This document shows positions 1 to 64,000 of a DNA stretch of 64,000 bases, piece after piece. The position numbers and the translations under genes were made by a program. The notes beneath the pieces are model-generated. The model saw only the letters and a list, made by a program, of their open reading frames with translations, ran no database searches and had not been told where the DNA came from. Position 1 is the stretch's first letter. Each line of letters begins with the position of its first letter. Source of the stretch: Hallerella succinigenes (GTDB taxonomy: Bacteria > Fibrobacterota > Fibrobacteria > Fibrobacterales > Fibrobacteraceae); NCBI RefSeq assembly GCF_002797675.1, contig NZ_PGEX01000001.1:1736001-1800000 (forward strand). The letters run 5' to 3'.

Positions 1-1043
1 AAAAGACCGCTCGTGAAATTCTCGAAGTGGCGACGAACGACAAAATTATCGTGGAAAAATCCACGCTCCCGGTTCGCACCGCGGCTGCGATGGAACGCAT
101 TTTGAATTCGAACGACAAGGGACTCCATTTCGAAGTCCTTTCGAATCCGGAATTCCTCGCCGAAGGAACGGCGATCAAAGATCTGTTTGAACCGGATCGC
201 GTTTTGATTGGAAGCCACCAGACGAAGTCCGGCTTTGCCGCTCTGCAGAAGGTGGTCGATATTTATGCACACTGGGTGCCGAAGGATCGCATTCTGACGA
301 CGAACCTGTGGAGCTCGGAGCTCACGAAGCTCACAGCAAACGCTTTCCTCGCCCAGCGTATCAGCTCGATCAACTCGATCAGCGCCCTTTGCGAAAAGAC
401 CGGTGCTGACGTGGATGAAGTCGCCTTTGTGATGGGCAAGGACCACCGTATCGGGTCGAAGTTCCTCAAGGCTTCGATCGGCTTTGGCGGTAGTTGCTTC
501 AAGAAGGACATTCTGAATCTCGTTTACCTTTGCGGCTATTACGGACTTCCGGAAGTTGCCGCTTATTGGGAAAGCGTTGTCAAGATCAACGAATGGCAGA
601 CGCACCGTGTCATAAGCAGTATGCTTGAACACATGTTCAACACAATTGCCGGCAAGAAGATTGCGGTTTTTGGCTTTGCATTTAAGGCGAATACAGGTGA
701 TACCCGTGAAAGCCCTGCGAACCTCGTGGTACGTGATTTGCTTGCCGAACACGCCCATCCGGTGGTGACGGACCCGAAGGCAATCCACGATGCCAAGCGC
801 GATTTGGCCGATGTCCTCTCCCAGGTTGAATTTGAAGAAGACCCTTACAAGGCCGCAGAAGGCGCTCATGCCGTGGTCGTTTGCACGGAATGGAAGTGCT
901 TTGCGGAACTTGATTGGAAACGCATTTACAAGGGCATGGCTAAGCCTGCTTTCGTGTATGACGGGCGAAATATTTTGGATGCGGCCGCTCTGCGTGAAAT
1001 CGGATTCGATGTTGCAAATGTCGGTAAGGGAAAGGCGGAATAA
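1..1043 (+). CDS. ugd: UDP-glucose 6-dehydrogenase, 5' end cut by window
   Basis: Oxidises UDP-glucose to UDP-glucuronate with two NAD+, supplying uronic acid for surface glycans. The frame is open from base 3 through the left edge, so the N-terminal Rossmann fold is missing; a GTG at 27 lies in frame but is only an internal valine. The catalytic cysteine sits in GFGGSCFKKD (TGC at 495-497), followed by the C-terminal UDP-binding half with the FAFKANTGDTRESP segment. These stretches resemble the animal/eukaryotic type of the enzyme more than typical bacterial Ugd. It heads a rightward glycan operon. Identity is firm; the glycan it serves is inferred. Confidence 0.93.
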   Translation, partial: KTAREILEVATNDKIIVEKSTLPVRTAAAMERILNSNDKGLHFEVLSNPEFLAEGTAIKDLFEPDRVLIGSHQTKSGFAALQKVVDIYAHWVPKDRILTTNLWSSELTKLTANAFLAQRISSINSISALCEKTGADVDEVAFVMGKDHRIGSKFLKASIGFGGSCFKKDILNLVYLCGYYGLPEVAAYWESVVKINEWQTHRVISSMLEHMFNTIAGKKIAVFGFAFKANTGDTRESPANLVVRDLLAEHAHPVVTDPKAIHDAKRDLADVLSQVEFEEDPYKAAEGAHAVVVCTEWKCFAELDWKRIYKGMAKPAFVYDGRNILDAAALREIGFDVANVGKGKAE

Positions 1044-1091
1044 CTCGTGGGATTGGGCTTTTCAATCTTTTGACAAAGTCTGAGAAATCAA

Positions 1092-1586
1092 ATGAACCCG
1101 GATGCTCGTAAAGACAAAAAAAAAATTTTAGCGGTCGCTTCGATTGGCGGCCACTGGGTACAGTTGTTGCGCATCACTGCGGGACTTTCGTCTGATTACG
1201 AAGTCAGCTATGTCAGTTCCAATCCGAAATGGGCAGAATCTGTCTCGGGAAAGTTCTACTCGATTTGTGAATTTTCTCGTTGGGATGCTTGGAAAATGTT
1301 TTTCTGCATTCCCTATGTGCTGATGATTCTGCTGAAGGAAAAACCTTATGTTGCCCTTTCGACGGGTGCAGCCCCTGGTCTTCTGGTCCTGCTTTTGGCG
1401 AAATATGTTTTTCGCAAGAAGACGGTTTGGGTGGACTCGATTGCCAACGTAGCGAAGCTTAGCGCTTGTGGAAGATATGCTGTAAAATTAGGCATTGATA
1501 AAGTTTATACCCAGTGGGAACACTTAGCTGTGGGCAAAGTGAAGTTCGCAGGGAACGTCCTTGGCAAGTTGGGAAACGTTGAATGA
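1092..1586 (+). CDS. Alg14/PssD-like glycosyltransferase membrane subunit
   Basis: 164 residues. The N-terminal GGHWVQLLRI and central STGAAPGLLVLLLAKY segments match the Alg14/PssD family. In that family this subunit holds the acceptor side at the membrane and recruits the catalytic Alg13/PssE partner, which is the next gene. The stop overlaps that partner's start (ATGA at 1583). Codons 9-12 form an A10 tract (1116-1125), a possible slippage site. The likely step is addition of the second sugar, often a beta-1,4-linked hexose or uronate, to a lipid-linked precursor. The specific sugar cannot be told. Confidence 0.85.
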   Translation: MNPDARKDKKKILAVASIGGHWVQLLRITAGLSSDYEVSYVSSNPKWAESVSGKFYSICEFSRWDAWKMFFCIPYVLMILLKEKPYVALSTGAAPGLLVLLLAKYVFRKKTVWVDSIANVAKLSACGRYAVKLGIDKVYTQWEHLAVGKVKFAGNVLGKLGNVE

Positions 1587-2056
1587 TTTTTTGTACGATT
1601 GGAACCCAAGCTCCATTTGATCGTTTCATCAAGATAATTGATGCGGTTGCGCCTATTCTTCAGGAAGAAGTGATTGTTCAGACGTTGAAAGGCTCGTATG
1701 TTCCTCAACATGTGAAGGTTGTTGAATTTTTGACGCCCAAGGAATTTAACGAACTTTTTGCCAAGGCGCGTTTGATTGTTGCCCATGCAGGGATGGGTAC
1801 GATTATTTCTGCATTATGCCAGGATAAGCCGATCATTGTATTCCCGCGTCGTCGTGAATTGAAGGAACATCGGAGCAATCATCAGATTGCAACAGCGGAA
1901 AAGCTGAAAGAACTCGGCTATCTGTACACCGTCGAAACAGAAGAACAGTTGAAAGAATTGCTTTTGACGGACGATCTGAAACCACTTTGTCATATCGGTT
2001 CTGTTGCATCGTCTTCTTTAATTGAAGCTGTTCGTCGCGATATCGAAACGCTTTGA
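1583..2056 (+). CDS. Alg13/PssE-like glycosyltransferase catalytic subunit
   Basis: 157 residues, the usual size for the UDP-sugar-binding half of a split GT28-type transferase. It starts with the characteristic IFCTIGTQAPFDR. It has the HAGMGTI loop and the donor-binding segment DKPIIVFPRR..LKEHRSNHQ. It is translationally coupled to the Alg14-like gene by a 4-base overlap, as expected for two halves of one enzyme acting on the inner face of the cytoplasmic membrane. Confidence 0.88.
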   Translation: MIFCTIGTQAPFDRFIKIIDAVAPILQEEVIVQTLKGSYVPQHVKVVEFLTPKEFNELFAKARLIVAHAGMGTIISALCQDKPIIVFPRRRELKEHRSNHQIATAEKLKELGYLYTVETEEQLKELLLTDDLKPLCHIGSVASSSLIEAVRRDIETL

Positions 2057-2078
2057 TTGATCAAGTGGGGGAACACTT

Positions 2079-3140
2079 GTGAAAACCGTTTTGTTTTTTC
2101 CTCAGGCGAAGACCCTAGAAAATTTTTACTTAGGCAATCTGTCTCGGATTATTTCGTCAAACTGCGAAGCGGTCGGAGTCAATCAACTTTTTCATGGACA
2201 GTGGAAAAAATTTTTTTCTTCAAGCGCTTGCCACTTGAACTGGCTTGAAAATGTGCGTGGAAAAAATGAGGCACACTGCCTTGCCAACTTTCTTTTCCGT
2301 TTGGGATTTTTGATCTGTCTTAAGCTCTTTCGGAAAAAGATTGTTTGGACAGTACACAATAAGGTGGCGCACGATCAAAGGCGCGGCAGAAAATATTCAC
2401 AAATTTTGATGAAACTTTTGATGGCGTGGAGCGATCAAATCCATGTTCTTTGCGAAGCGACTTTGCAAGAAATTCCGAGCTTAAAAAAGTACCAGTCGAA
2501 AGTCATCTGCATTCCGCACGGGGATTATTTTGAAAACTTCGGAAGCGGTTTGGTGAATATTCGGGAAAAATATGGAATCGATCCGTCTAAGAAAATCATT
2601 TTTTTTACGGGAAAAATTGGGCCGTATAAAAATTTGGATTTGTTGATCGATTGCTTTAAGCGCTCTCACTTGGTGGAATCGAACTTTGCTTTGCTGATTT
2701 GTGGAGCCTGTAAGGATTTGGATTACAGGAAAAAGATTTCGGCAATGGCTCAGACGTCGCTGGGGGTTTTTGCGGATTTTCATTTTGTGGAAAATGATTG
2801 CATGGGTGATTATTTAATTCAGTCGGACCTGCTGATTGCTCCGTATGATATTTCGAGCTCTTTGAATTCGGGAACCATGTGGATGGCTTTTTCGTATAGC
2901 AAGACGATGGTCCTTCCGGAAATCGGCTGTGTACAAGGGGAAAAGACGATTGCGGAAAATGCTTTTGTTTACCGTTACGCTTCGGCAGAAGAACATGCAG
3001 AAAAATTGTGCGAAGTGATGGAAAAACTCAAAACCGAAACGGCAGAGTCTCTTTTTGAAAAGGGAAATCGTTTATATTCCTATATGCAGACGAAATCGTG
3101 GGAATCGCACAAACAAGAATGGCTTTCGCTTTATGATTAA
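2079..3140 (+). CDS. Glycosyltransferase, GT-B fold (GT4-like)
   Basis: 353 residues, starting at GTG. The middle contains a WTVHNKVAHD segment and an IPHGDYF motif typical of GT-B enzymes. The C-terminal half holds KIIFFTGKIGPYKNLDLL (donor domain start) and an APYDISSSLNSGT stretch where the E-x7-E region would normally lie. It belongs to the rightward glycan operon, 22 bases after the Alg13-like gene. Donor and acceptor are unknown. Confidence 0.8.
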   Translation: MKTVLFFPQAKTLENFYLGNLSRIISSNCEAVGVNQLFHGQWKKFFSSSACHLNWLENVRGKNEAHCLANFLFRLGFLICLKLFRKKIVWTVHNKVAHDQRRGRKYSQILMKLLMAWSDQIHVLCEATLQEIPSLKKYQSKVICIPHGDYFENFGSGLVNIREKYGIDPSKKIIFFTGKIGPYKNLDLLIDCFKRSHLVESNFALLICGACKDLDYRKKISAMAQTSLGVFADFHFVENDCMGDYLIQSDLLIAPYDISSSLNSGTMWMAFSYSKTMVLPEIGCVQGEKTIAENAFVYRYASAEEHAEKLCEVMEKLKTETAESLFEKGNRLYSYMQTKSWESHKQEWLSLYD

Positions 3141-4335
3141 AGATTCACTCCGAAAAAACGGAATCGGTAAATACTTGAAATGGCTTGGCATTTTTTTTAA
3201 ATGCTGTATTGCGAAAGTTATCCTTTTAGGACTGAAGAAAAAATATTCCCATGTGTGGGTCTTTGCCGAACGCGGAGTGGACGCACGCGATAATGCTTTG
3301 CATTTGTTCCGTTATGTGCAAAAGAACTGCCCGCAGATCAATGCGTATTACATCATTTCTAAAGATTCCCCGGACCGTAAAAATTTTGCGTCAGAAGAAC
3401 GCCTGGTGGATTTTGGATCTTGGAAACATTATCTGCTTTACTTGGCCGCCGAAGCGAAAGTGAGTGCTCATATTTACGGGGGAGCTCCTGAACACAATCT
3501 TTTTCTGCGCATGGCAAAGGTCAAGCTGCTGAAGAAAATCTTTGTGACGGGAAAGTATATCTTTTTACAGCACGGCGTTACTCAAGCGGATGGCCCTTGG
3601 CTGCACGAGGACAAGGTTCACTTTGATCTTTTTATAACGGTTTCGGCTCGCGAAACGAAATACATCATCGACTGCTTTGGACATGCTCCGGAAGTGGTAA
3701 AGACGGTCGGCTTTGCCCGTTACGATGCTTTGCCGTTAAAGCATTCCCCGTCAAAGAAAATCCTTTTGATGCCGACGTGGCGTCATTTTCTTTCGGGAAT
3801 TTCCGCAGAGGAATTCAAGAAGTCTAAATACTACCAGAATATTTGTGGCTTGATCCGGAATGAACGTCTGCAGGCGATTCTCAAAGAATACGGTTACCAG
3901 CTGATTTTTTATCCTCATTTTGAATTGCAAAAATTCCTGGCGGATTTTGATGGGCAAAATGAGCAGACCGTTTTTGCCTCGTTCCAAAGTTTTGACGTGC
4001 AAAAACTCATGATCGATTGCGACTTGATGATTACAGACTATTCGAGCGTGCAGTTTGATTTTTCGTATATGAAAAAGCCGATAGTCCTTTTCCAGTTTGA
4101 TCGAGAAGAGTATCACGCGGGGCATCAAGGGGTTGGCTATTTTGACCCGGACCGCGACGGTTTTGGCCCGGTTGGTTTGACGGTGGAGCAGACCGTGGAC
4201 CTAGTGGCGGGTTACTTGGAAAGAAACTGCGAACTGGAAACTCGTTACGCAGAACGCATTGATTCGTTCTTCAAGTACAATGACGCAGAAAACTGCAAAC
4301 GCAATTTTGAAGTCATCCAGGAAATTTTGAAATGA
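3133..4335 (+). CDS. CDP-glycerol/polyol glycerophosphotransferase family protein (TagF-like)
   Basis: The start at 3133 overlaps the end of the previous gene by 8 bases; an earlier in-frame ATG at 3055 would run 86 bases into that gene and is less likely. The 400 residues show the family's hallmarks: QHGVTQADGP with the catalytic-type His, MPTWRHFLSG, and DYSSVQFDF followed by KPIVLFQFD. TagF-family enzymes move glycerol- or ribitol-phosphate from CDP-alditols onto teichoic acids or capsules. In a Gram-negative this suggests phosphoglycerol (or another phosphopolyol) decoration of the surface glycan. A second homologue lies at 9452-10582. Confidence 0.87.
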   Translation: MIKDSLRKNGIGKYLKWLGIFFKCCIAKVILLGLKKKYSHVWVFAERGVDARDNALHLFRYVQKNCPQINAYYIISKDSPDRKNFASEERLVDFGSWKHYLLYLAAEAKVSAHIYGGAPEHNLFLRMAKVKLLKKIFVTGKYIFLQHGVTQADGPWLHEDKVHFDLFITVSARETKYIIDCFGHAPEVVKTVGFARYDALPLKHSPSKKILLMPTWRHFLSGISAEEFKKSKYYQNICGLIRNERLQAILKEYGYQLIFYPHFELQKFLADFDGQNEQTVFASFQSFDVQKLMIDCDLMITDYSSVQFDFSYMKKPIVLFQFDREEYHAGHQGVGYFDPDRDGFGPVGLTVEQTVDLVAGYLERNCELETRYAERIDSFFKYNDAENCKRNFEVIQEILK

Positions 4336-5468
4336 AAGTTTTGTTCGTTTTTAACAAACCGTTTGACCCGTTTGCAGGGGGCGTTGAACGCGTCACTGCT
4401 TCGGTAATGCGTGGACTTGCAGAAGAAGGATGGGAAACGTTCTATTTGCAGGATACGGGAACGGAACTGCTTGAAAACGGAACCCCTGTGGATGTCCAGA
4501 AATTTTTTGAAGAGCATGCGATTGATGTTGTGGTGCAACAGCTTGCGTATAACGGCGTTGTGGCGCGTTATCTTTCGCAAAAAAACAAGCAGATTCCTTA
4601 TGTGGTCGCCTGGCATACGGCTCCGCCGACTTGGATAAAGTCCTGGCGGGTGGCGGCAACGCCTTCTTTTAAAGGTTTTGGCGGCGAAGCGAAGCGCCTT
4701 CTTCGATTGGCCTTTTTCCCGTTGTTTTATTACAAGGAAATCAAACGCTTTCTGATGCGGTGGGAAGGTGTTTTGCCGCGAACATCTCGGGTACTTCTCC
4801 TTTCTAACGCTTTTGCCCCGGATTTTCAAAAGTTGCTTCACCTGCCTGCGGATAAGATCTGCGCCATTCCAAATCCCCTGTCTTTTTCTGAAATTGCAAG
4901 CCCGGAAATTTTAGATCACAAAGAAAAAGAAGTGGTGATCGTTTCGCGGATGGTGGATTTGTGCAAGCGAATTTCGCTTGCGTTAAAAATTTGGCATTTG
5001 GTTGAAGCGGACTCGGCTTCGGATGGCTGGCGCCTAAAAATCATTGGTGAAGGGGAAGATCTGCAAGCGTATCAGAAGCTCGCCAAAAAAATGAATTTGC
5101 AACGGGTGGAATTTTTAGGGCGTCAAAATCCACAACCGTATTACGAAAAGGCTTCGCTTGCCATGATGACTTCTTCCTTTGAAGGTTGGGGCTTGACGCT
5201 TACGGAATCGCAACAGTTTGGAACTATTCCGCTCGCCTTTGGCAGCTATGCTTCTGCAAAGGACATTATTACGGACGGTGAAAATGGTTTTTTGATTCCG
5301 TATGGGAATCTTTCGCTGTATGCGAAGCGCCTTCTCGAATTGATGCAGGATTCCGACAAGCGCATTCAAATGGCGAAGAACTGCTTGGATTCGGTGCATC
5401 GTTTTGAAATCCAGAAGATCGTTCCGCAGTGGAAAGCGCTTTTGCAGGATGTCGCTTTGAAAGGCTAA
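4332..5468 (+). CDS. GT4 family glycosyltransferase
   Basis: 378 residues. It opens with MKVLFVFNKPFDPFAGGVERV, the acceptor-side GGVER signature of GT4. The donor domain begins around residue 195 (EVVIVSRMVDLCKRI), and the conserved EGWGLTLTESQQFG (E-x7-E) is present. The start overlaps the stop of the TagF-like gene (ATGA). This is one of the sugar transferases of the rightward glycan operon; its linkage is not predictable. Confidence 0.88.
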   Translation: MKVLFVFNKPFDPFAGGVERVTASVMRGLAEEGWETFYLQDTGTELLENGTPVDVQKFFEEHAIDVVVQQLAYNGVVARYLSQKNKQIPYVVAWHTAPPTWIKSWRVAATPSFKGFGGEAKRLLRLAFFPLFYYKEIKRFLMRWEGVLPRTSRVLLLSNAFAPDFQKLLHLPADKICAIPNPLSFSEIASPEILDHKEKEVVIVSRMVDLCKRISLALKIWHLVEADSASDGWRLKIIGEGEDLQAYQKLAKKMNLQRVEFLGRQNPQPYYEKASLAMMTSSFEGWGLTLTESQQFGTIPLAFGSYASAKDIITDGENGFLIPYGNLSLYAKRLLELMQDSDKRIQMAKNCLDSVHRFEIQKIVPQWKALLQDVALKG

Positions 5469-5473
5469 TTTCC

Positions 5474-6241
5474 ATGCTCTGGATTTTACTTTTTTCCCAG
5501 CTGTTGCTTTCGAATTTGCCGGTCCCGACAGATGCTTTGCAAAAGGTGGATGCCCTGATCGAAAAATCCTCTTTGGCGGAGTGGGACAGCGATTCAACGG
5601 GGACCTTTTTACGCTTAAAGTATCCCGAAGGTTGTGTGGGGACTTCGCGAAAAACGGGGTGTGCTGTCCAATTTTCCTTGCCGTTAAATGATTTGCAGGC
5701 CGATGAACTGTGGAGCTCTTACGAAGTCTTTTTTGAGGAAGGCTTCGATTTTCAAAAGGGTGGTAAGTTACCTGGTTTTTGCGGTGGGAAATGCTATACG
5801 GGTGGCGATAAGCCGAAAAAAGCGGACGGTTGGAGCAACCGGATTATGTGGAAAAAAGATGGTTTTTTGACCCAGTACGTTTATCATTTTAAGCAAGCTC
5901 ATAAATATGCAGACAATATCGTTTGGAATTTGAACGAAACCAAAGAGCGCAAAAAGATAGAGTTGGGAAAATGGCATCGGATTGTGATGCATGTGACGCT
6001 CAACGATGTGGATGGTGCGTCAGTCCGCGATAATGGGCATTTGCAAACTTGGTTTGATGGAGACCTTGTCGTCGATGTGGATACGCTTCGTCTGCGGAAC
6101 AGCGCAGATCAAACGATTGACCGATTCTATTTTTCCACCTTCCACGGTGGCGGCGATCCTTCTTATGCGCCGCGGTGGGATTCTTTTATTCGTTTTCGAA
6201 ATCTTCAGATCGTTCGAGAAGAGCGGGATCTGCTTCCGTAG
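5474..6241 (+). CDS. Secreted polysaccharide lyase, PL14-like
   Basis: 255 residues from ATG 5474. A hydrophobic N-terminus (MLWILLFSQLLLS) reads as a signal peptide. The core has GGKLPGFCGG, a basic/aromatic stretch (SNRIMWKKDG...YVYHFKQ), WHRIVMHVTLND and a late FSTFHGGGDPSYAPRWD. This is the layout of the PL14 (alginate/glucuronan lyase-like) jelly-roll. It ends the rightward glycan operon that begins with UDP-glucose dehydrogenase, so the substrate is plausibly a uronate-containing polymer trimmed during export. The 3' end overlaps the convergent polymerase gene by 56 bases. Family call is good; activity is inferred. Confidence 0.75.
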   Translation: MLWILLFSQLLLSNLPVPTDALQKVDALIEKSSLAEWDSDSTGTFLRLKYPEGCVGTSRKTGCAVQFSLPLNDLQADELWSSYEVFFEEGFDFQKGGKLPGFCGGKCYTGGDKPKKADGWSNRIMWKKDGFLTQYVYHFKQAHKYADNIVWNLNETKERKKIELGKWHRIVMHVTLNDVDGASVRDNGHLQTWFDGDLVVDVDTLRLRNSADQTIDRFYFSTFHGGGDPSYAPRWDSFIRFRNLQIVREERDLLP

Positions 6242-7568
6242 CCTTCGCTTCTTCGAGCTCTTTGTGCAAAAAGCCGAGGGACATTCCGATGAATAAAATG
6301 CACATTTCGGTGTTTCGTCCGATTTCTCCTGAAAGAATCAAGAAAACAACGAGCAATGAGGTTTCTAGCAAGCCTTGCATGGCTAATCGAGGATGCTCTT
6401 TCCGCCGACTGAAGAATGTGAAGAAAATCTCTCCATAGAACACGATTAGCGCGAAAGCTCCAAATAAGCCGATGTCGAGAAGCGTGTAAAATATAATGGA
6501 TTCAAGCCCTTGCGTTTCTTCCTTGGAATAATACATGTTTCCGCTTTCACCGGCGTTTGCAAGAATGGAGTGGTTTGTATAATATAGTCCATGACCGAAT
6601 AAGGGTTTGCTTGCAAATTCCACCAAGGTGAACAGCAACTGCTGTTGACGAAGATCAAGAGAACTGCCACCTTCTTTGGATGAAAAAGAGCTGATTGCAT
6701 AGGAAGACAAAGAAACAGCCAAGACCGCGTATGTAATGATGGCGAGTAATTTTTTGCGGAAAGAAAGGGAGTTGGTAAAATAAATTACGCATCCGAGGAA
6801 TACACAACCCATAGAGGTTCTGGAACCGGAAAGCAGGATGGTAATCAGTAAAGCGGCAAGAACGACTTTTTCGCGATGGATGTTGAATTTCTCTTTGGCA
6901 TCCTTGAAATAGGAGAGAGAAAAGAGAAACATGGTGGAAAGCAGGGCTCCCAAAACTGTCGGATGCTTTGTCGTAATCGATATTCGGGTTCTCCAACTGG
7001 AAGTGCCGAAACCATTTGTAATTCCGGCTGGCCCGAACATGTCTTTGGCTTTTGTGGAAGGGAATGCGGTAGCTATCGCTTCTCGAATGTAATTATGGTT
7101 GAGTAGATATTCCACAAGGCCAAAACCGAAATAGATTAAGAAAAAGGTGAATAAGATGCGAACGATTCTCTGTTCTTCGACTTCCTTGGCGCAGATAAAA
7201 ACGGCGAACATTGGAAGGTATTTGTCAAAGCAGTAACGGAAAACTTCGTAATAATCATGACCTCCACCGCCATTGGTGTATGTGGTGACGAAGTAGGCTG
7301 CAAAAATAATCAAGACCCCAAACTTGATGGGAAATTCCTGGATGTTTTTCTTGAATTCGTGAAAATTAAATAGCAGTTCTTTTGCAAAAAATAGATAGGG
7401 CAGAAGTTGAAACGGAGTCAATTCCGGTTTCACGATAAGAGTGACATTGATGTAAAAGAAGATGTTTACAAAAATGAGGGCGATCAGCTGCTGCTCTCGA
7501 GAGCCTTTCAGAATAAAAAAGACTAAAACGAAAAAAAGAATATAAGCAAGAAGAGATAAAAGGATCAT
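6186..7568 (-). CDS. O-antigen ligase/polymerase family membrane protein (Wzy/WaaL-like)
   Basis: 460 residues with about ten to twelve hydrophobic spans beginning at residue 1. A central soluble region (about 170-215) holds the TRISITTKHPT segment, and a second loop follows around 300-360 with GHGLYYTNHS. This pattern fits the PF04932-type O-antigen ligase/polymerase. It is the last gene of the leftward glycan operon, 9 bases after the GT2 gene. It probably polymerises or ligates repeat units at the periplasmic face. The last 56 bases overlap the PL14-like gene on the other strand. Confidence 0.82.
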   Translation of the reverse strand: MILLSLLAYILFFVLVFFILKGSREQQLIALIFVNIFFYINVTLIVKPELTPFQLLPYLFFAKELLFNFHEFKKNIQEFPIKFGVLIIFAAYFVTTYTNGGGGHDYYEVFRYCFDKYLPMFAVFICAKEVEEQRIVRILFTFFLIYFGFGLVEYLLNHNYIREAIATAFPSTKAKDMFGPAGITNGFGTSSWRTRISITTKHPTVLGALLSTMFLFSLSYFKDAKEKFNIHREKVVLAALLITILLSGSRTSMGCVFLGCVIYFTNSLSFRKKLLAIITYAVLAVSLSSYAISSFSSKEGGSSLDLRQQQLLFTLVEFASKPLFGHGLYYTNHSILANAGESGNMYYSKEETQGLESIIFYTLLDIGLFGAFALIVFYGEIFFTFFSRRKEHPRLAMQGLLETSLLVVFLILSGEIGRNTEMCILFIGMSLGFLHKELEEAKATEADPALLERSEDFENE

Positions 7569-7577
7569 GCTCTTTCC

Positions 7578-8561
7578 CTATTTCGTAAGAAACTTTCGTT
7601 TTGCCTTGTCGAACTTGATAAAGAACCAATATAAAAGAGGGAAGAACAGAAAGGTTCTTGCCCGGAATCTTTCTGAAATGCGCAAGAGAGAGGAGTTGCT
7701 ACAGTAGACCGTCGCATGGCGCTTTTTGATTTCGCCGAGCAGTTCCTGATGGTTTCCTTTTTGGCGACATACAAAGCAGTATCGCTTGGCGGAAAAATTC
7801 AAAAAACTCAGGACCGCGCTGCGTAAAATATCCGTGGAGCCGTTTTCCTTGTAAAATTGGATAGCTTCGATCTTTGCATCCAGACCGTTCAAGGATCTTG
7901 GATCGGTAATCGCTTTGGAAATACCCGTGGTCCGAATGAAGTAGTAATACAATTCTTGAGAGGTGAAGACCACCTTGTTTGCCAAATAAAGAGCTCTGTA
8001 GGAGAAAAATTCGTCTTCGTTGAACTTGCCGACCTTAAAGCGGAGATGGTCAAAAAGGCTGCGCTTATACAGCTTATCCCAGGCGACGACCGTCTGCGTC
8101 GCATATTGGCTTTGGTAAAGGCGCTTTGCAGCATCTTTGCCGGAAAGGGTGTCGATGGTCGGGGCTTTGTTTAAAGGCGAAACGCTTTCGGTAAACGGGG
8201 TGAAATTGCAAACAGAAATATCCGCATCGTTGCTTTTCAAAAGGTCGAAGAGCGTCGAAATCATTTCCGGATGGATGTAATCATCGGAATCGATAAAGGA
8301 GATATATTTGCCATTAGCGATGTCGATTCCCGCGTTTCTCGCGTCCGAAAGTCCGCCGTTCTTTTTATGTACCACTCGGATCCGGGCATCTTTTTCGGCG
8401 TATTCGTTGCAAATTTTTGGACAAGAGTCCGGGGAACCGTCGTCGACAAGGATGATCTCTAAATTGCGGTAGGATTGATTGAGAATGCTATCGATGCAGC
8501 GAGATAGATAGGCTTCAACCCTGTAAATGGGTACGATGATAGAAATCAGAGGCTTTTCCAT
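7578..8561 (-). CDS. GT2 family glycosyltransferase
   Basis: 327 residues. The GT-A signature is complete: ISIIVPIYRVE at the N-terminus, ILVDDGSPD at 37-45, NGGLSDARNAG near 70 and the DSDD metal-binding motif at 91-94. A basic, hydrophobic C-terminus (LFFPLLYWFFIKFDKAKRK) could associate with the membrane. It lies 4 bases after the GT14 gene in the leftward glycan operon. Confidence 0.9.
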   Translation of the reverse strand: MEKPLISIIVPIYRVEAYLSRCIDSILNQSYRNLEIILVDDGSPDSCPKICNEYAEKDARIRVVHKKNGGLSDARNAGIDIANGKYISFIDSDDYIHPEMISTLFDLLKSNDADISVCNFTPFTESVSPLNKAPTIDTLSGKDAAKRLYQSQYATQTVVAWDKLYKRSLFDHLRFKVGKFNEDEFFSYRALYLANKVVFTSQELYYYFIRTTGISKAITDPRSLNGLDAKIEAIQFYKENGSTDILRSAVLSFLNFSAKRYCFVCRQKGNHQELLGEIKKRHATVYCSNSSLLRISERFRARTFLFFPLLYWFFIKFDKAKRKFLTK

Positions 8562-8565
8562 TAGC

Positions 8566-9432
8566 TTATCCTTTTCTCAATTCATCCAGTTTATCCAGGA
8601 GTTCAGCGGATTGGGTAACGGAAATTTTTCGGCAAAAGAAACACTTGCTTTGGATAATGTCGTCGTAATCTTCGATTTTAAGTGTACGAGGCAACGGTTC
8701 CTTGGGAACTTTTCTTGTCCAATCGATAAAACGCAAATTGTGCGGCATGATTTGGCTCGCTAACGGGCTGTTCATGAGGATCATATGGAAGAAGGACTCA
8801 TCCGGAACAAAGGTCAGATAGAATCGACGGACAAAAGAACGGTGGGTCTTGCAAAAATCGAGAAGGTAATGGACTGCTTCCTGACTGAGCGAAAACCATT
8901 GCGAACCGTAGTAGAATTTTTCTTTGAGCGGTTTTCGGATGGTGATGTAGGGAAGAAGTTTTTTTTGGATATCATCCGTATGCCAGAGGATGTTTTTCCA
9001 TTTTCCACGCCGGTTGATGATGTCGTTAAAGGTGTAAATCTTTAAGCGCCATTCAAACGGAGTTCCGTCTGCGATATCGAGATAGCTTTTGGTCGTGTTG
9101 TTGAAAAAATCGTCGAACTTTTCATTGGTGGAGCAAAAATAGTCGGCTCCGGAAAGCAAATGAAAATAGGCGAAGTGTTTGAAAGCGTCCGCTTCTTTCA
9201 AAAGGTTCAGCGTCGCTTTGACGAGGCTGAAGCCACCCCAGTTACAACTGATTCTCTTTTTGATCAGGGTACAGTTGGGGATGCTTTCTAGATTCGAAAA
9301 ATCTTCTTTGGACTTTTTATCGATGTGCACGAAAAAATAGTGATTCGGGGAAACCAAGCTTTTGACAAGCCTTGCTACGTGGGCAGGGTTATTATGCGCT
9401 AGAATCAAAAATGCGTGAATCTTAGAGTCCAT
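8566..9432 (-). CDS. GT14 core-2/I-branching-type N-acetylglucosaminyltransferase
   Basis: 288 residues from ATG at 9432; an in-frame TTG three codons upstream is a less likely start. It shows the bacterial GT14 layout: AFLILAHNNPAHVARLV at the N-terminus, FFVHIDKKS, HFAYFHLLSGADYF, YYGSQWFSLSQEAVHYLL and FVPDESFFHMIL. Bacterial members add a beta-linked GlcNAc, xylose or other sugar to surface glycans. It sits in the leftward glycan operon between TagF-like and GT2 genes. The sugar is not predictable. Confidence 0.87.
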   Translation of the reverse strand: MDSKIHAFLILAHNNPAHVARLVKSLVSPNHYFFVHIDKKSKEDFSNLESIPNCTLIKKRISCNWGGFSLVKATLNLLKEADAFKHFAYFHLLSGADYFCSTNEKFDDFFNNTTKSYLDIADGTPFEWRLKIYTFNDIINRRGKWKNILWHTDDIQKKLLPYITIRKPLKEKFYYGSQWFSLSQEAVHYLLDFCKTHRSFVRRFYLTFVPDESFFHMILMNSPLASQIMPHNLRFIDWTRKVPKEPLPRTLKIEDYDDIIQSKCFFCRKISVTQSAELLDKLDELRKG

Positions 9433-9451
9433 ATATGTCAAATATAGGTAT

Positions 9452-10582
9452 TTAAGACTTTGTAATTTTATTGTGGATAATCGCTGCGATGAATTTGGCT
9501 CCTTCGCCCGAATCTTGGATCCCGTATTTGGTGCAGAAATTCTCTATTCTGCTGTTATACTGGGTTTGGTCAAAATTCAAGATGCTTTGGTGCAGATGTT
9601 CTTCTGTTTTACTGATGGGGAAGGGCAGGTCTTGCAGAGGAATGCAAAGGTTTCTTTCGCGCGAAAGGTAGTCGTCAAAATCCTTCGCAAAAAGGAAAAC
9701 CGGTTTTTGAACCATGGCGATGTCGAACATGCTCGAGGAGAAGTCGGTAATGAGAATGTCGGAAATGGCCAAGAGTTCTTGCATATCCGGGTAGTTACAG
9801 GCGTTCACAATGTTTGGCGGCAGAGAAATCTCTTTGAATTTGGCAGCATCATTCGGGTGAAGGCGCAGTAGCAGGGTAAAGTGCTTGTGGAATTTTCTTT
9901 CCAGCAGTTCCGTTATTTTTTGAAAATCAAATGCGTGAAAATCAAAAGGGAAATTGGCTCGGAATGTAGGAGCGTACAAAACGATTCCTTCATTTTCCGG
10001 AAGTTTGAATTCTTGGCGGATGGCTTTGATCTTAGAATCGGGCGCCTGAAAAAGAATCGAAATGCGGGGAGAATCGCTTTTGATGACTGAGCCGTTATAC
10101 CAGAATTTTGTTTTGTACATCTGCAGGCGAAAATCGCTGTTGGCGTACATCAGGTCTGTTTGAGCGGCATCGAGTTTTGCTCTTTGGACATATTCCTTGG
10201 GCATGCTGGATTCTGCATCGGCTTCGATCTTTTTTAATCCGAATGGAGCGTGCCACGTTTGGATGTAGAACTGCCCCTTGCGTTTTTGAAGGCTCATGGA
10301 GGAGTGCTTGATATTATTGACCCAGACTTTGGCGGTCGCTAGGTGGTAATAGGCAAGAAGGGAACGGTACTTGACGATTTGGATTTGGGGCGGGTGCGGC
10401 GTATGGATGTCGGAGGCGAGCCAAACCAGTCGAATGTTTGGATAGGTTCGCATTAATTCGAGTGCGATATACTTGGGGTCATCGCCCAAGCCTTTCCCGT
10501 TGAAGTTCCGAAAAACCACCTTGTTCTGCAAAGGCAATAAACGGAATAGATGGATGAGAATTTGACGGATAAGATTCTTCAT
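9452..10582 (-). CDS. CDP-glycerol/polyol glycerophosphotransferase family protein (TagF-like), second copy
   Basis: 376 residues. Family landmarks are QTWHAPFGLKKIE (early His segment), VLYAPTFRANFPFD and LITDFSSSMFDIAMVQKPVFLF. Its start codon overlaps the flippase stop by 4 bases, so the two are translationally coupled. Together with the copy at 3133-4335 it argues for two phosphopolyol transfer steps in one glycan. The only cytidylyltransferase gene nearby (11682-12023) is broken, so CDP-glycerol would have to come from elsewhere. Confidence 0.86.
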   Translation of the reverse strand: MKNLIRQILIHLFRLLPLQNKVVFRNFNGKGLGDDPKYIALELMRTYPNIRLVWLASDIHTPHPPQIQIVKYRSLLAYYHLATAKVWVNNIKHSSMSLQKRKGQFYIQTWHAPFGLKKIEADAESSMPKEYVQRAKLDAAQTDLMYANSDFRLQMYKTKFWYNGSVIKSDSPRISILFQAPDSKIKAIRQEFKLPENEGIVLYAPTFRANFPFDFHAFDFQKITELLERKFHKHFTLLLRLHPNDAAKFKEISLPPNIVNACNYPDMQELLAISDILITDFSSSMFDIAMVQKPVFLFAKDFDDYLSRERNLCIPLQDLPFPISKTEEHLHQSILNFDQTQYNSRIENFCTKYGIQDSGEGAKFIAAIIHNKITKS

Positions 10583-11766
10583 GACTTTTTATTCGGCTTC
10601 TTGAATTTGTTCAGAAGCAAATTTTTACAGTAGCTGAAGGATTCAACTTTGAACAGATGGGATATGCTGACATAGAAAACGGCGGCGGTCAGGCACTGTG
10701 TCAAAAGGAGAATATAAGGATTGGCGATGAGGAATGTGAACGGGTATACGACTGCAGCCATGCCAATCGATAGAAGAGTTGCCGGAGCGAGATCTCTTAA
10801 CTGTTCGAGTCGGCTGTAATTCAAAATCTTTTTGTTCGGCGTCATATTGACGAAAAGTGCGTAGACGGAATAAATCGGCATCGTGACGACAATCGCCTTG
10901 ACTCCGAGAGGAATTGCAGCAAGGACGAGAATCAGGTAAACGGGCTTCTTGATGATTTCAAGTTTGAGAACGGCATCACTTCGCCCGATGGCCTTGAACG
11001 CCTGGATGTTAGTAATGGAAATGCTGCCGAATAGGTGCGCAAGGCAAATCATCTGCAGGTAGAAGACCGATTCAATCCATTTTTCGGTCAAAAGAATTTT
11101 AATCAGAGGCTCTGCGATAATGGCGAGCGTGCACATACAAAAGTAGAGTAGATAAGAGCTGGTGGAGATAGCTCGACGGGTCATCGACTTGATATGCTCG
11201 GGGCTGTCGCTGTGGTTTGCCATCGCTGGGAAGAGAACCGCGCTCATCGTGGAATCCACATTGTGGGCAATCAGCTGGGCAAAATGTTTTCCGCGGTTGT
11301 AAAACGCCAAATCGGCAGGCGTGTAAAAACGTCCGATAATAATCTGGCGCAGTTCATTAAAGACTGTCCCGATAAAGTCCGCGCACAGGATTTTCCATCC
11401 GAAGTTCAAAAGCCCTTTCGCTCGAGTCCAAGAGAACATCAGTTTGGGACGCCATTGGATGGTGTAGTTCAAAATCAGTATGTTGAAGAACGTCCCGGAC
11501 ATGGCTTGGAATACAAGCGCCCCAACGCCAAAGCCGTGGTACGCCATAAAAATGCCGATACCGCTCGACAAGAGAGAACTGCCCAATGCCGAAACGAAGA
11601 ACTTTTTGAACAGCATGTGTCGAGAGGCGTAGGCACTCTGAATGGAATTGAATGCGTTCAAGAAAAGAATCAGTCCGTAAACTCGGCTATACACAAGGCA
11701 CTTACGATATGTTCCATATCGGACATTTGAATCTTTTGCGTCATGCAAAAGAACAGTGCGAAACAT
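10579..11766 (-). pseudogene. Wzx/WzxC-like polysaccharide flippase, 5'-truncated
   Basis: 395 codons. The segment from about residue 30 (RVYGLILFLNAF) to the end is a normal oligosaccharide flippase with roughly nine to ten membrane spans and the GFGVGALVFQ and FYNRGKHFAQLI landmarks. Family members usually have about 480 residues; the first three spans (about 90-100 residues) are absent. Upstream of residue 30 the frame continues only as the antisense of a tagD-like gene, so the 5' end was lost by deletion or rearrangement near 11675-11690. It may be inactive, or translated from an internal start into a partial protein. Confidence 0.75.
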
Positions 11767-12023
11767 TGATTGTCGGGGTGAATGCGGATTCTCTCGTCTT
11801 GCGTTACAAGAATAAGATTCCGGTGGTGAACGAGAAGGATCGTGCCGAAATCATCAAGGAATTACGCTGTGTGGATGATGTGCGCATTTGTGATACTCTC
11901 GAAAAAAAGGTCATTTGGAACGATTTGCATTTTGATGCCATTTTCATTGGCGATGATTGGAAGGGTAATGACCGCTGGTTGCAGACGGAAAAGGATTTGG
12001 CTCCGCTGGGAGTGGATGAATAA
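11682..12023 (+). pseudogene. tagD-like glycerol-3-phosphate cytidylyltransferase remnant
   Basis: TagD enzymes make CDP-glycerol from CTP and glycerol-3-phosphate. Reading from 11682 gives LGYTQGTYDMFHIGHLN (the HxGH nucleotide-binding motif), VGVNADSLV and FIGDDWKG, all typical. The first few residues and the native ATG are missing; an in-frame ATG at 11652 lies inside the flippase remnant. The C-terminus stops after GVDE, about 20 residues short, removing the RTxGxSTT-type CTP-binding signature. Both ends therefore look deleted and the product is probably inactive. Confidence 0.72.
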
Positions 12024-12029
12024 CCTGGG

Positions 12030-13256
12030 TTACAGGTTTTGGTCCATCCATTCAATGCGCTGCACAATCCAACTTTTAAGGGAATCTACGGATTCGGTAT
12101 AACTGTCATAACCCTTTGAAAAGGGCCAAATGGAATGTTCCTTTAAAACGGGCCAACGTTTGTATTCGTTATTGGCCACTTTTTGAAGTTTCGGATAGAG
12201 AATATCTATCGTATCCAGGACCGATTCGAATGTGGAATGGTGATCTTCCCAGAATTCTCGCACCTTTTTTTGATACGCTTTGTTTTTAAATAAGAATCTG
12301 TTCCAACCGTAGTTGCGAATGTACCATCCGCTCGGAGGAATTTCTTTGCGGAAATGGACTCCATAAGTCAGATCAAAGTCCCAGACGGGGCCCATTTTTA
12401 AGACGGAATCTTTTTGCCAAGTGAGATAGGTGCTCCGGCGATTGCCGTCTTGATTCTTGGCAAATTCCTGAATCAAAAGGAATCGGGCGAAGTCCGTGAC
12501 GTCAATCCATTTTTGCAGAGAATCAAAATTCAATCCGTCGTTAGTCTGTATAAAATTTTCGAAAGCGAAAATGTGATCTTTCAGCAGAGAGAGGGATGCT
12601 TCGTTTGCATTTTGGGGAGAATGAATTTCGAACAGGTGCTGGAAGGATGAATAAAAAGAGGCCTTGTCGGATTCCGTCGTGGTTCTTTCAAAAAGAAAAC
12701 TGGAATCGTTTTTGGGAATGTCCACTCTAAATTTCCCGACTTTAACGGTTTCCGTCAGTTGGTAAAGCCCCAAATATTCGCGGTTCAAATAGAGCTCCAC
12801 AAAGCGCAGCCGGGGGGCGTATTCATCTCCGAGTTGCTCGGCTAAGCGATAAGAAATGTAATTGCGCAAAAAGCTCTTGTCGCAATGGACGGCGATCAAA
12901 GCCCAGTCGCGATTTCGAGGCATTCCAAATAAGGATTCCTTGTTTTCGAATTCAAGCTTGTATCCGTATTTGGTCATTTCAAAGGAGGAATTTCCTCGGC
13001 CTTTGATCGTTAAATATTTGACATCGCTTTCGGGAAGGTCCTTGCCGTAGATTTGCAAGTAGGCGGGAACTTCGGTTTCCTTGTTTCGAATCTGCTGAAA
13101 GTCAACGGTTTCAATGACAAGGCGCGGCAAATCTGCATACGGATATTCGGAGTCGTCGAGCGGTAAATAGCTGGGCTCAAGCTCGGATTCGTTCCAAAGG
13201 CATTGGACGAAAAACAGGCTGCAGAGAAGCAGAAGTATGTACCGTATTTTGCTCAT
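12030..13256 (-). CDS. CotH-like kinase family lipoprotein
   Basis: 408 residues with a lipobox (LFFVQC, Cys at residue 19), so exported and lipidated. The CotH landmarks are IKGRGNSSFEMTKYGYKLEF, a DWALIAVHCDKSFLRNYISYRLA stretch, FVELYLNREYLGLYQLTE, and PVWDFDLTYG carrying the DFD-type metal-binding motif. Spore-coat CotH is a protein kinase, but the activity of this secreted bacterial group is unknown. It sits 6 bases past the tagD remnant, at the outer end of the glycan locus. Confidence 0.82.
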   Translation of the reverse strand: MSKIRYILLLLCSLFFVQCLWNESELEPSYLPLDDSEYPYADLPRLVIETVDFQQIRNKETEVPAYLQIYGKDLPESDVKYLTIKGRGNSSFEMTKYGYKLEFENKESLFGMPRNRDWALIAVHCDKSFLRNYISYRLAEQLGDEYAPRLRFVELYLNREYLGLYQLTETVKVGKFRVDIPKNDSSFLFERTTTESDKASFYSSFQHLFEIHSPQNANEASLSLLKDHIFAFENFIQTNDGLNFDSLQKWIDVTDFARFLLIQEFAKNQDGNRRSTYLTWQKDSVLKMGPVWDFDLTYGVHFRKEIPPSGWYIRNYGWNRFLFKNKAYQKKVREFWEDHHSTFESVLDTIDILYPKLQKVANNEYKRWPVLKEHSIWPFSKGYDSYTESVDSLKSWIVQRIEWMDQNL

Positions 13257-13321
13257 CGATTCTTAGTAAAGTAGAAATAAACGCATGGAATGTTAAAAAA
13301 GCTTGTTATATTTCTTGACAA

Positions 13322-14146
13322 ATGGTCATCTCGTCGAAAATGTTCAACATCCTTTTTGGAGTGTTGCTCGGAACATGCGTCTTATCGCATGCGACGGAAG
13401 CGTTGCGCCCGGTGACATCCCCGCGGACGTCCGTTACATTCGGCGGAATTGTGGAACTCCGCGATGATGTTTATAGTGCGGATGTCCGTTTTTTGACAGA
13501 AGTCGCTTTTTGCAAATGCTTTAGCCTTTATAGCGATGTTTCTTATCGCTTCATTTCGTTGCAATATGAAGTGGCGGATTTTGAACAGCAACACGAGATT
13601 TTGGATTTAAGGGTCAACGGTTTTAACGAATCCTATTTGGGTTTCAAGCTCTTTCCGGTGGATTATTTTGGTCTGAGCGCAAGCTTTCGCTTTGCCCCGG
13701 GAGAAGGAAGTCAAAACGAGCGCTTTCAGCGTGTTGCGATAGAACCTTTGGCGGCTTATCCGTTTTCAAAGCATTTGCTGTTGGGAGCTTCTCTCGGCTA
13801 TTATACCTTCATTGAAAAGGATCATTTTCAGCCTGGAGATGAAATCGGCGGTCAGGCTTCGTTTATATGGAAGCCGTTCTATTCGTTTGAAGTCAAACGG
13901 GGGGTGCAGCTTTCGTACGTTTTTATGATCCGCCATCGTGTAAACGAATCGCAGAATAAAAACCTGATGTATCGCTACCAGAAAATGGACGATGCGTATT
14001 GGGGATTTCGGATGCGCGGTGAAATCGCGTACTTTTTCAAGGCTCTGCCGTTTGGCTATGGCTTTGGATACGAGATGAATCGCGGGACGCTCTTCGGCTT
14101 TGAAACAGGCCACCGCGCAGAACTCTTTCTTCGCTACGAATTTTAA
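13322..14146 (+). CDS. Predicted outer-membrane beta-barrel protein
   Basis: 274 residues; ATG 13322 is used, but ATG 13340 gives a shorter, cleaner signal peptide (MFNILFGVLLGTCVLSHA). The mature part alternates aromatic and polar residues in about ten strand-like segments and ends with RAELFLRYEF; a terminal Phe is typical of barrels inserted by BamA. No enzymatic motif is visible. Its stop codon abuts the stop of the convergent MORN-repeat gene with no gap. Function unknown. Confidence 0.7.
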   Translation: MVISSKMFNILFGVLLGTCVLSHATEALRPVTSPRTSVTFGGIVELRDDVYSADVRFLTEVAFCKCFSLYSDVSYRFISLQYEVADFEQQHEILDLRVNGFNESYLGFKLFPVDYFGLSASFRFAPGEGSQNERFQRVAIEPLAAYPFSKHLLLGASLGYYTFIEKDHFQPGDEIGGQASFIWKPFYSFEVKRGVQLSYVFMIRHRVNESQNKNLMYRYQKMDDAYWGFRMRGEIAYFFKALPFGYGFGYEMNRGTLFGFETGHRAELFLRYEF

Positions 14147-15298
14147 TTATTGAAATTTCACTTCCATTGGACCGTTCTTGCCGAGCTGATTTTTACGCAT
14201 GTAGAGCTTGCCCGTGGAATCGTAATACAGCTGCTCTCCGAACGGGGCGTCATCCTTGTAAAATAGGCTGTCTTTGATTTTGCCGTTCTCGTACCAGTTT
14301 CTCCAAAATCCGTTGCGCTGGCCGTTTGCAAAGTTTCCTTCGCTTGCGAGCTTCCCTGAATTTTCATAATAGGAACGCAGCACTTTCTTTTCGCCCTTGT
14401 CCCAGATTTCGACAAAGTCCAGTTTACGTCCGGGAAGCTTGTAACGAAGCGTATCTTGTACAAGGCCTGCGACGAAAGTGGTTTCTGCGTCGATGCCGTT
14501 TTCTCCGAGTTCACCGTAAGCGATGCCGTTTCCGTTTTGGAAAACGCTCGTCTTTTGCACGGAACCGTCTTTGGCAAAGTATGTCCAGACGGAATCCCGG
14601 ATGCCGTTTTTGTAAAAGCCTGTGAGGAAGGCTTTTCCCGCTTTCGGAAAATCTCTGTAATAGCCTCCGGCTGCTCGGAAAAATTCCGCTTTGCCGTCTA
14701 GGACGCCCTGTTTGTATTCGAGGATGGATTCGACGGATCCGCCCGGGTAGAAGCTTTTGACTTTGCCTTCCAAGACGCCGAACTTGCAGTTTTCAAAACG
14801 CATCGGTTTTCCGTTTGGGGCGTATGTTTCACGGATGCCCGTGGCGGAATTCTTGAAGCAGGAGTTCATTTCTTTGAGGGAATTTTCTTGGCGGCCCGTG
14901 CGGATGTTTCCGGGCGTTGCGTAATATTCAAGCCAGGTTCCTGTGGGTTCTCCGTTTTGATAGAAGTGTTTCCAGGCGACGGTTCCGTCTTGAAAGAACC
15001 CTTTCCATTCGCCCTGCTTTTTGCCGTTTTTGTATTCGCCTTGGGCCTGCACTTTGCCGTCGGTAAACCATTCTGTCCAAGTGCCTTCCCGCAGTCCGTT
15101 TTTGTAAATGCCGGATTCCGCGAGGTCTCCGTGCGATGTCCAACGCTTGAACTCGCCGTGAGGCTTGCCGTCTTTGTAAGCGACTTTGTTTTTTCGAATG
15201 CCGTTGTAATGCACTGTTTCGCGCACATCTTGTTCTCCACAGGCGCAAAAAAGGGCTGCACAGAGGGTCAAAAGGACGAGATTTTGGCGTTTACTCAT
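14147..15298 (-). CDS. MORN-repeat (YwqK-like) lipoprotein
   Basis: 383 residues with a lipoprotein signal (ALFCACGEQ). The rest is built from about twelve tandem 20-24-residue units of the form 'G-x-W-x-x-W/F-x-x-x-G-K/T-x-x-x-x-x-Y-K/x-N-G', the MORN_2 variant found in proteins often labelled YwqK antitoxin. In lipoproteins of this kind the repeats probably form an extended beta-ladder for protein or surface contacts. No toxin partner is next to it, so an antitoxin role is not supported. Confidence 0.8.
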   Translation of the reverse strand: MSKRQNLVLLTLCAALFCACGEQDVRETVHYNGIRKNKVAYKDGKPHGEFKRWTSHGDLAESGIYKNGLREGTWTEWFTDGKVQAQGEYKNGKKQGEWKGFFQDGTVAWKHFYQNGEPTGTWLEYYATPGNIRTGRQENSLKEMNSCFKNSATGIRETYAPNGKPMRFENCKFGVLEGKVKSFYPGGSVESILEYKQGVLDGKAEFFRAAGGYYRDFPKAGKAFLTGFYKNGIRDSVWTYFAKDGSVQKTSVFQNGNGIAYGELGENGIDAETTFVAGLVQDTLRYKLPGRKLDFVEIWDKGEKKVLRSYYENSGKLASEGNFANGQRNGFWRNWYENGKIKDSLFYKDDAPFGEQLYYDSTGKLYMRKNQLGKNGPMEVKFQ

Positions 15299-15331
15299 GT
15301 TTATAACTTAGAAAAAAGGTAATTTCGGAAT

Positions 15332-16123
15332 ATGGTAGCGAATCGCTTTCAGTCTATCTCGGAAATTTTAAAGAGCCGAATCAATACCCCTTTGGTGTGG
15401 GGCGTTTTGCTTTTGACTTTGGTCTTGACCATTCTGTTTTATTTTTCGCAAAAGCAACAAGTTGAAATCTATAACCGATACAGTGAAACGCTTTCGGATT
15501 ACAAGTTTATAGAATCTCGCGTCATGCGCAAGATGGAACAGATTCGCGTTCAGCCGGGAAACGACCCGACGCTTTTGATGTCTTCGCTGCGTGGCTTACG
15601 CGAAACGGCGGTGTCGTTGCATACGGCGTCGGAAAGTGCGCGTAAAGTTAATTGGATGCCTCCGGAAAGGGATTTTGCGGCGTTTGAAGAATCGGTGCTC
15701 GCCTGGGTCGCTTCGGTGCAACGCTATGAACCTTTGCGTGCGAATTGGCTTGAAGAGGCGAAGACTTTGACGCTGGGTTTGAGCCGTTGGAAATTTTCTG
15801 CGGCGGAACCGCTAATTTTTGCGCTGGATTCTGCAAGGCTCGGGTTTGCGGTCCAGGTGAACGATTCGTTGCTAAAGGCGGTGCCGGATTCCTTGGCCAA
15901 GCGTTACCGCAATCTTTTGGTACGCAATAAAGATCTTTCCGATATTTGGAATCGAATCGATAACGATGAATCCCTGGTGCGCTGCGAAAATCTGTTGCAA
16001 GCTTTTAAAATGCAGACGCTCAAGAATCGAGAAATTAAATTCTGGATTCAGCAGGTGTTCTACTTGGCGTCGATCGTTCTGCTCTTGTTTACCTTGTTCT
16101 TTGTTATCCGTTCGAGGAAGTAA
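15332..16123 (+). CDS. Two-span membrane protein with periplasmic helical domain
   Basis: 263 residues, family not recognised. One membrane span at about 20-40 (WGVLLLTLVLTILFYF) and one at the C-terminus (about 242-260) flank a long, charged, mostly helical region with coiled-coil character near residues 45-75. The shape recalls the sensor half of a four-helix-bundle receptor, but no signalling domain follows. First of three closely packed genes: TAA directly precedes the ATG of the next. Confidence 0.6.
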   Translation: MVANRFQSISEILKSRINTPLVWGVLLLTLVLTILFYFSQKQQVEIYNRYSETLSDYKFIESRVMRKMEQIRVQPGNDPTLLMSSLRGLRETAVSLHTASESARKVNWMPPERDFAAFEESVLAWVASVQRYEPLRANWLEEAKTLTLGLSRWKFSAAEPLIFALDSARLGFAVQVNDSLLKAVPDSLAKRYRNLLVRNKDLSDIWNRIDNDESLVRCENLLQAFKMQTLKNREIKFWIQQVFYLASIVLLLFTLFFVIRSRK

Positions 16124-16627
16124 ATGTCTCGCACTTCGCGAATCCTCTTTTTGATGATGGCCGTCTTCTTTAGCTTTATGGCGTCGTACCTTTTTATGCA
16201 TACGAAGCCTTTTTACAAAAGCCTGTCGGGCGAAGAGGATCTTTTTTATGGCAAGATTTCGTCGGTCGCGTTTCCGCGCGGTTGGACGGGAACCGGGATT
16301 CCGCTGTTTGACAAAACCTTTATTTGTTTGAATGAAGACCGCGGTGCGACATTTGTGCTTGCCCTGCCGGGAGAGCAAAAGAAAATCCTTGCGGAATGGA
16401 TTCCGTTCTGGGCGGAAATCGGCCCTGCGGCAATCGAATTGCGCGGAGTGCGCATTTCGCAGTCGGAGTGGATTGTGACGGGCCTTGAAGGCAACGATTT
16501 GGCTCTCGATCCCAAAGAAATTCATGAATACCACGTGCGTTCGGTGCTGTGGTATGCGGTGCTGAATATTGGACTTGTGTTCCTTGCGATTCAGGCTTTG
16601 CGGATTGCGCTGAGGCGTAAGAAATGA
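16124..16627 (+). CDS. Small membrane protein of unknown function
   Basis: 167 residues. An N-terminal span (about 6-25) and a C-terminal span (about 138-158) enclose a roughly 100-residue domain, presumably periplasmic, containing RGWTGTGIPLFD and AAIELRGVRIS. No known family recognised. It starts immediately after the stop of the previous gene and overlaps the next by 4 bases (ATGA), so the three products are likely made together. Confidence 0.6.
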   Translation: MSRTSRILFLMMAVFFSFMASYLFMHTKPFYKSLSGEEDLFYGKISSVAFPRGWTGTGIPLFDKTFICLNEDRGATFVLALPGEQKKILAEWIPFWAEIGPAAIELRGVRISQSEWIVTGLEGNDLALDPKEIHEYHVRSVLWYAVLNIGLVFLAIQALRIALRRKK

Positions 16628-17358
16628 GATTCCTTGCGATTCTCCTTTGCCTTGCAACGTTTTCATTTGCTTCGAAAGCGGACTCCAAGTCGAATGTGGA
16701 AAATTTTACGGCGGATTCCTTGCTGATTTCGGTCGGCACCTTCACGAGTCCGTCTGCGGTCTGGTACAGGGGAACGCCCAAGCATCCCCAGGTGTACGTC
16801 TGGTTCCACGGCGGCATGCAAAGTTCCAAATGCGCCAAAGGCTATGAAGCGGGCGGTATGCTCGTCCCGTTCCTGGAAAAGTCCAAAAAGGAAAACATTG
16901 TCGTCAGCGTCTCTGCTTGCAAGGATAACCACTGGCTCACCTCGGCCGTTCTGAAAACCGTGGACCGGCTGCTCGATTCCGTGGAAGCCCGCTATAAGAT
17001 TCAGATCGATACGGTCTCGCTCGTCGGCGTTTCGGACGGGGGACTTGGCATCGCGGGCTACACGCTTTACGGCAAACGCGCGGTGCGCGCAAGGCTTCTC
17101 GTGAGCACGAACCTCTCGTCGGTCTCCGACGCCCGGAACCTTTCGAAAGCGATTCGGGTGCGCCAGGGCTCCTGGACCTTTTTGCAGGGCGGCTCCGACC
17201 GCCTTTACCCGTCGAACCGGACTATGCCCTGGCAGGATGAGTTCTGTTCTGTTTTAGGCAGAGAACAGTGCGTTATCCGTTTCGATAATCGCGGGGAACA
17301 CGACTGGTCCTGGTGGACTGCAAATCGGGAAGGCTGGATTCGCGAGTTTGTCCCTTGA
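16624..17358 (+). CDS. Secreted alpha/beta hydrolase (esterase-like)
   Basis: 244 residues with a signal peptide (MRFLAILLCLATFSFA). Nucleophile elbow GVSDGG puts the catalytic Ser at 137; WFHGG (60-64) is the oxyanion-hole segment and His226 in GEHDW is the likely catalytic base. The overall pattern fits poly(3-hydroxybutyrate)-depolymerase/feruloyl-esterase-like small hydrolases. In a fibre degrader it could remove ester groups from plant polysaccharide, but the operon partners are membrane proteins, not glycosidases. Substrate unknown. Confidence 0.72.
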   Translation: MRFLAILLCLATFSFASKADSKSNVENFTADSLLISVGTFTSPSAVWYRGTPKHPQVYVWFHGGMQSSKCAKGYEAGGMLVPFLEKSKKENIVVSVSACKDNHWLTSAVLKTVDRLLDSVEARYKIQIDTVSLVGVSDGGLGIAGYTLYGKRAVRARLLVSTNLSSVSDARNLSKAIRVRQGSWTFLQGGSDRLYPSNRTMPWQDEFCSVLGREQCVIRFDNRGEHDWSWWTANREGWIREFVP

Positions 17359-17397
17359 CAAAAGAATGGAATTTTTCAAAATTTAATTCACACACTC

Positions 17398-17481
17398 GCG
17401 GGTGTGGCGGAATTGGTATACGCGCTAGATTCAGGTTCTAGTGTTCGCAAGGACATGAAGGTTCAAGTCCTTTCACCCGCA
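17398..17481 (+). tRNA. tRNA-Leu, anticodon CAG
   Basis: The 7-bp acceptor stem pairs GCGGGTG (17398-17404) with CACCCGC (17474-17480) and has an A discriminator at 17481. The anticodon stem CTAGA/TCTAG closes the 7-base loop TTCAGGT, giving CAG, which reads CUG leucine codons. A long variable arm (class II) separates it from the T arm, whose loop contains TTCAAGT. The 3' CCA is not encoded. Confidence 0.95.
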
Positions 17482-17484
17482 TAA

Positions 17485-17515
17485 GTCTCGTCCCTCAAAA
17501 GACGGGACTTTTTTT
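17485..17515 (+). terminator. Rho-independent terminator after tRNA-Leu
   Basis: An 8-bp stem (GTCTCGTC with GACGGGAC, one G-T pair) with an 8-base loop is followed by seven T residues, four bases past the tRNA end. Confidence 0.85.
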
Positions 17516-17568
17516 ATGCACATTCTTGAAGTGCACTTTGCTTTGTGAAATTTTGAATTCATTATATT

Positions 17569-18000
17569 ATGGGCATGAAGACCTTGTTTGGAATTTTTGC
17601 CTCTGTCATTTGTGCCTTGTTTTTGGCTGCCTGCAGTGGAGGCGACTCGTTTGACACCTGTCAGGAGACGACAGTCGCCGGCCTTGCAAAGCTTTCGGCG
17701 GAAACGGAAAACGCTTCGTTCTGCCGCACGATCTATGGCGAAGTCTCTTACCAGTTCACGGGACGCTGCGCTCGCAAGGGATGCTTTTTCTTGTATGACG
17801 TCGACGCAAACGGCAACCGTGTGAAAGGCGACAGCATTTATCTTTCGGATACTTCCGCGTTTGCCAAAAGCTGGAAGGACACGGCTGCGGTGCACTTGAC
17901 CCGTGTAACGGGAGACTATTATCCGAACCGCGATTATACGTGTAAATCCCTAGCGGACCAGGAATGTCAACGAGCCTTTTATGTGCAAGACGTCGAATGA
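17569..18000 (+). CDS. Small cysteine-containing lipoprotein, unknown function
   Basis: 143 residues. The signal ends in a lipobox (FLAACSGG), so the protein is lipidated. Start is either ATG 17569 or ATG 17575, two codons apart. The mature part has six further cysteines (DTCQ, SFCR, GRCARKGCF, YTCK, QECQ), suggesting disulfides in the periplasm or at the surface. No family recognised. The next gene's earliest start overlaps its last 20 bases. Confidence 0.68.
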   Translation: MGMKTLFGIFASVICALFLAACSGGDSFDTCQETTVAGLAKLSAETENASFCRTIYGEVSYQFTGRCARKGCFFLYDVDANGNRVKGDSIYLSDTSAFAKSWKDTAAVHLTRVTGDYYPNRDYTCKSLADQECQRAFYVQDVE

Positions 18001-18010
18001 GTTTTATGAA

Positions 18011-18550
18011 ATGCCTGAAGAGGTCCTCGAAGGCGAACGGGTAACGCTCGCTTTTTTGGAGCCGGAAGATTCGGAAGAGGTTTTGTATCTCGTGGATTCT
18101 TCACGGGATTCTCTTGGCGCTTGGCTTCCCTGGGTGGAAAATTTTACGGAAATCGGCGACGCCTATAGTGCGATTTCGGCTTATCAGATGCAGCGGGATA
18201 TGGCGAACGGAGGCGCTTTTGGAATTCGAAGATTAGAAGACGGTGCGCTTGTCGGCGAGGTCGTTTTGCAATGGATCGATTGGAAGAACCGTTCTGCATC
18301 GTTCGGGTATTTTTTGGGAAGCGCCTTTGAAGGGGAAGGCCTTGCGACCGAAGCGATGAACCTGGCCCTCGGTTACATTCAAAATTTGGGAATTCACCGG
18401 GTGGAAATTTCTGCCGCCGTGGAAAATAAAAAGAGCTGCGCCTTGGCGAAAAGGCTTGGTTTTGAACAGGAAGGCATTGCGAAGGATGCGGAATTTTTGC
18501 ACGGGAAATGGCAAAATCATGCGAAATTCGCCAAAATTATGCCCAATTAG
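18011..18550 (+). CDS. GNAT family acetyltransferase (RimJ/RimL type)
   Basis: 179 residues from ATG 18011; an in-frame ATG at 17981 would add ten residues and overlap the preceding lipoprotein gene. The fold landmarks are present: the N-terminal LEGERVTLAFLEPED, GEVVLQWIDWKNRSASFGYFLG, the acetyl-CoA loop region GEGLATEAMNLAL, and HRVEISAAVENKKSCALAKRLGFEQEG. RimJ/L-type enzymes acetylate N-termini of ribosomal proteins or small amines; the substrate here is unknown. Confidence 0.87.
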   Translation: MPEEVLEGERVTLAFLEPEDSEEVLYLVDSSRDSLGAWLPWVENFTEIGDAYSAISAYQMQRDMANGGAFGIRRLEDGALVGEVVLQWIDWKNRSASFGYFLGSAFEGEGLATEAMNLALGYIQNLGIHRVEISAAVENKKSCALAKRLGFEQEGIAKDAEFLHGKWQNHAKFAKIMPN

Positions 18551-18632
18551 AATGTATTCTCTCGGTTACAAAGGTAAACATTTAACCTAGCCAGCCCCTC
18601 TTTATATTTGATCAAACAACTATTTTATAAGC

Positions 18633-19487
18633 ATGGAACCAAGTGCAGAAGAAAATAAGAAGCTGTCCATGCCGGACGTTTTGCAATACACGAATTACCG
18701 TGTATTCCTGCACGACTATTATGCCTATAAAAAGTCGACATCGGCGGTTTTCAGCTTGCGTTTCTTTGCCGCAAAGGCTGGGCTTTCGAGCCATGCGCAT
18801 TTGAAGCTCGTGATGGACGGCAAACGGAACATTACCAAGAATACAGTCGTGAAAATCATCCAAGGGTTGAACCTCGCGGATGAACGCGCTACCTATTTCG
18901 AAAATCTGGTGTTCTTCAATCAGGCGAAGACGGACAAGGAAAAGGCTTTCTACTATGGAAAGCTCGTCAAGTCCACGCCAGGTTCCCGTTTGCATAAGAT
19001 GGACCAGGCACATTTTCGAATTTTTACGGAATGGTATCACTCCGTAATCCGTGAAATGGTGGAACTTCGGGGCTTCAATCCGGCTCCGGAATGGATTTCG
19101 AGACGTCTCGGCGGAACGATTACGCCGGCCCAGGCTGCGGAATCCTTGAACCTGCTGTCTTCCCTTGGACTGATTTCCAGAACGGCGAACGGATACAGCC
19201 AGGCGCAGTCCTTGATTACGACCGATGACGAGGTAAGCGATCTGTTGGTGAAGCAGTACCATCGTCAGATGCTCGACCAGGCAAAAGATTCAATGGAAAA
19301 TGTTCCTGCAGAAAAAAGGGATATTTCGGCGGTGACTTTTGCGATTCAGCGTAAAGATTTCCCTGCTTTAAAAAAACATTTACAACTCATGCGAAAAGAA
19401 CTATTAGATTTCTCTAGTGAGTCGGGGACAGGAGAGGATGTTGTTCAAGTGAACATCCAACTGTTCCCATTAACGCGAGGAATGTAA
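18633..19487 (+). CDS. TIGR02147 family protein (putative DNA-binding regulator)
   Basis: 284 residues. An N-terminal helical region (about 12-90) has the family motif YTNYRVFLHDYYAYKK, followed by a helix-turn-helix-like stretch (FFAAKAGLSSHAHLKLVMDGKRNITKNTVVKI) and the linker where TIGR02147 meets a DUF4423-type C-terminal half. The middle contains FTEWYHSVIREMVEL, and a winged-helix-like segment follows (ITPAQAAESLNLLSSLGLI). The family is abundant in Fibrobacter and its function is undetermined. The stop overlaps the start of a lipoprotein gene by one base (TAATG). Confidence 0.88.
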   Translation: MEPSAEENKKLSMPDVLQYTNYRVFLHDYYAYKKSTSAVFSLRFFAAKAGLSSHAHLKLVMDGKRNITKNTVVKIIQGLNLADERATYFENLVFFNQAKTDKEKAFYYGKLVKSTPGSRLHKMDQAHFRIFTEWYHSVIREMVELRGFNPAPEWISRRLGGTITPAQAAESLNLLSSLGLISRTANGYSQAQSLITTDDEVSDLLVKQYHRQMLDQAKDSMENVPAEKRDISAVTFAIQRKDFPALKKHLQLMRKELLDFSSESGTGEDVVQVNIQLFPLTRGM

Positions 19488-20713
19488 TGAAGTTTGTTCG
19501 ATTCTCTATGGGTGCGCTTCTTTTGTACGCCTTTATGTTAATGGCGTGTACTACGTCGTCGGATCAAGCGGGAATCGAAATTGGAAATCCAGAAATCCAG
19601 GCCCATTCTTTTTTGGCACACTTTTTTGTGGATTATGGATCTGGCGAAAATGCGGATTCTGTCCAGCTTGACGGATTGCATTTGGCACTCTCGAAACTTT
19701 CTGCTTATTCCAGCTATTATATCTATGTGAGTTTTGACGCGGAAGACGGTTTAACCCTGTGGCCGGATGTGGCTTCGGATGCCCCGATGACGATTGCATT
19801 TACGGAAGATTCGACGACAACGATCGATGACTGGATGCGAGCCTTTGGAGACATTTCCATTGATGATGAAGGCCTGCTGAAGGAAATCGGGGCGCATTTT
19901 GCTCCGGTTGCGCTTGCCCCTCAGGTGACGGGCTCTCTCAAAATGGCCGATAAAAACGTTCCGTTTGTATTCTCTCTTGCCGGGCTCGATTCGTTCGAAC
20001 TTCGCTACATGCAGGATCAGTTGGATACTGCAGAAAATGGAGCGATTTCTTTGACGGTGCGTTTTAGTGTGCCGGACTGGGTGGAAGGTCTCTCTCTTTC
20101 GACGGCAATGCTCGACGGCGACACGGTTCGTTTCGATGCTTTGCATAACGCGGTCCTTTGGGATTCTTTGACAACGCGCTTTGTAAAGTCTTTCTCGGCG
20201 TCACATTACATTGTGAACTATGCCTCTGGTACTGAGGAAGAAGATTACGCAGAGGATGTACTTGCGCGGTATGACGTTGTCGATTCCAACTGGGTTTCGA
20301 ACGGGACGTTTGAAACCGGCGAAGATTGGATCTTGGTGCGTCAGCTCGGCGGTTATGCAGATACTTCCGTGTCGAACAACATCATGATGGTGAACGTGAC
20401 GTATCCGGGGCCGTACAGCTACAGCGTGCAGCTGATCCATGAAGATATTCCGCTTTTGAAGAATCGCAAGTACAAGCTTGTGTTTACCGCTTACGCGCAG
20501 GATTCTGCATATGTCACAGTTCGCATCGGTTCTTACAGCACGTACAATACCGAAGCTCTCCAGGAACATGTGACTCTTGAACCGGTCTGGAAATCGTATG
20601 AGTTCGAATATGCGGCTCTGGTCGATGATCTCTTTTCTCGCCTCGAATTCAATGTGGGCAAGAACCAGACGAAGTATCAGTTCAAGGATGTGAAGATTTA
20701 CCGCATCGACTGA
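19487..20713 (+). CDS. Lipoprotein with C-terminal carbohydrate-binding-like domain
   Basis: 408 residues. Lipobox MLMAC (Cys at about residue 21) is followed by GIEIGNPE. Residues about 30-260 form a beta-rich domain of unknown family. From about 270 (NWVSNGTFETGEDW) to the end lies a CBM4/9-like beta-sandwich, with YSVQLIHEDIPLLKNRKYKLVFTAYA and YQFKDVKIYRI. It is coupled to the TIGR02147 gene upstream, an arrangement repeated near 36.4 kb. A surface sensor or binding protein is plausible. The 3' end overlaps the convergent EamA gene by 32 bases. Confidence 0.72.
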   Translation: MKFVRFSMGALLLYAFMLMACTTSSDQAGIEIGNPEIQAHSFLAHFFVDYGSGENADSVQLDGLHLALSKLSAYSSYYIYVSFDAEDGLTLWPDVASDAPMTIAFTEDSTTTIDDWMRAFGDISIDDEGLLKEIGAHFAPVALAPQVTGSLKMADKNVPFVFSLAGLDSFELRYMQDQLDTAENGAISLTVRFSVPDWVEGLSLSTAMLDGDTVRFDALHNAVLWDSLTTRFVKSFSASHYIVNYASGTEEEDYAEDVLARYDVVDSNWVSNGTFETGEDWILVRQLGGYADTSVSNNIMMVNVTYPGPYSYSVQLIHEDIPLLKNRKYKLVFTAYAQDSAYVTVRIGSYSTYNTEALQEHVTLEPVWKSYEFEYAALVDDLFSRLEFNVGKNQTKYQFKDVKIYRID

Positions 20714-21593
20714 TGGTATAAACGCCGAGAATAATCAGTAAAATGGAGAATCCCTGACTCGGCCCGAAAATCGCAAGCCCGACTGCGACGGACACGACCG
20801 AGGAAACGGTTGGCTGAACGTAATTGTACATGGCGACGATTGTCGGTGAAAGCGTCTTTTGTGCATGCATCATCAAGAGGTAGGCGAGAAAAGTTCCGCC
20901 GAGAACGACGAAGGAGATTTCGGCCCAGGTGTTGGTTTGAACTTGCGCAAGTGGAATCTGCATCACTTGCGGTAATGTGAGCGGCAAGGTGGTAACTGCC
21001 GAGAAGGTGAACATCCACTTCATGCAGGTGATCGTATTGTATCGGCTGATGACGTTCTTGAATAGGGCTAGGTAAACGGCAAAGCAACACTGTGCAAGAA
21101 CACAGAGAAGGTCGCCGGCGAGACTTCCCGCTTTTGCGTTAGATGCCGTAGCGCTCCCGAGAATCAGGATCCATGCGCCGCTTAAACCGAGCGCAATGCC
21201 GAGGATTTTTTTCCAGGTGATGCGCTCGCTTAAAAAGAGAGCGGAAGAAATCAGGGCAAAGATCGGAAGGGAAGTTGTGGCGATCGTCGCATTGATTGGC
21301 GAAGTGATGGAAAGTCCGATGTTGTAGCAGGTCTGATTTCCGACGATGGAAAAGAAGCCCGCACCAAAGAGTTTGAGCAAATCGCGGAGGGGAATTTTTT
21401 CGTTCCGCGTTTTTGCGGTGCAAAGGGAAATCAGCCAAAAGCAAATTGCGGCGCCTGTCGTGCGGAAAAAGACCATATCGATGCCCGTGATGCCCGAAAG
21501 CATCGCCGCTTTCCCGATCGGAGCCATCAGCCCCCAGATCGTCGCCGCGGAAAGAAGACAAAGATGCGCATGGAGAATCTTGCTGTTTTGCAT
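20682..21593 (-). CDS. EamA/DMT-family transporter (ten-span permease)
   Basis: 303 residues from ATG 21593; the frame stays open further upstream, but that extension is proline- and charge-rich and not membrane-like. Two EamA repeats of five spans are evident. The first begins CLLSAATIWGLMAPIGKAAM and the second begins near GDLLCVLAQCCFAVYLALFKN. The family exports metabolites such as amino acids or sugars; no substrate can be deduced. Confidence 0.86.
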   Translation of the reverse strand: MQNSKILHAHLCLLSAATIWGLMAPIGKAAMLSGITGIDMVFFRTTGAAICFWLISLCTAKTRNEKIPLRDLLKLFGAGFFSIVGNQTCYNIGLSITSPINATIATTSLPIFALISSALFLSERITWKKILGIALGLSGAWILILGSATASNAKAGSLAGDLLCVLAQCCFAVYLALFKNVISRYNTITCMKWMFTFSAVTTLPLTLPQVMQIPLAQVQTNTWAEISFVVLGGTFLAYLLMMHAQKTLSPTIVAMYNYVQPTVSSVVSVAVGLAIFGPSQGFSILLIILGVYTISRCGKSSHP

Positions 21594-21850
21594 AAAACGC
21601 TCGTTAAAAATTTTCGTTCCCAAATTTACTAAGGATTGCGTGCCGCAAGGCAAAGAACTTTCAGTCCAAGAAAAAACATACCCTTCCGCGGATTCCCCCT
21701 GCATACACACTCTCCCCCCTATTTTGCCCCCGCCCGGGTAGGCCAAGCGGTTCGTTCCGCACAAAAGCCTCCCTGCTGCAGGGAACCTTCTCGTCAGAGG
21801 TAGCGCTCCTTGCCAAGGTAAATCCTTCCAGCCAAGGAGAAGCCCTTAAA
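21594..21850. other. Gene-free interval with several short hairpins
   Basis: About 260 bases between the EamA start and the terminator of the decarboxylase operon. The half nearer 21850 holds a cluster of short inverted repeats: GCGG/CCGC near 21750, TCCCTGC/GCAGGGA near 21771-21785, and CTCCTTG/CAAGGAG near 21807-21841. This could be the untranslated leader of the EamA gene or a small structured RNA. No known riboswitch or RNA family was matched with confidence. Confidence 0.4.
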
Positions 21851-21887
21851 AAAGAAAGACCTCGGTGGAATACCGAGGTTTTTCTTT
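21851..21887. terminator. Bidirectional terminator of the decarboxylase operon
   Basis: An 8-bp core stem (ACCTCGGT / ACCGAGGT, loop GGAAT) is extended by A-rich sequence on the left and T-rich on the right. It can therefore act in both directions, ending the leftward operon 16 bases after oadB. Confidence 0.85.
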
Positions 21888-21902
21888 GGAAAGTTCGAAA
21901 CT

Positions 21903-23066
21903 TTAGGCAAGTCTCGAAATCATGTAACCGGCGCAGATAGCGGTACCGATCACGCCCGAAACGTTCGGACCCATGGCATGCATGAGAAGGAAGTTCTGCG
22001 GATCGTACTTGGCGCCTTCCACCTGGGAAACGCGAGCCGCCATCGGAACAGCCGACACACCAGCAGAACCGATCAACGGGTTTACCGGGTTCTTCGGGCT
22101 GCACCAGTTCATAATCTTTGCAAGGAGAAGTCCTGCGAAAGTCGAGAAGCCGAAAGCAACGACACCCATCGCGATGATCATCAAGGTCTTCGGCTGCAAG
22201 AAGATGTCTGCGGACATCGTCAAACCGACGGAAGTACCGAGGAAAATCGTCACAATGTTCATGAGTTCGTTTTGAGCCGTCTTCACGAGACGTTCCACGA
22301 CGCCCGCTTCCTTGAAGATGTTACCGGTCATGAGCATAATGATCAGAGCGGAAGCATCCGGAACAACGAGCACGCAGACCACCATCACCATCACTGCAAA
22401 GGTGATGCGTTCAAGCTTTGAAACCTTGCGGAGGCTCTTCATACGAATGACGCGTTCCTTAGCGGTTGTCATCGCTCGCATGATAGGCGGCTGGATCAGC
22501 GGCACGAGTGCCATGTAAGTGTAAGCGGCGACAGCGATAGGTCCAATCAGGTGCGGCGCAAGCTTGTTGGCCGTAAAGATGGACGTCGGACCGTCTGCAC
22601 CACCGATGATGCCGATAGAAGCCGCTTCACCGAGAGTGAATCCACCAAAGGCGACTGCGCAGAACATCGTAATGAACACGCCGAACTGAGCACCGCCGCC
22701 GAGGATCAGCGTACGCGGATTTGCAATCAGCGGTCCAAAGTCGGTCATGGCACCGACGCCGAGGAAGATGATGGGTGGGAAGAGCTCGAGATGAATGCCT
22801 TGGCTGATGTAGTAGAAAAGACCGGCAGTCGGAGTGAACATTCCTTCGATGCCCCAGCCGCCTTCATAGAAGCCACGGGACGGAATGTTGACCGCGAGAG
22901 CGCCGATCGCAATCGGCAAAAGAAGTAAAGGCTCGTACTTCTTGACGATCGCGAGATACATCAGCACAATGCTGACGAGCCACATGACAATCATCGGACC
23001 CGAGATTGCAGAGAATCCCGTGCCGTTGACGAACATGTCTGTGACTGAGTTTAAGATACCACTCAT
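21903..23066 (-). CDS. oadB: Na+-pumping decarboxylase beta subunit (OadB/MmdB)
   Basis: 387 residues, about nine to eleven hydrophobic spans. The conserved signature GIIGGADGPTSIF carries the Asp involved in Na+/proton translocation, and the C-terminal region has the NPLIGSAGVSAVPMAARVSQ repeat seen in all OadB/MmdB/GcdB proteins. It decarboxylates the carboxybiotin on the carrier protein and uses the energy to export Na+. It is the last gene of a four-gene operon whose carboxyltransferase is MmdA-like, so MmdB may be the better name. Confidence 0.93.
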   Translation of the reverse strand: MSGILNSVTDMFVNGTGFSAISGPMIVMWLVSIVLMYLAIVKKYEPLLLLPIAIGALAVNIPSRGFYEGGWGIEGMFTPTAGLFYYISQGIHLELFPPIIFLGVGAMTDFGPLIANPRTLILGGGAQFGVFITMFCAVAFGGFTLGEAASIGIIGGADGPTSIFTANKLAPHLIGPIAVAAYTYMALVPLIQPPIMRAMTTAKERVIRMKSLRKVSKLERITFAVMVMVVCVLVVPDASALIIMLMTGNIFKEAGVVERLVKTAQNELMNIVTIFLGTSVGLTMSADIFLQPKTLMIIAMGVVAFGFSTFAGLLLAKIMNWCSPKNPVNPLIGSAGVSAVPMAARVSQVEGAKYDPQNFLLMHAMGPNVSGVIGTAICAGYMISRLA

Positions 23067-23078
23067 AGGAGGCCCTCT

Positions 23079-23474
23079 TTAGGCGATAGTCATCAAGACT
23101 TGGCCTTCGGTTACGGAGTCTTGTTCCTTGACAGCGATCGAAGTGACGGTACCGTCGCACGGGCAGACGATCGAGTTTTCCATCTTCATGGCTTCGAGAA
23201 CGGCAACTTCCTGGTTCTTCGTAACCTTGTCACCCACCTTCACCTTGAGTTTGAAAACGATACCCATCATCGGGCTAGGAATCGGGGTGCCTTCTCCAGC
23301 CGGAGCAGCGGCCGGAGCTGGAGCCGGGGCAGCGGCAGCCGGAGCAGCGATCGGAGCTGCAGCCACAGGAGCGGCTGCGACAGGTGCAACTGCGGCCGGA
23401 GCTGCGTTGCCGAGAACTTCGACTTCAACGTCGTAGGTCTTGCCTTCAAACGTAATGCGGATAACTTTCTTCAT
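23079..23474 (-). CDS. Biotin carrier protein of the decarboxylase (MmdC-like)
   Basis: 131 residues. A short N-terminal region is followed by an Ala/Pro-rich flexible linker (about 24-60) and a C-terminal biotinyl domain with the EAMKMEN motif (biotinylated Lys97). It shuttles CO2 from the carboxyltransferase to the membrane subunit. It lies between the OadG-like and OadB genes, 12 bases from the latter. Confidence 0.93.
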   Translation of the reverse strand: MKKVIRITFEGKTYDVEVEVLGNAAPAAVAPVAAAPVAAAPIAAPAAAAPAPAPAAAPAGEGTPIPSPMMGIVFKLKVKVGDKVTKNQEVAVLEAMKMENSIVCPCDGTVTSIAVKEQDSVTEGQVLMTIA

Positions 23475-23492
23475 AGTAGTTTCCTCTTGAGC

Positions 23493-24299
23493 TTAGAGCT
23501 CGTTGGTTTGTAATTCTGTGCGACCCTGAGTAGTCCAAGCCCATTCGGTCGAGTTTTGAGATTTGAATTTGACGATTTTCACCGGACCGCCGAGGACTTC
23601 GGCTGCAGCGATTGCGAAAATGACTGCGAGCTTTTCATTCGAGAGACCCGGATGAATTTCCAAGGCGGAAACCGCAGCGATGCTGAGGAATGCCTGGAGC
23701 TGCTTGTTCGTGAATCCCGGGTGCACGCTCGGTGCGTCCGGATCGCCAAGACCCTTGGAAAGATCAATCTTGATCGGATCCGAAGAAGCGACTGCTGCAG
23801 GAGCTGCATTGGCAGCAACCGGAGCTTTTTCCTTCTTCGAAAGAATTGGCGTGATGACCTTGTTCATCACATAACTCATCAAGTATGTGAGGAACATAAT
23901 ACCGATAATCACGACCATCACGATGATAAGGCCCGTCGCCTGGAATTCGGCAAGCTTGCCGAGTGTAAAGGTTTCGACCTCACCCTGTTCCGTGACGTAT
24001 TGATCACTGAGTTTGGCTTTCGCAATCGGAAGAGCCTTGTTGGCTCCGTTGACAGTTCTTACGCTGTCCTGGCGTGCATTAGCTTCACGCGATTGCGCAT
24101 TCGTCTTATAGAGAATGGAGACTTTATGACCGCCTTGGTAGATCTCAACGACTGCCGAGTCGGGCATCAAAGTCAGCTGCTCTTTAAGCGGAGCGCTAAT
24201 CGAGTCTGGCATAATAGCCAGCTGTTCCTTAAACCGTTCTGGAACGGGATAAGGCCCAGTCGCTTTGACGACGCCTTCTTGTTGTGTTGCTGTTGTCAT
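23493..24299 (-). CDS. OadG-like membrane subunit with long extensions
   Basis: 268 residues against about 80-120 for ordinary OadG/MmdD. A single span (about 122-146, GLIIVMVVIIGIMFLTYLMSY) carries the gamma/delta-subunit character. Before it lies an unusual, roughly 120-residue soluble region with a repeated LTLMPDS/LAIMPDS element. After it comes an Ala/Pro linker. The C-terminal part contains two similar segments (HPGFTNKQLQAFLSIAAVSA and HPGLSNEKLAVIFAIAAAE) and ends in a W-x-x-x-GR-type tail. It should anchor and assemble the complex. It overlaps mmdA by 4 bases. Confidence 0.8.
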   Translation of the reverse strand: MTTATQQEGVVKATGPYPVPERFKEQLAIMPDSISAPLKEQLTLMPDSAVVEIYQGGHKVSILYKTNAQSREANARQDSVRTVNGANKALPIAKAKLSDQYVTEQGEVETFTLGKLAEFQATGLIIVMVVIIGIMFLTYLMSYVMNKVITPILSKKEKAPVAANAAPAAVASSDPIKIDLSKGLGDPDAPSVHPGFTNKQLQAFLSIAAVSALEIHPGLSNEKLAVIFAIAAAEVLGGPVKIVKFKSQNSTEWAWTTQGRTELQTNEL

Positions 24300-25849
24300 A
24301 GAGGACTCAACCCGTGTTTCTTATTTGGACGTTTGACACGCTTCGAGAGCAAAGTTCTCAGAGCGAGCGAAACCTTAGCGCGGGTTTCTGCAGGATTGAT
24401 GACATCGGTAATGATGCCGGATTCTGCAGCCTGGTAAGGCTTCGAGAACTTTTCGCGGTAGTCGTCAACGAGCTGCTTGTAAAGAGCATCCTTGTTTTCA
24501 GCTGCTGCGAGTTCCTTCTTGTAGATAATCTTGGCTGCACCTTCAGCGCCCATTACGGCGATTTCAGCAGTCGGCCAAGCGTACACGACGTCACCGCCGA
24601 GATCCTTGGAAGCCATGGCGATGTAAGCACCACCGTAGGCCTTGCGCATGATGACCGTGACGAGAGGAACCGTGCAAGATGCGTAAGCATAGAGCATCTT
24701 TGCACCGTGGCGGATAATGCCTCCGCGTTCCTGGGCAAGACCCGGCATAAATCCCGGGACGTCGGTCAGGGTCACAATAGGAATGTTGAATGCGTCGCAG
24801 AAGTTCACGAATTCTGCGCCCTTGTCGGAAGAATCGATATCGAGGCAGCCGGCCTTGTACTTCGGCTGGTTCGCGACGATGCCGACGACCATACCGTTGA
24901 TGCGGCCAAAGCCCGTGATGATGTTCTTCGCGAAGTCACGCTTCACTTCGAGCCATTCGTTTGGGTCGACGAGACGTTCGATCACCTGGTAGGCGTCGAG
25001 CGGCTGGTTTGCGTCTTCCGGAATGATCTGGTTCATGCTCGGATCGTCATCGAGTTCGATGTCGGTGAGCTTGTGCGGTGGAAGTTCGGAATTGTTGGAC
25101 GGGAGGAAGCTGAGGAGCTTCTTGATAATCTGGGAAGCGTGCTTGTCGTCGTTGGCGACGAAGTGGACGTTTCCGGAAACCGTTGCGTGGGCTGCAGCCG
25201 ATGCGAACTTTTCGAGCGGAGCTTCTTCGCCGGTGGAAGCCTTGATCACCTGCGGACCGCAGATGAACATGTTCGAATTGTCCTTGAGCTGAATGCAGAA
25301 GTCCATGAGGGCCGGGCTGTAGGAAGCGCCGCCTGCGCACGGACCAGCGATGACCGCGATCTGCGGTACGACGCCCGAAGCGAGGACGTTTGCACGGAAA
25401 ACCTTGCCGTAGCCTGCGAGGCTCTTCACGCCTTCCTGAATACGAGCTCCACCGGAGTCGTTTACGGAGATGATCGGCGTGCCGAGTTCGATAGCACGCT
25501 GCATGGCTTCGGACATCTTCTGGGCGTGACGGCTACCGAGGGAACCGCCGCTGACCATGAAGTCCTGAGAAATCACGGTGACCGGGCGACCGTCGATGTT
25601 GCCGATGCCTGTCACAACGCCGTCACCGGCGAGCTTCTTCGTTTCGAAACCAAAGCTGCGGACGTCGTGGTCCACGTACATGCCAGCCTCTTGGAAGGAA
25701 CCGTCGTCGACGAGGTCAGCGACACGCTCACGTGCAGAGAAGAGACCCTTTGCATGACGTGCTTCGAGTTTCTCCGGACCGCAACCCGAGGAGAGAGCAA
25801 ACTTGCGACGCTCTTCAAGTTGATCGAGTAATTCTTGTTTAATAGCCAT
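24296..25849 (-). CDS. mmdA: Methylmalonyl-CoA decarboxylase alpha subunit / acyl-CoA carboxyltransferase
   Basis: 517 residues, the usual length. Two crotonase-like halves are visible: the N-terminal with GGSLGSRHAQKM and SGGARIQEGVKSLAGYG, the C-terminal with DVPGFMPGLAQERGGIIRHGAKMLYAY and KAYGGAYIAMASK. This is the CoA-ester carboxyltransferase type (PccB/MmdA), not the oxaloacetate type (OadA). It moves the carboxyl group from methylmalonyl-CoA to biotin, giving propionyl-CoA. First gene of the operon with OadG-like, biotin carrier and OadB subunits. Confidence 0.92.
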   Translation of the reverse strand: MAIKQELLDQLEERRKFALSSGCGPEKLEARHAKGLFSARERVADLVDDGSFQEAGMYVDHDVRSFGFETKKLAGDGVVTGIGNIDGRPVTVISQDFMVSGGSLGSRHAQKMSEAMQRAIELGTPIISVNDSGGARIQEGVKSLAGYGKVFRANVLASGVVPQIAVIAGPCAGGASYSPALMDFCIQLKDNSNMFICGPQVIKASTGEEAPLEKFASAAAHATVSGNVHFVANDDKHASQIIKKLLSFLPSNNSELPPHKLTDIELDDDPSMNQIIPEDANQPLDAYQVIERLVDPNEWLEVKRDFAKNIITGFGRINGMVVGIVANQPKYKAGCLDIDSSDKGAEFVNFCDAFNIPIVTLTDVPGFMPGLAQERGGIIRHGAKMLYAYASCTVPLVTVIMRKAYGGAYIAMASKDLGGDVVYAWPTAEIAVMGAEGAAKIIYKKELAAAENKDALYKQLVDDYREKFSKPYQAAESGIITDVINPAETRAKVSLALRTLLSKRVKRPNKKHGLSPL

Positions 25850-25910
25850 TTCTAGTTTCCTTTAGGATTCCATAGTTGCAATTGAAAAATAGAATTCCAA
25901 AAAGAAGAGG

Positions 25911-27404
25911 TTATTCTTTCATCGTTCCTTTTTCGAGGAAATCGAGATGCATATTGAACGCTCGGTCAAGAGCGAACGGAATATGCTTTCCTTTCGAGGA
26001 CCGCATACTGTAATCTAAAAAATCATTGAGCTGTTGGCGATAGTCTGGATGTGCACAATTTTCAATTATTTTGTGCGCACGGGACACCGGATCGAGCCCG
26101 CGGAGGTCCGCTAGGCCTTGCTCCGTGACAAATATGTGGGTTTCGTGATCGGAGTGATCCAAATGTGTAACAAATGGAACAATCGTGCTGATCGCGCCAT
26201 TTTTTGCCGTCGACGGCGCCATGAAAAATCCGAGCAGACAATTTCTTGAAAAATCAGCGGATCCGCCGATTCCATTCATGATCGAAGAACCGCAAACGTG
26301 TGAAGAATTCACATTGCCGAAAATATCGCATTCGAGAGCCGTGTTCATGGAGATGACACCGAGGCGTCGGATGACTTCCGGATGGTTTGAAACTTCTTGC
26401 GAGCGGAGCACGAACTTCTTTTGAAGCGTAGCCGCGTTCTGCTTAAAATATTCGCGAGCGTCTGCGGAACACGTGAGAGCGGTGCCGCTTGCACCGACGA
26501 GTTTATCTGCTTTGATCAGCTCAAAGACCGCTTCCTGAATGACTTCGGTGAAGAGGCTCACCGGCTCTTGCAAGGAATCGCGCGCCATAGCGGTGAGCAC
26601 AGCGTTTGCCACGTTGCCGACGCCGCTCTGATAGGGAAGCCCTGCGGGAAGGCGTCCTTTTTTGCGTTCGTGCGCAAGGAATTCAAGAATCTGACCGCCG
26701 ATGTTTTTGGAAACTGCATCGGGTTCGGTAAACGGTCGGATGGTATCGCCTTGATTTGTGCGGACGATCGCCACGATCTTTTTCGGATCGACTTGGACGT
26801 AATCCTTTCCGCCGCGGTCCAGAACATTTACCACCGGAATCGGGTGCGTGTACGGGGGAAGTTCTGGCAGGTAGCAGTCGTGAATTCCGCAGAGTGCATC
26901 TCCGTAAATGGAATTCAGTTCCACGATGATGCGGTCTGCCATTCGCAAATATTCGACGGAATTTCCGCAGGACGTTGTAAAACGGATTTTTCCGTCAGAA
27001 GTCACTTCGCTCGCTTCGATGATCGCTGTCGTCGGGCGCGGCAAAGAGCCTGTGCGGACGAGATGCCCCATGATTCCGAGATGCGCATCGGTGTAGAAAA
27101 TTTCGCCGCGGTTGATCGCGGAACGCAAATCTGGATTGGACTGGTAAGGCGCTCTCCATTTGATTGCCTTGGCGCGGGCTAAGGCTCCGTCGCATTCGTC
27201 GCCAGTCGAGGCTCCAGAAAAAAGCGTAATCTGGAATGGTTTACCGTTTGCGTGTAAGCGTTCCGCCCTTTTGGCGAGAGCGGTGGGGACCGCTTTGGGA
27301 TAGCCTGCGAGAGTGAATCCGGAAACGCCAAGAACTTCTCCATCTTGAATCAGTTCTGCCGCTTCTTCTGCAGAAATTTCTTTGGAAACCAGGTCAGAAG
27401 TCAT
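25911..27404 (-). CDS. Acetyl-CoA hydrolase/transferase family (succinate or acetate CoA-transferase)
   Basis: 497 residues. It has both class I CoA-transferase halves, with NGIGGSADFSRN and the FVTEQGLADLRGLDP tail motif of the AarC/Cat1 group, in which succinyl-CoA:acetate CoA-transferases are common. It sits 62 bases upstream of the methylmalonyl-CoA decarboxylase operon, on the same strand. Charging succinate or recycling propionyl-CoA to supply that route is a reasonable inference. Its start overlaps the mutY stop by 11 bases. Confidence 0.9.
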   Translation of the reverse strand: MTSDLVSKEISAEEAAELIQDGEVLGVSGFTLAGYPKAVPTALAKRAERLHANGKPFQITLFSGASTGDECDGALARAKAIKWRAPYQSNPDLRSAINRGEIFYTDAHLGIMGHLVRTGSLPRPTTAIIEASEVTSDGKIRFTTSCGNSVEYLRMADRIIVELNSIYGDALCGIHDCYLPELPPYTHPIPVVNVLDRGGKDYVQVDPKKIVAIVRTNQGDTIRPFTEPDAVSKNIGGQILEFLAHERKKGRLPAGLPYQSGVGNVANAVLTAMARDSLQEPVSLFTEVIQEAVFELIKADKLVGASGTALTCSADAREYFKQNAATLQKKFVLRSQEVSNHPEVIRRLGVISMNTALECDIFGNVNSSHVCGSSIMNGIGGSADFSRNCLLGFFMAPSTAKNGAISTIVPFVTHLDHSDHETHIFVTEQGLADLRGLDPVSRAHKIIENCAHPDYRQQLNDFLDYSMRSSKGKHIPFALDRAFNMHLDFLEKGTMKE

Positions 27405-28450
27405 GCGTTAAAATTACGATTTTTTGCGCAAAACTGGAAATGATTTTTTGGGGAAGTTTCTGTTTTGAAATCCAAGAGCCTGGGAGCCCTTTATGGGATT
27501 TGGCTTCTACGCATAAAACGCGGCATTGGATTTTGTAACGGGTAATCGAATGTTCGACAGTTCCCATAAAAGCAAAGCGCTTGACGTTCTCCGGGGAAAT
27601 TACATTTTCGGCGATACCGGGGAAAATATTTTTGAACGCGTCCGCATATTCAAATATCGGAAATGTCAGCTGATTTTTGAGAAACGGCGATTGAGGCGAA
27701 GATTGCAGTAAAAAATTTCCTTTGGAATCGCAGATGGCGAGCGCAAAGCCGATCCAGGAAACGTACCGGGTTTGCTTTTGGGGCGGAAATGCCGTGGCGC
27801 GCCCGTTTTGAAAGGCTTTGCAAATTTTTTGAATGGGGCAACTTTCGCAAAGCGGATTTGTTTTTTTGCAAACGGTTCGCCCGAGTTCCATCAAAGCTTC
27901 ATTTGTAAGGAATGCGTCGCCTGCGTTTGCCCAGTTGTACGCTTCTTCCCAATAGGAATCTTTTGCCGCTTTATCCTTAGTCGGTAAAAAATCCCATTCG
28001 GAAAGGCGCGAAAAAACGCGGACGAGGTTTCCGTCTAAAATCGCTTCGTTCTGATGAAAGGCGAGGCTTAGAATAGCGCCTGCGGTGTATGCGCCGATTC
28101 CCGGGAGCGCTTCCAAGTCTTGGCGGTTGCTTGGAAACTTTCCGCCGTTTTGAACGACCTGTTTCGCGGTCTTGTGGATGTTTCTTGCGCGGCTGTAATA
28201 GCCGAGCCCTTGCCAGTGCAAAAGAACATCGTCTTCGCTTGCTCTTGCGAGCGCCTGCACGGTGGGAAAGTCTTGCATCCACTTTTTGTAGGCGGTTTGG
28301 ACAGCGGAAACCTGCGTCTGTTGCAGCATTGTTTCGCTGATCCAGACCGCATAGGGGTCGCGTTTAGAGAATAAGTCCAAGGGCCGCCAAGGAAACTCGG
28401 CGCGTTTTTTTTTGAACCATGCGCAGAGCGCCTTATTTGCCGTGGTAAGC
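27394..28450 (-). CDS. mutY: A/G-specific adenine DNA glycosylase MutY, start unresolved
   Basis: Removes adenine mispaired with 8-oxoguanine. Landmarks are SETMLQQTQV, the helix-hairpin-helix LPGIGAYTAGAI, catalytic Asp in ILDGNLVRV, and the [4Fe-4S] loop C-x6-C-x2-C-x5-C (CKKTNPLCESC..). The first in-frame start-like codon is TTG at 28380, but family-typical sequence continues upstream in the same frame (AWFKKKRAEFPWR, to about 28430). No ATG, GTG or TTG is available there before the frame runs into the preceding GT4 gene. An out-of-frame ATG at 28420 is followed by A9; loss of one A would put it in frame. Annotated extent is therefore approximate. Confidence 0.85.
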
Positions 28451-29842
28451 TTCGTGATAAACCTTTTTATAGAATTCCCACTGGGCTTTAGCAGCCTTTT
28501 CGAGGGTGTAGTCCTTGCTGCGGTTGTAAGCGTTTTCGCGAACCTTTTGGTAGGCGACTTCGTCGTGACGAAGGTTCATGCACTTTTCGAGTTCGGCGAG
28601 CCAAGCGGCGGTATCGTCTGCCGGGAGAACCTGTCCACAGCCTTTTTCGAACACGATATCCTGCGGGCCACCCTTATCGGTGACAATGGCGGGAGTGCCC
28701 GATGCGAGAGCTTCGACGACCACGTTTCCGAAGGTGTCCGTTGTGCTCGGGAACAGCAAAAAATCGGCGTCTGCGTAAAGGCCTGCGAGGGTTTCGCCGC
28801 CTTGAACGCCTGCAAAGTGGACTTCCGGAGCGCTAGCAAAATCTTTCTTGAGTTCTTCTAAGTACCAGCCGTCTCCGACGAACATTAGTTCGGCGTCGTC
28901 ATGCTTTTTGCGGAATTCCATCCACAGATTGCGAAGCAACGGAAGATTCTTTTCTTTAGAAATTCGACCGACGTAAACAAAGCGCACTTTCCCTTGAAGG
29001 TCCGAGAATTTTTCCCACGTGCCTTTGCCACGGAAGTCCGGACTGTAATTTTCGAGAGGAATGCCTCGACGGATGATTTCGATCTTGTCGAGCGGGACCT
29101 TGATGTCGTTGTGCAGAATGTTCTTGTAATCTTTACACGGGCTTACGACCGGACGGGTGAAGCCGTAGAAGATTTGCATCAGCATCAAAACGTAACGATA
29201 CATCCATTTCGCTTTGACAAGGGTCTTCGTATAAGTCGGGACGTCGGTACGGTAATGGCTGATCACCTTGATGCCTGCGATTTTGGCGCAGAAGGCGATC
29301 GCCCAAGCTCCCGGACTCGGCGTTTCCAGTTCGACGATATCGACCGGGTAACGTTTGAGCAAACGAAGGATCGGACGCACGTGTGGAATCGCAAGTTCGC
29401 TGTTTGCGTAACCGAGCTGTTCCATGCTAAAGACGCGCGGAAGCAAAATGACGTAGCCGTTTTCCACGACGCCACAGGGACGCGTGTTGAAAGCGCTGCC
29501 GACGAGGGCCGCCTTGTAACCGTGGCCGCGCATGTAGGTAATCACATGGCGCAAATTGTTCGCAATCCCATTGACTTCATCTAGATTGTCGGAATAGAAG
29601 GCGACTCGGATATCATCTTCGGCATGCTCTTTGCGTTTTTTCTTCAAAAAGAAACGGAGCTTGAGCAATTGCGGCAGATTGCGAAGGACTTGCCAGAATA
29701 CCACCGGTGGAATCATGCAAGTGCGAATGTTTCCAGGAGGCTGGTGTTTGAAAGAAAAGTATTCGGGGAACGTACTCGAAACAGTCCGGCCAAAAATCGG
29801 CGGGCGGGAATCGTAAGTGTTGTTCGAATCTTCAGTTACCAT
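28433..29842 (-). CDS. GT4 family glycosyltransferase (mannosyltransferase-like)
   Basis: 469 residues. After a roughly 70-residue N-terminal extension it shows VAFYSDNLDEVNGIANNLRHVI, the hallmark of the GT4 group that includes alpha-mannosyl- and sulfoquinovosyltransferases. This is followed by VELETPSPGAWAIAF, VRFVYVGRISKEKNLPLL, VHFAGVQGGETLAGLYADADFLLFPS and TDTFGNVVVEALASGTP (E-x7-E). It probably glycosylates a lipid or surface glycan at the inner membrane. Its 3' end overlaps the likely true start of mutY. Confidence 0.88.
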   Translation of the reverse strand: MVTEDSNNTYDSRPPIFGRTVSSTFPEYFSFKHQPPGNIRTCMIPPVVFWQVLRNLPQLLKLRFFLKKKRKEHAEDDIRVAFYSDNLDEVNGIANNLRHVITYMRGHGYKAALVGSAFNTRPCGVVENGYVILLPRVFSMEQLGYANSELAIPHVRPILRLLKRYPVDIVELETPSPGAWAIAFCAKIAGIKVISHYRTDVPTYTKTLVKAKWMYRYVLMLMQIFYGFTRPVVSPCKDYKNILHNDIKVPLDKIEIIRRGIPLENYSPDFRGKGTWEKFSDLQGKVRFVYVGRISKEKNLPLLRNLWMEFRKKHDDAELMFVGDGWYLEELKKDFASAPEVHFAGVQGGETLAGLYADADFLLFPSTTDTFGNVVVEALASGTPAIVTDKGGPQDIVFEKGCGQVLPADDTAAWLAELEKCMNLRHDEVAYQKVRENAYNRSKDYTLEKAAKAQWEFYKKVYHEAYHGK

Positions 29843-29882
29843 CGTACGTAAAATAATGCGAAAAAATCAAAAATGGGATGGG

Positions 29883-30665
29883 TTAAAGAGATTGCTTTTC
29901 GTGAACCTGTTCTTGGTTGAACGCAACGCAGTCCTCATAACGGGTTCCCGCTCCTCCAAAAATATCCAGGGAGCTACCGATGGTCAAGTCCACTCGTCCG
30001 CAGGAGATCTCCTTACAGCGGACTAAGTCGTCAATGCTTTTCGCTCCGCCTGCATAAGTGACAGAACGTGGACTTTTTTCGGCTAGAAAGCGGATCAGGT
30101 CTTCGTCCATGCCGCGTTCAAGGCCTTCGACGTCGGCTGCGTGAACGAGGAATTCGTCGCAGTATGCGCCGAGCTTTTGCAAAAGAGCTTCATTGACAAC
30201 GGCATCGGTAACAGTCTGCCAACGGTTCGTGGCGACGTTCCAACCGTTTTCGGTGCGGCGACAGCTTAAGTCCAGGACGAGATGTTCCTTGCCCACGGCT
30301 TTCGAAAGATGTTCGACCTTTTCCATTTCGAGGTGCGCTCCGTCAAAGACCCAGCTGGTGACGATCACATGGCTTGCGCCTGCATCGAGATATTCCTGGG
30401 CGTTATCTGGGTGGATGCCCCCGCCGACCTGGAGTCCGTTCGGGTATGCAGACAGGGCTTCCTTTGCTGCTTCTACGTTGCCCTTGCCGAGCATGATTAC
30501 GTGACCGCCTTTTAAGCCGTCTTTCTTGTAAAGGTTTGCGTAGTAAGATGGGGACTTTTCACTCACGAAGTTCGTCTTGGGAGTATCGCTGTCGGAAAGG
30601 GTTCCGCCGACGATCTGCTTGACTTTGCCTTGGTGAATGTCGATACAGGGACGAAAAAGGGTCAT
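29883..30665 (-). CDS. hisA: Phosphoribosylformimino-AICAR isomerase, eukaryote-type HisA
   Basis: Catalyses the Amadori rearrangement of ProFAR in histidine synthesis. 260 residues from ATG 30665. The sequence follows the plant/fungal HIS6 type closely: FRPCIDIHQGKVKQIVGG, GGHVIMLG, LQVGGGIHPDNA, VLDLSCRRTENGW, DEFLVHAADVEGLERGMDEDL, VTYAGGA and SSLDIFGG, rather than ordinary bacterial HisA. Its ATG lies one base past the stop of the lipocalin-like gene. No other his gene is nearby. Confidence 0.92.
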   Translation of the reverse strand: MTLFRPCIDIHQGKVKQIVGGTLSDSDTPKTNFVSEKSPSYYANLYKKDGLKGGHVIMLGKGNVEAAKEALSAYPNGLQVGGGIHPDNAQEYLDAGASHVIVTSWVFDGAHLEMEKVEHLSKAVGKEHLVLDLSCRRTENGWNVATNRWQTVTDAVVNEALLQKLGAYCDEFLVHAADVEGLERGMDEDLIRFLAEKSPRSVTYAGGAKSIDDLVRCKEISCGRVDLTIGSSLDIFGGAGTRYEDCVAFNQEQVHEKQSL

Positions 30666-30666
30666 A

Positions 30667-31707
30667 TTAGAATCCGGTAATGCTCCAGTCGTAAATGTAA
30701 CCGTCTGCGGCTTTGGAGCGTCCACGCCAGAAGAAAATTTCACCGCCGAGCATCACCTTGGTCGCCTTTTTGGCGAGCCAACCGTCAAAGTTTTCGAGCA
30801 TGGAGAACTTTTGACGCGGCTTCGACATGTCGAGGGTCAAAGTGTCTGCGGCATTTTGCCACGTGATTTGCAATGCGGTTTTTGGAAATTTAGAACCTTT
30901 ATACGGCTTTCCGTTTTCAAGGATGCTTTTCGGAAGCAAAACGTTCGATTTGTCGCCTTTCTTTTCAATTAGATAGCCAAAAGGGACTCCGTCTTCGTCG
31001 AGGGCGAGGCGTCCGGCGTATGCACCACGGGTCGCTTCGCTGACATTGAAGGCGCGTTCGGCGAGATCGGTCGGGTTGCCGGACTGCCAGGTGTGTTCGA
31101 GATAGCCGTAGCCTTGGACTTCGAGAGTATCGCTGTTGTGGGCGATTTTACCTTTGACGCGTCCGTAAGGAATGAGGACCGCGGCCCCGTAATAGCCATC
31201 GCCAATTTTCCATTTGCCGTCGCCCGGAACTTTGCCCTTGTTTGCACTGGTGAAGGTGATATCGAGCAGGAATTTGCCGAAATCTTCCTTGTTTGCAGTA
31301 AAGAGGACGCGGTGACCTTTTCCGGGAAGACCTTCCATGATGTATTCATCCTTGATGGAGATTTTGTTTTGGTCTTTGTACTCCTTGATACGTTCCAATG
31401 GATATTGGCGTCCAATGTTGGATTTTTTGCCTTTAAGATTAAAGAATGAAATGTCGCAACCGATTTTTTTTCCGGAAGCCGGAATGACTATGGTTGCATA
31501 ATTGACGTAGGCGCGGGTACCGTTGTCAAAGACAAATTGATACGTCCAAGCTTCGGTATTCTTTGCGGATTTGAGGTTTTTAGCGAAAAAATCCGATTTA
31601 TCGACGTTGCGAATGTTTGTCGAAGGCGCTTGGACGTCGGATGCAAAAGCGCAGAATGCCATTCCCGAAACAGTGAGAATGGAAAAAATGTTTTTTAAAA
31701 AGGCCAT
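30667..31707 (-). CDS. Secreted lipocalin-like protein (Svf1/CrtC-AttH type)
   Basis: 346 residues from ATG 31707. The signal peptide (FLKNIFSILTVSGMAFCAFA) is followed by a beta-rich protein with two probable lipocalin halves. Similarity to the Svf1/AttH/CrtC superfamily rests on YQFVFDNGTRAYVNY in the first half and VQGYGYLEHTWQ, before the second half. The name hydroxyneurosporene synthase sometimes given to relatives is not supported: no carotenoid genes are present. Co-transcribed with hisA but likely unrelated in function. Ligand unknown. Confidence 0.65.
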   Translation of the reverse strand: MAFLKNIFSILTVSGMAFCAFASDVQAPSTNIRNVDKSDFFAKNLKSAKNTEAWTYQFVFDNGTRAYVNYATIVIPASGKKIGCDISFFNLKGKKSNIGRQYPLERIKEYKDQNKISIKDEYIMEGLPGKGHRVLFTANKEDFGKFLLDITFTSANKGKVPGDGKWKIGDGYYGAAVLIPYGRVKGKIAHNSDTLEVQGYGYLEHTWQSGNPTDLAERAFNVSEATRGAYAGRLALDEDGVPFGYLIEKKGDKSNVLLPKSILENGKPYKGSKFPKTALQITWQNAADTLTLDMSKPRQKFSMLENFDGWLAKKATKVMLGGEIFFWRGRSKAADGYIYDWSITGF

Positions 31708-31788
31708 GCCCTTAACATAGAAATTTTGAACTATATTTGACACCTTATTTTATGCTGAATGCAAGTTCTATTCAACTAAGGAGGTCGT

Positions 31789-33045
31789 ATGAATTTGAAA
31801 TTGTTGGCTGGAGTAAGCGCCTTTGCGTTTGCTTCTGCATTTGCACAAGATGACTACTACGCAGAGGATCCGGCTCAGGAAGCCACTCCGGTTGCAGAAG
31901 CTCCGGCTGCGGAACCAGCTCCGTCTCCGTATGAAACGGAACCGGTGGCACAGGCTCCGGCTGCAGTGGCCCCGGCTACAGTAGCCCCGGCTCAGAATTC
32001 GAGCTCGCTCTTGGCTCAGCTTGACGTGCTTCGCGGTAACGCTTATAACTTCGTCGGTAGCGAACTCGCTGCAACGACGGTTGCCGATCAGTTGGATTAC
32101 CCGTACATGATGGCTCTAGGCCAGTTCTTGTATGTGGAACCGACTAACGCTCTCGGCTACGTCGCTTTCAATAAAGGTCTTACTTTCTACGGTGGTCTTG
32201 ATAATTCTTCTGCGGATGTCGGCCTCTTCACGGCCGGTATCGCTACGGCAGGCTTCGGTCTTGGTTTGGACATCGGTCTTTCCAAGAGCTTCGTGAGCGA
32301 TGGCGACGATGACGCTACCGTGGTGAATGCTGGTGACGATCTCGGCGTGACGTTTGCAATGCCTCTCGGCGCCTATGCTTTGAGCTTGGAAGCGGGCTGG
32401 CTTACGATCGATGACGAAGTATCGACGGACAATGTCGAAAATGATTACTGGGAACTCAGTTTGATTGCTCGCTTCACGAACTCTCCGAGCGCTACGACCC
32501 TCGGTTGGACGGCGGGTGCTTTGCTCCTCCGTCATGCTGAAACGACGGAAATGACGATGGCCGGTCAGTCTTCGACGAGCGCTTCCGGAAATAGCCGTGT
32601 GGAAATCGATCCGTACTTCAATCTTGCTGCACAGATTCTTGGCAATGATATGGCTCGTGTCATGATTGGTTCAAATAACACTCTCGGTATTCAAATTTAT
32701 GACGGCGGTGATGCTGGCATTAAGTCTCACACGGAATTCGGCCTTCAGCTCGAACCGAACATCTGGGCGGACTTTGCCCTGAACGAAAACTTCCTCTTCT
32801 TCGGTGGCGTGTCTCACAACGTTCTCCTCTTCGGTTACGAATCGGTGAAGTATGTGGATGGAGACAAGATTTCTGCAATCCAGCTTCACACGGAACGTAC
32901 CAGAGCACAGCTCGGTCTTCGCGCCCAATATAAGATGGTGGCTGTTGAAGCTAGCTTGACCAACGAAGTTTACACCAAGACGGTTGCTGCCATTTTCAAC
33001 GGCGACAATATTGTGGCTGATCTTGGCATCTTCCTCAACTTCTAA
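31789..33045 (+). CDS. Abundant-type outer-membrane beta-barrel protein with Ala/Pro-rich N-terminal linker
   Basis: 418 residues. A strong AAGGAGG ribosome site lies 5 bases before the ATG. Signal peptide (to about residue 19), then an acidic stretch and a roughly 45-residue Ala/Pro/Glu linker. This is followed by a repetitive barrel-like domain rich in Gly and aromatic residues that ends in LGIFLNF (terminal Phe). The linker could span or bind peptidoglycan, as in OmpA-like proteins, but no OmpA domain is seen. A 47-residue lipoprotein follows 17 bases downstream. Confidence 0.72.
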   Translation: MNLKLLAGVSAFAFASAFAQDDYYAEDPAQEATPVAEAPAAEPAPSPYETEPVAQAPAAVAPATVAPAQNSSSLLAQLDVLRGNAYNFVGSELAATTVADQLDYPYMMALGQFLYVEPTNALGYVAFNKGLTFYGGLDNSSADVGLFTAGIATAGFGLGLDIGLSKSFVSDGDDDATVVNAGDDLGVTFAMPLGAYALSLEAGWLTIDDEVSTDNVENDYWELSLIARFTNSPSATTLGWTAGALLLRHAETTEMTMAGQSSTSASGNSRVEIDPYFNLAAQILGNDMARVMIGSNNTLGIQIYDGGDAGIKSHTEFGLQLEPNIWADFALNENFLFFGGVSHNVLLFGYESVKYVDGDKISAIQLHTERTRAQLGLRAQYKMVAVEASLTNEVYTKTVAAIFNGDNIVADLGIFLNF

Positions 33046-33062
33046 TTTAAGGAGAATGAACA

Positions 33063-33206
33063 ATGAAAAAGACTTGGATCGTTTTGATGTCTATGCTTTT
33101 CGTTTCCTTCGCCCTCGTTGCTTGCAGTGCGGATAATGTTTCTGGCAACTGCGATAGTGGCATTGTGGACAACTCGCTTTTCGTGACCGACTCTGAAGGA
33201 GAATAA
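33063..33206 (+). CDS. 47-residue lipoprotein
   Basis: A complete small gene with its own ribosome site (AAGGAG, 7 bases before the ATG). The product begins MKKTWIVLMSMLFVSFALVA, followed directly by the lipobox Cys (LVAC), leaving a mature peptide of only about 27 residues with one more Cys and an acidic tail. It lies between the barrel-protein gene and a terminator, so the two are probably one transcript. Function unknown. Confidence 0.72.
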   Translation: MKKTWIVLMSMLFVSFALVACSADNVSGNCDSGIVDNSLFVTDSEGE

Positions 33207-33224
33207 ACTTTTTTCAGTGGAAAC

Positions 33225-33258
33225 TAAAAAGGAGTCCTCTTTCGAGGGCTCCTTTTTA
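33225..33258. terminator. Bidirectional terminator between convergent operons
   Basis: AAAAGGAG-CCTC and GAGG-CTCCTTTT form a stem of about 12 pairs with loop TTTC. An A-run on the left and a T-run on the right let it serve both the barrel/lipoprotein transcript and the GH5 operon. Confidence 0.85.
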
Positions 33259-33276
33259 TTGGGGATCATGTGAAAT

Positions 33277-35169
33277 TTAACGGATCGAAATCGCGGCCTG
33301 CTTGCTTCCGATGCGAAGAATATACTTGCCGGAGTTTGCGACGTTCAGGTTCAGGCTTGAACCGTTTGTGCGGCCACTTGCCATAACTTGTCCGAGCATG
33401 TTCGAGAGCATGTACAGACTGCCGTTTTCAATCCCGCTCACGGCGATGTTCTTGCCCTGTACGGAAACGTTCAGCGGGGAAGCCTTGGTGGCGATTTTCG
33501 GGAGTGCGGTCGTCGTATCGATTTCGACCGGGCTGTAACCCGAAACTTCTTCTTCGCACTTCAGGTCTTCAATCCAGAGTGAAGTGTCAAAGAAGTCGTT
33601 CGTGACCACAAAGCGGAATGCGGTAGCGGCTTCCAAAACCGGAACTGTCGGAATGCCTGTCTGCCAACCGTTGCTTGTCATCCAGCCGAGATCGACGTGA
33701 ACGGTTTCCCATTCCGGAGCGTACGGCATTTCGACGAATGGATAGTCCCAAACTCCTACGCCGAAGTAATCAACGCTTGCGTTCCAGTCGTAGTAAAGGG
33801 TGAATTGGTGGTTTGCGCCTTTGTACTTGTAACTCACCATCTTGCAGTTCGAAAGATCGACGCCTGCGCCGAAGGTGTATTCCGCACGAATGTAGGGCGC
33901 ATAATCAAAGCCTGTGCCGACCGTGTCGAGAATCATGTTGTCCATTTTGACCGTGGTCGCGGTGGAATTGTTAGTGAATGTGGAGTTGCCCTTTTCGCCT
34001 TGTTCGTCGCCGTAGTCGTCAATGTCGCTAGTGGCGCTCCAAGTTCCCGAAATAGCACTAGAAGTGCCGTAGGTGACGGAGCCGGGCAGGTTGTCGGTAA
34101 TGGATGTTTCCCAGTTCACGTTCTTGGTGTATGTCGTTTTGGGCGGAAGAATATTTGCCTTGATGTAGTTGTCGACGTCGTTGTCTTCGAGATAAGGTTT
34201 TTCTACATCCCACTTGGCGGTCGAAAGTTTTTTCTCGTTGACCCAAGAAAGGAAACTTTCGAGCTGAGTCTTGTAAGAAGCGTTCGTGAAAATGTCGTCG
34301 ATGCCGCCCCATTCCGTGACGAAGATGCTCAAACCGTTTGCCATGGCGGTGTTTGAACTTGCAATGTGGCTTGCGGTCTGGTGCAGGTTTGCGTAGAAGT
34401 GATAGGTGTAGGCGACATTTTTATCTTGGACCGGATTTGAAATCGCTTCGCCTGCCATCGAAGACCAGGTCGGCGTTCCGATGACGACAAGGTTGTTTGA
34501 GTATTTACGAATTTCGGTGAGGACACTGTCGGCATAAGCCTTGAGATCGTCCCAGCTTTCGCTGACCGGTTCGTTGTAGATTTCAAAAATCACATGCGGA
34601 TATTTGCCGTAGCGTTCTGCCATACGGCCGAAGAATGCGGCTGCGTCGGCTGCACTGAAGCAGGTCTTGTTGTCGTTGAATTCATACTTCGGCTTTTCGT
34701 TTGGGTGAATGCAGTTGAAGTAGCCGCCTTCACTGTGCCAGTCGATTAAAACGTAAACATCGTTTGCAATTGCAGCCTGCACGACCGTATCCATTTGAGA
34801 TTCAAAATATTCCGGGCGGGTCATATAACTGCCGTGGCCCCAAGGCGGGACAATGCCCATCGCAGAACGAATGAGTTCTACGTTCCAGGATCCGACGAGA
34901 GTGTCGATAAAGGAATGCCCATAGAAACTCGAACCGTACGGCCAATACTGGCTCCAGGTAAGGCTCATGCCGCGGACCTGAACTTCTTTACCGTCCACGA
35001 CGCCATCGACGGAACCGTAGATACGGCCTTCGCCAGCGGCGTTTGTGCCGGTTTGCAGTGCGCCGTACTGGCTCACAGGTCCGACACGAGTCGGTTGAAT
35101 CGTTGCAAAGGCACTGCTTGCGAGTGCGAATGCGCAAAGGGCTGTTACAGCCTTCATCGTCTTTTTCAT
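33277..35169 (-). CDS. Secreted GH5 endoglucanase with carbohydrate-binding region and C-terminal sorting-like domain
   Basis: 630 residues from ATG 35169. Signal peptide to about residue 22. The GH5 catalytic domain runs to about residue 330, with VLIDWHSEGG, acid/base Glu200 in IYNEP and nucleophile Glu286 in FVTEWGG. A beta-sandwich segment (about 375-555, with WSATSDIDDYGDEQGEKGN and a late LWIEDLKCE) looks like a CBM11/CBM30-type module. The last 65 residues (LNVSVQGKNIAVSGI...YILRIGSKQAAISIR) resemble the type IX-like secretion/anchoring tail of Fibrobacter cellulases. Third gene of an operon with TIGR02147 and a lipoprotein. Confidence 0.9.
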   Translation of the reverse strand: MKKTMKAVTALCAFALASSAFATIQPTRVGPVSQYGALQTGTNAAGEGRIYGSVDGVVDGKEVQVRGMSLTWSQYWPYGSSFYGHSFIDTLVGSWNVELIRSAMGIVPPWGHGSYMTRPEYFESQMDTVVQAAIANDVYVLIDWHSEGGYFNCIHPNEKPKYEFNDNKTCFSAADAAAFFGRMAERYGKYPHVIFEIYNEPVSESWDDLKAYADSVLTEIRKYSNNLVVIGTPTWSSMAGEAISNPVQDKNVAYTYHFYANLHQTASHIASSNTAMANGLSIFVTEWGGIDDIFTNASYKTQLESFLSWVNEKKLSTAKWDVEKPYLEDNDVDNYIKANILPPKTTYTKNVNWETSITDNLPGSVTYGTSSAISGTWSATSDIDDYGDEQGEKGNSTFTNNSTATTVKMDNMILDTVGTGFDYAPYIRAEYTFGAGVDLSNCKMVSYKYKGANHQFTLYYDWNASVDYFGVGVWDYPFVEMPYAPEWETVHVDLGWMTSNGWQTGIPTVPVLEAATAFRFVVTNDFFDTSLWIEDLKCEEEVSGYSPVEIDTTTALPKIATKASPLNVSVQGKNIAVSGIENGSLYMLSNMLGQVMASGRTNGSSLNLNVANSGKYILRIGSKQAAISIR

Positions 35170-35227
35170 TGTACCTCTCTCCGAGTCATAAATGGCTCCT
35201 GTTTTTTTTCGTCGCAAATTCAAAGGC

Positions 35228-36433
35228 TTAGAATCGCATGCCTAAGCTTGGCCACATGCTTGGCGAAATTCCATCAAAACGAACATTGTCCAAATAGATT
35301 TCCGCATCGCTTTCGACCATAAAATTCAAAGAGTTCACCGCGGCGAGTTCTGTGTCGAAATCTTCGGCGGTAAAGGTAAAGTGCTGCCATTCGTCGGTGA
35401 GCGTGACGGGCCATGTCTTGTGATATTCCCGTTTGCCTTCATCGCTGCGCTTGGTGATTTGCAAGAAAAGTTCACCCGAGCCTTTGGCGTCAAATGAAAT
35501 CGCGGTGGCGCTTCTCAAATCGTAGAAGGAGAACATTTCGTCTTCGTCAAAATCGTCGCCGATGGTGAAGCCTGCGACGCCGTAATGCCCCGGAGTTTCT
35601 TCGTCCAAATCAAAAATCAAATGCAGACTGCTGCCGTCTTTTGCGCTGTCTCCCGTGACGAGAATGTTCGGGCTGGAGATGCCGTCTTGAACGTGGCTTC
35701 CGCCGCCTTGTAGCGAATCGGTGCAAATAAACCACCAGCCCTGTCCAAAGCTTTTGCCGAGGAGCGTCTGGCGGGATTTCCAGTTTTCAAAGTCTTCGAC
35801 GACAGTAAAGATGCTTTCGGCAATGTCGATGTTGTTTGTCGTTGCATATTCTTCAAGATCCGTTTCCATCTGGTAAGAGAACTTTCCAAAGTTGCCTTCG
35901 ACGAATGCGTAATGGACACCGCTTGGCAAACCTTCAAAGGTGAAGTTGCCGCTTGCGTCAGTTTCGGTGGATTTGTCGAGGATGCGGATTGTGGCACCTT
36001 TCACGGCTTCGCCGTTATGGGTAATGGTTCCTTTCAGTGACGCGCTGGCGACCGCAGCGAGTGTTTGCGACGGTTTTTTGCCGAGATCCACCCAGCGCAT
36101 CACCGAAAGAGAGTCTCCGGAATGAGTTTCGATCAGCTGAATGGAAGACTTGTCTTCGGCGCGGATCGTGGACTTGAATTCCAAAGTCCCGGACTCATTT
36201 AAAGTATCTTCAAACGCGAGCTGGATGGTGTCTTTGTGCAAGACCCAGACGCGGGCCGCGGCACGGGCAAGAGGATGGCCGCTAGGATTTGTGACCGTGA
36301 TGACGCCGGCGAGTTCCGTTTCGCCAGCGTTGCTGCCTGTTCCGTTTGCCACGGAATCGCTGCTGCAGTTGCTGAAAACGGCTGCGCAAACGGTGAAAAA
36401 GAGGAGTGCGAAAATCCGCGAAAGAAGCTTCAT
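35228..36433 (-). CDS. Lipoprotein with carboxypeptidase-regulatory-like and CBM-like domains
   Basis: 401 residues from ATG 36433. The lipobox is AAVFSNC (Cys at about residue 22). It has an N-terminal beta-domain (about 35-125), then a CarboxypepD_reg-like unit (about 133-190: LKGTITHNGEAVKGATIRILD..TDASGNFTFEGLPSG). The C-terminal jelly-roll (about 210-390) is of CBM11-like type with FDAKGSGELFLQITKR and AEIYLDNVRFDGI. It overlaps the TIGR02147 gene by 4 bases (ATGA) and precedes the GH5 gene by 58 bases. A surface glucan-binding role is inferred. Confidence 0.75.
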   Translation of the reverse strand: MKLLSRIFALLFFTVCAAVFSNCSSDSVANGTGSNAGETELAGVITVTNPSGHPLARAAARVWVLHKDTIQLAFEDTLNESGTLEFKSTIRAEDKSSIQLIETHSGDSLSVMRWVDLGKKPSQTLAAVASASLKGTITHNGEAVKGATIRILDKSTETDASGNFTFEGLPSGVHYAFVEGNFGKFSYQMETDLEEYATTNNIDIAESIFTVVEDFENWKSRQTLLGKSFGQGWWFICTDSLQGGGSHVQDGISSPNILVTGDSAKDGSSLHLIFDLDEETPGHYGVAGFTIGDDFDEDEMFSFYDLRSATAISFDAKGSGELFLQITKRSDEGKREYHKTWPVTLTDEWQHFTFTAEDFDTELAAVNSLNFMVESDAEIYLDNVRFDGISPSMWPSLGMRF

Positions 36434-37284
36434 GCTTTTTTCTCCTTTGCGGGTATTTGAGCACGCGGAACCAGTTGGAATCCGACATGGCATACGCGGT
36501 CAGGATTCGACTCTTCTTGAGCGATTGCTAAAATTTTTTCGCGGAGCGCAGTGATTTCGGTGCGCACTTTTTCGAAGCCTTCCTTCGAAAGACTACAAGT
36601 AACGCTTGTGATGCTGCGTTCGTCGCTTGTAAAACTGTCGTAGACTTCGCTGTTGATTTCCAGATTCTTCAAATGGTACTTGCGAAGCATTGTGGAACGC
36701 ACGCGTGGCGGCGTTGAAACGACAGGACTTGTGACCGAGAATTTGCCGTTCTTGTCGCAGACGATAAAACCAGCTTCGGTCAAATAACGAATGCCGCTCT
36801 TGATTTGGGGTGCGCGAAGAGGCGGAGTGAAGAATCTGCCGATCTTTTCCGCAGATGTCCTTGCCGGAACGAGCGGAAGAAGATCTCGCAGAACGGGATA
36901 GTACCATTTTGAAAAGAACTGGAGCGCGGAATCCTGCAAAGCGTACTCCTGCTTGCTCGCACGGGCGGCGAGCAGCTTTCTCAACAAATGCTCCCGCTTG
37001 TCCACGTTTTTTTCGTTTCCAAATTGAACGAGTCCCAAAAAATAATCCGCTTCCTCGCCGCGCAAATTCCAAGCCTTGGCAAGAACTTTGGCGTTAGCAC
37101 TGGAAAGAGGACGGGTTCCGTCCAAAATTCGAGAAAAGAATGCAGAACCCGGAACGCCTGCGGCTTCCTGAATGGATCGCATTGAAGCGCCTTCGGATTG
37201 CAATGCTTCCAAAATCGCGTGGATGTACTCGCGATAATCGAAATACATAAATACACTAATTTCGGAAACACTCTGCATGTCCAT
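36430..37284 (-). CDS. TIGR02147 family protein (putative regulator), first gene of cellulase operon
   Basis: 284 residues; ATG at 37284 or the in-frame ATG at 37248 (MYFDYREYIHAILE) could start it. It has the family N-terminus FDYREYI, a helix-turn-helix-like segment (SIQEAAGVPGSAFFSRILDGTRPLSSANAKVLAKA) and FFSKWYYPVLRDLLPL in the middle. A winged-helix-like segment follows (RAPQIKSGIRYLTEAGFI), then a DUF4423-like C-terminal part. It is coupled to the lipoprotein gene and sits upstream of the GH5 gene, so control of, or by, cellulose sensing is a reasonable hypothesis. The family has no settled function. Confidence 0.88.
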   Translation of the reverse strand: MDMQSVSEISVFMYFDYREYIHAILEALQSEGASMRSIQEAAGVPGSAFFSRILDGTRPLSSANAKVLAKAWNLRGEEADYFLGLVQFGNEKNVDKREHLLRKLLAARASKQEYALQDSALQFFSKWYYPVLRDLLPLVPARTSAEKIGRFFTPPLRAPQIKSGIRYLTEAGFIVCDKNGKFSVTSPVVSTPPRVRSTMLRKYHLKNLEINSEVYDSFTSDERSITSVTCSLSKEGFEKVRTEITALREKILAIAQEESNPDRVCHVGFQLVPRAQIPAKEKKA

Positions 37285-37471
37285 AAATATAAGATTTTAA
37301 TTCAAAAATGAATGTAAAAATTCAGATATAAAAAAATTAATACATAATATTTGGAAACACTTGGGAAGCCGAAAAATTAGGATTTTTTGCTGAAATTGCC
37401 CCAAAATCGGACTTTTTTAGGTGAACAAGAAAAGCTTGCGTTGCTATCATTTCAAAAAACAGGGAAAATTT

Positions 37472-38656
37472 ATGCGAGAACTCAGCTCAAGAACTTCTAA
37501 ATTTACCGAATCCGTAATCCGTCAAATGACGCGAATTGCGAATGAATGCGACGCAATCAATCTTTCCCAGGGCTTCCCGGATTTTGATCCGCCCAAAGCG
37601 ATTCTGGACCGCCTGGCGGAAGTCGCTTATACGGGACCGCACCAGTATCAAGTTTGCGCAGGAGCGAAGGCGTTCCGCGATGCCGTAGCGAAAAAGTTCG
37701 AGCATTTTTCGGGAATGAAGATCGAACCAGAAAGTGAAATTGTCGTCACCTGCGGAAGCACCGAAGCGATGATGGCTTCGCTGACGAGCGTTATCAATCC
37801 GGGCGATAAGGTGGTGATCTTTTCTCCGTTCTATGAAAACTACGGGGCGGATACAATCCTTTCGGGCGCAGAACCGATTTATGTGCCGCTTGTTCCGCCG
37901 GATTTCTGCTTTGATAAAGAAGCTTTGGAAAACGCTTTTAAACAAGGCGCGAAGGCGATGATCCTTTGCAATCCTTCGAATCCTTGCGGTAAAGTCTTTA
38001 CGCGGGAAGAACTGGAATTCATTGCGGAACTTGCGATTCAGTATGACGCCTACGTGGTGACGGATGAAGTCTACGAGCATATTGTCTATGCGCCGCACAA
38101 GCATATCTATTTAAATACGCTTCCTGGAATGCGCGAACGCACGATCGTTTGCAATTCGCTTTCCAAAACGTATTCGATCACGGGCTGGCGTTTGGGCTAT
38201 GTGATCGCTTGCCCGCGAATCATTGACCGTGTGAAAAAGGTGCATGACTTTTTGACCGTCGGGGCTTCGGCGCCTTTGCAGATCGCGGCGGTGACGGGCC
38301 TTGAATTCGACGACGACTATTATAAGGAACTGCAAGAGCATTACACGCACATGAAAGAAATTTTTGTGGGCGGCCTTCGAAAGCTGGGCTACCGTTTGAC
38401 GGAACCGCAGGGCTCTTATTTTGTGATGGTCGATGTGAACGAGTTCGGGGTGAAGGACGATTACAAGTTCTGCGAATGGATGATCAAGAATGTGGGCGTC
38501 GCGGCGGTTCCGGGTTCGAGCTTCTTCCGGGAAAAAGTTGACAATCTTGTAAGATTTCATTTTGCAAAGAAAGACGAAACTTTAAAGGAAGCTTTAAAAC
38601 GCCTTTCGACCCTCCGTGAAAAAGCCTTGGCCGCAAAAAATGTGGATTGGAAGTAG
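37472..38656 (+). CDS. PLP-dependent aminotransferase, class I/II
   Basis: 394 residues from ATG 37472, preceded by an AGGG site; an in-frame ATG at 37421 lacks one. Landmarks are NLSQGFPDFDPP, YQVCAGAKAFRDAVA, CNPSNPCGKVFTREEL, the PLP-contacting VTDEVYEH and the Schiff-base Lys in SLSKTYSITGWRLGY. It is closest in layout to the fold-type I aspartate/methionine/kynurenine aminotransferases. A gene for diaminopimelate dehydrogenase follows, but the sequence does not have the LL-DAP aminotransferase signature, so the substrate is left open. Confidence 0.9.
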   Translation: MRELSSRTSKFTESVIRQMTRIANECDAINLSQGFPDFDPPKAILDRLAEVAYTGPHQYQVCAGAKAFRDAVAKKFEHFSGMKIEPESEIVVTCGSTEAMMASLTSVINPGDKVVIFSPFYENYGADTILSGAEPIYVPLVPPDFCFDKEALENAFKQGAKAMILCNPSNPCGKVFTREELEFIAELAIQYDAYVVTDEVYEHIVYAPHKHIYLNTLPGMRERTIVCNSLSKTYSITGWRLGYVIACPRIIDRVKKVHDFLTVGASAPLQIAAVTGLEFDDDYYKELQEHYTHMKEIFVGGLRKLGYRLTEPQGSYFVMVDVNEFGVKDDYKFCEWMIKNVGVAAVPGSSFFREKVDNLVRFHFAKKDETLKEALKRLSTLREKALAAKNVDWK

Positions 38657-38721
38657 GTTTTGCCGAGTCTAATTTTTTAAATTAAGCGCTGAAAAATTTA
38701 ACCCCAATAGAGGATTCCAAT

Positions 38722-39705
38722 ATGACAAAAATCGGCATTATCGGTTATGGTAACCTCGGCCGCGGCGTGGAAAGCGCTGTGAAGTATGCACCGGATATGG
38801 AGCTCGTCGCTGTGTTCACTCGTCGCGACCCAGCGACTGTGAAAATTCAGACGGCTGGCGTTCCGGTTGTGAACGTAAACGATGCGGCCTCTTGGAAGGA
38901 CAAAATCGACGTGATGATCCTTTGCGGAGGTAGCGCAACGGACTTGCCGAAGCAGACCCCGGAATTTGCAAAGCTCTTCAACGTGGTCGATTCCTTCGAC
39001 ACCCATGCAAATATTCCGCAGCATTTTGCCGCGGTTGATGCCGCTGCCAAGGCTGCCGGTAAGGTTTCGATGATTTCCGTGGGTTGGGATCCGGGTCTTT
39101 TCTCTTTGAACCGTGTCTATGCGGATTCCATTCTCCCGGATGGGAAGACTTACACGTTCTGGGGCAAGGGCGTTTCCCAGGGTCATTCGGACGCCGTCCG
39201 TCGTATCGCTGGCGTGAAGAACGCAAAGCAGTACACGATTCCGGTGGACGCGGCTCTCGAAGCGGTCCGCAGCGGTTCGAATCCAGAACTTTCTACCCGT
39301 CAGAAGCACACGCGCGAAGTTTTTGTCGTGGCAGCTGAAGGTGCGGACAAGGCAAAAATCGAAAACGAAATCAAAACGATGCCGAACTACTTCTCGGATT
39401 ACGACACCACGGTGCACTTCATTGACGAAGAAGAATTTGCGAAGAATCACTCCGGCATGGCTCACGGCGGTTTCGTGATCCGTTCTGGAAAGACCGGTTG
39501 GGACAAGGAATTCACGAACGTAATTGAATACAGCTTGAAGCTCGGTTCGAACCCAGCCTTTACCACGAGTGTTCTCGTTGCCTATGCACGTGCTCTTGCC
39601 CGCATGTACAAGGAAGGCGCTCGCGGCTGCAAGACGGTTCTCGATGTTCCGCCGGCATACCTCTCCGAAAAGAGCGACGAAGAACTCCGCAAGGACCTTC
39701 TCTAA
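38722..39705 (+). CDS. ddh: meso-Diaminopimelate D-dehydrogenase
   Basis: 327 residues. It makes meso-diaminopimelate directly from tetrahydrodipicolinate and ammonia with NADPH, for peptidoglycan and lysine. The N-terminal NADPH fold has GIIGYGNLGRG. The substrate domain shows DSFDTHANIP, SVGWDPGLFSLNR, WGKGVSQGHSDAVRRI and HGGFVIRSGKTG. The last 255 bases, the terminator and the intergenic region recur at 43706-44031. The gene here is intact. Confidence 0.96.
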   Translation: MTKIGIIGYGNLGRGVESAVKYAPDMELVAVFTRRDPATVKIQTAGVPVVNVNDAASWKDKIDVMILCGGSATDLPKQTPEFAKLFNVVDSFDTHANIPQHFAAVDAAAKAAGKVSMISVGWDPGLFSLNRVYADSILPDGKTYTFWGKGVSQGHSDAVRRIAGVKNAKQYTIPVDAALEAVRSGSNPELSTRQKHTREVFVVAAEGADKAKIENEIKTMPNYFSDYDTTVHFIDEEEFAKNHSGMAHGGFVIRSGKTGWDKEFTNVIEYSLKLGSNPAFTTSVLVAYARALARMYKEGARGCKTVLDVPPAYLSEKSDEELRKDLL

Positions 39706-39790
39706 TCTTTGAAAAATGCTTACAAATGAAAGGGCCGCAGTTATGCTGCGGCTCTTTTCTATATTGTCTCTAAAAAAGGAATTTTTATGG
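39451..39790 (+). repeat. Left copy of long direct repeat (ddh 3' end to dut start)
   Basis: 340 bases covering the last 85 codons of ddh, its terminator, the intergenic region and the first four bases of the dut coding sequence (ATGG). The copy at 43706-44031 is nearly identical. The two flank the IS-plus-restriction block. This left copy is the functional end of ddh. Confidence 0.95.
39734..39758 (+). terminator. ddh terminator (left copy)
   Basis: GCCGCAG / CTGCGGC stem with loop TTATG followed by TCTTTT. The same element occurs in the right repeat copy at 43975-43999. Confidence 0.85.
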
Positions 39791-39804
39791 TTTAATTGAC
39801 AGGG

Positions 39805-41305
39805 TGTCTAAATAGTTGACCCTTAAAAAGTCACTTCGCGAGCGCAGGATAAGGAGGTTCGCCGTTTTTATTCACCCCTTCCCGGCAAAGGAAGCAACAG
39901 TATAGCCATTCCAACAGGACAAAAAAGCGCCTCATGGCCCTCTTGAAGTTGAACGCCGCTGCTGCAAGCTTTGCATTGAGCATGTCGCCAAAGATTCCCT
40001 TGTAGAAATTTCTACCCATACGGTGGTCGCTTTTCAGGTGGCCGTTGATAGGCTCGATGCCTGCCCTCTTGCAAAAAAGCTTGTGAGCCTTTTCCTTCTG
40101 GTAGTAAGTCGCGTTTTTCTTCGGGACGTCCGGTATCACGATCTTTGTCGTTCCGGATTCCTTTTGTCCGCGGTAGCCTCGGTCGCATGCGGCCTGGCTC
40201 GGCCTGAATCCAAGCATTTGTTCAACATGGTCAAGCGTATCGTCTATCGTATGTCCGTCATACTCGTCCCGGAACGAGACCGCGCCGACAATGATGCCGC
40301 TGTAGCTCCGGGCGATTGACACCTTGTTGCCGAACTCGTATTTCTTGTGTTCCTTGCCCTTGCCGATGCATTTTACTTCGGGTTCGTGAAGCGAATAGAC
40401 CTTGTCCTTGTCGCATTTCTTCTGTGCCAGAACTTTTTTGAAAAGCTCGATTTTTTCTTTGTACGTGTTCAACAAGTTCTTGCTGGCGAGATTTCGCTCT
40501 AATTCACGGACGAGCCGTCCCGCGATTGTCTTCAGCCTGCGATCTGCCTTGTGAGCCTTCTTGCCGTTCTTCGGGTGATTGCGGAAACGCTGGTCACGAT
40601 GGACCTTCTTCAAGGTTCTCTTGTAGGACTGTCTTTGCGGAAGATCATGCTCTTCCACGATCCTCTGTACCTGTTCTATTATCTTGTTCGCAAGTTTGGC
40701 GTCTGTAGGGAACGTGATGTTCTTTTCCTGCACGGTCGTGTCAAGAAAGACCGTGCCGCATCCTGTCGGTCCTTGTTTATCGTGGTCATCGTTGACGAGG
40801 ATACTTTCCTTGAGGATCATGTCCATGCCCGCTTCGCCAATCATGTGCCGGAAGTGAACAAGTTCGCTCGGGTCGCAGGGTTGCTCCGTCGAGAAGAACC
40901 GTTCTCCGCAAAAATACTGGTAATAGGCGTTTTCCTGAAACTGCTCCACGACGGACTCGTCCGATACGTTGCGGATGTGCTTCAGGATGATGAGCCCGGT
41001 CATGAGACGGATCGGCTTGTTCGGCGCACCCATTTTGTCGTCAAACCGTTTCGAAAACTCGGTCTCGAACTTGTTCCAGTCAATCTTGTTCGCGAGAACG
41101 TAGAGGGAATGCTTGTGGTTCAACTGCTCCTCAAGGGAACAGAAAAGGCTTGTCTGTGCGTGGGATTTTGGCGGTCTGTACATAAAAAATTGCAAGGTTT
41201 TCAATCATATTTTAGAAAACCTTGCAATATTTTCACAGGGTAGAAATCAGTTTTTCCCAATAGTTATGCGGGCTGGGCGGGATTTTAAGGGACGACTAAA
41301 TAAAA
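39805..41305 (-). mobile_element. IS5-superfamily insertion sequence
   Basis: Bounds are approximate. The transposase gene is framed by imperfect inverted ends: 39813-39828 reads TAGTTGACCCTTAAAA and the reverse complement of 41283-41298 reads TAGTCGTCCCTTAAAA (14 of 16 match). Beyond these the match fades within about 8 bases, so the exact tips and target duplication are uncertain. The right tip contains the stop codon of the restriction-system methyltransferase. Confidence 0.8.
39831..41204 (-). CDS. IS5-superfamily DDE transposase
   Basis: 457 residues. An N-terminal domain (LVHFRHMIGEAG, CGERFFSTEQPCDPSELV) of the IS5-type DUF772 kind is followed by a DDE catalytic core. The likely triad is Asp in VFLDTTVQEKNITFPTD, Asp in AACDRGYRG and Glu in GIEPINGHLKSD. 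A Lys/Arg-rich insertion (about 195-260) lies between the first two. Uninterrupted, so the element may still be active. Confidence 0.92.
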   Translation of the reverse strand: MKTLQFFMYRPPKSHAQTSLFCSLEEQLNHKHSLYVLANKIDWNKFETEFSKRFDDKMGAPNKPIRLMTGLIILKHIRNVSDESVVEQFQENAYYQYFCGERFFSTEQPCDPSELVHFRHMIGEAGMDMILKESILVNDDHDKQGPTGCGTVFLDTTVQEKNITFPTDAKLANKIIEQVQRIVEEHDLPQRQSYKRTLKKVHRDQRFRNHPKNGKKAHKADRRLKTIAGRLVRELERNLASKNLLNTYKEKIELFKKVLAQKKCDKDKVYSLHEPEVKCIGKGKEHKKYEFGNKVSIARSYSGIIVGAVSFRDEYDGHTIDDTLDHVEQMLGFRPSQAACDRGYRGQKESGTTKIVIPDVPKKNATYYQKEKAHKLFCKRAGIEPINGHLKSDHRMGRNFYKGIFGDMLNAKLAAAAFNFKRAMRRFFVLLEWLYCCFLCREGVNKNGEPPYPALAK

Positions 41306-42882
41306 TTTAATGATGTTTGTTCTCCCGAGTAGCCTTTTCCTTTTCTAGTGAGAATAAGATCTTTGTATGCATAATTGACAATTTCGTTTATTGAATCAAG
41401 CTTTTTTTGATCGTAACTTTGCAACAGTCTATTTGCGATGCTTTCGCCCATTTCTTTTATATTGGGTATTCGTAATTTTCTTAAATGCTGGCTTTGCCAG
41501 CGTGGAAAACCTCCGTTCATATTATTGGTAATGCTTGCTATTTGAGTACGTATTGCGTCGGACATCAAAAAAGCACTCAAAATTTTTTGGTCACGAAGCG
41601 TATTTCCTGTGATGTAATATAAATTGTGAAGAGGGTAATAATTACCTTCATCTAGAAAAACAAATCGATTTCCTGAAATATCAGGTAACAAAATCTTTGA
41701 TTTTTTGATTAATTGAGGGTTGATTTTGTCAATTGTTTTATACCATTTGGCATTGTTTTTTTTGACAATATGTCTATTTGAAAGTTTTTCTTTGAAAGAT
41801 TTCAAATATTTTTCTACGCGAGGAAATTTAGATAAATTAATAAGTTCACCGTTTTCTGCATAAGGATTCAATAAAAATTCACCATTCCATTGTAGTTGAT
41901 TTCCTGTCAGATTCTTTGCATTCAATGCTGGCAAAAGAAGTTCTTTTTCTACTAGTTTGGGCAAATCTTTTGAGATGAATACGTGGTCAGCACCCGTTGC
42001 GACTCCTATCCCAATTCTAAAACCTAGTTCTTCTATAGTATATAGATTTTCGTTAACTACGGCTTTGCTGAAAATACAGGACCAATCGTCATTTTTAGGG
42101 ACCGGTCTTGTTGAAAAAGACATCTTTTTTAACTCTTGTACAGACTTGACCTCTGCATATGATAAAGTAGAGGCTCTAGATTGTTTTGATATCAGCGTTA
42201 TTGCGGGGTAAGCGAGAACTTTTTCTTGAAATGCATTTGCACGCTCTAAATTGATGATGGATTCCAGTCGATAGTTCTGCGCAACAAAATTTCTCAATTT
42301 CTTGCCGTATTCGTTTTTATACCATCTGTTTGCACAAATTAAGCAATGCTTCCCATTCGCTTTAAGACATCTTAATGTTTTTTCGTAAAAAAGAACGTAA
42401 AGATCTGATCGATAATGAAATGTTGTAAATATATTCTTGAACAACTTTCGCTTGCTTTCAGGAATATTTTCATAGCGGACATATGGAGGATTTCCAATGA
42501 CCAAATCGGCCATAGGAACTTCACTAGATAAAAAATCTGCAACCTTAAAATTTTTTTCAGAAGGCTCTATTCCTAAGGCAAAAAGCTCTTTCTTGCATTT
42601 ATTTATTTTAGTAGCGTCTATATCATAGGCAAAAACACATCGATAAAAAGCATCCTTAAAATCAAAATGATAACGTGATGCGGAGTCTCTCAATCTTCGT
42701 ACAATTTCAATAATAAAAGCACCTTCTCCACAAGAGGGTTCCAGAACTATAACTTGCGATAAATTATAAGATGCTTTATACCCAACTATATCTAGCATAT
42801 AACGCACAATTTCTGGTGATGTAAATACATCGCCATGAGCGTTGCCATTTGCTCTCACACCATATATATCATTTGAATTCAT
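41296..42882 (-). CDS. N6-adenine DNA methyltransferase of XhoI/PaeR7I-type system
   Basis: 528 residues. The methyltransferase domain has motif I VLEPSCGEGAF (46-56) and catalytic motif IV NPPY (131-134). The C-terminal half is a target-recognition region of the TaqI/Eco57I-like class. It should methylate adenine in the site cut by its partner. It overlaps the nuclease gene by 14 bases and lies downstream of it. The stop codon (TAG, 41296-41298) lies in the inverted end of the adjacent IS, so the natural C-terminus may be altered by a few residues. Much more AT-rich than the flanking genes. Confidence 0.88.
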   Translation of the reverse strand: MNSNDIYGVRANGNAHGDVFTSPEIVRYMLDIVGYKASYNLSQVIVLEPSCGEGAFIIEIVRRLRDSASRYHFDFKDAFYRCVFAYDIDATKINKCKKELFALGIEPSEKNFKVADFLSSEVPMADLVIGNPPYVRYENIPESKRKLFKNIFTTFHYRSDLYVLFYEKTLRCLKANGKHCLICANRWYKNEYGKKLRNFVAQNYRLESIINLERANAFQEKVLAYPAITLISKQSRASTLSYAEVKSVQELKKMSFSTRPVPKNDDWSCIFSKAVVNENLYTIEELGFRIGIGVATGADHVFISKDLPKLVEKELLLPALNAKNLTGNQLQWNGEFLLNPYAENGELINLSKFPRVEKYLKSFKEKLSNRHIVKKNNAKWYKTIDKINPQLIKKSKILLPDISGNRFVFLDEGNYYPLHNLYYITGNTLRDQKILSAFLMSDAIRTQIASITNNMNGGFPRWQSQHLRKLRIPNIKEMGESIANRLLQSYDQKKLDSINEIVNYAYKDLILTRKGKGYSGEQTSLNFI

Positions 42883-43570
42883 CAGCAGAGCCTTTAAGAT
42901 GAGCGGCGAAAAAATTCAAAAAAGAATTTAGTGAGATGTCTTCAGCAACATCGCCATATTTCTTTTCACTACTAGTCCACAACAAAGCAGTAGAAGTATA
43001 ATGTCGCTCCAATTTTAATTTCTTACAGAGAATTCTATATCGGTCTATATATGAGGCTTTGCCAAATTCTGGTAATACTGGATAAATTAGTTCATTGTTC
43101 TTTACAGGAGTTGTTGATCCGATATCCTTGCCGACAACCATGATGTACCCAACCCATGGTGCTTGTTGATTGGGAAATTGATTTTCTCTATAAGCTGTCC
43201 AAAGATCCACTGCTGAACCAATGGCTTCTTCGGTTCGATTATTAAAGTTATTACCGTATGAGCCAATCTGCGATTTTAGCTCTATGGCTGCAATCAATTT
43301 TTTTGATGGCGAAATCACTAGGAAATCCCAGTTTTTGGATGAGCGAAAAAATCCAGGCAAGTAATTGTTTTTTGTATATATGCAAGATCTTGGAACTCCA
43401 GAATTTTCAGCAACTTTCTTTAGCAAAGAGATAAATCCGTCCATTTGCTTTCCACCAACAACGGCACCTCGATTACTTTTATCTACGCTTGTTGCTAGTT
43501 GTTTTTGCTTAGATTTCCAGAAAAACGAAACGGCCTTTGTTATTTCTTTTAAATAAGTTTGCTGATCCAT
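42869..43570 (-). CDS. Type II restriction endonuclease, XhoI/PaeR7I family
   Basis: 233 residues. Family-typical stretches include RGAVVGGKQMDGF (34-46), LPGFFRSSKNWDFLV, and AAIELKSQIGS..GNNFNNRTEEAIG, DLWTAYRE. The PD-(D/E)xK core is Asp82 with Glu97-x-Lys99. Members recognise CTCGAG, so this enzyme is predicted to cut that site; sites occur in this window, for example at 9732, 11421 and 22785. The nuclease gene precedes its methyltransferase in one operon. AT-rich, likely acquired. Confidence 0.9.
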   Translation of the reverse strand: MDQQTYLKEITKAVSFFWKSKQKQLATSVDKSNRGAVVGGKQMDGFISLLKKVAENSGVPRSCIYTKNNYLPGFFRSSKNWDFLVISPSKKLIAAIELKSQIGSYGNNFNNRTEEAIGSAVDLWTAYRENQFPNQQAPWVGYIMVVGKDIGSTTPVKNNELIYPVLPEFGKASYIDRYRILCKKLKLERHYTSTALLWTSSEKKYGDVAEDISLNSFLNFFAAHLKGSADEFK

Positions 43571-43705
43571 CTGACTAAACCCTTTTGTTCAGTAAAATAG
43601 ATTTTTTGTATGTAATTTTTTGTCAGAGCAAAGTTTTTACTCGAAAACGATGAATATTTATTTAGGGTATTGTGGAGATTTATAGAAGAAGTATCGTAAA
43701 ATTTG
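43571..43705 (-). promoter_or_regulatory. AT-rich upstream region of the restriction-modification operon
   Basis: About 135 bases between the nuclease start and the right direct repeat, strongly AT-rich. It must carry the operon's promoter. No controller (C-box) palindrome and no C-protein gene are visible. Confidence 0.4.
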
Positions 43706-44031
43706 TCTGGCATGGCTCACGGCGGTTTCGTGATCCGTTCTGGAAAGACCGGTTGGGACAAGGAATTTACGAACGTAATTGAATACAGCTTGAAGCTCGG
43801 TTCGAACCCAGCCTTTACCACGAGCGTTCTCGTTGCCTATGCACGTGCTCTTGCCCGCATGTACAAGGAAGGCGCTCGCGGCTGCAAGACGGCCTGCATA
43901 CCTCTCCGAAAAGAGCGACGAAGAACTCCGCAAGGACCTTCTCTAATCTTTGAAAAATGCTTACAAATGAAAGGGCCGCAGTTATGCTGCGGCTCTTTTC
44001 TATATTGTCTCTAAAAAAGGAATTTTTATGG
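43706..44031 (+). repeat. Right copy of long direct repeat (truncated ddh end, dut upstream region)
   Basis: 326 bases nearly identical to 39451-39790. There are three substitutions, all at third codon positions of the former ddh frame, plus a 14-base deletion (with one adjacent change) near 43893 that breaks the frame. It holds a ddh fragment without its start, the terminator copy (43975-43999) and the native upstream region of dut. Confidence 0.95.
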
Positions 44032-44462
44032 CAGAACAGACTATTCAGATTCAGTACTTGGACGATTCGATCAAGCGCTTGGAATACATCGGCGGCAAGT
44101 CCGACTGGATCGATCTTGCGGCTGCAGAAACCGTGACTCTCAAGAAGGGAGAATTCCGCCTGATTCATTTGGGCGTCGCCATGAAGCTTCCCCAAGGCTA
44201 TGAAGCCCACATCGCTCCGCGCAGCTCCACGTTCAAGAACTGGAAAATTCTGCAGGTGAATTCCGTGGGCGTCGTGGACTGCAGTTATTGCGGAAAGGAA
44301 GACTGGTGGAGAATGCCGGTTCTTGCCACGGAAGATGTGACGATCGAAAAGGGCAGCCGCATTGCACAGTTCCGCATCATGGAAAATCAGCCGAAGCTGA
44401 ACTTCGTGGAAACCGTTCTTGAAGACAAGAACCGCGGCGGTTTTGGCAGTACGGGCATCTAG
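44028..44462 (+). CDS. dut: dUTP diphosphatase
   Basis: 144 residues. It hydrolyses dUTP to dUMP, keeping uracil out of DNA. Four of the five trimeric dUTPase motifs are clear: APRSSTFKNW (motif 2), NSVGVVDCSYCG (motif 3), GSRIAQFRI (motif 4) and the C-terminal RGGFGSTG (motif 5). Motif 1 (SDWIDLAAAE) is atypical. It would have followed ddh directly before the 4.2-kb insertion. Its upstream region was kept through the repeat. Confidence 0.88.
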   Translation: MAEQTIQIQYLDDSIKRLEYIGGKSDWIDLAAAETVTLKKGEFRLIHLGVAMKLPQGYEAHIAPRSSTFKNWKILQVNSVGVVDCSYCGKEDWWRMPVLATEDVTIEKGSRIAQFRIMENQPKLNFVETVLEDKNRGGFGSTGI

Positions 44463-44494
44463 GAAATTCGGAATTCTGGTTCCGGATTTAGGAA

Positions 44495-47400
44495 TTATTT
44501 CGTAAGTTCCCCGTACATCTTGAAAAGTTCAGCCACGATTTCGTCCTCGGTCATCTTGGGGGCAAAACTGTAAGCCTCCATGACGGCACGGTCGTTTTCG
44601 GCGTGGGCACGGCGCAGGTCTGCGGGCATGGTCAGCTCGTCGTAGAGGTCGGCAAGACTAGAGTCAGGGTATTTTGCACGGACGTCAAGAATCGCCTGGG
44701 CGGTCTTTTCGATTTTTGACGCTTGCGCCGCCGTGCAGTGAAGAAAATCTTTCCCTCTACATGGGTCAGAATGACAGCCCTTCTTGTCATCCTGTGGGAG
44801 CTGTGCGACCGAAGAATCTCTCGGCAACACAAACGGGAAATTGTTATAGACAATATCCTTGCTGTATCTATAGTCGCTTTTGAGACGGCCGCATACGGCT
44901 CGCATCCAAGCCATGTGAACGCTGGAAGTGAGGATACCGAAATGGTAGAGGGTGGCATCGGGAATGATGAAATTTAAATCAGTTGATATTGTAGCTCCAT
45001 CAAAGAAACCCATTGGAATAAAGTTTCTTTTTTCTGAACTGACCTTGGGCACGACAATATAGCTTTCAGGGTTGTTCGTTTCCCGGAAAAGGGCCGGCCT
45101 TAAGGCTAGTTTCTGCCGCCCTTCGTCTGGCGAACTTTCCCGGTCCAGTTTGCATGCTTGAACGCGTTTGTAAACTTCGTGCATTCCCTTGATTTGTGCG
45201 GGCGTCGCATCGACAAGCCAAAGACAATAACGCGGCTTGTTGTTGATAAACTCTTCGGAGCCGACAAGCCGCTTGATAAACCGTTTCGCTTCGGGTTCCT
45301 TGCGTATGAAATTTTCGTACTCGTTCGCCTCGATAATCAGGTGCCCGCCATCGGCAGGCCGGTTGCCTGTGGTCATCAGGGGAACTTTGCACAAAGGGTG
45401 TTTGCGGCTTTCCACAAAGACGTTTGGCGCATCCATCAGGTAGGCGTTGATGTTCTTTGCAGATATTGCTTTACCATCGGGCAGGAATATCCGCTTGGTG
45501 GTTCCTATCGCTCCCGGCGCTCGCTCCAGGTTGACAGCGGGAGATGAAAAACCGATAATCACGCAGTGGACATGGGCCTTTTGTTCGGATTCGCTATCCC
45601 AGCGGAAGGTGCGGTAGGCAAAGTCTATTTGCAGGTTGAACCGTTCGAACAAGGGTTTCCAAACGCCTGCCACCTGCTCTCCCTGCGTGATGCTATTCGT
45701 TGAAACAAAGGCGCATTTTGTTTTCGTTCCCTGGATTAATTCGGATGCCCTGAAATACCAGTTGGCAACATAATCTATTTTACCCGCAGTCCTGTAAGGT
45801 TTGCCCTTTTCATCAACGTAAATGCTTTGTGTTTCTTCTTTTTGCTCTTTCGTCTGTAAACTATATCCTAAAAACGGAGGGTTCCCCATGATGTAGTCGT
45901 AGCGGATTTTCTCGACTTTATGCGGCTCAAGTTTCCCTTGCTCCACCTGCTTCGTGGCGACATGCAAAGTATTTGAAGTTTCATACTTCACCGATACATC
46001 GTGCAGGGCGTTCTTATCGAAATCTTCGGGAACAATATAGTATTTCAGTTTGTCCGCATAAAGCAAGTCAAGGTGCGGCTCTTCGCTCAGGTATTCCCAA
46101 TCCATGCGCAGGGCGTTGCCTTCTACGATGGCCGCATGGCTTTTTAGCGGCAAGAATTCAAGGTTGCGGTTCAGTATTCTGGAAGTTTCCTCCATCATCT
46201 GGCATTCGGCAATCCATAGCGCAGTCTTTGCCACCGTCACGGCAAAGTCGTTTATCTCGATGCCGTAAAACTGGTCGATGTTCACCTGCGGCTTGAATTC
46301 GTCGCCGAACACATCCAGTGCGGATTCCTTGCCCAGCCTCAACTTGATACACTCGTTTTCCAACTTGCGAAGACTGGCGTAGGTCTCCGTAAGGAAGTTG
46401 CCCGAACCGCAAGCGGGATCAAGGAACTTAAGCGACCCTATTTTTTTCTGGAACGATTCCAGTTTTTCATTGCGGGATTTTACATTTTTCGTCTCGCAAA
46501 TACACGAAAATTCGCCTTTCAGTTCGTCCAGGAACAGCGGGTCGATGACCTTGTGGATGTTCTCGATGCTTGTGTAATGCATTCCTCCTTGACGGCGGGT
46601 TTCGGGGTTCAAGGTACTTTCAAATACCGCACCGAAAATCGTCGGGGATATTTCGCTCCAGTCGAAGGGAGCGCAGTGGTTCACGATGACATCCACGATT
46701 TCTTCGTTGAAATTCGGAATCTCAATGTCCTCGTGGGCGAAAAGCCCGCCGTTCACGTAGGGAAAAGGCGAAAGCTTGGTGTCGTACTTGTCACGATCTT
46801 CGGTCTTGGTGTCGAGAGCTTTGAACAGGTCGATGAGCCCGCGACGGACATTCTCAATCTTGAAACTTTGTATGTATTCCTCAAATGCAGTCTTTGTATC
46901 GAACAGCCCCGCATCTTCTGCATATAAACAGAACACAATCCGGACGCAAAGAATGTTGAGCGAACGCAGGCTCTTTTCGTCGGGAGCGATGTACTGCTTG
47001 TAAAGGGCATCGTAGAGTTTGCCAACAAGTTCCCCCGCCTTCAAGGAAATTTCTTCTTCGCGTCGGATTCGGTCGCTCCTGCTATCCACGAGGAAATGCA
47101 GCCTGTAAATTTCCTTGGGCAGGTCCTTCAAGAAGACCTGTTCCGGCTCGCCGCCGGGCTTTTCCATATCGTAAATCAGGAATTCGTCAAAATTGCAGGT
47201 AATTACCCAGCGAGGGTGCTGCGAAAGCGGGAGACCCGATATGTACTTGCGTGCCTGCTGGAAAGGGGTGAGCAGGGAGCCGTCGGACTGCCTGATGGGA
47301 GCGCGAAGGTCCTTGCCCACGCTCTTTTGCTCAACCATCACCTTCGTGGACGGAATGTAGACGTCGATGAAGTTGGTGATAGTCTTGTCGGCAAACCGTT

Positions 47401-47578
47401 CCTTTATCTGGTTCTCAAATTGGACAAAGCTAACGAAGTCCTGGATGCCGAAAACGCTCACCAACAGGTCGAGCCAAAATTTTTGACATTCGCCCTTCTC
47501 GTAGCCCTTGCCGGACCATTTCTTGACAAACTTGTTGGCCGCTGCCCGCTGTTCGGTTGTCTTCATCGACATCTCCAA
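44495..47578 (-). CDS. MmeI-like (type IIG/IIL) restriction-modification enzyme
   Basis: 1027 residues, single-chain nuclease plus methyltransferase. The N-terminal nuclease has Asp72 and the E83-Q-K85 triad (VMVEQKSVG). A helical spacer follows; the methyltransferase has motif I FLDPACGSGNF (385-395) and NPPF (566-569). A target-recognition domain follows (NAYLMDAPNVFVESRKHPLCKV..TTGNRPADGG), and the family tail is ADLYDELTMPADLRRAHAENDRAVMEAY. Residues about 918-946 are an extra stretch encoded by an inserted repeat (44738-44823). The start could be any of three nearby ATGs (47578, 47572, 47566). Such enzymes methylate one strand and cut about 20 bases away; the site is unknown. Confidence 0.88.
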   Translation of the reverse strand: MEMSMKTTEQRAAANKFVKKWSGKGYEKGECQKFWLDLLVSVFGIQDFVSFVQFENQIKERFADKTITNFIDVYIPSTKVMVEQKSVGKDLRAPIRQSDGSLLTPFQQARKYISGLPLSQHPRWVITCNFDEFLIYDMEKPGGEPEQVFLKDLPKEIYRLHFLVDSRSDRIRREEEISLKAGELVGKLYDALYKQYIAPDEKSLRSLNILCVRIVFCLYAEDAGLFDTKTAFEEYIQSFKIENVRRGLIDLFKALDTKTEDRDKYDTKLSPFPYVNGGLFAHEDIEIPNFNEEIVDVIVNHCAPFDWSEISPTIFGAVFESTLNPETRRQGGMHYTSIENIHKVIDPLFLDELKGEFSCICETKNVKSRNEKLESFQKKIGSLKFLDPACGSGNFLTETYASLRKLENECIKLRLGKESALDVFGDEFKPQVNIDQFYGIEINDFAVTVAKTALWIAECQMMEETSRILNRNLEFLPLKSHAAIVEGNALRMDWEYLSEEPHLDLLYADKLKYYIVPEDFDKNALHDVSVKYETSNTLHVATKQVEQGKLEPHKVEKIRYDYIMGNPPFLGYSLQTKEQKEETQSIYVDEKGKPYRTAGKIDYVANWYFRASELIQGTKTKCAFVSTNSITQGEQVAGVWKPLFERFNLQIDFAYRTFRWDSESEQKAHVHCVIIGFSSPAVNLERAPGAIGTTKRIFLPDGKAISAKNINAYLMDAPNVFVESRKHPLCKVPLMTTGNRPADGGHLIIEANEYENFIRKEPEAKRFIKRLVGSEEFINNKPRYCLWLVDATPAQIKGMHEVYKRVQACKLDRESSPDEGRQKLALRPALFRETNNPESYIVVPKVSSEKRNFIPMGFFDGATISTDLNFIIPDATLYHFGILTSSVHMAWMRAVCGRLKSDYRYSKDIVYNNFPFVLPRDSSVAQLPQDDKKGCHSDPCRGKDFLHCTAAQASKIEKTAQAILDVRAKYPDSSLADLYDELTMPADLRRAHAENDRAVMEAYSFAPKMTEDEIVAELFKMYGELTK
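44738..44823 (-). repeat. REP-like repeat element inserted in frame in the MmeI-like gene
   Basis: Lies between the family-typical NNFPFVLPR and KIEKTAQ segments, where relatives have only a short loop. It contains an inverted pair (AGGATGACA / TGTCATTCT, 9 pairs with one G-T) and phrases such as AGATTCTTCGG that are common in dispersed bacterial repeats. It adds about 28 residues without breaking the frame. Confidence 0.65.
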
Positions 47579-47666
47579 TTCAATTTTTTTTCAAATATAC
47601 AATCTTGAAATGGCAGAAATTGTCAAATCCATGGATTCGAAAAAAAAGACGGATTTAAAATCATGT

Positions 47667-49910
47667 TTACGATTCATTCAGGAATTCCATGAACTTGTCG
47701 TAAGGACTTTTTTGCAAGGGCAGAGCCTGTTCCAAGGTTTCGCCTTTTATTTTGCTGACAATGAATTCCTTGAGGCGCGTATAACGAAGCTGCATGCGGT
47801 TGTTGCGAATCGCTTCGTCAAAGGCTCCGTTTCCGGAAAGAATCCAGACGTGTCCCTTGGCGCGGGTAATTCCCGTGTACAGCAAGTTCCGCTGCAACAT
47901 GCGAAAGTGCGAAGAATCCAGTACGAGAATGACGGCGGGGTATTCGCTACCCTGACTCTTGTGAATGGTACAGGCGTAGGCGAGCGAAAGCTCGTCCAGC
48001 TCATCGCCTTCATAGCCGACCAGATGGCCTTCAAAGTCGACGGTCATTTTTTGATCGTTCTTCACAAGGGCGATGATTTTTCCCACGTCGCCGTTGAAAA
48101 CGTTCTTTTCGTAATTGTTCCGGAGTTGCATCACGCGGTCGCCACTGCGCCAGGTAATGCCTTGCGATTTAAATTCCTTGGGCGAATCGTTCAAAAGCTT
48201 TTGCAGAAAAGCGTTCAGTTCGATTGTACCGAGAGGCCCCTTGTGCATCGGCACGAGCACTTGCAAATCTTTGACCGGGCCTTTTAAGGTCTGCGGAATG
48301 CGTTCCGTGACAAGCTCTGCCAAAATGTCCAGGGCTTCTTCCGGTTCTTCAAAAGGAATGTAGTGGAAGTTGTTTCCTTCGACAGGGGAAGGTTTGCGCC
48401 CTTGATTGATGAGCGTCGCCTTTTCGGCAATGTCGTTACCGCCCGCTTGGCGGAAAATGCGTTCCAGTCGAATGCAGGGAATCTCAGGGATCGAAAGCAG
48501 GTCGCGCAAAACGTTTCCCGGTCCAATGCTTGGCAGCTGATCCTTGTCGCCGATGAGCACGAGGTGCGTGCGTTCGGGGAGAGCCTTCATAAGGCCCGCG
48601 CAGAGCCAGGTATCGACCATCGAAAATTCGTCGACGATCATGATGCCCGTTTCGATGGGGAAGTTCTCGTCGCGGGTAAAGCGGCGCGTTTCCGGATTGA
48701 TTTCGAGCAGACGGTGCAAAGTCTTGGCGTCGTGGCCGGTGACTTCTTGCATGCGGCGTGCGGCGCGGCCCGTGGGGGCGGCGAGGGTGACGTCCACTTC
48801 TTCGGATTCGGCGAGGGCGAGGATTCCCTTTAAGAGGGTCGTTTTACCGGTACCCGGGCCGCCCGTGATAATAAAGATTTTGCTTTGGAAGGCGCGTACA
48901 ATGCCCGCCTTTTGAACGGGATCGTAGGTAAAGCCTTGCGCCGCTTCAAAGGCGGAGAGGAACGCTTCGAGCTCCTTCGAATTTCCGAAATCTTTCGATT
49001 CGCCTTCTTGAATCCGGGAACTGATAAAGTTCGAAACAAAAGCTTCGGAACGGGCGAGGCTTGGGATCGAAACCTTTTCGCCATCGTCCAAAAGCTTCTG
49101 TACTTTTAAAAGTTGCTCTAAGGCGTACAGCAGATCATCGTAAGCTTCCTGGCTGTTCAGTTGCAGACGCAGTTCGTTCGCCGCGTTTGACAGGAGCGTT
49201 TCCTTGGGAAGGAACGTGTGCCCTTCGCCGGAAGAGGCTTTGAGCATCGCATAGCAAATGCCCGCTTCCAAGCGTTCCTCGCTCCATTCGGGGATGCCTA
49301 CCTTGCGGGCGATTTCGTCTGCCTTTAAAAATCCAATGCCCCAGACTTCTTCGCAAAGAATATAAGGGTTCTGGGTGATGATCGAAACGGTATTTTGGCC
49401 GTACTGCCGCCATAGGCGCAACGCCACGCTCCCCGTGATGCCGTGACCGTACAAAAAGAGCATCGTTTCGCGGCTTTCTCGCATCTGCTTCCAGTTTTGC
49501 AAGAGCTGCGTGACCTTTTTGCCGGAAAATCCTTTGATCTTCTTTTTGGCGAGTGCGTCACCGTCGCCGTCGAGTATGTTCACCAGGTCATCGCCGAAGG
49601 TGTCCACCAGGCGCTTTGCCGTGGCTTCGCCGATGCCCTTAAAAAGTCCGCCCGAAAGATAGGCGACAAGGCCTTCTCCGGTTTTTGGAAAGATGACTTC
49701 GCTTTGGGAACAGAAAAACTGGCGTCCGTACTTCGGGTGCACCTTCCATTCGCCCTGCATGCGCAGATTTTCGCCAATGGAAAGTTCCGGAAAGGTCCCT
49801 GTCACAGCGACCGGGCGCGCTTCGCCTGCCACAATGAACTTGAGCACCGAAAAGCCGTTTTCGATGTTGTGGTAGGTGACGGTCTTGAGCGTGCCTTCGA
49901 TCTGATCCAT
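47667..49910 (-). CDS. recD2: RecD2-type ATP-dependent DNA helicase
   Basis: 747 residues, typical length. The N-terminal OB-like domain (TVTYHNIENGFSVLKF) is followed by helix-hairpin-helix repeats (FKGIGEATAKRLVDTFG, VWGIGFLKADEIARK) and the SF1B motor. The motor has Walker A GGPGTGKTT (about residue 355), VDEFSMVD (Walker B), GDKDQLPSIG, LERIFRQ and the C-terminal YACTIHKSQGSEYPAVI and YTGITRAK. A 5'-3' helicase for repair or recombination. It lies upstream of the MmeI-like gene, with an 88-base gap. Confidence 0.94.
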   Translation of the reverse strand: MDQIEGTLKTVTYHNIENGFSVLKFIVAGEARPVAVTGTFPELSIGENLRMQGEWKVHPKYGRQFFCSQSEVIFPKTGEGLVAYLSGGLFKGIGEATAKRLVDTFGDDLVNILDGDGDALAKKKIKGFSGKKVTQLLQNWKQMRESRETMLFLYGHGITGSVALRLWRQYGQNTVSIITQNPYILCEEVWGIGFLKADEIARKVGIPEWSEERLEAGICYAMLKASSGEGHTFLPKETLLSNAANELRLQLNSQEAYDDLLYALEQLLKVQKLLDDGEKVSIPSLARSEAFVSNFISSRIQEGESKDFGNSKELEAFLSAFEAAQGFTYDPVQKAGIVRAFQSKIFIITGGPGTGKTTLLKGILALAESEEVDVTLAAPTGRAARRMQEVTGHDAKTLHRLLEINPETRRFTRDENFPIETGIMIVDEFSMVDTWLCAGLMKALPERTHLVLIGDKDQLPSIGPGNVLRDLLSIPEIPCIRLERIFRQAGGNDIAEKATLINQGRKPSPVEGNNFHYIPFEEPEEALDILAELVTERIPQTLKGPVKDLQVLVPMHKGPLGTIELNAFLQKLLNDSPKEFKSQGITWRSGDRVMQLRNNYEKNVFNGDVGKIIALVKNDQKMTVDFEGHLVGYEGDELDELSLAYACTIHKSQGSEYPAVILVLDSSHFRMLQRNLLYTGITRAKGHVWILSGNGAFDEAIRNNRMQLRYTRLKEFIVSKIKGETLEQALPLQKSPYDKFMEFLNES

Positions 49911-50012
49911 GAGTTAAAGATGCTAAAATTTCCCTTTAAAACCAAAAGGAATGCCTTTATAGCATTCCTTTTAGCAATTTCCGTATGTCTTCGGAAAGAG
50001 ATCAGCTAAAAA

Positions 50013-50108
50013 CTAGCGGATTTTCTTCTTCTGACGGTCACGACGACGACGCTTCTTACGCTTGTGAGTCGCAATCTTCTTACGCTTTCTTTTCTTTCCG
50101 CAAGGCAT
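50013..50108 (-). CDS. 31-residue highly basic COX24/mS38-like ribosome-associated protein
   Basis: A complete gene of 32 codons. The product begins MPCGKKRKRKKIATHKRKK and contains 20 Lys or Arg residues in 31. It matches the short AURKAIP1/COX24-domain proteins found in Bacteroidota and relatives, whose mitochondrial counterpart is mS38 of the small ribosomal subunit. An RNA/ribosome-binding role is inferred from that family. It stands alone between recD2 and the transporter gene. Confidence 0.85.
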   Translation of the reverse strand: MPCGKKRKRKKIATHKRKKRRRRDRQKKKIR

Positions 50109-50264
50109 GTGCTTATCTCCAAAAAGGGTGAAACTTCAGTTTGAACGCCCCCAAAGAGAGAAAATTTTACCCTGTTTGTCAAGGGCGAACCTTTTTCTCA
50201 AGTGGACAGAATGGCGATTTTCGTCAAAAAAGCAAAAAATTAACGTAAAAAATCTTTAAGCTTT

Positions 50265-50948
50265 CTAGCTTGGATGCGAAATCCCGAGTTTTTTTCGCAA
50301 TTTGTAAATCATCAGATAAGCAATCGGCGTTGCGCAGATCGCTTCGACGCCAAGTTTAAACGCGTACTGGATTCCGATCATCGAAAGCAGGTCGATAAAC
50401 GGGGCGGTTCCCGCAAAGGCGAGAATCACAAAGAGGCCCGTGTCGAGCATGTGGCCGATGACCGAGCTTCCGATGGTGCGCGCCCAAAGGTGTTTTCCGC
50501 CGGTCTTTTCACGGATCTTGATGAGCGACCAGGAGTTCGAAAGTTCGCCGATGAGGAACGAAATCAGCGAGGCGATTACAATGCGCGGCACGTATCCGAA
50601 GATTTGCGCATAGGCGTTTGCCGTTTCTGCCGTATAATCCGGATAGGGCAGGTAAACGCCCACGGTCGTCGCAAGGACCATGAGAATGTTGCAGAAAAAG
50701 CTCAAAACGATCACGCGCTTGGCAGCCTTGAATCCCCAGATTTCCGTGAGGACGTCGCCTAGCATGTACGCAAAGGGGAACGTAATCGTTCCGGCGTCAA
50801 AGATCGTAATGCCGAAGATCGAGATGAGCTTGACAGCCATCAGGTTTGCGGTCAGGTATAAAGTAATGAGGCTTCCCGAAATCAGAAGCAGGGCGGTGTG
50901 GCTTGCTTCTTCACGGTTTTTAACAAGGTTTTCCGTAACTTGGTTCAT
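50265..50948 (-). CDS. yhhQ: Queuosine precursor transporter (VUT/YhhQ family)
   Basis: 227 residues with six predicted spans. Family landmarks are LTANLMAVKLISIFGITIFDAGTITFPFAYMLGDVLTEIWG, the GELSNSWSLIKIREKTGGKHLWARTIGSSVIGH region and the C-terminal KLGVEAICATPIAYLMIY. Members import preQ0/preQ1 or queuine-type bases used for tRNA modification. It is divergent from the peptide transporter genes, with 31 bases between the start codons. Confidence 0.9.
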   Translation of the reverse strand: MNQVTENLVKNREEASHTALLLISGSLITLYLTANLMAVKLISIFGITIFDAGTITFPFAYMLGDVLTEIWGFKAAKRVIVLSFFCNILMVLATTVGVYLPYPDYTAETANAYAQIFGYVPRIVIASLISFLIGELSNSWSLIKIREKTGGKHLWARTIGSSVIGHMLDTGLFVILAFAGTAPFIDLLSMIGIQYAFKLGVEAICATPIAYLMIYKLRKKLGISHPS

Positions 50949-50979
50949 AGTGCCTCAAAAATAGTTAAATTCGCCTGTA

Positions 50980-51996
50980 ATGAAAGCCTATATCATCCGC
51001 AGACTTCTTTTAATGATTCCCACGATTTTGGGAATTACGATCGTCTGTTTTGCCCTGGTGCAGCTGATTCCTGGCGGCCCGGTAGAAGAGATGATTGCAA
51101 AGGTCCAGTCCGCGGCGGCCGCCCACGGCGGCGTGAGCGCATCCAAGTCGATTTCCCCGGAACAGATTGCGCAGATCCAGAGCTATTTCGGCTTTGACAA
51201 GCCGGCGTGGCAGCGTTATCTGGATTGGCTGTGGAATGTGATCCATTTGGATCTTGGAACGTCTTATACGTATGGGCTTCCGGTTTGGGACGTGATTTCT
51301 TCGCGCTTTCCGATTTCGCTCGCTTTCGGTTTGACATCCTTTTTGCTGAGCTATCTCGTGTGCATTCCGCTTGGCCTTGCGAAGGCGGTGAAGAACCGTT
51401 CGCTCTTTGACAAGGTTTCGTCCGCGCTGATTTTTTCGGGCTACGTGATGCCGGGTTATGCGCTCGGTATTTTGCTCATCATCTTTCTTTCGGGGGGATC
51501 TTTCCTCGATATTTTTCCGCTCGGCGGAATCGTTTCGGAAGATTTTGAAGACCTGACTTTTACAGGAAAGATCGGCGACGTGTTGATGCACTGGACGCTC
51601 CCGATGGTCTGTTACATGATCAGCGAATTTGCGTTCCTCACCTTTTTGATGAAGAACAGCGTTTTGGAAGAACTCGGACGCGATTATATGCGGACCGCCA
51701 TGGCAAAGGGCCTTTCCTTTAGACAGGCACTTGTGCGCCATGCGCTGCGCAATGCGCTGATTCCCATTGTGACGCGCCTTTCGGAAGTCTTTACGCTTTT
51801 GTTTGCCGGCGCCCTTTTGATCGAAAAGGTTTTTGACATCGACGGCATGGGCCTTTTGTATTACAATTCCATGGTGAACCGCGATTACAACGTGGTGATG
51901 GGAGTGATTTTACTTTCGAGCGTGCTCACGATGTTTGGACGTTTGTTCAGCGATATTCTGTACACCTTTGTCGATCCGCGGATTAGGTTCAACTGA
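50980..51996 (+). CDS. yejB: Peptide ABC transporter permease, YejB type
   Basis: 338 residues, six spans with a long periplasmic loop after the first (about 30-100). The coupling motif LRHALRNALIPIVTRLSE is present. The N-terminus (YIIRRLLLMIPTILGITIVCFALVQLIPGGPVEEM) is the DppB/YejB signature. It overlaps the second permease by one base. Imports oligopeptides; in Escherichia coli the Yej system takes up microcin C-type peptides. Confidence 0.9.
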   Translation: MKAYIIRRLLLMIPTILGITIVCFALVQLIPGGPVEEMIAKVQSAAAAHGGVSASKSISPEQIAQIQSYFGFDKPAWQRYLDWLWNVIHLDLGTSYTYGLPVWDVISSRFPISLAFGLTSFLLSYLVCIPLGLAKAVKNRSLFDKVSSALIFSGYVMPGYALGILLIIFLSGGSFLDIFPLGGIVSEDFEDLTFTGKIGDVLMHWTLPMVCYMISEFAFLTFLMKNSVLEELGRDYMRTAMAKGLSFRQALVRHALRNALIPIVTRLSEVFTLLFAGALLIEKVFDIDGMGLLYYNSMVNRDYNVVMGVILLSSVLTMFGRLFSDILYTFVDPRIRFN

Positions 51997-53033
51997 TGCG
52001 ATTCCTTTCTCCTGAAATGCAGAAAAAGCTGCGCCAGTTCAAGCGGAACAAGATCGCGTTCGGTTCGCTTTGCGCCTTGCTTGTGATGTATGCGTTTTCG
52101 CTTCTTTCGCCGTGGCTCGTAAACGATGAACCTTTGATTTTGCGCTACGAAGGCAAAACCTATTTCCCGGCGTTTGTGACTTACGCGGAAACGGAATTCG
52201 GCGGAACCTATGAAACGGAACCGGATTATCCTGTGCTGATGGCAGATGCGAAAGAAGACGGTAAAAACGTCTGGGCGCTGATGCCGCTCATTGTGCAGGA
52301 TCCTTTGAAAGCGGATCTTTCGGCGGATGGAACGCCTCCTTTTGCGCCGAGTTCAAAACATTTGCTCGGAACGGATGCGCACGGTCGTGATGTGCTTTCG
52401 AGGCTTATTCACGGCTTTCGCATTTGCATGAGCTTTAGCTTGCTTTTGACGCTGCTCGGTACTTTTCTTGGAATTGTGATTGGCGGTATCCAAGGTTACC
52501 TAGGTGGAAAGTGGGATATTTTAATGCAACGCGGAATTGAAATCTGGTCTTCGCTCCCGTTCCTTTACGTGGTGATTTTGATCGGGTCGATTTACGGCAG
52601 AAGCTTTGTCCTGTTGATTGCGATCATGGCGATTTTCAACTGGATCTCTTTGAGCTATTATATGCGCGCGGAATACCTGAAACTCCGTTCGCAACAGTAC
52701 GTGCGTGCGGCGAAAATGCTCGGCATGGGCCATGTGAGAATTTTCTTCAAGGAAATCCTCCCGAACGCATTCACTCCGGTGATTACGCTCTTTCCGTTTA
52801 CGCTCATCGGCGGCATCGGAAGTTTGACATCTCTCGACTTCTTAGGCTTTGGCCTTGAACCGCCGACGCCCAGCTGGGGCGAACTTATGAGCGAAGGATT
52901 GAACAACCTTTACGCACCGTGGATTTCCATTTGCACGGTCGCCGCTCTTTTCATCACGTTACTGCTCACCACTTTTGTCGGGGAAGGCATTCGCGATGCG
53001 ATGGACCCGAAATCCGGAGACCGCTATGAGTGA
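51996..53033 (+). CDS. yejE: Peptide ABC transporter permease, YejE type
   Basis: 345 residues. It has a first span after a short basic N-terminus (LRQFKRNKIAFGS), a roughly 100-residue periplasmic insert (about 45-120) typical of YejE, then five spans. The motif HLLGTDAHGRDVLSRLIHGFR and the coupling segment LGMGHVRIFFKEILPNAFTPV mark it as an OppC-family permease. Its last 8 bases overlap the ATPase gene. Confidence 0.9.
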   Translation: MRFLSPEMQKKLRQFKRNKIAFGSLCALLVMYAFSLLSPWLVNDEPLILRYEGKTYFPAFVTYAETEFGGTYETEPDYPVLMADAKEDGKNVWALMPLIVQDPLKADLSADGTPPFAPSSKHLLGTDAHGRDVLSRLIHGFRICMSFSLLLTLLGTFLGIVIGGIQGYLGGKWDILMQRGIEIWSSLPFLYVVILIGSIYGRSFVLLIAIMAIFNWISLSYYMRAEYLKLRSQQYVRAAKMLGMGHVRIFFKEILPNAFTPVITLFPFTLIGGIGSLTSLDFLGFGLEPPTPSWGELMSEGLNNLYAPWISICTVAALFITLLLTTFVGEGIRDAMDPKSGDRYE

Positions 53034-53802
53034 TACTGCACCGGTGATTCTTTCGGCAAAGGATATTTCGGTTGCCTTCGGCAAAAAGCAGGTGACGTTT
53101 GACGTTTCGTTCGACATTCACGCGGGGGAATTCTTTGCGCTTGTCGGAGAATCGGGCAGCGGCAAAAGCGTGACCTCGATGAGCCTTCTCGGACTTTTGC
53201 CAAAACCTTCGGCAAAGGCGATTTCGGGCTCTGCGATGTTTGATGGAAAAGATCTTTTGAAGCTTCCGCTTCCCGAACTGCGCAAGGTCCGCGGCAAAAA
53301 GATTTCCATGATTTTCCAAGAACCGATGCAGGCGCTCGATCCGGTCAGGACAATTCAAAGTCAGCTTTTGGAAGCGATTCCGGAGGTTCCCAAAAAGGAT
53401 GCCTTGGAAAAGATTTGCGAATTTTTGAAGTCCGCAGGCTTTGCGGATCCGGAACGCGTCATGCGCGGTTACCCTTGCGAAATGAGCGGCGGCATGCTTC
53501 AGCGCATTTGCATTGTGATGTCGCTTTTGCCTCATCCGGATTTGATTATTGCAGACGAACCGACGACCGCGTTGGACGTAACGGTTCAGGCGGCGGTGCT
53601 CGCCGTACTCAAGCGCATGGCGGTGGAATCTCACACGGCGGTGCTGCTCATTACGCACAATATGGGACTTGTGGCGCAGTACACGGAACGCGTTGCCGTG
53701 ATGTATCAGGGTCGAATTGTGGAAACGGGAACGAGCCGCGACATTATTCTGCATCCGAAGGATGCTTATACCCAAAGACTCATCGCGGCGATTCCGCAGT
53801 AA
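53026..53802 (+). CDS. Peptide ABC transporter ATP-binding protein, single domain
   Basis: 258 residues from ATG 53026. Walker A GESGSGKS (about 39-46), signature MSGGMLQR, Walker B DLIIADEPTTALD and the switch His in LITHNMG are intact. It corresponds to OppD or to the first half of the two-domain YejF (about 530 residues). The second ATPase half and the substrate-binding protein YejA are not in this cluster, so partners must be encoded elsewhere. The 3' end overlaps the convergent barrel gene by 37 bases. Confidence 0.88.
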   Translation: MSDTAPVILSAKDISVAFGKKQVTFDVSFDIHAGEFFALVGESGSGKSVTSMSLLGLLPKPSAKAISGSAMFDGKDLLKLPLPELRKVRGKKISMIFQEPMQALDPVRTIQSQLLEAIPEVPKKDALEKICEFLKSAGFADPERVMRGYPCEMSGGMLQRICIVMSLLPHPDLIIADEPTTALDVTVQAAVLAVLKRMAVESHTAVLLITHNMGLVAQYTERVAVMYQGRIVETGTSRDIILHPKDAYTQRLIAAIPQ

Positions 53803-55211
53803 AAGCGGAAACCGATCGAAGCGTCGAAAGCGAATCCTGTGCGGAGCGGCAGGTATTCCGTTTTGGAAGGCACCTTTCCGTCTTCGGTATTCCCTGTGAA
53901 CGAAACGTCGACTTCATTACCGTTCTCATCGGTTTCGGTCAGTTCCTTTGACAAAATAAGAGGCGCTATCTGGTATGCGTTTGCATCAAAAAAGAAGCGC
54001 CGCTTCGGAGTTTCCACCTTGAACGATAAGCCTGCAATGACGCCGAAGGCGTTCAGAGAACCTTCATAAATTCTCTTTCTCACCTGGGTCAAAATGAGAG
54101 CGGTCTTCACATTTTCCTGTGCACCGTCCAGCTTTCCTTGAACGTAGAAGAAGTCTGCGGAAATTCCTGGGCGCAGGTGAAATTCACCCGGTGAAAATTC
54201 AAAAGTCCGCTTGATTTTTGCGTGGGAAAGGAATCCCGAAAGATCTCCGTACATGCGGTAGTTGACTTTGTAAAAGCTGAGCGAAAGTGTCTGCAATAGG
54301 GAATAGTCCAAGGCTCGCTGCGGGGCCAAAGTTTCAAAAAACCGTTCCGCGTGGCGGGGAATTTCTAACTGCAAAAAGAACGCTCCGGCCTGCAGATTCC
54401 ACTTTGCATTTTCGTAAGCAAGGTTTGCGCCTTCCAAATTACCGCGTAGTTCTAAATATCCAAAACGTTTAACGTTATTCTCTTCGGAACGGAGCAAAAA
54501 AAACTCTGAATTCAAGTGCGCCCACAACGCCAAGAATCGAATGGTTCCGCTTGTACCGCGGTATTCATAATTCAAACGTCCGAGAATGCCTTCGCTCGAA
54601 TCGCGGATTGCATCATGCACGTCTTCAAAAGGTGCACGGCGTGTGTGCAAAAAATCCCAGTTGATTTCGGCGACATGACGGAGATACTTGGAACCGATAA
54701 AGGCACCTTTGGTTCTATAACGCGCTTCGTATTCCAAATCCACCGTATCGAGGAGACCGTTTGGAACCAGAGTTGTCCATTTCGTTTTTAAGGTTCCGAC
54801 GGAACCGCCTCCCAAATGCATGCCGATGTAAAAAAGAGAATCGTTTAGCTGCAAACTGGAAACGGTGAGAGCTCGCAGGTGTTCATTATTTCCGGCGACA
54901 GAAGTTTCTAAAATCAGATGGCGAAATTTTCCGCGGGTGCCGATTTCCATTTCGGAAACGGACATTTCCGACTTGAGCTTCCAGGCTTTGTAAGTCCAAG
55001 AACCGCTGGTTTCAGAATGGCGTAATTTGGCGTCGATATCCAAAACGCTTGTGCGCAGGGAATCTAGAATTTGACATCCGAATGCGTTCGCACTGGCGTC
55101 GTTTTCGTTTAACAAAAAAAGCCCGCTACAGCGGGCCATCCCCGTCTCCTTCCACTCTGCAGAAGCTAAAGCCGCAAAAGTCAAAAAGAAAACGAGAATT
55201 TTTTGGAACAT
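53766..55211 (-). CDS. Predicted secreted/outer-membrane protein of unknown function
   Basis: 481 residues. A signal peptide (FQKILVFFLTFAALASA) is followed by a beta-rich sequence with many alternating aromatic strands (for example FEFSPGEFHLRPGISADFFYVQGKL and LRTGFAFDASIGFRFY), suggesting a barrel. No family recognised. It starts 10 bases after the stop of the large lipoprotein gene, so the two are co-expressed and may form an outer-membrane pair. Confidence 0.65.
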   Translation of the reverse strand: MFQKILVFFLTFAALASAEWKETGMARCSGLFLLNENDASANAFGCQILDSLRTSVLDIDAKLRHSETSGSWTYKAWKLKSEMSVSEMEIGTRGKFRHLILETSVAGNNEHLRALTVSSLQLNDSLFYIGMHLGGGSVGTLKTKWTTLVPNGLLDTVDLEYEARYRTKGAFIGSKYLRHVAEINWDFLHTRRAPFEDVHDAIRDSSEGILGRLNYEYRGTSGTIRFLALWAHLNSEFFLLRSEENNVKRFGYLELRGNLEGANLAYENAKWNLQAGAFFLQLEIPRHAERFFETLAPQRALDYSLLQTLSLSFYKVNYRMYGDLSGFLSHAKIKRTFEFSPGEFHLRPGISADFFYVQGKLDGAQENVKTALILTQVRKRIYEGSLNAFGVIAGLSFKVETPKRRFFFDANAYQIAPLILSKELTETDENGNEVDVSFTGNTEDGKVPSKTEYLPLRTGFAFDASIGFRFYCGIAAMSLWV

Positions 55212-55221
55212 AGGAATCTAA

Positions 55222-57054
55222 TTACTTCCCAGCGCCATACATCAGGATGACGAAGAGATAAGCCATTGTTTTCTGATCCATGTTCGGGAAAACGCCGTTG
55301 AAGGTTGGATCCGGGAACACGATGTAATCGGTAAGGTCTTCCGGATGGATTTTGTCGTATTGGAGTTCTTTGTGGAAATTCGCGAGAGAAATGGTCTTTT
55401 TCCCTTCAGCATCGGTGAAGTAGAATAAATCCGGCATCAGATTATAGGGAATATAGGCGAAGAATTGGTCTTTTCCCGTCATACGGCAGAAGGTTCCGGA
55501 CTCCGAGTTCAGGCTGTATGTGTCGTTGATCATTTCTGCTAAAGGACCCGTTGTGTCGTTGATGGTGACACTGCAATTTTCCCAAGATATTTCAAAGGAA
55601 ATGTACCTGCCGTCAGTTGTGATGTAATGACCGCTGGATTTGCCTATGTAAAGATTATCAATGAAAGGGACTTTTTCTTTGACAATCTGTTTTGCGTATT
55701 TTTCCGCGAGGTTAATGGATTCGGAGATATCATCCGAAGACCATTCGTAATAGGCCGTATCAGAAAGGAAATGGCTCCATTCCGAGTAGTCGATGCTCTT
55801 GTAATACGGGAAGAAGTCCTGGATACCGTCGGTAATGGAGAAGAACTTCTTCGGGCAGATTTTAATTTCGATTTCGTTAAATTCCACGGTGATAGAAGTG
55901 CGAATCACCTGTTGGACGGAGTCGAGGACGTTAATCACTTTTTTAACATTTTCGGTCGAAATGTCGCCCATTTCGCCATCGCTAATGGCAATGACTGCGG
56001 ATGTTGCGTATTTGGAGCTTGTGCTGTCGAGAAGAGTCTGGAGACCGTTCTTTACGTTGCCAACGGCGCTGTCTAGCATGTCCGGAATAGAACTGTATTT
56101 GGTCTTCCAAGCGTCTTTCACCGTGAGGAAGCTTGCGCTATCGCTCAAAAGGTGGTAAGCCTGGTTGACAGCATCTTTGTACAACTGGTATTCTTCGGCT
56201 TGGGTAGAGTCAGGTTCGATTTCGGCAAGGTGGACGATCCAGTTATAGGAACCGTTAAGCGATGCGTCGAGATTGTAAGAAGCGAGGAGGGTGAGAGCTG
56301 CTTCCGTTGCCTGGAGAGCGCCCGCGGTGAGCTGGAATTCTCCCTTGCCCAAGGAGAGGGTGTTGCCGTCTGCTTCGTATACGTAATAGAAGTCGTTGTC
56401 GATCAAGTTCTTGAAAATTTTAAGGGACTGCTGCACAGTCGGGAGTGCGTTCGATTCGATGATGCCTTGGATACGGTCCGTAATCAAGGTGCTGTCGACT
56501 TTGATTGCGGTCTTGACGACTTCGCTTGCGTAATTTTCTGCCTGGTAAATATTGACCAAAGCGAATTTTTGTTCGGTGGAGCCGAGCAGAAGGGAGTCGG
56601 TAATCACCTTGACTTCCGGGTCATTGACGAGGTTTGCCACGGTAGCGAGAGCGTAACCGAGCTGGGCTTCGCAGTTGCCCGGCTGACTTTCGAGAGCGGA
56701 ACTGAAGAGTTCTGTTGCATTAGCGATTTCGGACTGGAAATTCTTGTAGTTTTCGACAGTTTTGAGAGCGAATTCGCTGGAATAAACCATGTTCATGAAT
56801 GCTGCGGTAGCTTCAGAAATCTGTGCCTGGAGCTTTGCGTCTTTAGCTGTTTCGCAGTTGCTTATATCGAGTTCTTCTACAGAGCTCGAAGAAGAGCTTC
56901 CTTTGGAATCGGAAGACTTATCCTTGGAAGTGGATGAGATTTCTTCGGCGACAGAAGAAGAACTGTCATTGTCCGATGCGCTCGAAGAATTGCCGCAACC
57001 GAAGAAGATGGCACAAGAGGCTACGATTAGCCCCAGAAAACGGAAATATTTCAT
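55222..57054 (-). CDS. Large lipoprotein with Ser-rich linker, unknown function
   Basis: 610 residues from ATG 57054. Lipobox AIFFGC (Cys at about 20), then a Ser/Asp-rich linker (about 21-60) of the kind seen on many Fibrobacter surface lipoproteins. The long alpha-helical body may include TPR-like repeats near residues 70-200 (ELFSSALESQPGNCEAQLGYALATVANLV). The C-terminal third is more beta-rich. No enzymatic motif seen. Upstream partner of the 53766-55211 protein. Confidence 0.68.
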   Translation of the reverse strand: MKYFRFLGLIVASCAIFFGCGNSSSASDNDSSSSVAEEISSTSKDKSSDSKGSSSSSSVEELDISNCETAKDAKLQAQISEATAAFMNMVYSSEFALKTVENYKNFQSEIANATELFSSALESQPGNCEAQLGYALATVANLVNDPEVKVITDSLLLGSTEQKFALVNIYQAENYASEVVKTAIKVDSTLITDRIQGIIESNALPTVQQSLKIFKNLIDNDFYYVYEADGNTLSLGKGEFQLTAGALQATEAALTLLASYNLDASLNGSYNWIVHLAEIEPDSTQAEEYQLYKDAVNQAYHLLSDSASFLTVKDAWKTKYSSIPDMLDSAVGNVKNGLQTLLDSTSSKYATSAVIAISDGEMGDISTENVKKVINVLDSVQQVIRTSITVEFNEIEIKICPKKFFSITDGIQDFFPYYKSIDYSEWSHFLSDTAYYEWSSDDISESINLAEKYAKQIVKEKVPFIDNLYIGKSSGHYITTDGRYISFEISWENCSVTINDTTGPLAEMINDTYSLNSESGTFCRMTGKDQFFAYIPYNLMPDLFYFTDAEGKKTISLANFHKELQYDKIHPEDLTDYIVFPDPTFNGVFPNMDQKTMAYLFVILMYGAGK

Positions 57055-57107
57055 AAGAACCTCCATGAATACATGTTTCTCCGCAGTGAATTGCAGGAGA
57101 AACCTAG

Positions 57108-57136
57108 AAAAAAACGGCCTTATTGAAAGACCGTTT
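57108..57136 (-). terminator. Terminator of the nrdG-nrdD-trxB operon
   Basis: Read leftward, AAACGGTCTT and AAGGCCGTTT form a stem of about 9 pairs with one mismatch and a short loop, followed by a T-run, 30 bases past the trxB stop. Confidence 0.8.
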
Positions 57137-57165
57137 GATACGAAAGTTACGAAAAGCTTGCAAAG

Positions 57166-58083
57166 TCAGTGAAATTTGGAATCGATGTACTTCCATGCGG
57201 CGACGGCTGCGTTCGAGCCGTCTGCGATTGCCGTGGTCAACTGCCGAACGTTCTTCTTTCGGCAATCGCCCGCGACAAAAATCCCTTCGGATTTTGTCGC
57301 CCCGCCTTCATCGGACGCAAAGTATCCTTCCGCATCCAGATCCGTCAAATCCGCAAATGCCAGATTGTTCGGAACCTGGCCGATGGCGATAAAGGCGGCA
57401 TCGGTCTTGAGGATTTTTTCGGAACCGTCGAGTTTGTCTGTATAACGGATCTGCGTCAGATTTCCGGAGCCTTGGAATTCTTCGATGTTTACATTCGGCA
57501 ACCAGAAAATATTCGGAATGCTTTTGGCGCGTTCCATGAGATTTTCGTCGGCGCGGAACTCGTCGCGGCGGTGCAGAATCGTCACCTCCGAAGCGAGCGC
57601 CGAAAGGTAAAGCGCATCGGTAATCGCTGTATTCCCGCCACCGATTACTGCAACGGGTCGGCCCTTGAAAAAGGCTCCGTCGCAGAGGGCGCAAAAGGAA
57701 ATCCCATGACCTTGAAATTCCTCTTCACCGGGAATGTTCAACAGGCGGTGCTTTACGCCTGTCGCAAGGATCACGGCACGTGCTTCAAAGTTGCCGTCAT
57801 CCGTCACCACGATGTGCGAGCCGTTCTCGCCCTTTTCAATGCGCAAAGCCGCTGCTAGTTCAAATTCCACGCCCAAGGCGGAAACCTGTTCGTATAGATT
57901 GTCGGCAAAGCTCATGCCGCTCATCTTGGCGATGCCCGGATAGTTTTCCACCAGCGGAGATTTGGCGATTTGACCGCCGATGCCTTCCGCGTCGAGAATT
58001 TTGACTGTTTTACCGGCGCGCGCCGCATAGAGTGCGGCGGTGAGTCCCGCGGGACCTGCGCCTACGATTAAAACGTCTGTCAT
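57166..58083 (-). CDS. trxB: Thioredoxin-disulfide reductase
   Basis: 305 residues. FAD-binding GAGPAGLTAALYAARAG at the N-terminus, redox-active CALC (Cys131, Cys134; usual form CATC), NADPH-binding GGGNTAITDALYLS and the C-terminal GIFVAGDCRKKNVRQLTTAIADG. It lies 12 bases after nrdD, so it probably reduces the glutaredoxin-like tail fused to that reductase, as well as free thioredoxins. Confidence 0.94.
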   Translation of the reverse strand: MTDVLIVGAGPAGLTAALYAARAGKTVKILDAEGIGGQIAKSPLVENYPGIAKMSGMSFADNLYEQVSALGVEFELAAALRIEKGENGSHIVVTDDGNFEARAVILATGVKHRLLNIPGEEEFQGHGISFCALCDGAFFKGRPVAVIGGGNTAITDALYLSALASEVTILHRRDEFRADENLMERAKSIPNIFWLPNVNIEEFQGSGNLTQIRYTDKLDGSEKILKTDAAFIAIGQVPNNLAFADLTDLDAEGYFASDEGGATKSEGIFVAGDCRKKNVRQLTTAIADGSNAAVAAWKYIDSKFH

Positions 58084-58095
58084 CTTACCTTCTGC

Positions 58096-60486
58096 TTAGC
58101 CTTTGACGAATTTCTTGATGTTCGAAACGTTCTGGATGAGTTCCACATGGTTGCCTTCGAACACGACGAGGGTCGGAGCCTGCTTCACGTCGAACTTTTT
58201 GGTGAGATCGACTTCGATTTCGGCGTCTACGACTTTGTAAGAGTAATGGTCACCGTCGAGAATGGACTTTGCCATTTTGCAGTTCGGGCAAGTTTTGGTG
58301 GTGAAGAGCATAGCCATCTTTCCCATATCCGTTGCCTGGGATGCGACTGTTGCAGTTGCTTTAGGCGCTTTGGTAGAAGCCTGTGCCGTTTCACGGGTGA
58401 TCGTGTGCGTAAGCTTCGAGGATTCCGCATGGTAAACCTGACGGTCGTTGTATTCCTGCAACTTGCCGTCGTTCCAGTTTTTGACCGGGCGGTAGTAACC
58501 GGTAATGCGACTCCACGTTTCGGTGGGCTTTCCGCAGTGTGGGCAAACTTTCTGTTCTCCGTTCAGGTATCCGTGATCGGCACAGATGGAATATGTTGGG
58601 GAAAGCGTGTAGTATGGAAGTTTGTAGTTTTCCGCGATCTTTTTTACGAGATTTGCGGCGGATTTCCAGTTCGGCAGACGTTCGCCGAGGAACGCGTGGA
58701 AAACGGTTCCGGACGTGTAAAGCGTCTGCAGCTCATCTTGCACGTCGAGGGCGCTGAAGATGTCTTGCGTGTAGCCGACCGGCAAGTGCGAAGAATTCGT
58801 GTAGTACGGGGAACCGTTTTCGTTGGCGGTCACGATGTCCGGGAACTGAGACTTGTCATGCTTGGCGAAGCGGAAAGCGGTGGATTCTGCCGGGGTCGCT
58901 TCCAGGTTGTAAAGGTCACCGTACATTTCCTGGTAATCGGAAAGGCGCGTTCTCATGTGATTCAGAACCTTCTTGGCAAATTCTTGCGCTTCCTTGTGCG
59001 TCAGGTCCTTGCCGAGCCACTTGGCGTTCAAAGTCGCTTCGTTCATGCCGACGAGACCGATCGTGGAGAAGTGGTTGTTGAATGTGCCTAGGTAATGCTT
59101 GGTGTACGGATAGAGGCCTTCGTTCAAAAGCTTCGTGACCGTGGTACGCTTGACTTTAAGAGAACGGGCGGCGATGTCCATCATCTTGTTAAGACGGGCG
59201 AAGAAGTCGTTTTCGTTACTCGAAAGATAGGCGCAGCGCGGCAGGTTGATGGTGACGACGCCAATCGAGCCGGTGCTTTCGCCACTGCCGAAGTAGCCTC
59301 CGGATTTTTTGCGAAGTTCACGCAGGTCGAGACGCAGTCTGCAGCACATGGAGCGGACGTCAGAAGGTTCCATGTCGCTGTTGATGTAGTTCGAGAAATA
59401 CGGGGTGCCGAACTTGGAGGTCATTTCGAACAGAAGACGGTTGTTTTCCGTTTCGGACCAATCAAAGTCACGGGTAATGGAATAGGTCGGAATCGGATAC
59501 TGGAATCCTCGTCCGTTGGCGTCGCCTTCAAGCATCACCTCGATGAACGCTTTGTTTACCATGTCCATTTCCTTTTGGCAATCTTTATACTTGAACGGCA
59601 TTTCCTTGCCGCCGACAATTGCGTTCAATTCCGCGAGATCGTTTGGAACTGTCCAGTCGAGAGTGATGTTCGTGAACGGCGCCTGTGAACCCCAGCGGGA
59701 CGGAGTGTTCACGCCGTAAATGAAGGACTCGATGCTCTTCTTTGTCTGTTCGTAAGAAAGGGCGTCTGCCTTGACGAATGCGGAAAGGTACGTGTCGAAA
59801 GAGGAGAAAGCCTGAGCGCCCGCCCATTCGTTCTGCATAATGCCGAGAAAGTTCACCATTTGATTGCAGAGCTGCGGCAAGTGCTTTGCTGGGGCGGAAG
59901 TGATTTTGCCCGGAACACCGCCGAGACCTTCCTGGATCAGCTGCTTCAAAGACCAGCCGGCGCAATAGCCGGTGAGCATCGAAAGGTCGTGAATGTGGAT
60001 GTCCGTATTGCGGTGGGCATCGGCGATCTCGTTGTCGTAAATTTCGGAGAGCCAGTAGTTCGCTGTGATTGCGCCGGAGTTTGAAAGGATCAAGCCGCCG
60101 ACGGAATACGTCACCGTCGAATTTTCCTTGACGCGCCAATCGGAGGTTTTCACGTAACCGTCGACCGTCTTCTTGTAATCGAGAAGGGCGGACTTCATGT
60201 TGCGCACTTTTTCACGTTCACGACGGTACAAAATGTAAGCCTTTGCCACATCTTCATAACCCGCGCGCTGCAGAACGCGTTCCACGCTGTCTTGCACGTC
60301 TTCGACGGCGATCTTGCCGTTTTGGATTTTGTCATTAAAATCGGCGGTTACCTTCAACGCCAAGAAGTCGATGGTGTCGTCGGTATACTCCTTATCTTTT
60401 GCCTTGAAGGCTTTTAATATTGCACCGCGAATTTTTTCGATGTTGAAGTCGACAAATTCTCCGTCGCGTTTGATGACTTGATACAT
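58096..60486 (-). CDS. nrdD: Anaerobic ribonucleoside-triphosphate reductase with fused C-terminal glutaredoxin-like domain
   Basis: 796 residues. An N-terminal ATP-cone (YQVIKRDGEFVDFNIEKI) is followed by the class III catalytic barrel, the zinc site CxxC...CPHC (SICADHGYLNGEQKVCPHCG) and the glycyl-radical segment RITGYYRPV (about residue 680). After a linker (about 710-730) it continues into a redox domain with TTKTCPNCKMAKSIL and an APTLVVFEG cis-Pro region. Reduces NTPs to dNTPs without oxygen. The fused thiol domain plus adjacent trxB suggests a thioredoxin-type electron supply rather than formate. Confidence 0.93.
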   Translation of the reverse strand: MYQVIKRDGEFVDFNIEKIRGAILKAFKAKDKEYTDDTIDFLALKVTADFNDKIQNGKIAVEDVQDSVERVLQRAGYEDVAKAYILYRREREKVRNMKSALLDYKKTVDGYVKTSDWRVKENSTVTYSVGGLILSNSGAITANYWLSEIYDNEIADAHRNTDIHIHDLSMLTGYCAGWSLKQLIQEGLGGVPGKITSAPAKHLPQLCNQMVNFLGIMQNEWAGAQAFSSFDTYLSAFVKADALSYEQTKKSIESFIYGVNTPSRWGSQAPFTNITLDWTVPNDLAELNAIVGGKEMPFKYKDCQKEMDMVNKAFIEVMLEGDANGRGFQYPIPTYSITRDFDWSETENNRLLFEMTSKFGTPYFSNYINSDMEPSDVRSMCCRLRLDLRELRKKSGGYFGSGESTGSIGVVTINLPRCAYLSSNENDFFARLNKMMDIAARSLKVKRTTVTKLLNEGLYPYTKHYLGTFNNHFSTIGLVGMNEATLNAKWLGKDLTHKEAQEFAKKVLNHMRTRLSDYQEMYGDLYNLEATPAESTAFRFAKHDKSQFPDIVTANENGSPYYTNSSHLPVGYTQDIFSALDVQDELQTLYTSGTVFHAFLGERLPNWKSAANLVKKIAENYKLPYYTLSPTYSICADHGYLNGEQKVCPHCGKPTETWSRITGYYRPVKNWNDGKLQEYNDRQVYHAESSKLTHTITRETAQASTKAPKATATVASQATDMGKMAMLFTTKTCPNCKMAKSILDGDHYSYKVVDAEIEVDLTKKFDVKQAPTLVVFEGNHVELIQNVSNIKKFVKG

Positions 60487-61214
60487 GTGGATTCCTCTTC
60501 CTCTGGTGTTAAATCCTGGACTCCGCGAAGTTTCACATTTGGAACGTAGGCGGAAACAATTTCTTTAAAGTGGTTCATGCCTTCCGCATCAACCGGGTGC
60601 AGTCGAATGTTGCCGACAAGGTCTCCCGAGTCGACGAACTGCTGTAAGTAATAAGGCTCATTCCCGTGAATCCATTCTCCGATTTTGTAGAAGGATTCGG
60701 CATCGTGGAATTCGCTGATGACTGTTGTGCGGAATTCAAACGGCTGGTTCCCCGTGAGCAAAAAATCCACGCTCTCCTCCACAGCCGAGGTATCGTAATT
60801 CGGAATGCCGACGGTTTCGCCGTAGCGTTCCAAGGAATTTTTGATGTCTACCGCAACATAGTCGAGAAGTCCCCCTTCCGAGAGTCTTCTGAGACGTTCC
60901 GGGGAAGTGCCATTCGTATCGAGCTTGACCTGGAATCCCATATCCCGGATCTCGAGAATGAAATCTTCAATGCCCGACTGCAGCAATGGTTCTCCGCCGG
61001 AAATGCAGATTCCGTCCAAAATGCCCTGGCGCTTGCCAAGGAACTGGAAGAAATCGTCGATTGAAACGTCCGGTGCCTGAAACGCGTTCGGGAGCACGAG
61101 GGACGCATTATGGCAGAAGGGACAACGCCAGTTACAGCCCCGAGTGAACACGGTGCAAGCGAGCTTGCCCGGGAAGTCGAGGAGGGTTAAACGTTGTAAT
61201 CCTTGTAGCATCAT
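60414..61214 (-). CDS. nrdG: Anaerobic ribonucleotide reductase activating radical SAM protein
   Basis: 266 residues from ATG 61214 (the ATG at 61211 is equally possible). The radical SAM cluster motif CNWRCPFC (C-x3-C-x2-C) follows LLDFPGKLACTVFTRG. SAM-binding ISGGEPLLQ and the DTNG motif are present. It generates the glycyl radical on NrdD. The last 73 bases overlap the start of nrdD, an unusually long overlap. First gene of the nrdG-nrdD-trxB operon, 44 bases after a NrdR-like box. Confidence 0.92.
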   Translation of the reverse strand: MMLQGLQRLTLLDFPGKLACTVFTRGCNWRCPFCHNASLVLPNAFQAPDVSIDDFFQFLGKRQGILDGICISGGEPLLQSGIEDFILEIRDMGFQVKLDTNGTSPERLRRLSEGGLLDYVAVDIKNSLERYGETVGIPNYDTSAVEESVDFLLTGNQPFEFRTTVISEFHDAESFYKIGEWIHGNEPYYLQQFVDSGDLVGNIRLHPVDAEGMNHFKEIVSAYVPNVKLRGVQDLTPEEEESTCIKSSNATENLSTSTSKKFAVQY

Positions 61215-61257
61215 ACTTTGAATAGTAATAAATCTTGTGGTGGTTTGCAATAAAAAT

Positions 61258-61273
61258 ACACAATATTTTGTGT
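61258..61273 (-). promoter_or_regulatory. NrdR-like operator box
   Basis: ACACAATATTTTGTGT fits the 16-base NrdR consensus (ACAC-A/T-ATAT-A/T-TGTGT type) and lies 44 bases upstream of nrdG. A weak second box may lie at about 61288-61303, centred 30 bases away (about three helical turns, as is common for NrdR pairs). NrdR represses ribonucleotide reductase genes when dATP is high. Confidence 0.65.
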
Positions 61274-61369
61274 ATGACGTGAAAAAAACTACTATCTGTG
61301 GGATAAATTGTTGATTTATTAGGAATTATGGGAAATTTGAACGTAATGAAATTGTAAGTAAGAAAAAAT

Positions 61370-61440
61370 TATCCATGAACAATCAAAACAGATTGTTTCA
61401 AGGCTATCGCCTTTCGCAATGACACCCGGTACCTGATACC
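61370..61440. repeat. Degenerate dispersed-repeat fragment
   Basis: A stretch reading AGATTGTTTCAAGGC followed by TCGCAATGACAC recalls the common 'AGATTGCTTCG...CTCGCAATGAC' class of dispersed repeats. It lies in the gap between the MATE gene and the NrdR box region, next to a CCCGGTACCTGATACC phrase. Only fragments remain. Confidence 0.4.
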
Positions 61441-61464
61441 TAGTCACTTATAACTATAAACCGC

Positions 61465-62877
61465 TTAGGCTTTGGCGTCGAGCAGGTGCTTGCGCCATTT
61501 TCCGCTCTTCCAACGGTACAGGAAAAACAGCGGGGCGGTGCTGTAAACGGCGACGACCGCGATCCAGGCATAATGCGCTGGCAAATGGAACACGTAGGCT
61601 GTCACGTAAAGGGCTCCTGCGACAAACCAGTTCATGAGCGCACTTGCAAACATCACCCATAAAGTGTCCCCTGCGCCACGGAGTGCTCCCGCATAAATCA
61701 CGAGTAGAATTTCCACAAAAATATACAGCGCTGCAAAACGGAGCATAAAGAGGCTCATAGGCCGGGCGTTTTCGAAAATGGAAATCGCAGACGCGCCAGC
61801 GTTTGCGTCGGGCCTAAAGATGTCGGCGAGAACGCCTGGCAAAAAGATGAACAGCATACCGATGAGCGCGGAATACGCCCAACCGATCCGCAGCCCCGAA
61901 TAAGTAGACCGCGTTGCCGCAGCGCCTTCCTTTGCGCCCACGTAACGGCCCACAAGGCTCGTCGAGGCGACTTCAAGCCCTATCAGCGGCACGTATGCCA
62001 CCATGTCCCAGTTGAACATGATCGAAGAAGCGGTGGCGGATTCCGGACCGAGGGCGTGGAACATCAAAATCAAAAGCTGGAAAGCAGCCATGTTCAAGAA
62101 CATTTCGACGCCCGAGGGAATGCCCTTTTTCAAAAGTTCCACCGTCAAAGGCTTGCTGAAGGCGAAGGAATGACGCGTGTTGAAACGCTTGTGGTAAGAC
62201 TTGCTGAAAAATTTGGCAAAAAGGATTACCGTGGAGACGAAGTTTCCGATCAGCGTTCCGTAGGCGGCGCCTGCGATGCCCATTGCGGGAATTGGCCCTG
62301 CGCCGTAAATGAGGAAAAAGTTGCAGACCACGTTTATGATCATGCCCACGAATGCAGCCTGCATCACGATTTTGGTCTCGCCGATGCCGCTAAAAAAGCA
62401 CGGAGCCGCGTTTCGCACCAGGTTGATGATGCCACCGAACATCAAAATATTGAAGTAGGTCTTTTGATACTGTAACTGGTCGGCGGGGAGGTTCTCCATT
62501 CCGAAAATGATGTGCCCTAGGGGAATCGACAAGTACAAAAGCGGAACGCAGATGAACGACAGGTAGATCGCTTGCATAAAGACCTTGGCGCAGTCGCGGT
62601 GTTTTTTGGCACCAAGACGTTGCGCGACCATGGCGGTCGTGTAGCTGATGGCTCCCGTAAAGAATGTAATCAGCGCAAGTTGAACTGCCCCTGCACCTAG
62701 GGCTGCGTTCATTTCGGCAGGTCCGAGTTTTGAAAGGAAAAGCCTGTCGATAAAAGTCATGAATGTGTCGAAGCTCATCGAAAGGAGCATCGGCAAAGCT
62801 ACGACGAGTACGTCTTTGACGTCACCGTTCTTTTTGAATTTCCCTGGCTTGTATAACTTATTGAAAAATGCAAACAT
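61465..62877 (-). CDS. MATE family efflux transporter
   Basis: 470 residues with twelve spans in two six-span halves. Landmarks are LVVALPMLLSMSFDTFMTFIDRLFLSKLG in the first half and KKGIPSGVEMFLNMAAFQLLILMFHALG in the second, with the RLGAKKHRD loop between spans 2 and 3. MATE proteins export drugs, metabolites or peptides against Na+ or protons; the substrate is unknown. Confidence 0.92.
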   Translation of the reverse strand: MFAFFNKLYKPGKFKKNGDVKDVLVVALPMLLSMSFDTFMTFIDRLFLSKLGPAEMNAALGAGAVQLALITFFTGAISYTTAMVAQRLGAKKHRDCAKVFMQAIYLSFICVPLLYLSIPLGHIIFGMENLPADQLQYQKTYFNILMFGGIINLVRNAAPCFFSGIGETKIVMQAAFVGMIINVVCNFFLIYGAGPIPAMGIAGAAYGTLIGNFVSTVILFAKFFSKSYHKRFNTRHSFAFSKPLTVELLKKGIPSGVEMFLNMAAFQLLILMFHALGPESATASSIMFNWDMVAYVPLIGLEVASTSLVGRYVGAKEGAAATRSTYSGLRIGWAYSALIGMLFIFLPGVLADIFRPDANAGASAISIFENARPMSLFMLRFAALYIFVEILLVIYAGALRGAGDTLWVMFASALMNWFVAGALYVTAYVFHLPAHYAWIAVVAVYSTAPLFFLYRWKSGKWRKHLLDAKA

Positions 62878-62909
62878 ATTCTCTAATTTAGAAAAGATGT
62901 TCGCCTAGG

Positions 62910-62960
62910 GGACGTTCTGCCATTGCGAGGAACCACACTTGCTCCGAGCGAAGCGCGGGA
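62910..62960. repeat. Degenerate dispersed-repeat fragment
   Basis: Contains CCATTGCGAGG and CCGAGCGAAGCG, phrases typical of the same dispersed-repeat class as 61370-61440 but in opposite orientation. It lies between the MATE and cation transporter genes. Confidence 0.4.
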
Positions 62961-62965
62961 AGGAA

Positions 62966-64000
62966 TTAAATGTCCAGATCGGGGGCGATGTGGACGCTGA
63001 ATTCGGGATAAGCGGCGCTCAGGTCTTTATTCAAAATTTCAAGAGCTTCTTCCGGCATAATGTCGAAACTTAAAACGACGTCGAAACGAATCGTTTTTTC
63101 TTCGAAATCCACAAAGAATCCGTGCATTTGCAAAGCCCATTCGTGAGCCTTTACAATGTGTAAAATGTCGTTGCGGATTTTTGCGGCTTCGTTATTGCCC
63201 GTATTGTAAGAATATACGCCGACACCGGTCAAGGTAACGCCCGTTTCTTTATGGACTTTCGTTTGGAGCTTTCGAGTGAGCGCATCGAGTTCTTCGACGG
63301 TCATCGTGTCGGGAAGTTCCAAATGAACGGATCCGATTAATTTGTTTGGACCGTAATCGTTCAAAAATACGTCATAGGCTCCGCGTACGGAAGGTTCGGA
63401 CGTGAGGATTTTTTTTATCTGCTTGACTTTTTCACGGTCGTTGCGCTTTCCCAAAATATCGTCGAGAGTGTCCTTGAGCATTTCGATGCCGGACTTGATG
63501 ATGAAAATGGAAATCACAATGCCCACATAGGCTTCGAGTGAAATGCCCGTGGTGATGAAAATAAGCGCAGAGGCGAGAACGGAAAGCGAAAGAATTGCGT
63601 CGAAAAGCGCATCTGCGCCGGATGCGATAAGAGCCCCTGAATTGACACGTTCGCCTTGGCGTTTGACAAACTTGCCGAGAACAAGCTTGACGACAACCGC
63701 AGAAGCGATAATCACAAGAGAAGCGGTGGAATAGTTGGCTTCTTCGGGGTGGATAATCTTTTTCACGGATTCCACGGCAGAGGTTCCGCCGGCGTAAAGA
63801 ACGATCACGGCGACGACCATTGCGCTTAAATATTCCATTCGGCCGTAACCGAGCGGATGCTTTTTATTCGGAAGCTTGTTCGAAAGCTTGGCGCCTACGA
63901 TTGTGATGACTGAGGAAAGCGCATCGGAAAGATTGTTCACTGCGTCGAGAGTGACAGCGATGGAACCTGTGACAAATCCGACTGCCGCTTTGAAGGCGGA
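62966..64000 (-). CDS. Cation diffusion facilitator transporter, 5' end cut by window
   Basis: At least 344 residues, open through the right edge; the GTG at 63940 is internal. Visible spans include FKAAVGFVTGSIAVTLDAVNNLSDA, where the metal-binding Asp pair of span 2 lies (DAVNNLSD), and a matching KFVKRQGERVNSGALIASGADALFDA in span 5. A cytoplasmic domain (about from residue 215) and an extra C-terminal domain with VHIAPDLDI make it longer than basic CDF proteins. Exports divalent cations such as zinc, iron or manganese; the metal cannot be assigned. Confidence 0.9.
   Translation of the reverse strand, partial: SAFKAAVGFVTGSIAVTLDAVNNLSDALSSVITIVGAKLSNKLPNKKHPLGYGRMEYLSAMVVAVIVLYAGGTSAVESVKKIIHPEEANYSTASLVIIASAVVVKLVLGKFVKRQGERVNSGALIASGADALFDAILSLSVLASALIFITTGISLEAYVGIVISIFIIKSGIEMLKDTLDDILGKRNDREKVKQIKKILTSEPSVRGAYDVFLNDYGPNKLIGSVHLELPDTMTVEELDALTRKLQTKVHKETGVTLTGVGVYSYNTGNNEAAKIRNDILHIVKAHEWALQMHGFFVDFEEKTIRFDVVLSFDIMPEEALEILNKDLSAAYPEFSVHIAPDLDI

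Follow-up and report, generated by a model that had tools for sequence, protein, structure and literature searches.

A putative TIGR02147 regulator, an exported lipoprotein and a GH5 cellulase in one operon of Hallerella succinigenes: one of about a dozen paralogous modules with private candidate operators

The 64,000-nucleotide stretch of the Hallerella succinigenes genome analysed here (the window; contig NZ_PGEX01000001.1, positions 1,736,001 to 1,800,000) carries a member of a set of about a dozen paralogous modules that couple a putative regulator of the TIGR02147 family to an exported partner protein. On the best reading of the sequences, TIGR02147 proteins would be dedicated transcription regulators of polysaccharide-degradation genes, each with its own exported, often lectin-like partner. 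We consider it likely that this explanation holds as a whole: a DNA-binding regulator, a private operator, a cognate exported partner and a short motif as the link between them. In the herbivore gut, Fibrobacter is among the leading degraders of cellulose. Three modules tied to cellulose, pectin and xylan enzymes would make these proteins candidate dedicated regulators of fibre digestion. The analysis thus offers a concrete candidate role for an uncharacterised family present throughout the 41 genomes of the phylum that were searched, and supplies a candidate regulator family, base-by-base candidate operators and candidate cellulose, pectin and xylan regulons.

The window operon (module A) lies on the minus strand, and a second module of the window (module C) on the plus strand:

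36430..37284, (-): TIGR02147/DUF4423 protein, 284 aa, with a predicted XRE-type helix-turn-helix (HTH) and a predicted winged HTH
35228..36433, (-): lipoprotein partner, 401 aa, with a lipobox up to Cys23 (the lipid-carrying cysteine) and a post-lipobox motif
36305..36352, (-): codons of the window partner motif VANGTGSNAGETELAG, residues 28-43
33277..35169, (-): GH5 cellulase, third gene of the operon (PF00150, E 2e-44), beginning 58 bases past the lipoprotein stop
37339..37361, (-): candidate window operator, copy 1, AGTGTTTCCAAATATTATGTATT, conserved in 5 species
37250..37272, (-): candidate window operator, copy 2, AGTGTTTCCGAAATTAGTGTATT, overlapping the first TIGR02147 codons, conserved in 5 species
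18633..19487, (+): module C regulator (TIGR02147)
19487..20710, (+): module C lipoprotein partner, with the motif AGIEIGNPEI and a C-terminal CBM_4_9 domain
18564..18581, (+): module C upstream element GGTTACAAAGGTAAACAT, the sole exact site in the 1.42 Mb scanned

These coordinates bear out the packing on one strand that the sequence-only reading had described for module A, with a 4-base overlap (ATGA) between the regulator and lipoprotein genes and the 58-base gap before GH5. The regulator scores 194 bits against NCBIfam TIGR02147 (Fsuc_second; cut-off 50), and DUF4423 (PF14394) covers its residues 112-273 (77 bits; cut-off 30); orthologs make the second ATG, at 37278, the more likely start over that at 37284. 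The lipoprotein carries a CarboxypepD_reg domain at residues 132-178 and a C-terminal part with weak CIA30/CBM_4_9 signals (E 0.02-0.035), which shows no homology to the cellulase's own C-terminal region; the only hydrophobic segment in its sequence is the N-terminal one. A structural model of the lipoprotein built without an alignment was poor (pLDDT 42) and was left out of all conclusions. On the GH5 protein, a type A T9SS sorting tail (TIGR04183) scores 18.9 bits, under the cut-off of 23. The order of the trio is kept in three other species of the genus, where GH5 is 77-92% identical; in a fourth species the trio is interrupted by contig ends, and in a fifth the GH5 ortholog is missing.

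A TATATT-like element occupies 37285-37295, about 10 bases ahead of the TIGR02147 start. Such elements lie close to the start in several other modules too, which suggests very short or absent 5' leaders. Further upstream, a transposase-like ORF of 457 aa (39831-41204) recurs ahead of another TIGR02147 module (L050); it is therefore probably a multi-copy insertion element near TIGR02147 modules.

The coupling of regulator and exported partner extends well beyond the window. TIGR02147 proteins occur in 41 of 41 Fibrobacterota genomes searched, with 1 to 46 reported copies each; in the H. succinigenes genome itself, a single contig of 3.13 Mb, 13 loci were counted, including one fragment. In a non-random sample, for which many loci were picked as best-scoring and ortholog groups were counted several times, a lipobox-bearing gene starts between -60 and +100 from the TIGR02147 stop in 142 of 168 readable cases, a lower bound because several unscored partners look like clear lipoproteins by eye. 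The most frequent offset between lipoprotein start and TIGR02147 stop is -4, found exactly in 57 of the 142. With genes from the same stretches as the sampled TIGR02147 loci as controls, a lipoprotein follows 12 of 14 TIGR02147 matches in the H. succinigenes genome versus 3 of 121 control genes (Fisher p 9e-13); two further comparisons of the gene that follows gave 23/25 versus 14/169 and 39/54 versus 17/346, with p values over the three comparisons from 9e-13 to 2e-28 and a control rate of 2-8%. The claim that the two genes form a pair, and do not meet by chance, thus stands, at 142/168 against 2-8% of controls. The expectation that a cellulase generally follows them found no support: among 35 third genes, GH5 is limited to the window module and its orthologs, and we reject a cellulase as the regular third gene. 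SusC/SusD domains were absent from the 25 families listed for third genes and from the 25 listed for partners, and a search for plasmid relatives found none.

Individual loci vary on this layout. At one (L049, position 1722583 of the H. succinigenes genome) a complete TIGR02147 gene lacks an adjoining partner gene; a palindrome TTTTAGTAAAAATTGGCATTTTATACTAAAA lies upstream of it, and none of the genus loci compared is a clear ortholog. At another (L055, genome position 1354881) TIGR02147 is in fragments, but an intact motif-bearing lipoprotein gene still follows, and the K operator described below is present there as an exact copy. Tandem TIGR02147-lipoprotein modules stand in rows of three in a genome of another genus (L136 and L137, genome G006), several of the partners having GVxQKGPFxxGSxV segments; the tandem arrangement suggests expansion through duplication. 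Outside Fibrobacterota, two Oligoflexia genomes and one labelled uncultured proteobacterium have a gene for an exported protein after most of their better-scoring TIGR02147 copies, and these partners are lipoproteins (CGTEIGNPS, CGTSTGNPV) or ordinary secreted proteins, with GNP or GNGG near the mature N-terminus. Low-scoring relatives in Oligoflexia (below about 90 bits; G041, G042) mostly lack an exported partner and are probably a separate branch of the family.

What do the partners have in common? Mostly about 150-900 aa long (401 aa in the window), they carry CarboxypepD_reg (41 of 75 partners), the ConA-like lectin domain Laminin_G_3 (21), DUF2341 (14) or Fib_succ_major (9), with Kelch, LRR or CBM_4_9 in others; common to them is only a short stretch right after the lipidated cysteine or signal peptide. 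In the window partner this stretch, VANGTGSNAGETELAG, is identical across four species but for one residue (an A/P neighbour outside the motif). Other partners have AGTATDTENTIAG, AGGSSEETNTIAG, GPGSETTNGI, AGIEIGNPEI or AGVISETESGKTLAG; each variant is private to its ortholog group and nearly invariant inside it. Synonymous sites in the motif codons are about as variable as elsewhere, lower only in group C, while the amino acids are fixed, so the constraint on the motif acts mainly at the protein level, and we reject the motif as a DNA element. Partner signal peptides have only 5-25% identical columns within ortholog groups and are the least conserved part of the proteins, which disfavours a pheromone derived from the signal peptide; a lipoprotein-sorting signal is disfavoured by the ordinary secreted partners that carry the motif too. 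In one Oligoflexia genome (G042), a TIGR02147 gene lies directly upstream of each of the seven GNGG[DEQH] sites found behind a signal peptide, and of none of the 15 other GNGG[DEQH] occurrences. An N-terminal partner profile, built partly from the same partners that it recovered, ranked nine TIGR02147 partners first across the whole H. succinigenes genome, followed by one orphan lipoprotein and then noise.

Upstream of the modules lie conserved repeats, one set per ortholog group and different from group to group:

Group A (window): repeat AGTGTTTCCRAAWWTWRTGTATT, present twice
Group B: repeat GTGTTCCCAAA
Group D: palindrome GTTGTAAAWNTTTACAAC
Group E: element GTTGTTTCTAGACAAC
Group F: element GAGAACGTTCTC
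Group G: element TTTTGTATCAT
Group H: element GTGTGTAAAAATTTA
Group I: element CGTATTC-N5-GAATACG
Group J: element TTGCAAAATTCTTTGCAA
Group K: element TTTGGACAAAAAGTCCATG

A whole-genome pattern scan found the window 23-mer exactly twice, both times at its own operon. The two direct repeats are spaced 89 bp apart in the window and 89-91 bp apart in five species, with poorly conserved sequence in between. The D palindrome also occurs in another genus, ahead of the same class of module. Within the 1.42 Mb of stretches scanned for operators, about 45% of the H. succinigenes genome, most operators lie in cis only: this holds for A, F and H, and for B and J to the extent that they were scored. Enzyme regulons of wider reach may thus be peculiar to modules D and E. 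A site of the B type at about 2101660 falls within a coding gene and was dismissed as chance. Upstream palindromes in general are only mildly enriched (mean arm 6.2 versus 5.5), and the real evidence for these putative operators is the ortholog-group footprints, not palindromes at large.

To judge by where their sites lie, module E may act on distant genes of pectin enzymes and module D on distant genes of xylan enzymes. Regulator E (genome position 501062) stands alone, with no adjoining partner gene, and an orphan motif-bearing lipoprotein (127430) has no regulator alongside. In three other genera the orthologs of the two are adjacent, and in two genomes of a fourth genus no more than about 3 kb separates them. 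Sites of the RTTGTYTNTRGACAAC type are common to both, and in the genus of H. succinigenes, where the two genes are apart, an E-type site lies in the lipoprotein promoter in 6 of 6 species. Scanning six genomes with TTGTYTNTRGACAAC gave 18 sites: 3 before regulator E, 5 before the orphan lipoprotein and 10 further ones, of which 9 lie 35-99 bp ahead of long exported proteins and 1 inside a gene; about 1% of random positions lie that close ahead of a long exported protein. One E site precedes a PL1 pectate lyase in the H. succinigenes genome (Pfam). The site is also present at the orthologs of this gene in two species, of which the one tested gave no Pfam match of its own. A PL10 pectate lyase (E 2e-98) has an E site ahead of it as well, and so does a GH43 gene (E 1e-22). 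Three of the nine exported proteins are members of one family whose match to pectate lyases is weak at best, and one has no assigned family. An exported protein with no Pfam match and an exact E operator 50 bases upstream (L331, genome G003:C63) is a candidate new pectin-related enzyme. The D operator, with one mismatch, precedes GH11 xylanase genes in three genomes, two of them confirmed by Pfam (E 6e-36 and 2e-32) and the third through similarity; 2 of 5 extra D sites are not at enzyme genes.

The sequence-only reading had proposed that regulator and lipoprotein work as a pair tied to the expression of the enzyme. Its pair is supported, and the control region it suggested contains the conserved, genome-unique 23-bp repeats; the tie to polysaccharide-degrading enzymes gains from the operators shared with pectin enzymes (E) and GH11 (D). 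The detection of cellulose at the cell surface, which that reading also put forward, would be a candidate role. New here are the N-terminal motif, the HTH architecture, the private operators, the occurrence in Oligoflexia and the secreted partners that are not lipoproteins.

The AlphaFold2 model of the window regulator (pLDDT 89) predicts an XRE-type HTH built of helices, followed by a winged HTH and then by a C-terminal part that is again helical. For the N-terminal domain (pLDDT about 95), VIA gives a Z of 7.3 to HigA on operator DNA, under Z 8, and Foldseek a probability >0.9 but E >0.3. The best structural neighbours of residues 14-98 are HigA antitoxins (Z about 7), and those of residues 113-190 are ArsR/MarR winged HTHs (Z about 7), with predicted wing strands at 174-184. 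Singly, these matches to the model are modest (Z < 8, the level of common HTH arrangements), but they are mutually consistent, and a PDB sequence profile search returned weak matches only, of the same HTH kinds. The structure search listed mostly HTH and winged-HTH folds, with no apparent TPR domain and no confident match to the whole protein.

The mechanism that we propose builds on the pairing, the motif, the operators, the regulon sites and the predicted fold; DNA binding, autoregulation, the direction of regulation, recognition of the motif by the regulator and the sensing of polysaccharide are what we infer. The TIGR02147 protein would be a cytoplasmic, sequence-specific transcription regulator with two domains of DNA-binding type. 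It would bind a private operator at its own promoter, in the window the two 23-bp repeats, and so control its own operon, that is, the regulator, the lipoprotein and, in the window, the GH5 cellulase; since operator A is found only there, the window module probably controls GH5 in cis. In modules E and D, the same operator would also serve unlinked genes, namely pectate lyases and GH43 or the GH11 xylanase. The lipoprotein would be the cognate exported partner. Besides its lipid anchor and the short motif, it would have a stalk of beta-sandwich type and a domain that varies between modules and often resembles a lectin or CBM. It is probably through the motif that the regulator recognises its partner, either before export, in the precursor, as a form of export feedback, or afterwards, as a peptide that is cleaved off the exported protein and returns into the cell. 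Private motif variants together with private operators would fit insulated receptor-ligand pairs. How could an exported protein signal to a cytoplasmic regulator when no membrane-spanning protein is known between them? We count this missing part between the outer-membrane lipoprotein and the regulator against our explanation, together with the cis-only operators, the modest structural matches, the partnerless L049 copy and, for module D, the mismatch at enzyme genes and the two sites elsewhere. Tentatively, and with doubts that outweigh our confidence, the modules may even represent an undescribed signalling class, in which a lectin-like exported protein would report polysaccharide, or its own export, to an XRE/winged-HTH regulator through a private N-terminal segment, with no transmembrane transducer, and so switch the matching degradation genes for cellulose, pectin or xylan.

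Most operators lie in cis only within the scanned part of the genome, GH5 follows only the window module and its orthologs, and lectin, CBM, Kelch, LRR and Fib_succ_major domains are what one would expect of adhesins. All of this would suit self-regulating surface-protein cassettes, in which TIGR02147 does no more than set the level of its own operon by export feedback, while the lipoproteins serve as adhesins or coat proteins and the cellulase is a mere passenger. We regard such cassettes as an unlikely account, given that in several species the E and D operators stand at unlinked genes for pectin and xylan degradation, and that the trio keeps its order in the genus. The motif might instead be unrelated to TIGR02147 and act as an envelope sorting or processing signal of a class of surface proteins, much as Bacteroidota surface-export signals also lie by the lipidated cysteine or mature N-terminus, where the motif sits. 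This seems improbable to us: the N-terminal profile matches almost only TIGR02147 partners in the H. succinigenes genome, the N-terminal GNGG proteins of G042 (7/7) are set apart from the 15 others by a TIGR02147 gene directly upstream, the variants are private to ortholog groups, and both lipoproteins and ordinary secreted proteins carry them. We give very little credence to the idea that TIGR02147 binds the preprotein, in the manner of an antitoxin or a chaperone, and that the conserved DNA elements are incidental. The HigA-like N-terminal domain would agree with such a role, and so would the 4-base overlap, which is also seen in toxin-antitoxin pairs and other two-gene complexes, but the partners are exported proteins of about 150-900 aa and not toxins, and a shared operator still links regulator and partner after the genes have separated.

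Our literature search, which mostly covered journals outside subscription, found no paper on the TIGR02147 family, and DUF4423 appeared in one table entry, for Bd3700 of Bdellovibrio (PMC12546842). A proteome study of F. succinogenes accounts for enzyme control only through general catabolite repression, to which cyclic-di-GMP may contribute, and reports that most lipoproteins, including four with CarboxypepD_reg, are lower on cellulose (PMC6851124).

Finally, we would like to place these modules among known regulatory systems. They resemble HigBA toxin-antitoxin loci in the HigA-like HTH and the apparently autoregulated two-gene operon, but their partner is exported and often lectin-like (in the window, a lipoprotein with CarboxypepD_reg), with no RelE-type toxin. 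With the control of polysaccharide utilization loci in Bacteroidota by SusR, hybrid two-component systems or ECF sigma factors, they would have in common the substrate-specific control of polysaccharide-degrading genes and surface glycan-binding lipoproteins; however, no SusC/SusD domain was among the families listed for third genes and partners, no membrane sensor was seen at the TIGR02147 loci, and the regulator family is unrelated. Examples of RRNPP systems are Rap-Phr, PlcR-PapR and Rgg-SHP. As in these, the gene of a cytoplasmic regulator is directly followed, often with an overlap, by that of an exported partner, which has a short private stretch that would serve for recognition (for Rgg, see PMC7564271). 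Unlike the short propeptides of RRNPP systems, the partners here are full-size surface or secreted proteins, mostly of about 150-900 aa; the regulator has no apparent TPR domain, and the hosts are Gram-negative. The closest functional analogue is the set of SigI-RsgI pairs of Clostridium thermocellum, in which a sigma factor (SigI) is matched with an anti-sigma factor that spans the membrane (RsgI). Our modules differ in that the regulator, an XRE/winged-HTH protein, matches TIGR02147 and no sigma-factor family, and the lipoprotein has no second membrane segment. As with SigI-RsgI, however, many paralogous pairs of a regulator and an exported partner, here putatively carbohydrate-binding, are encoded by adjacent genes, and the pairs govern polysaccharide-degrading enzymes, which is here their candidate role.
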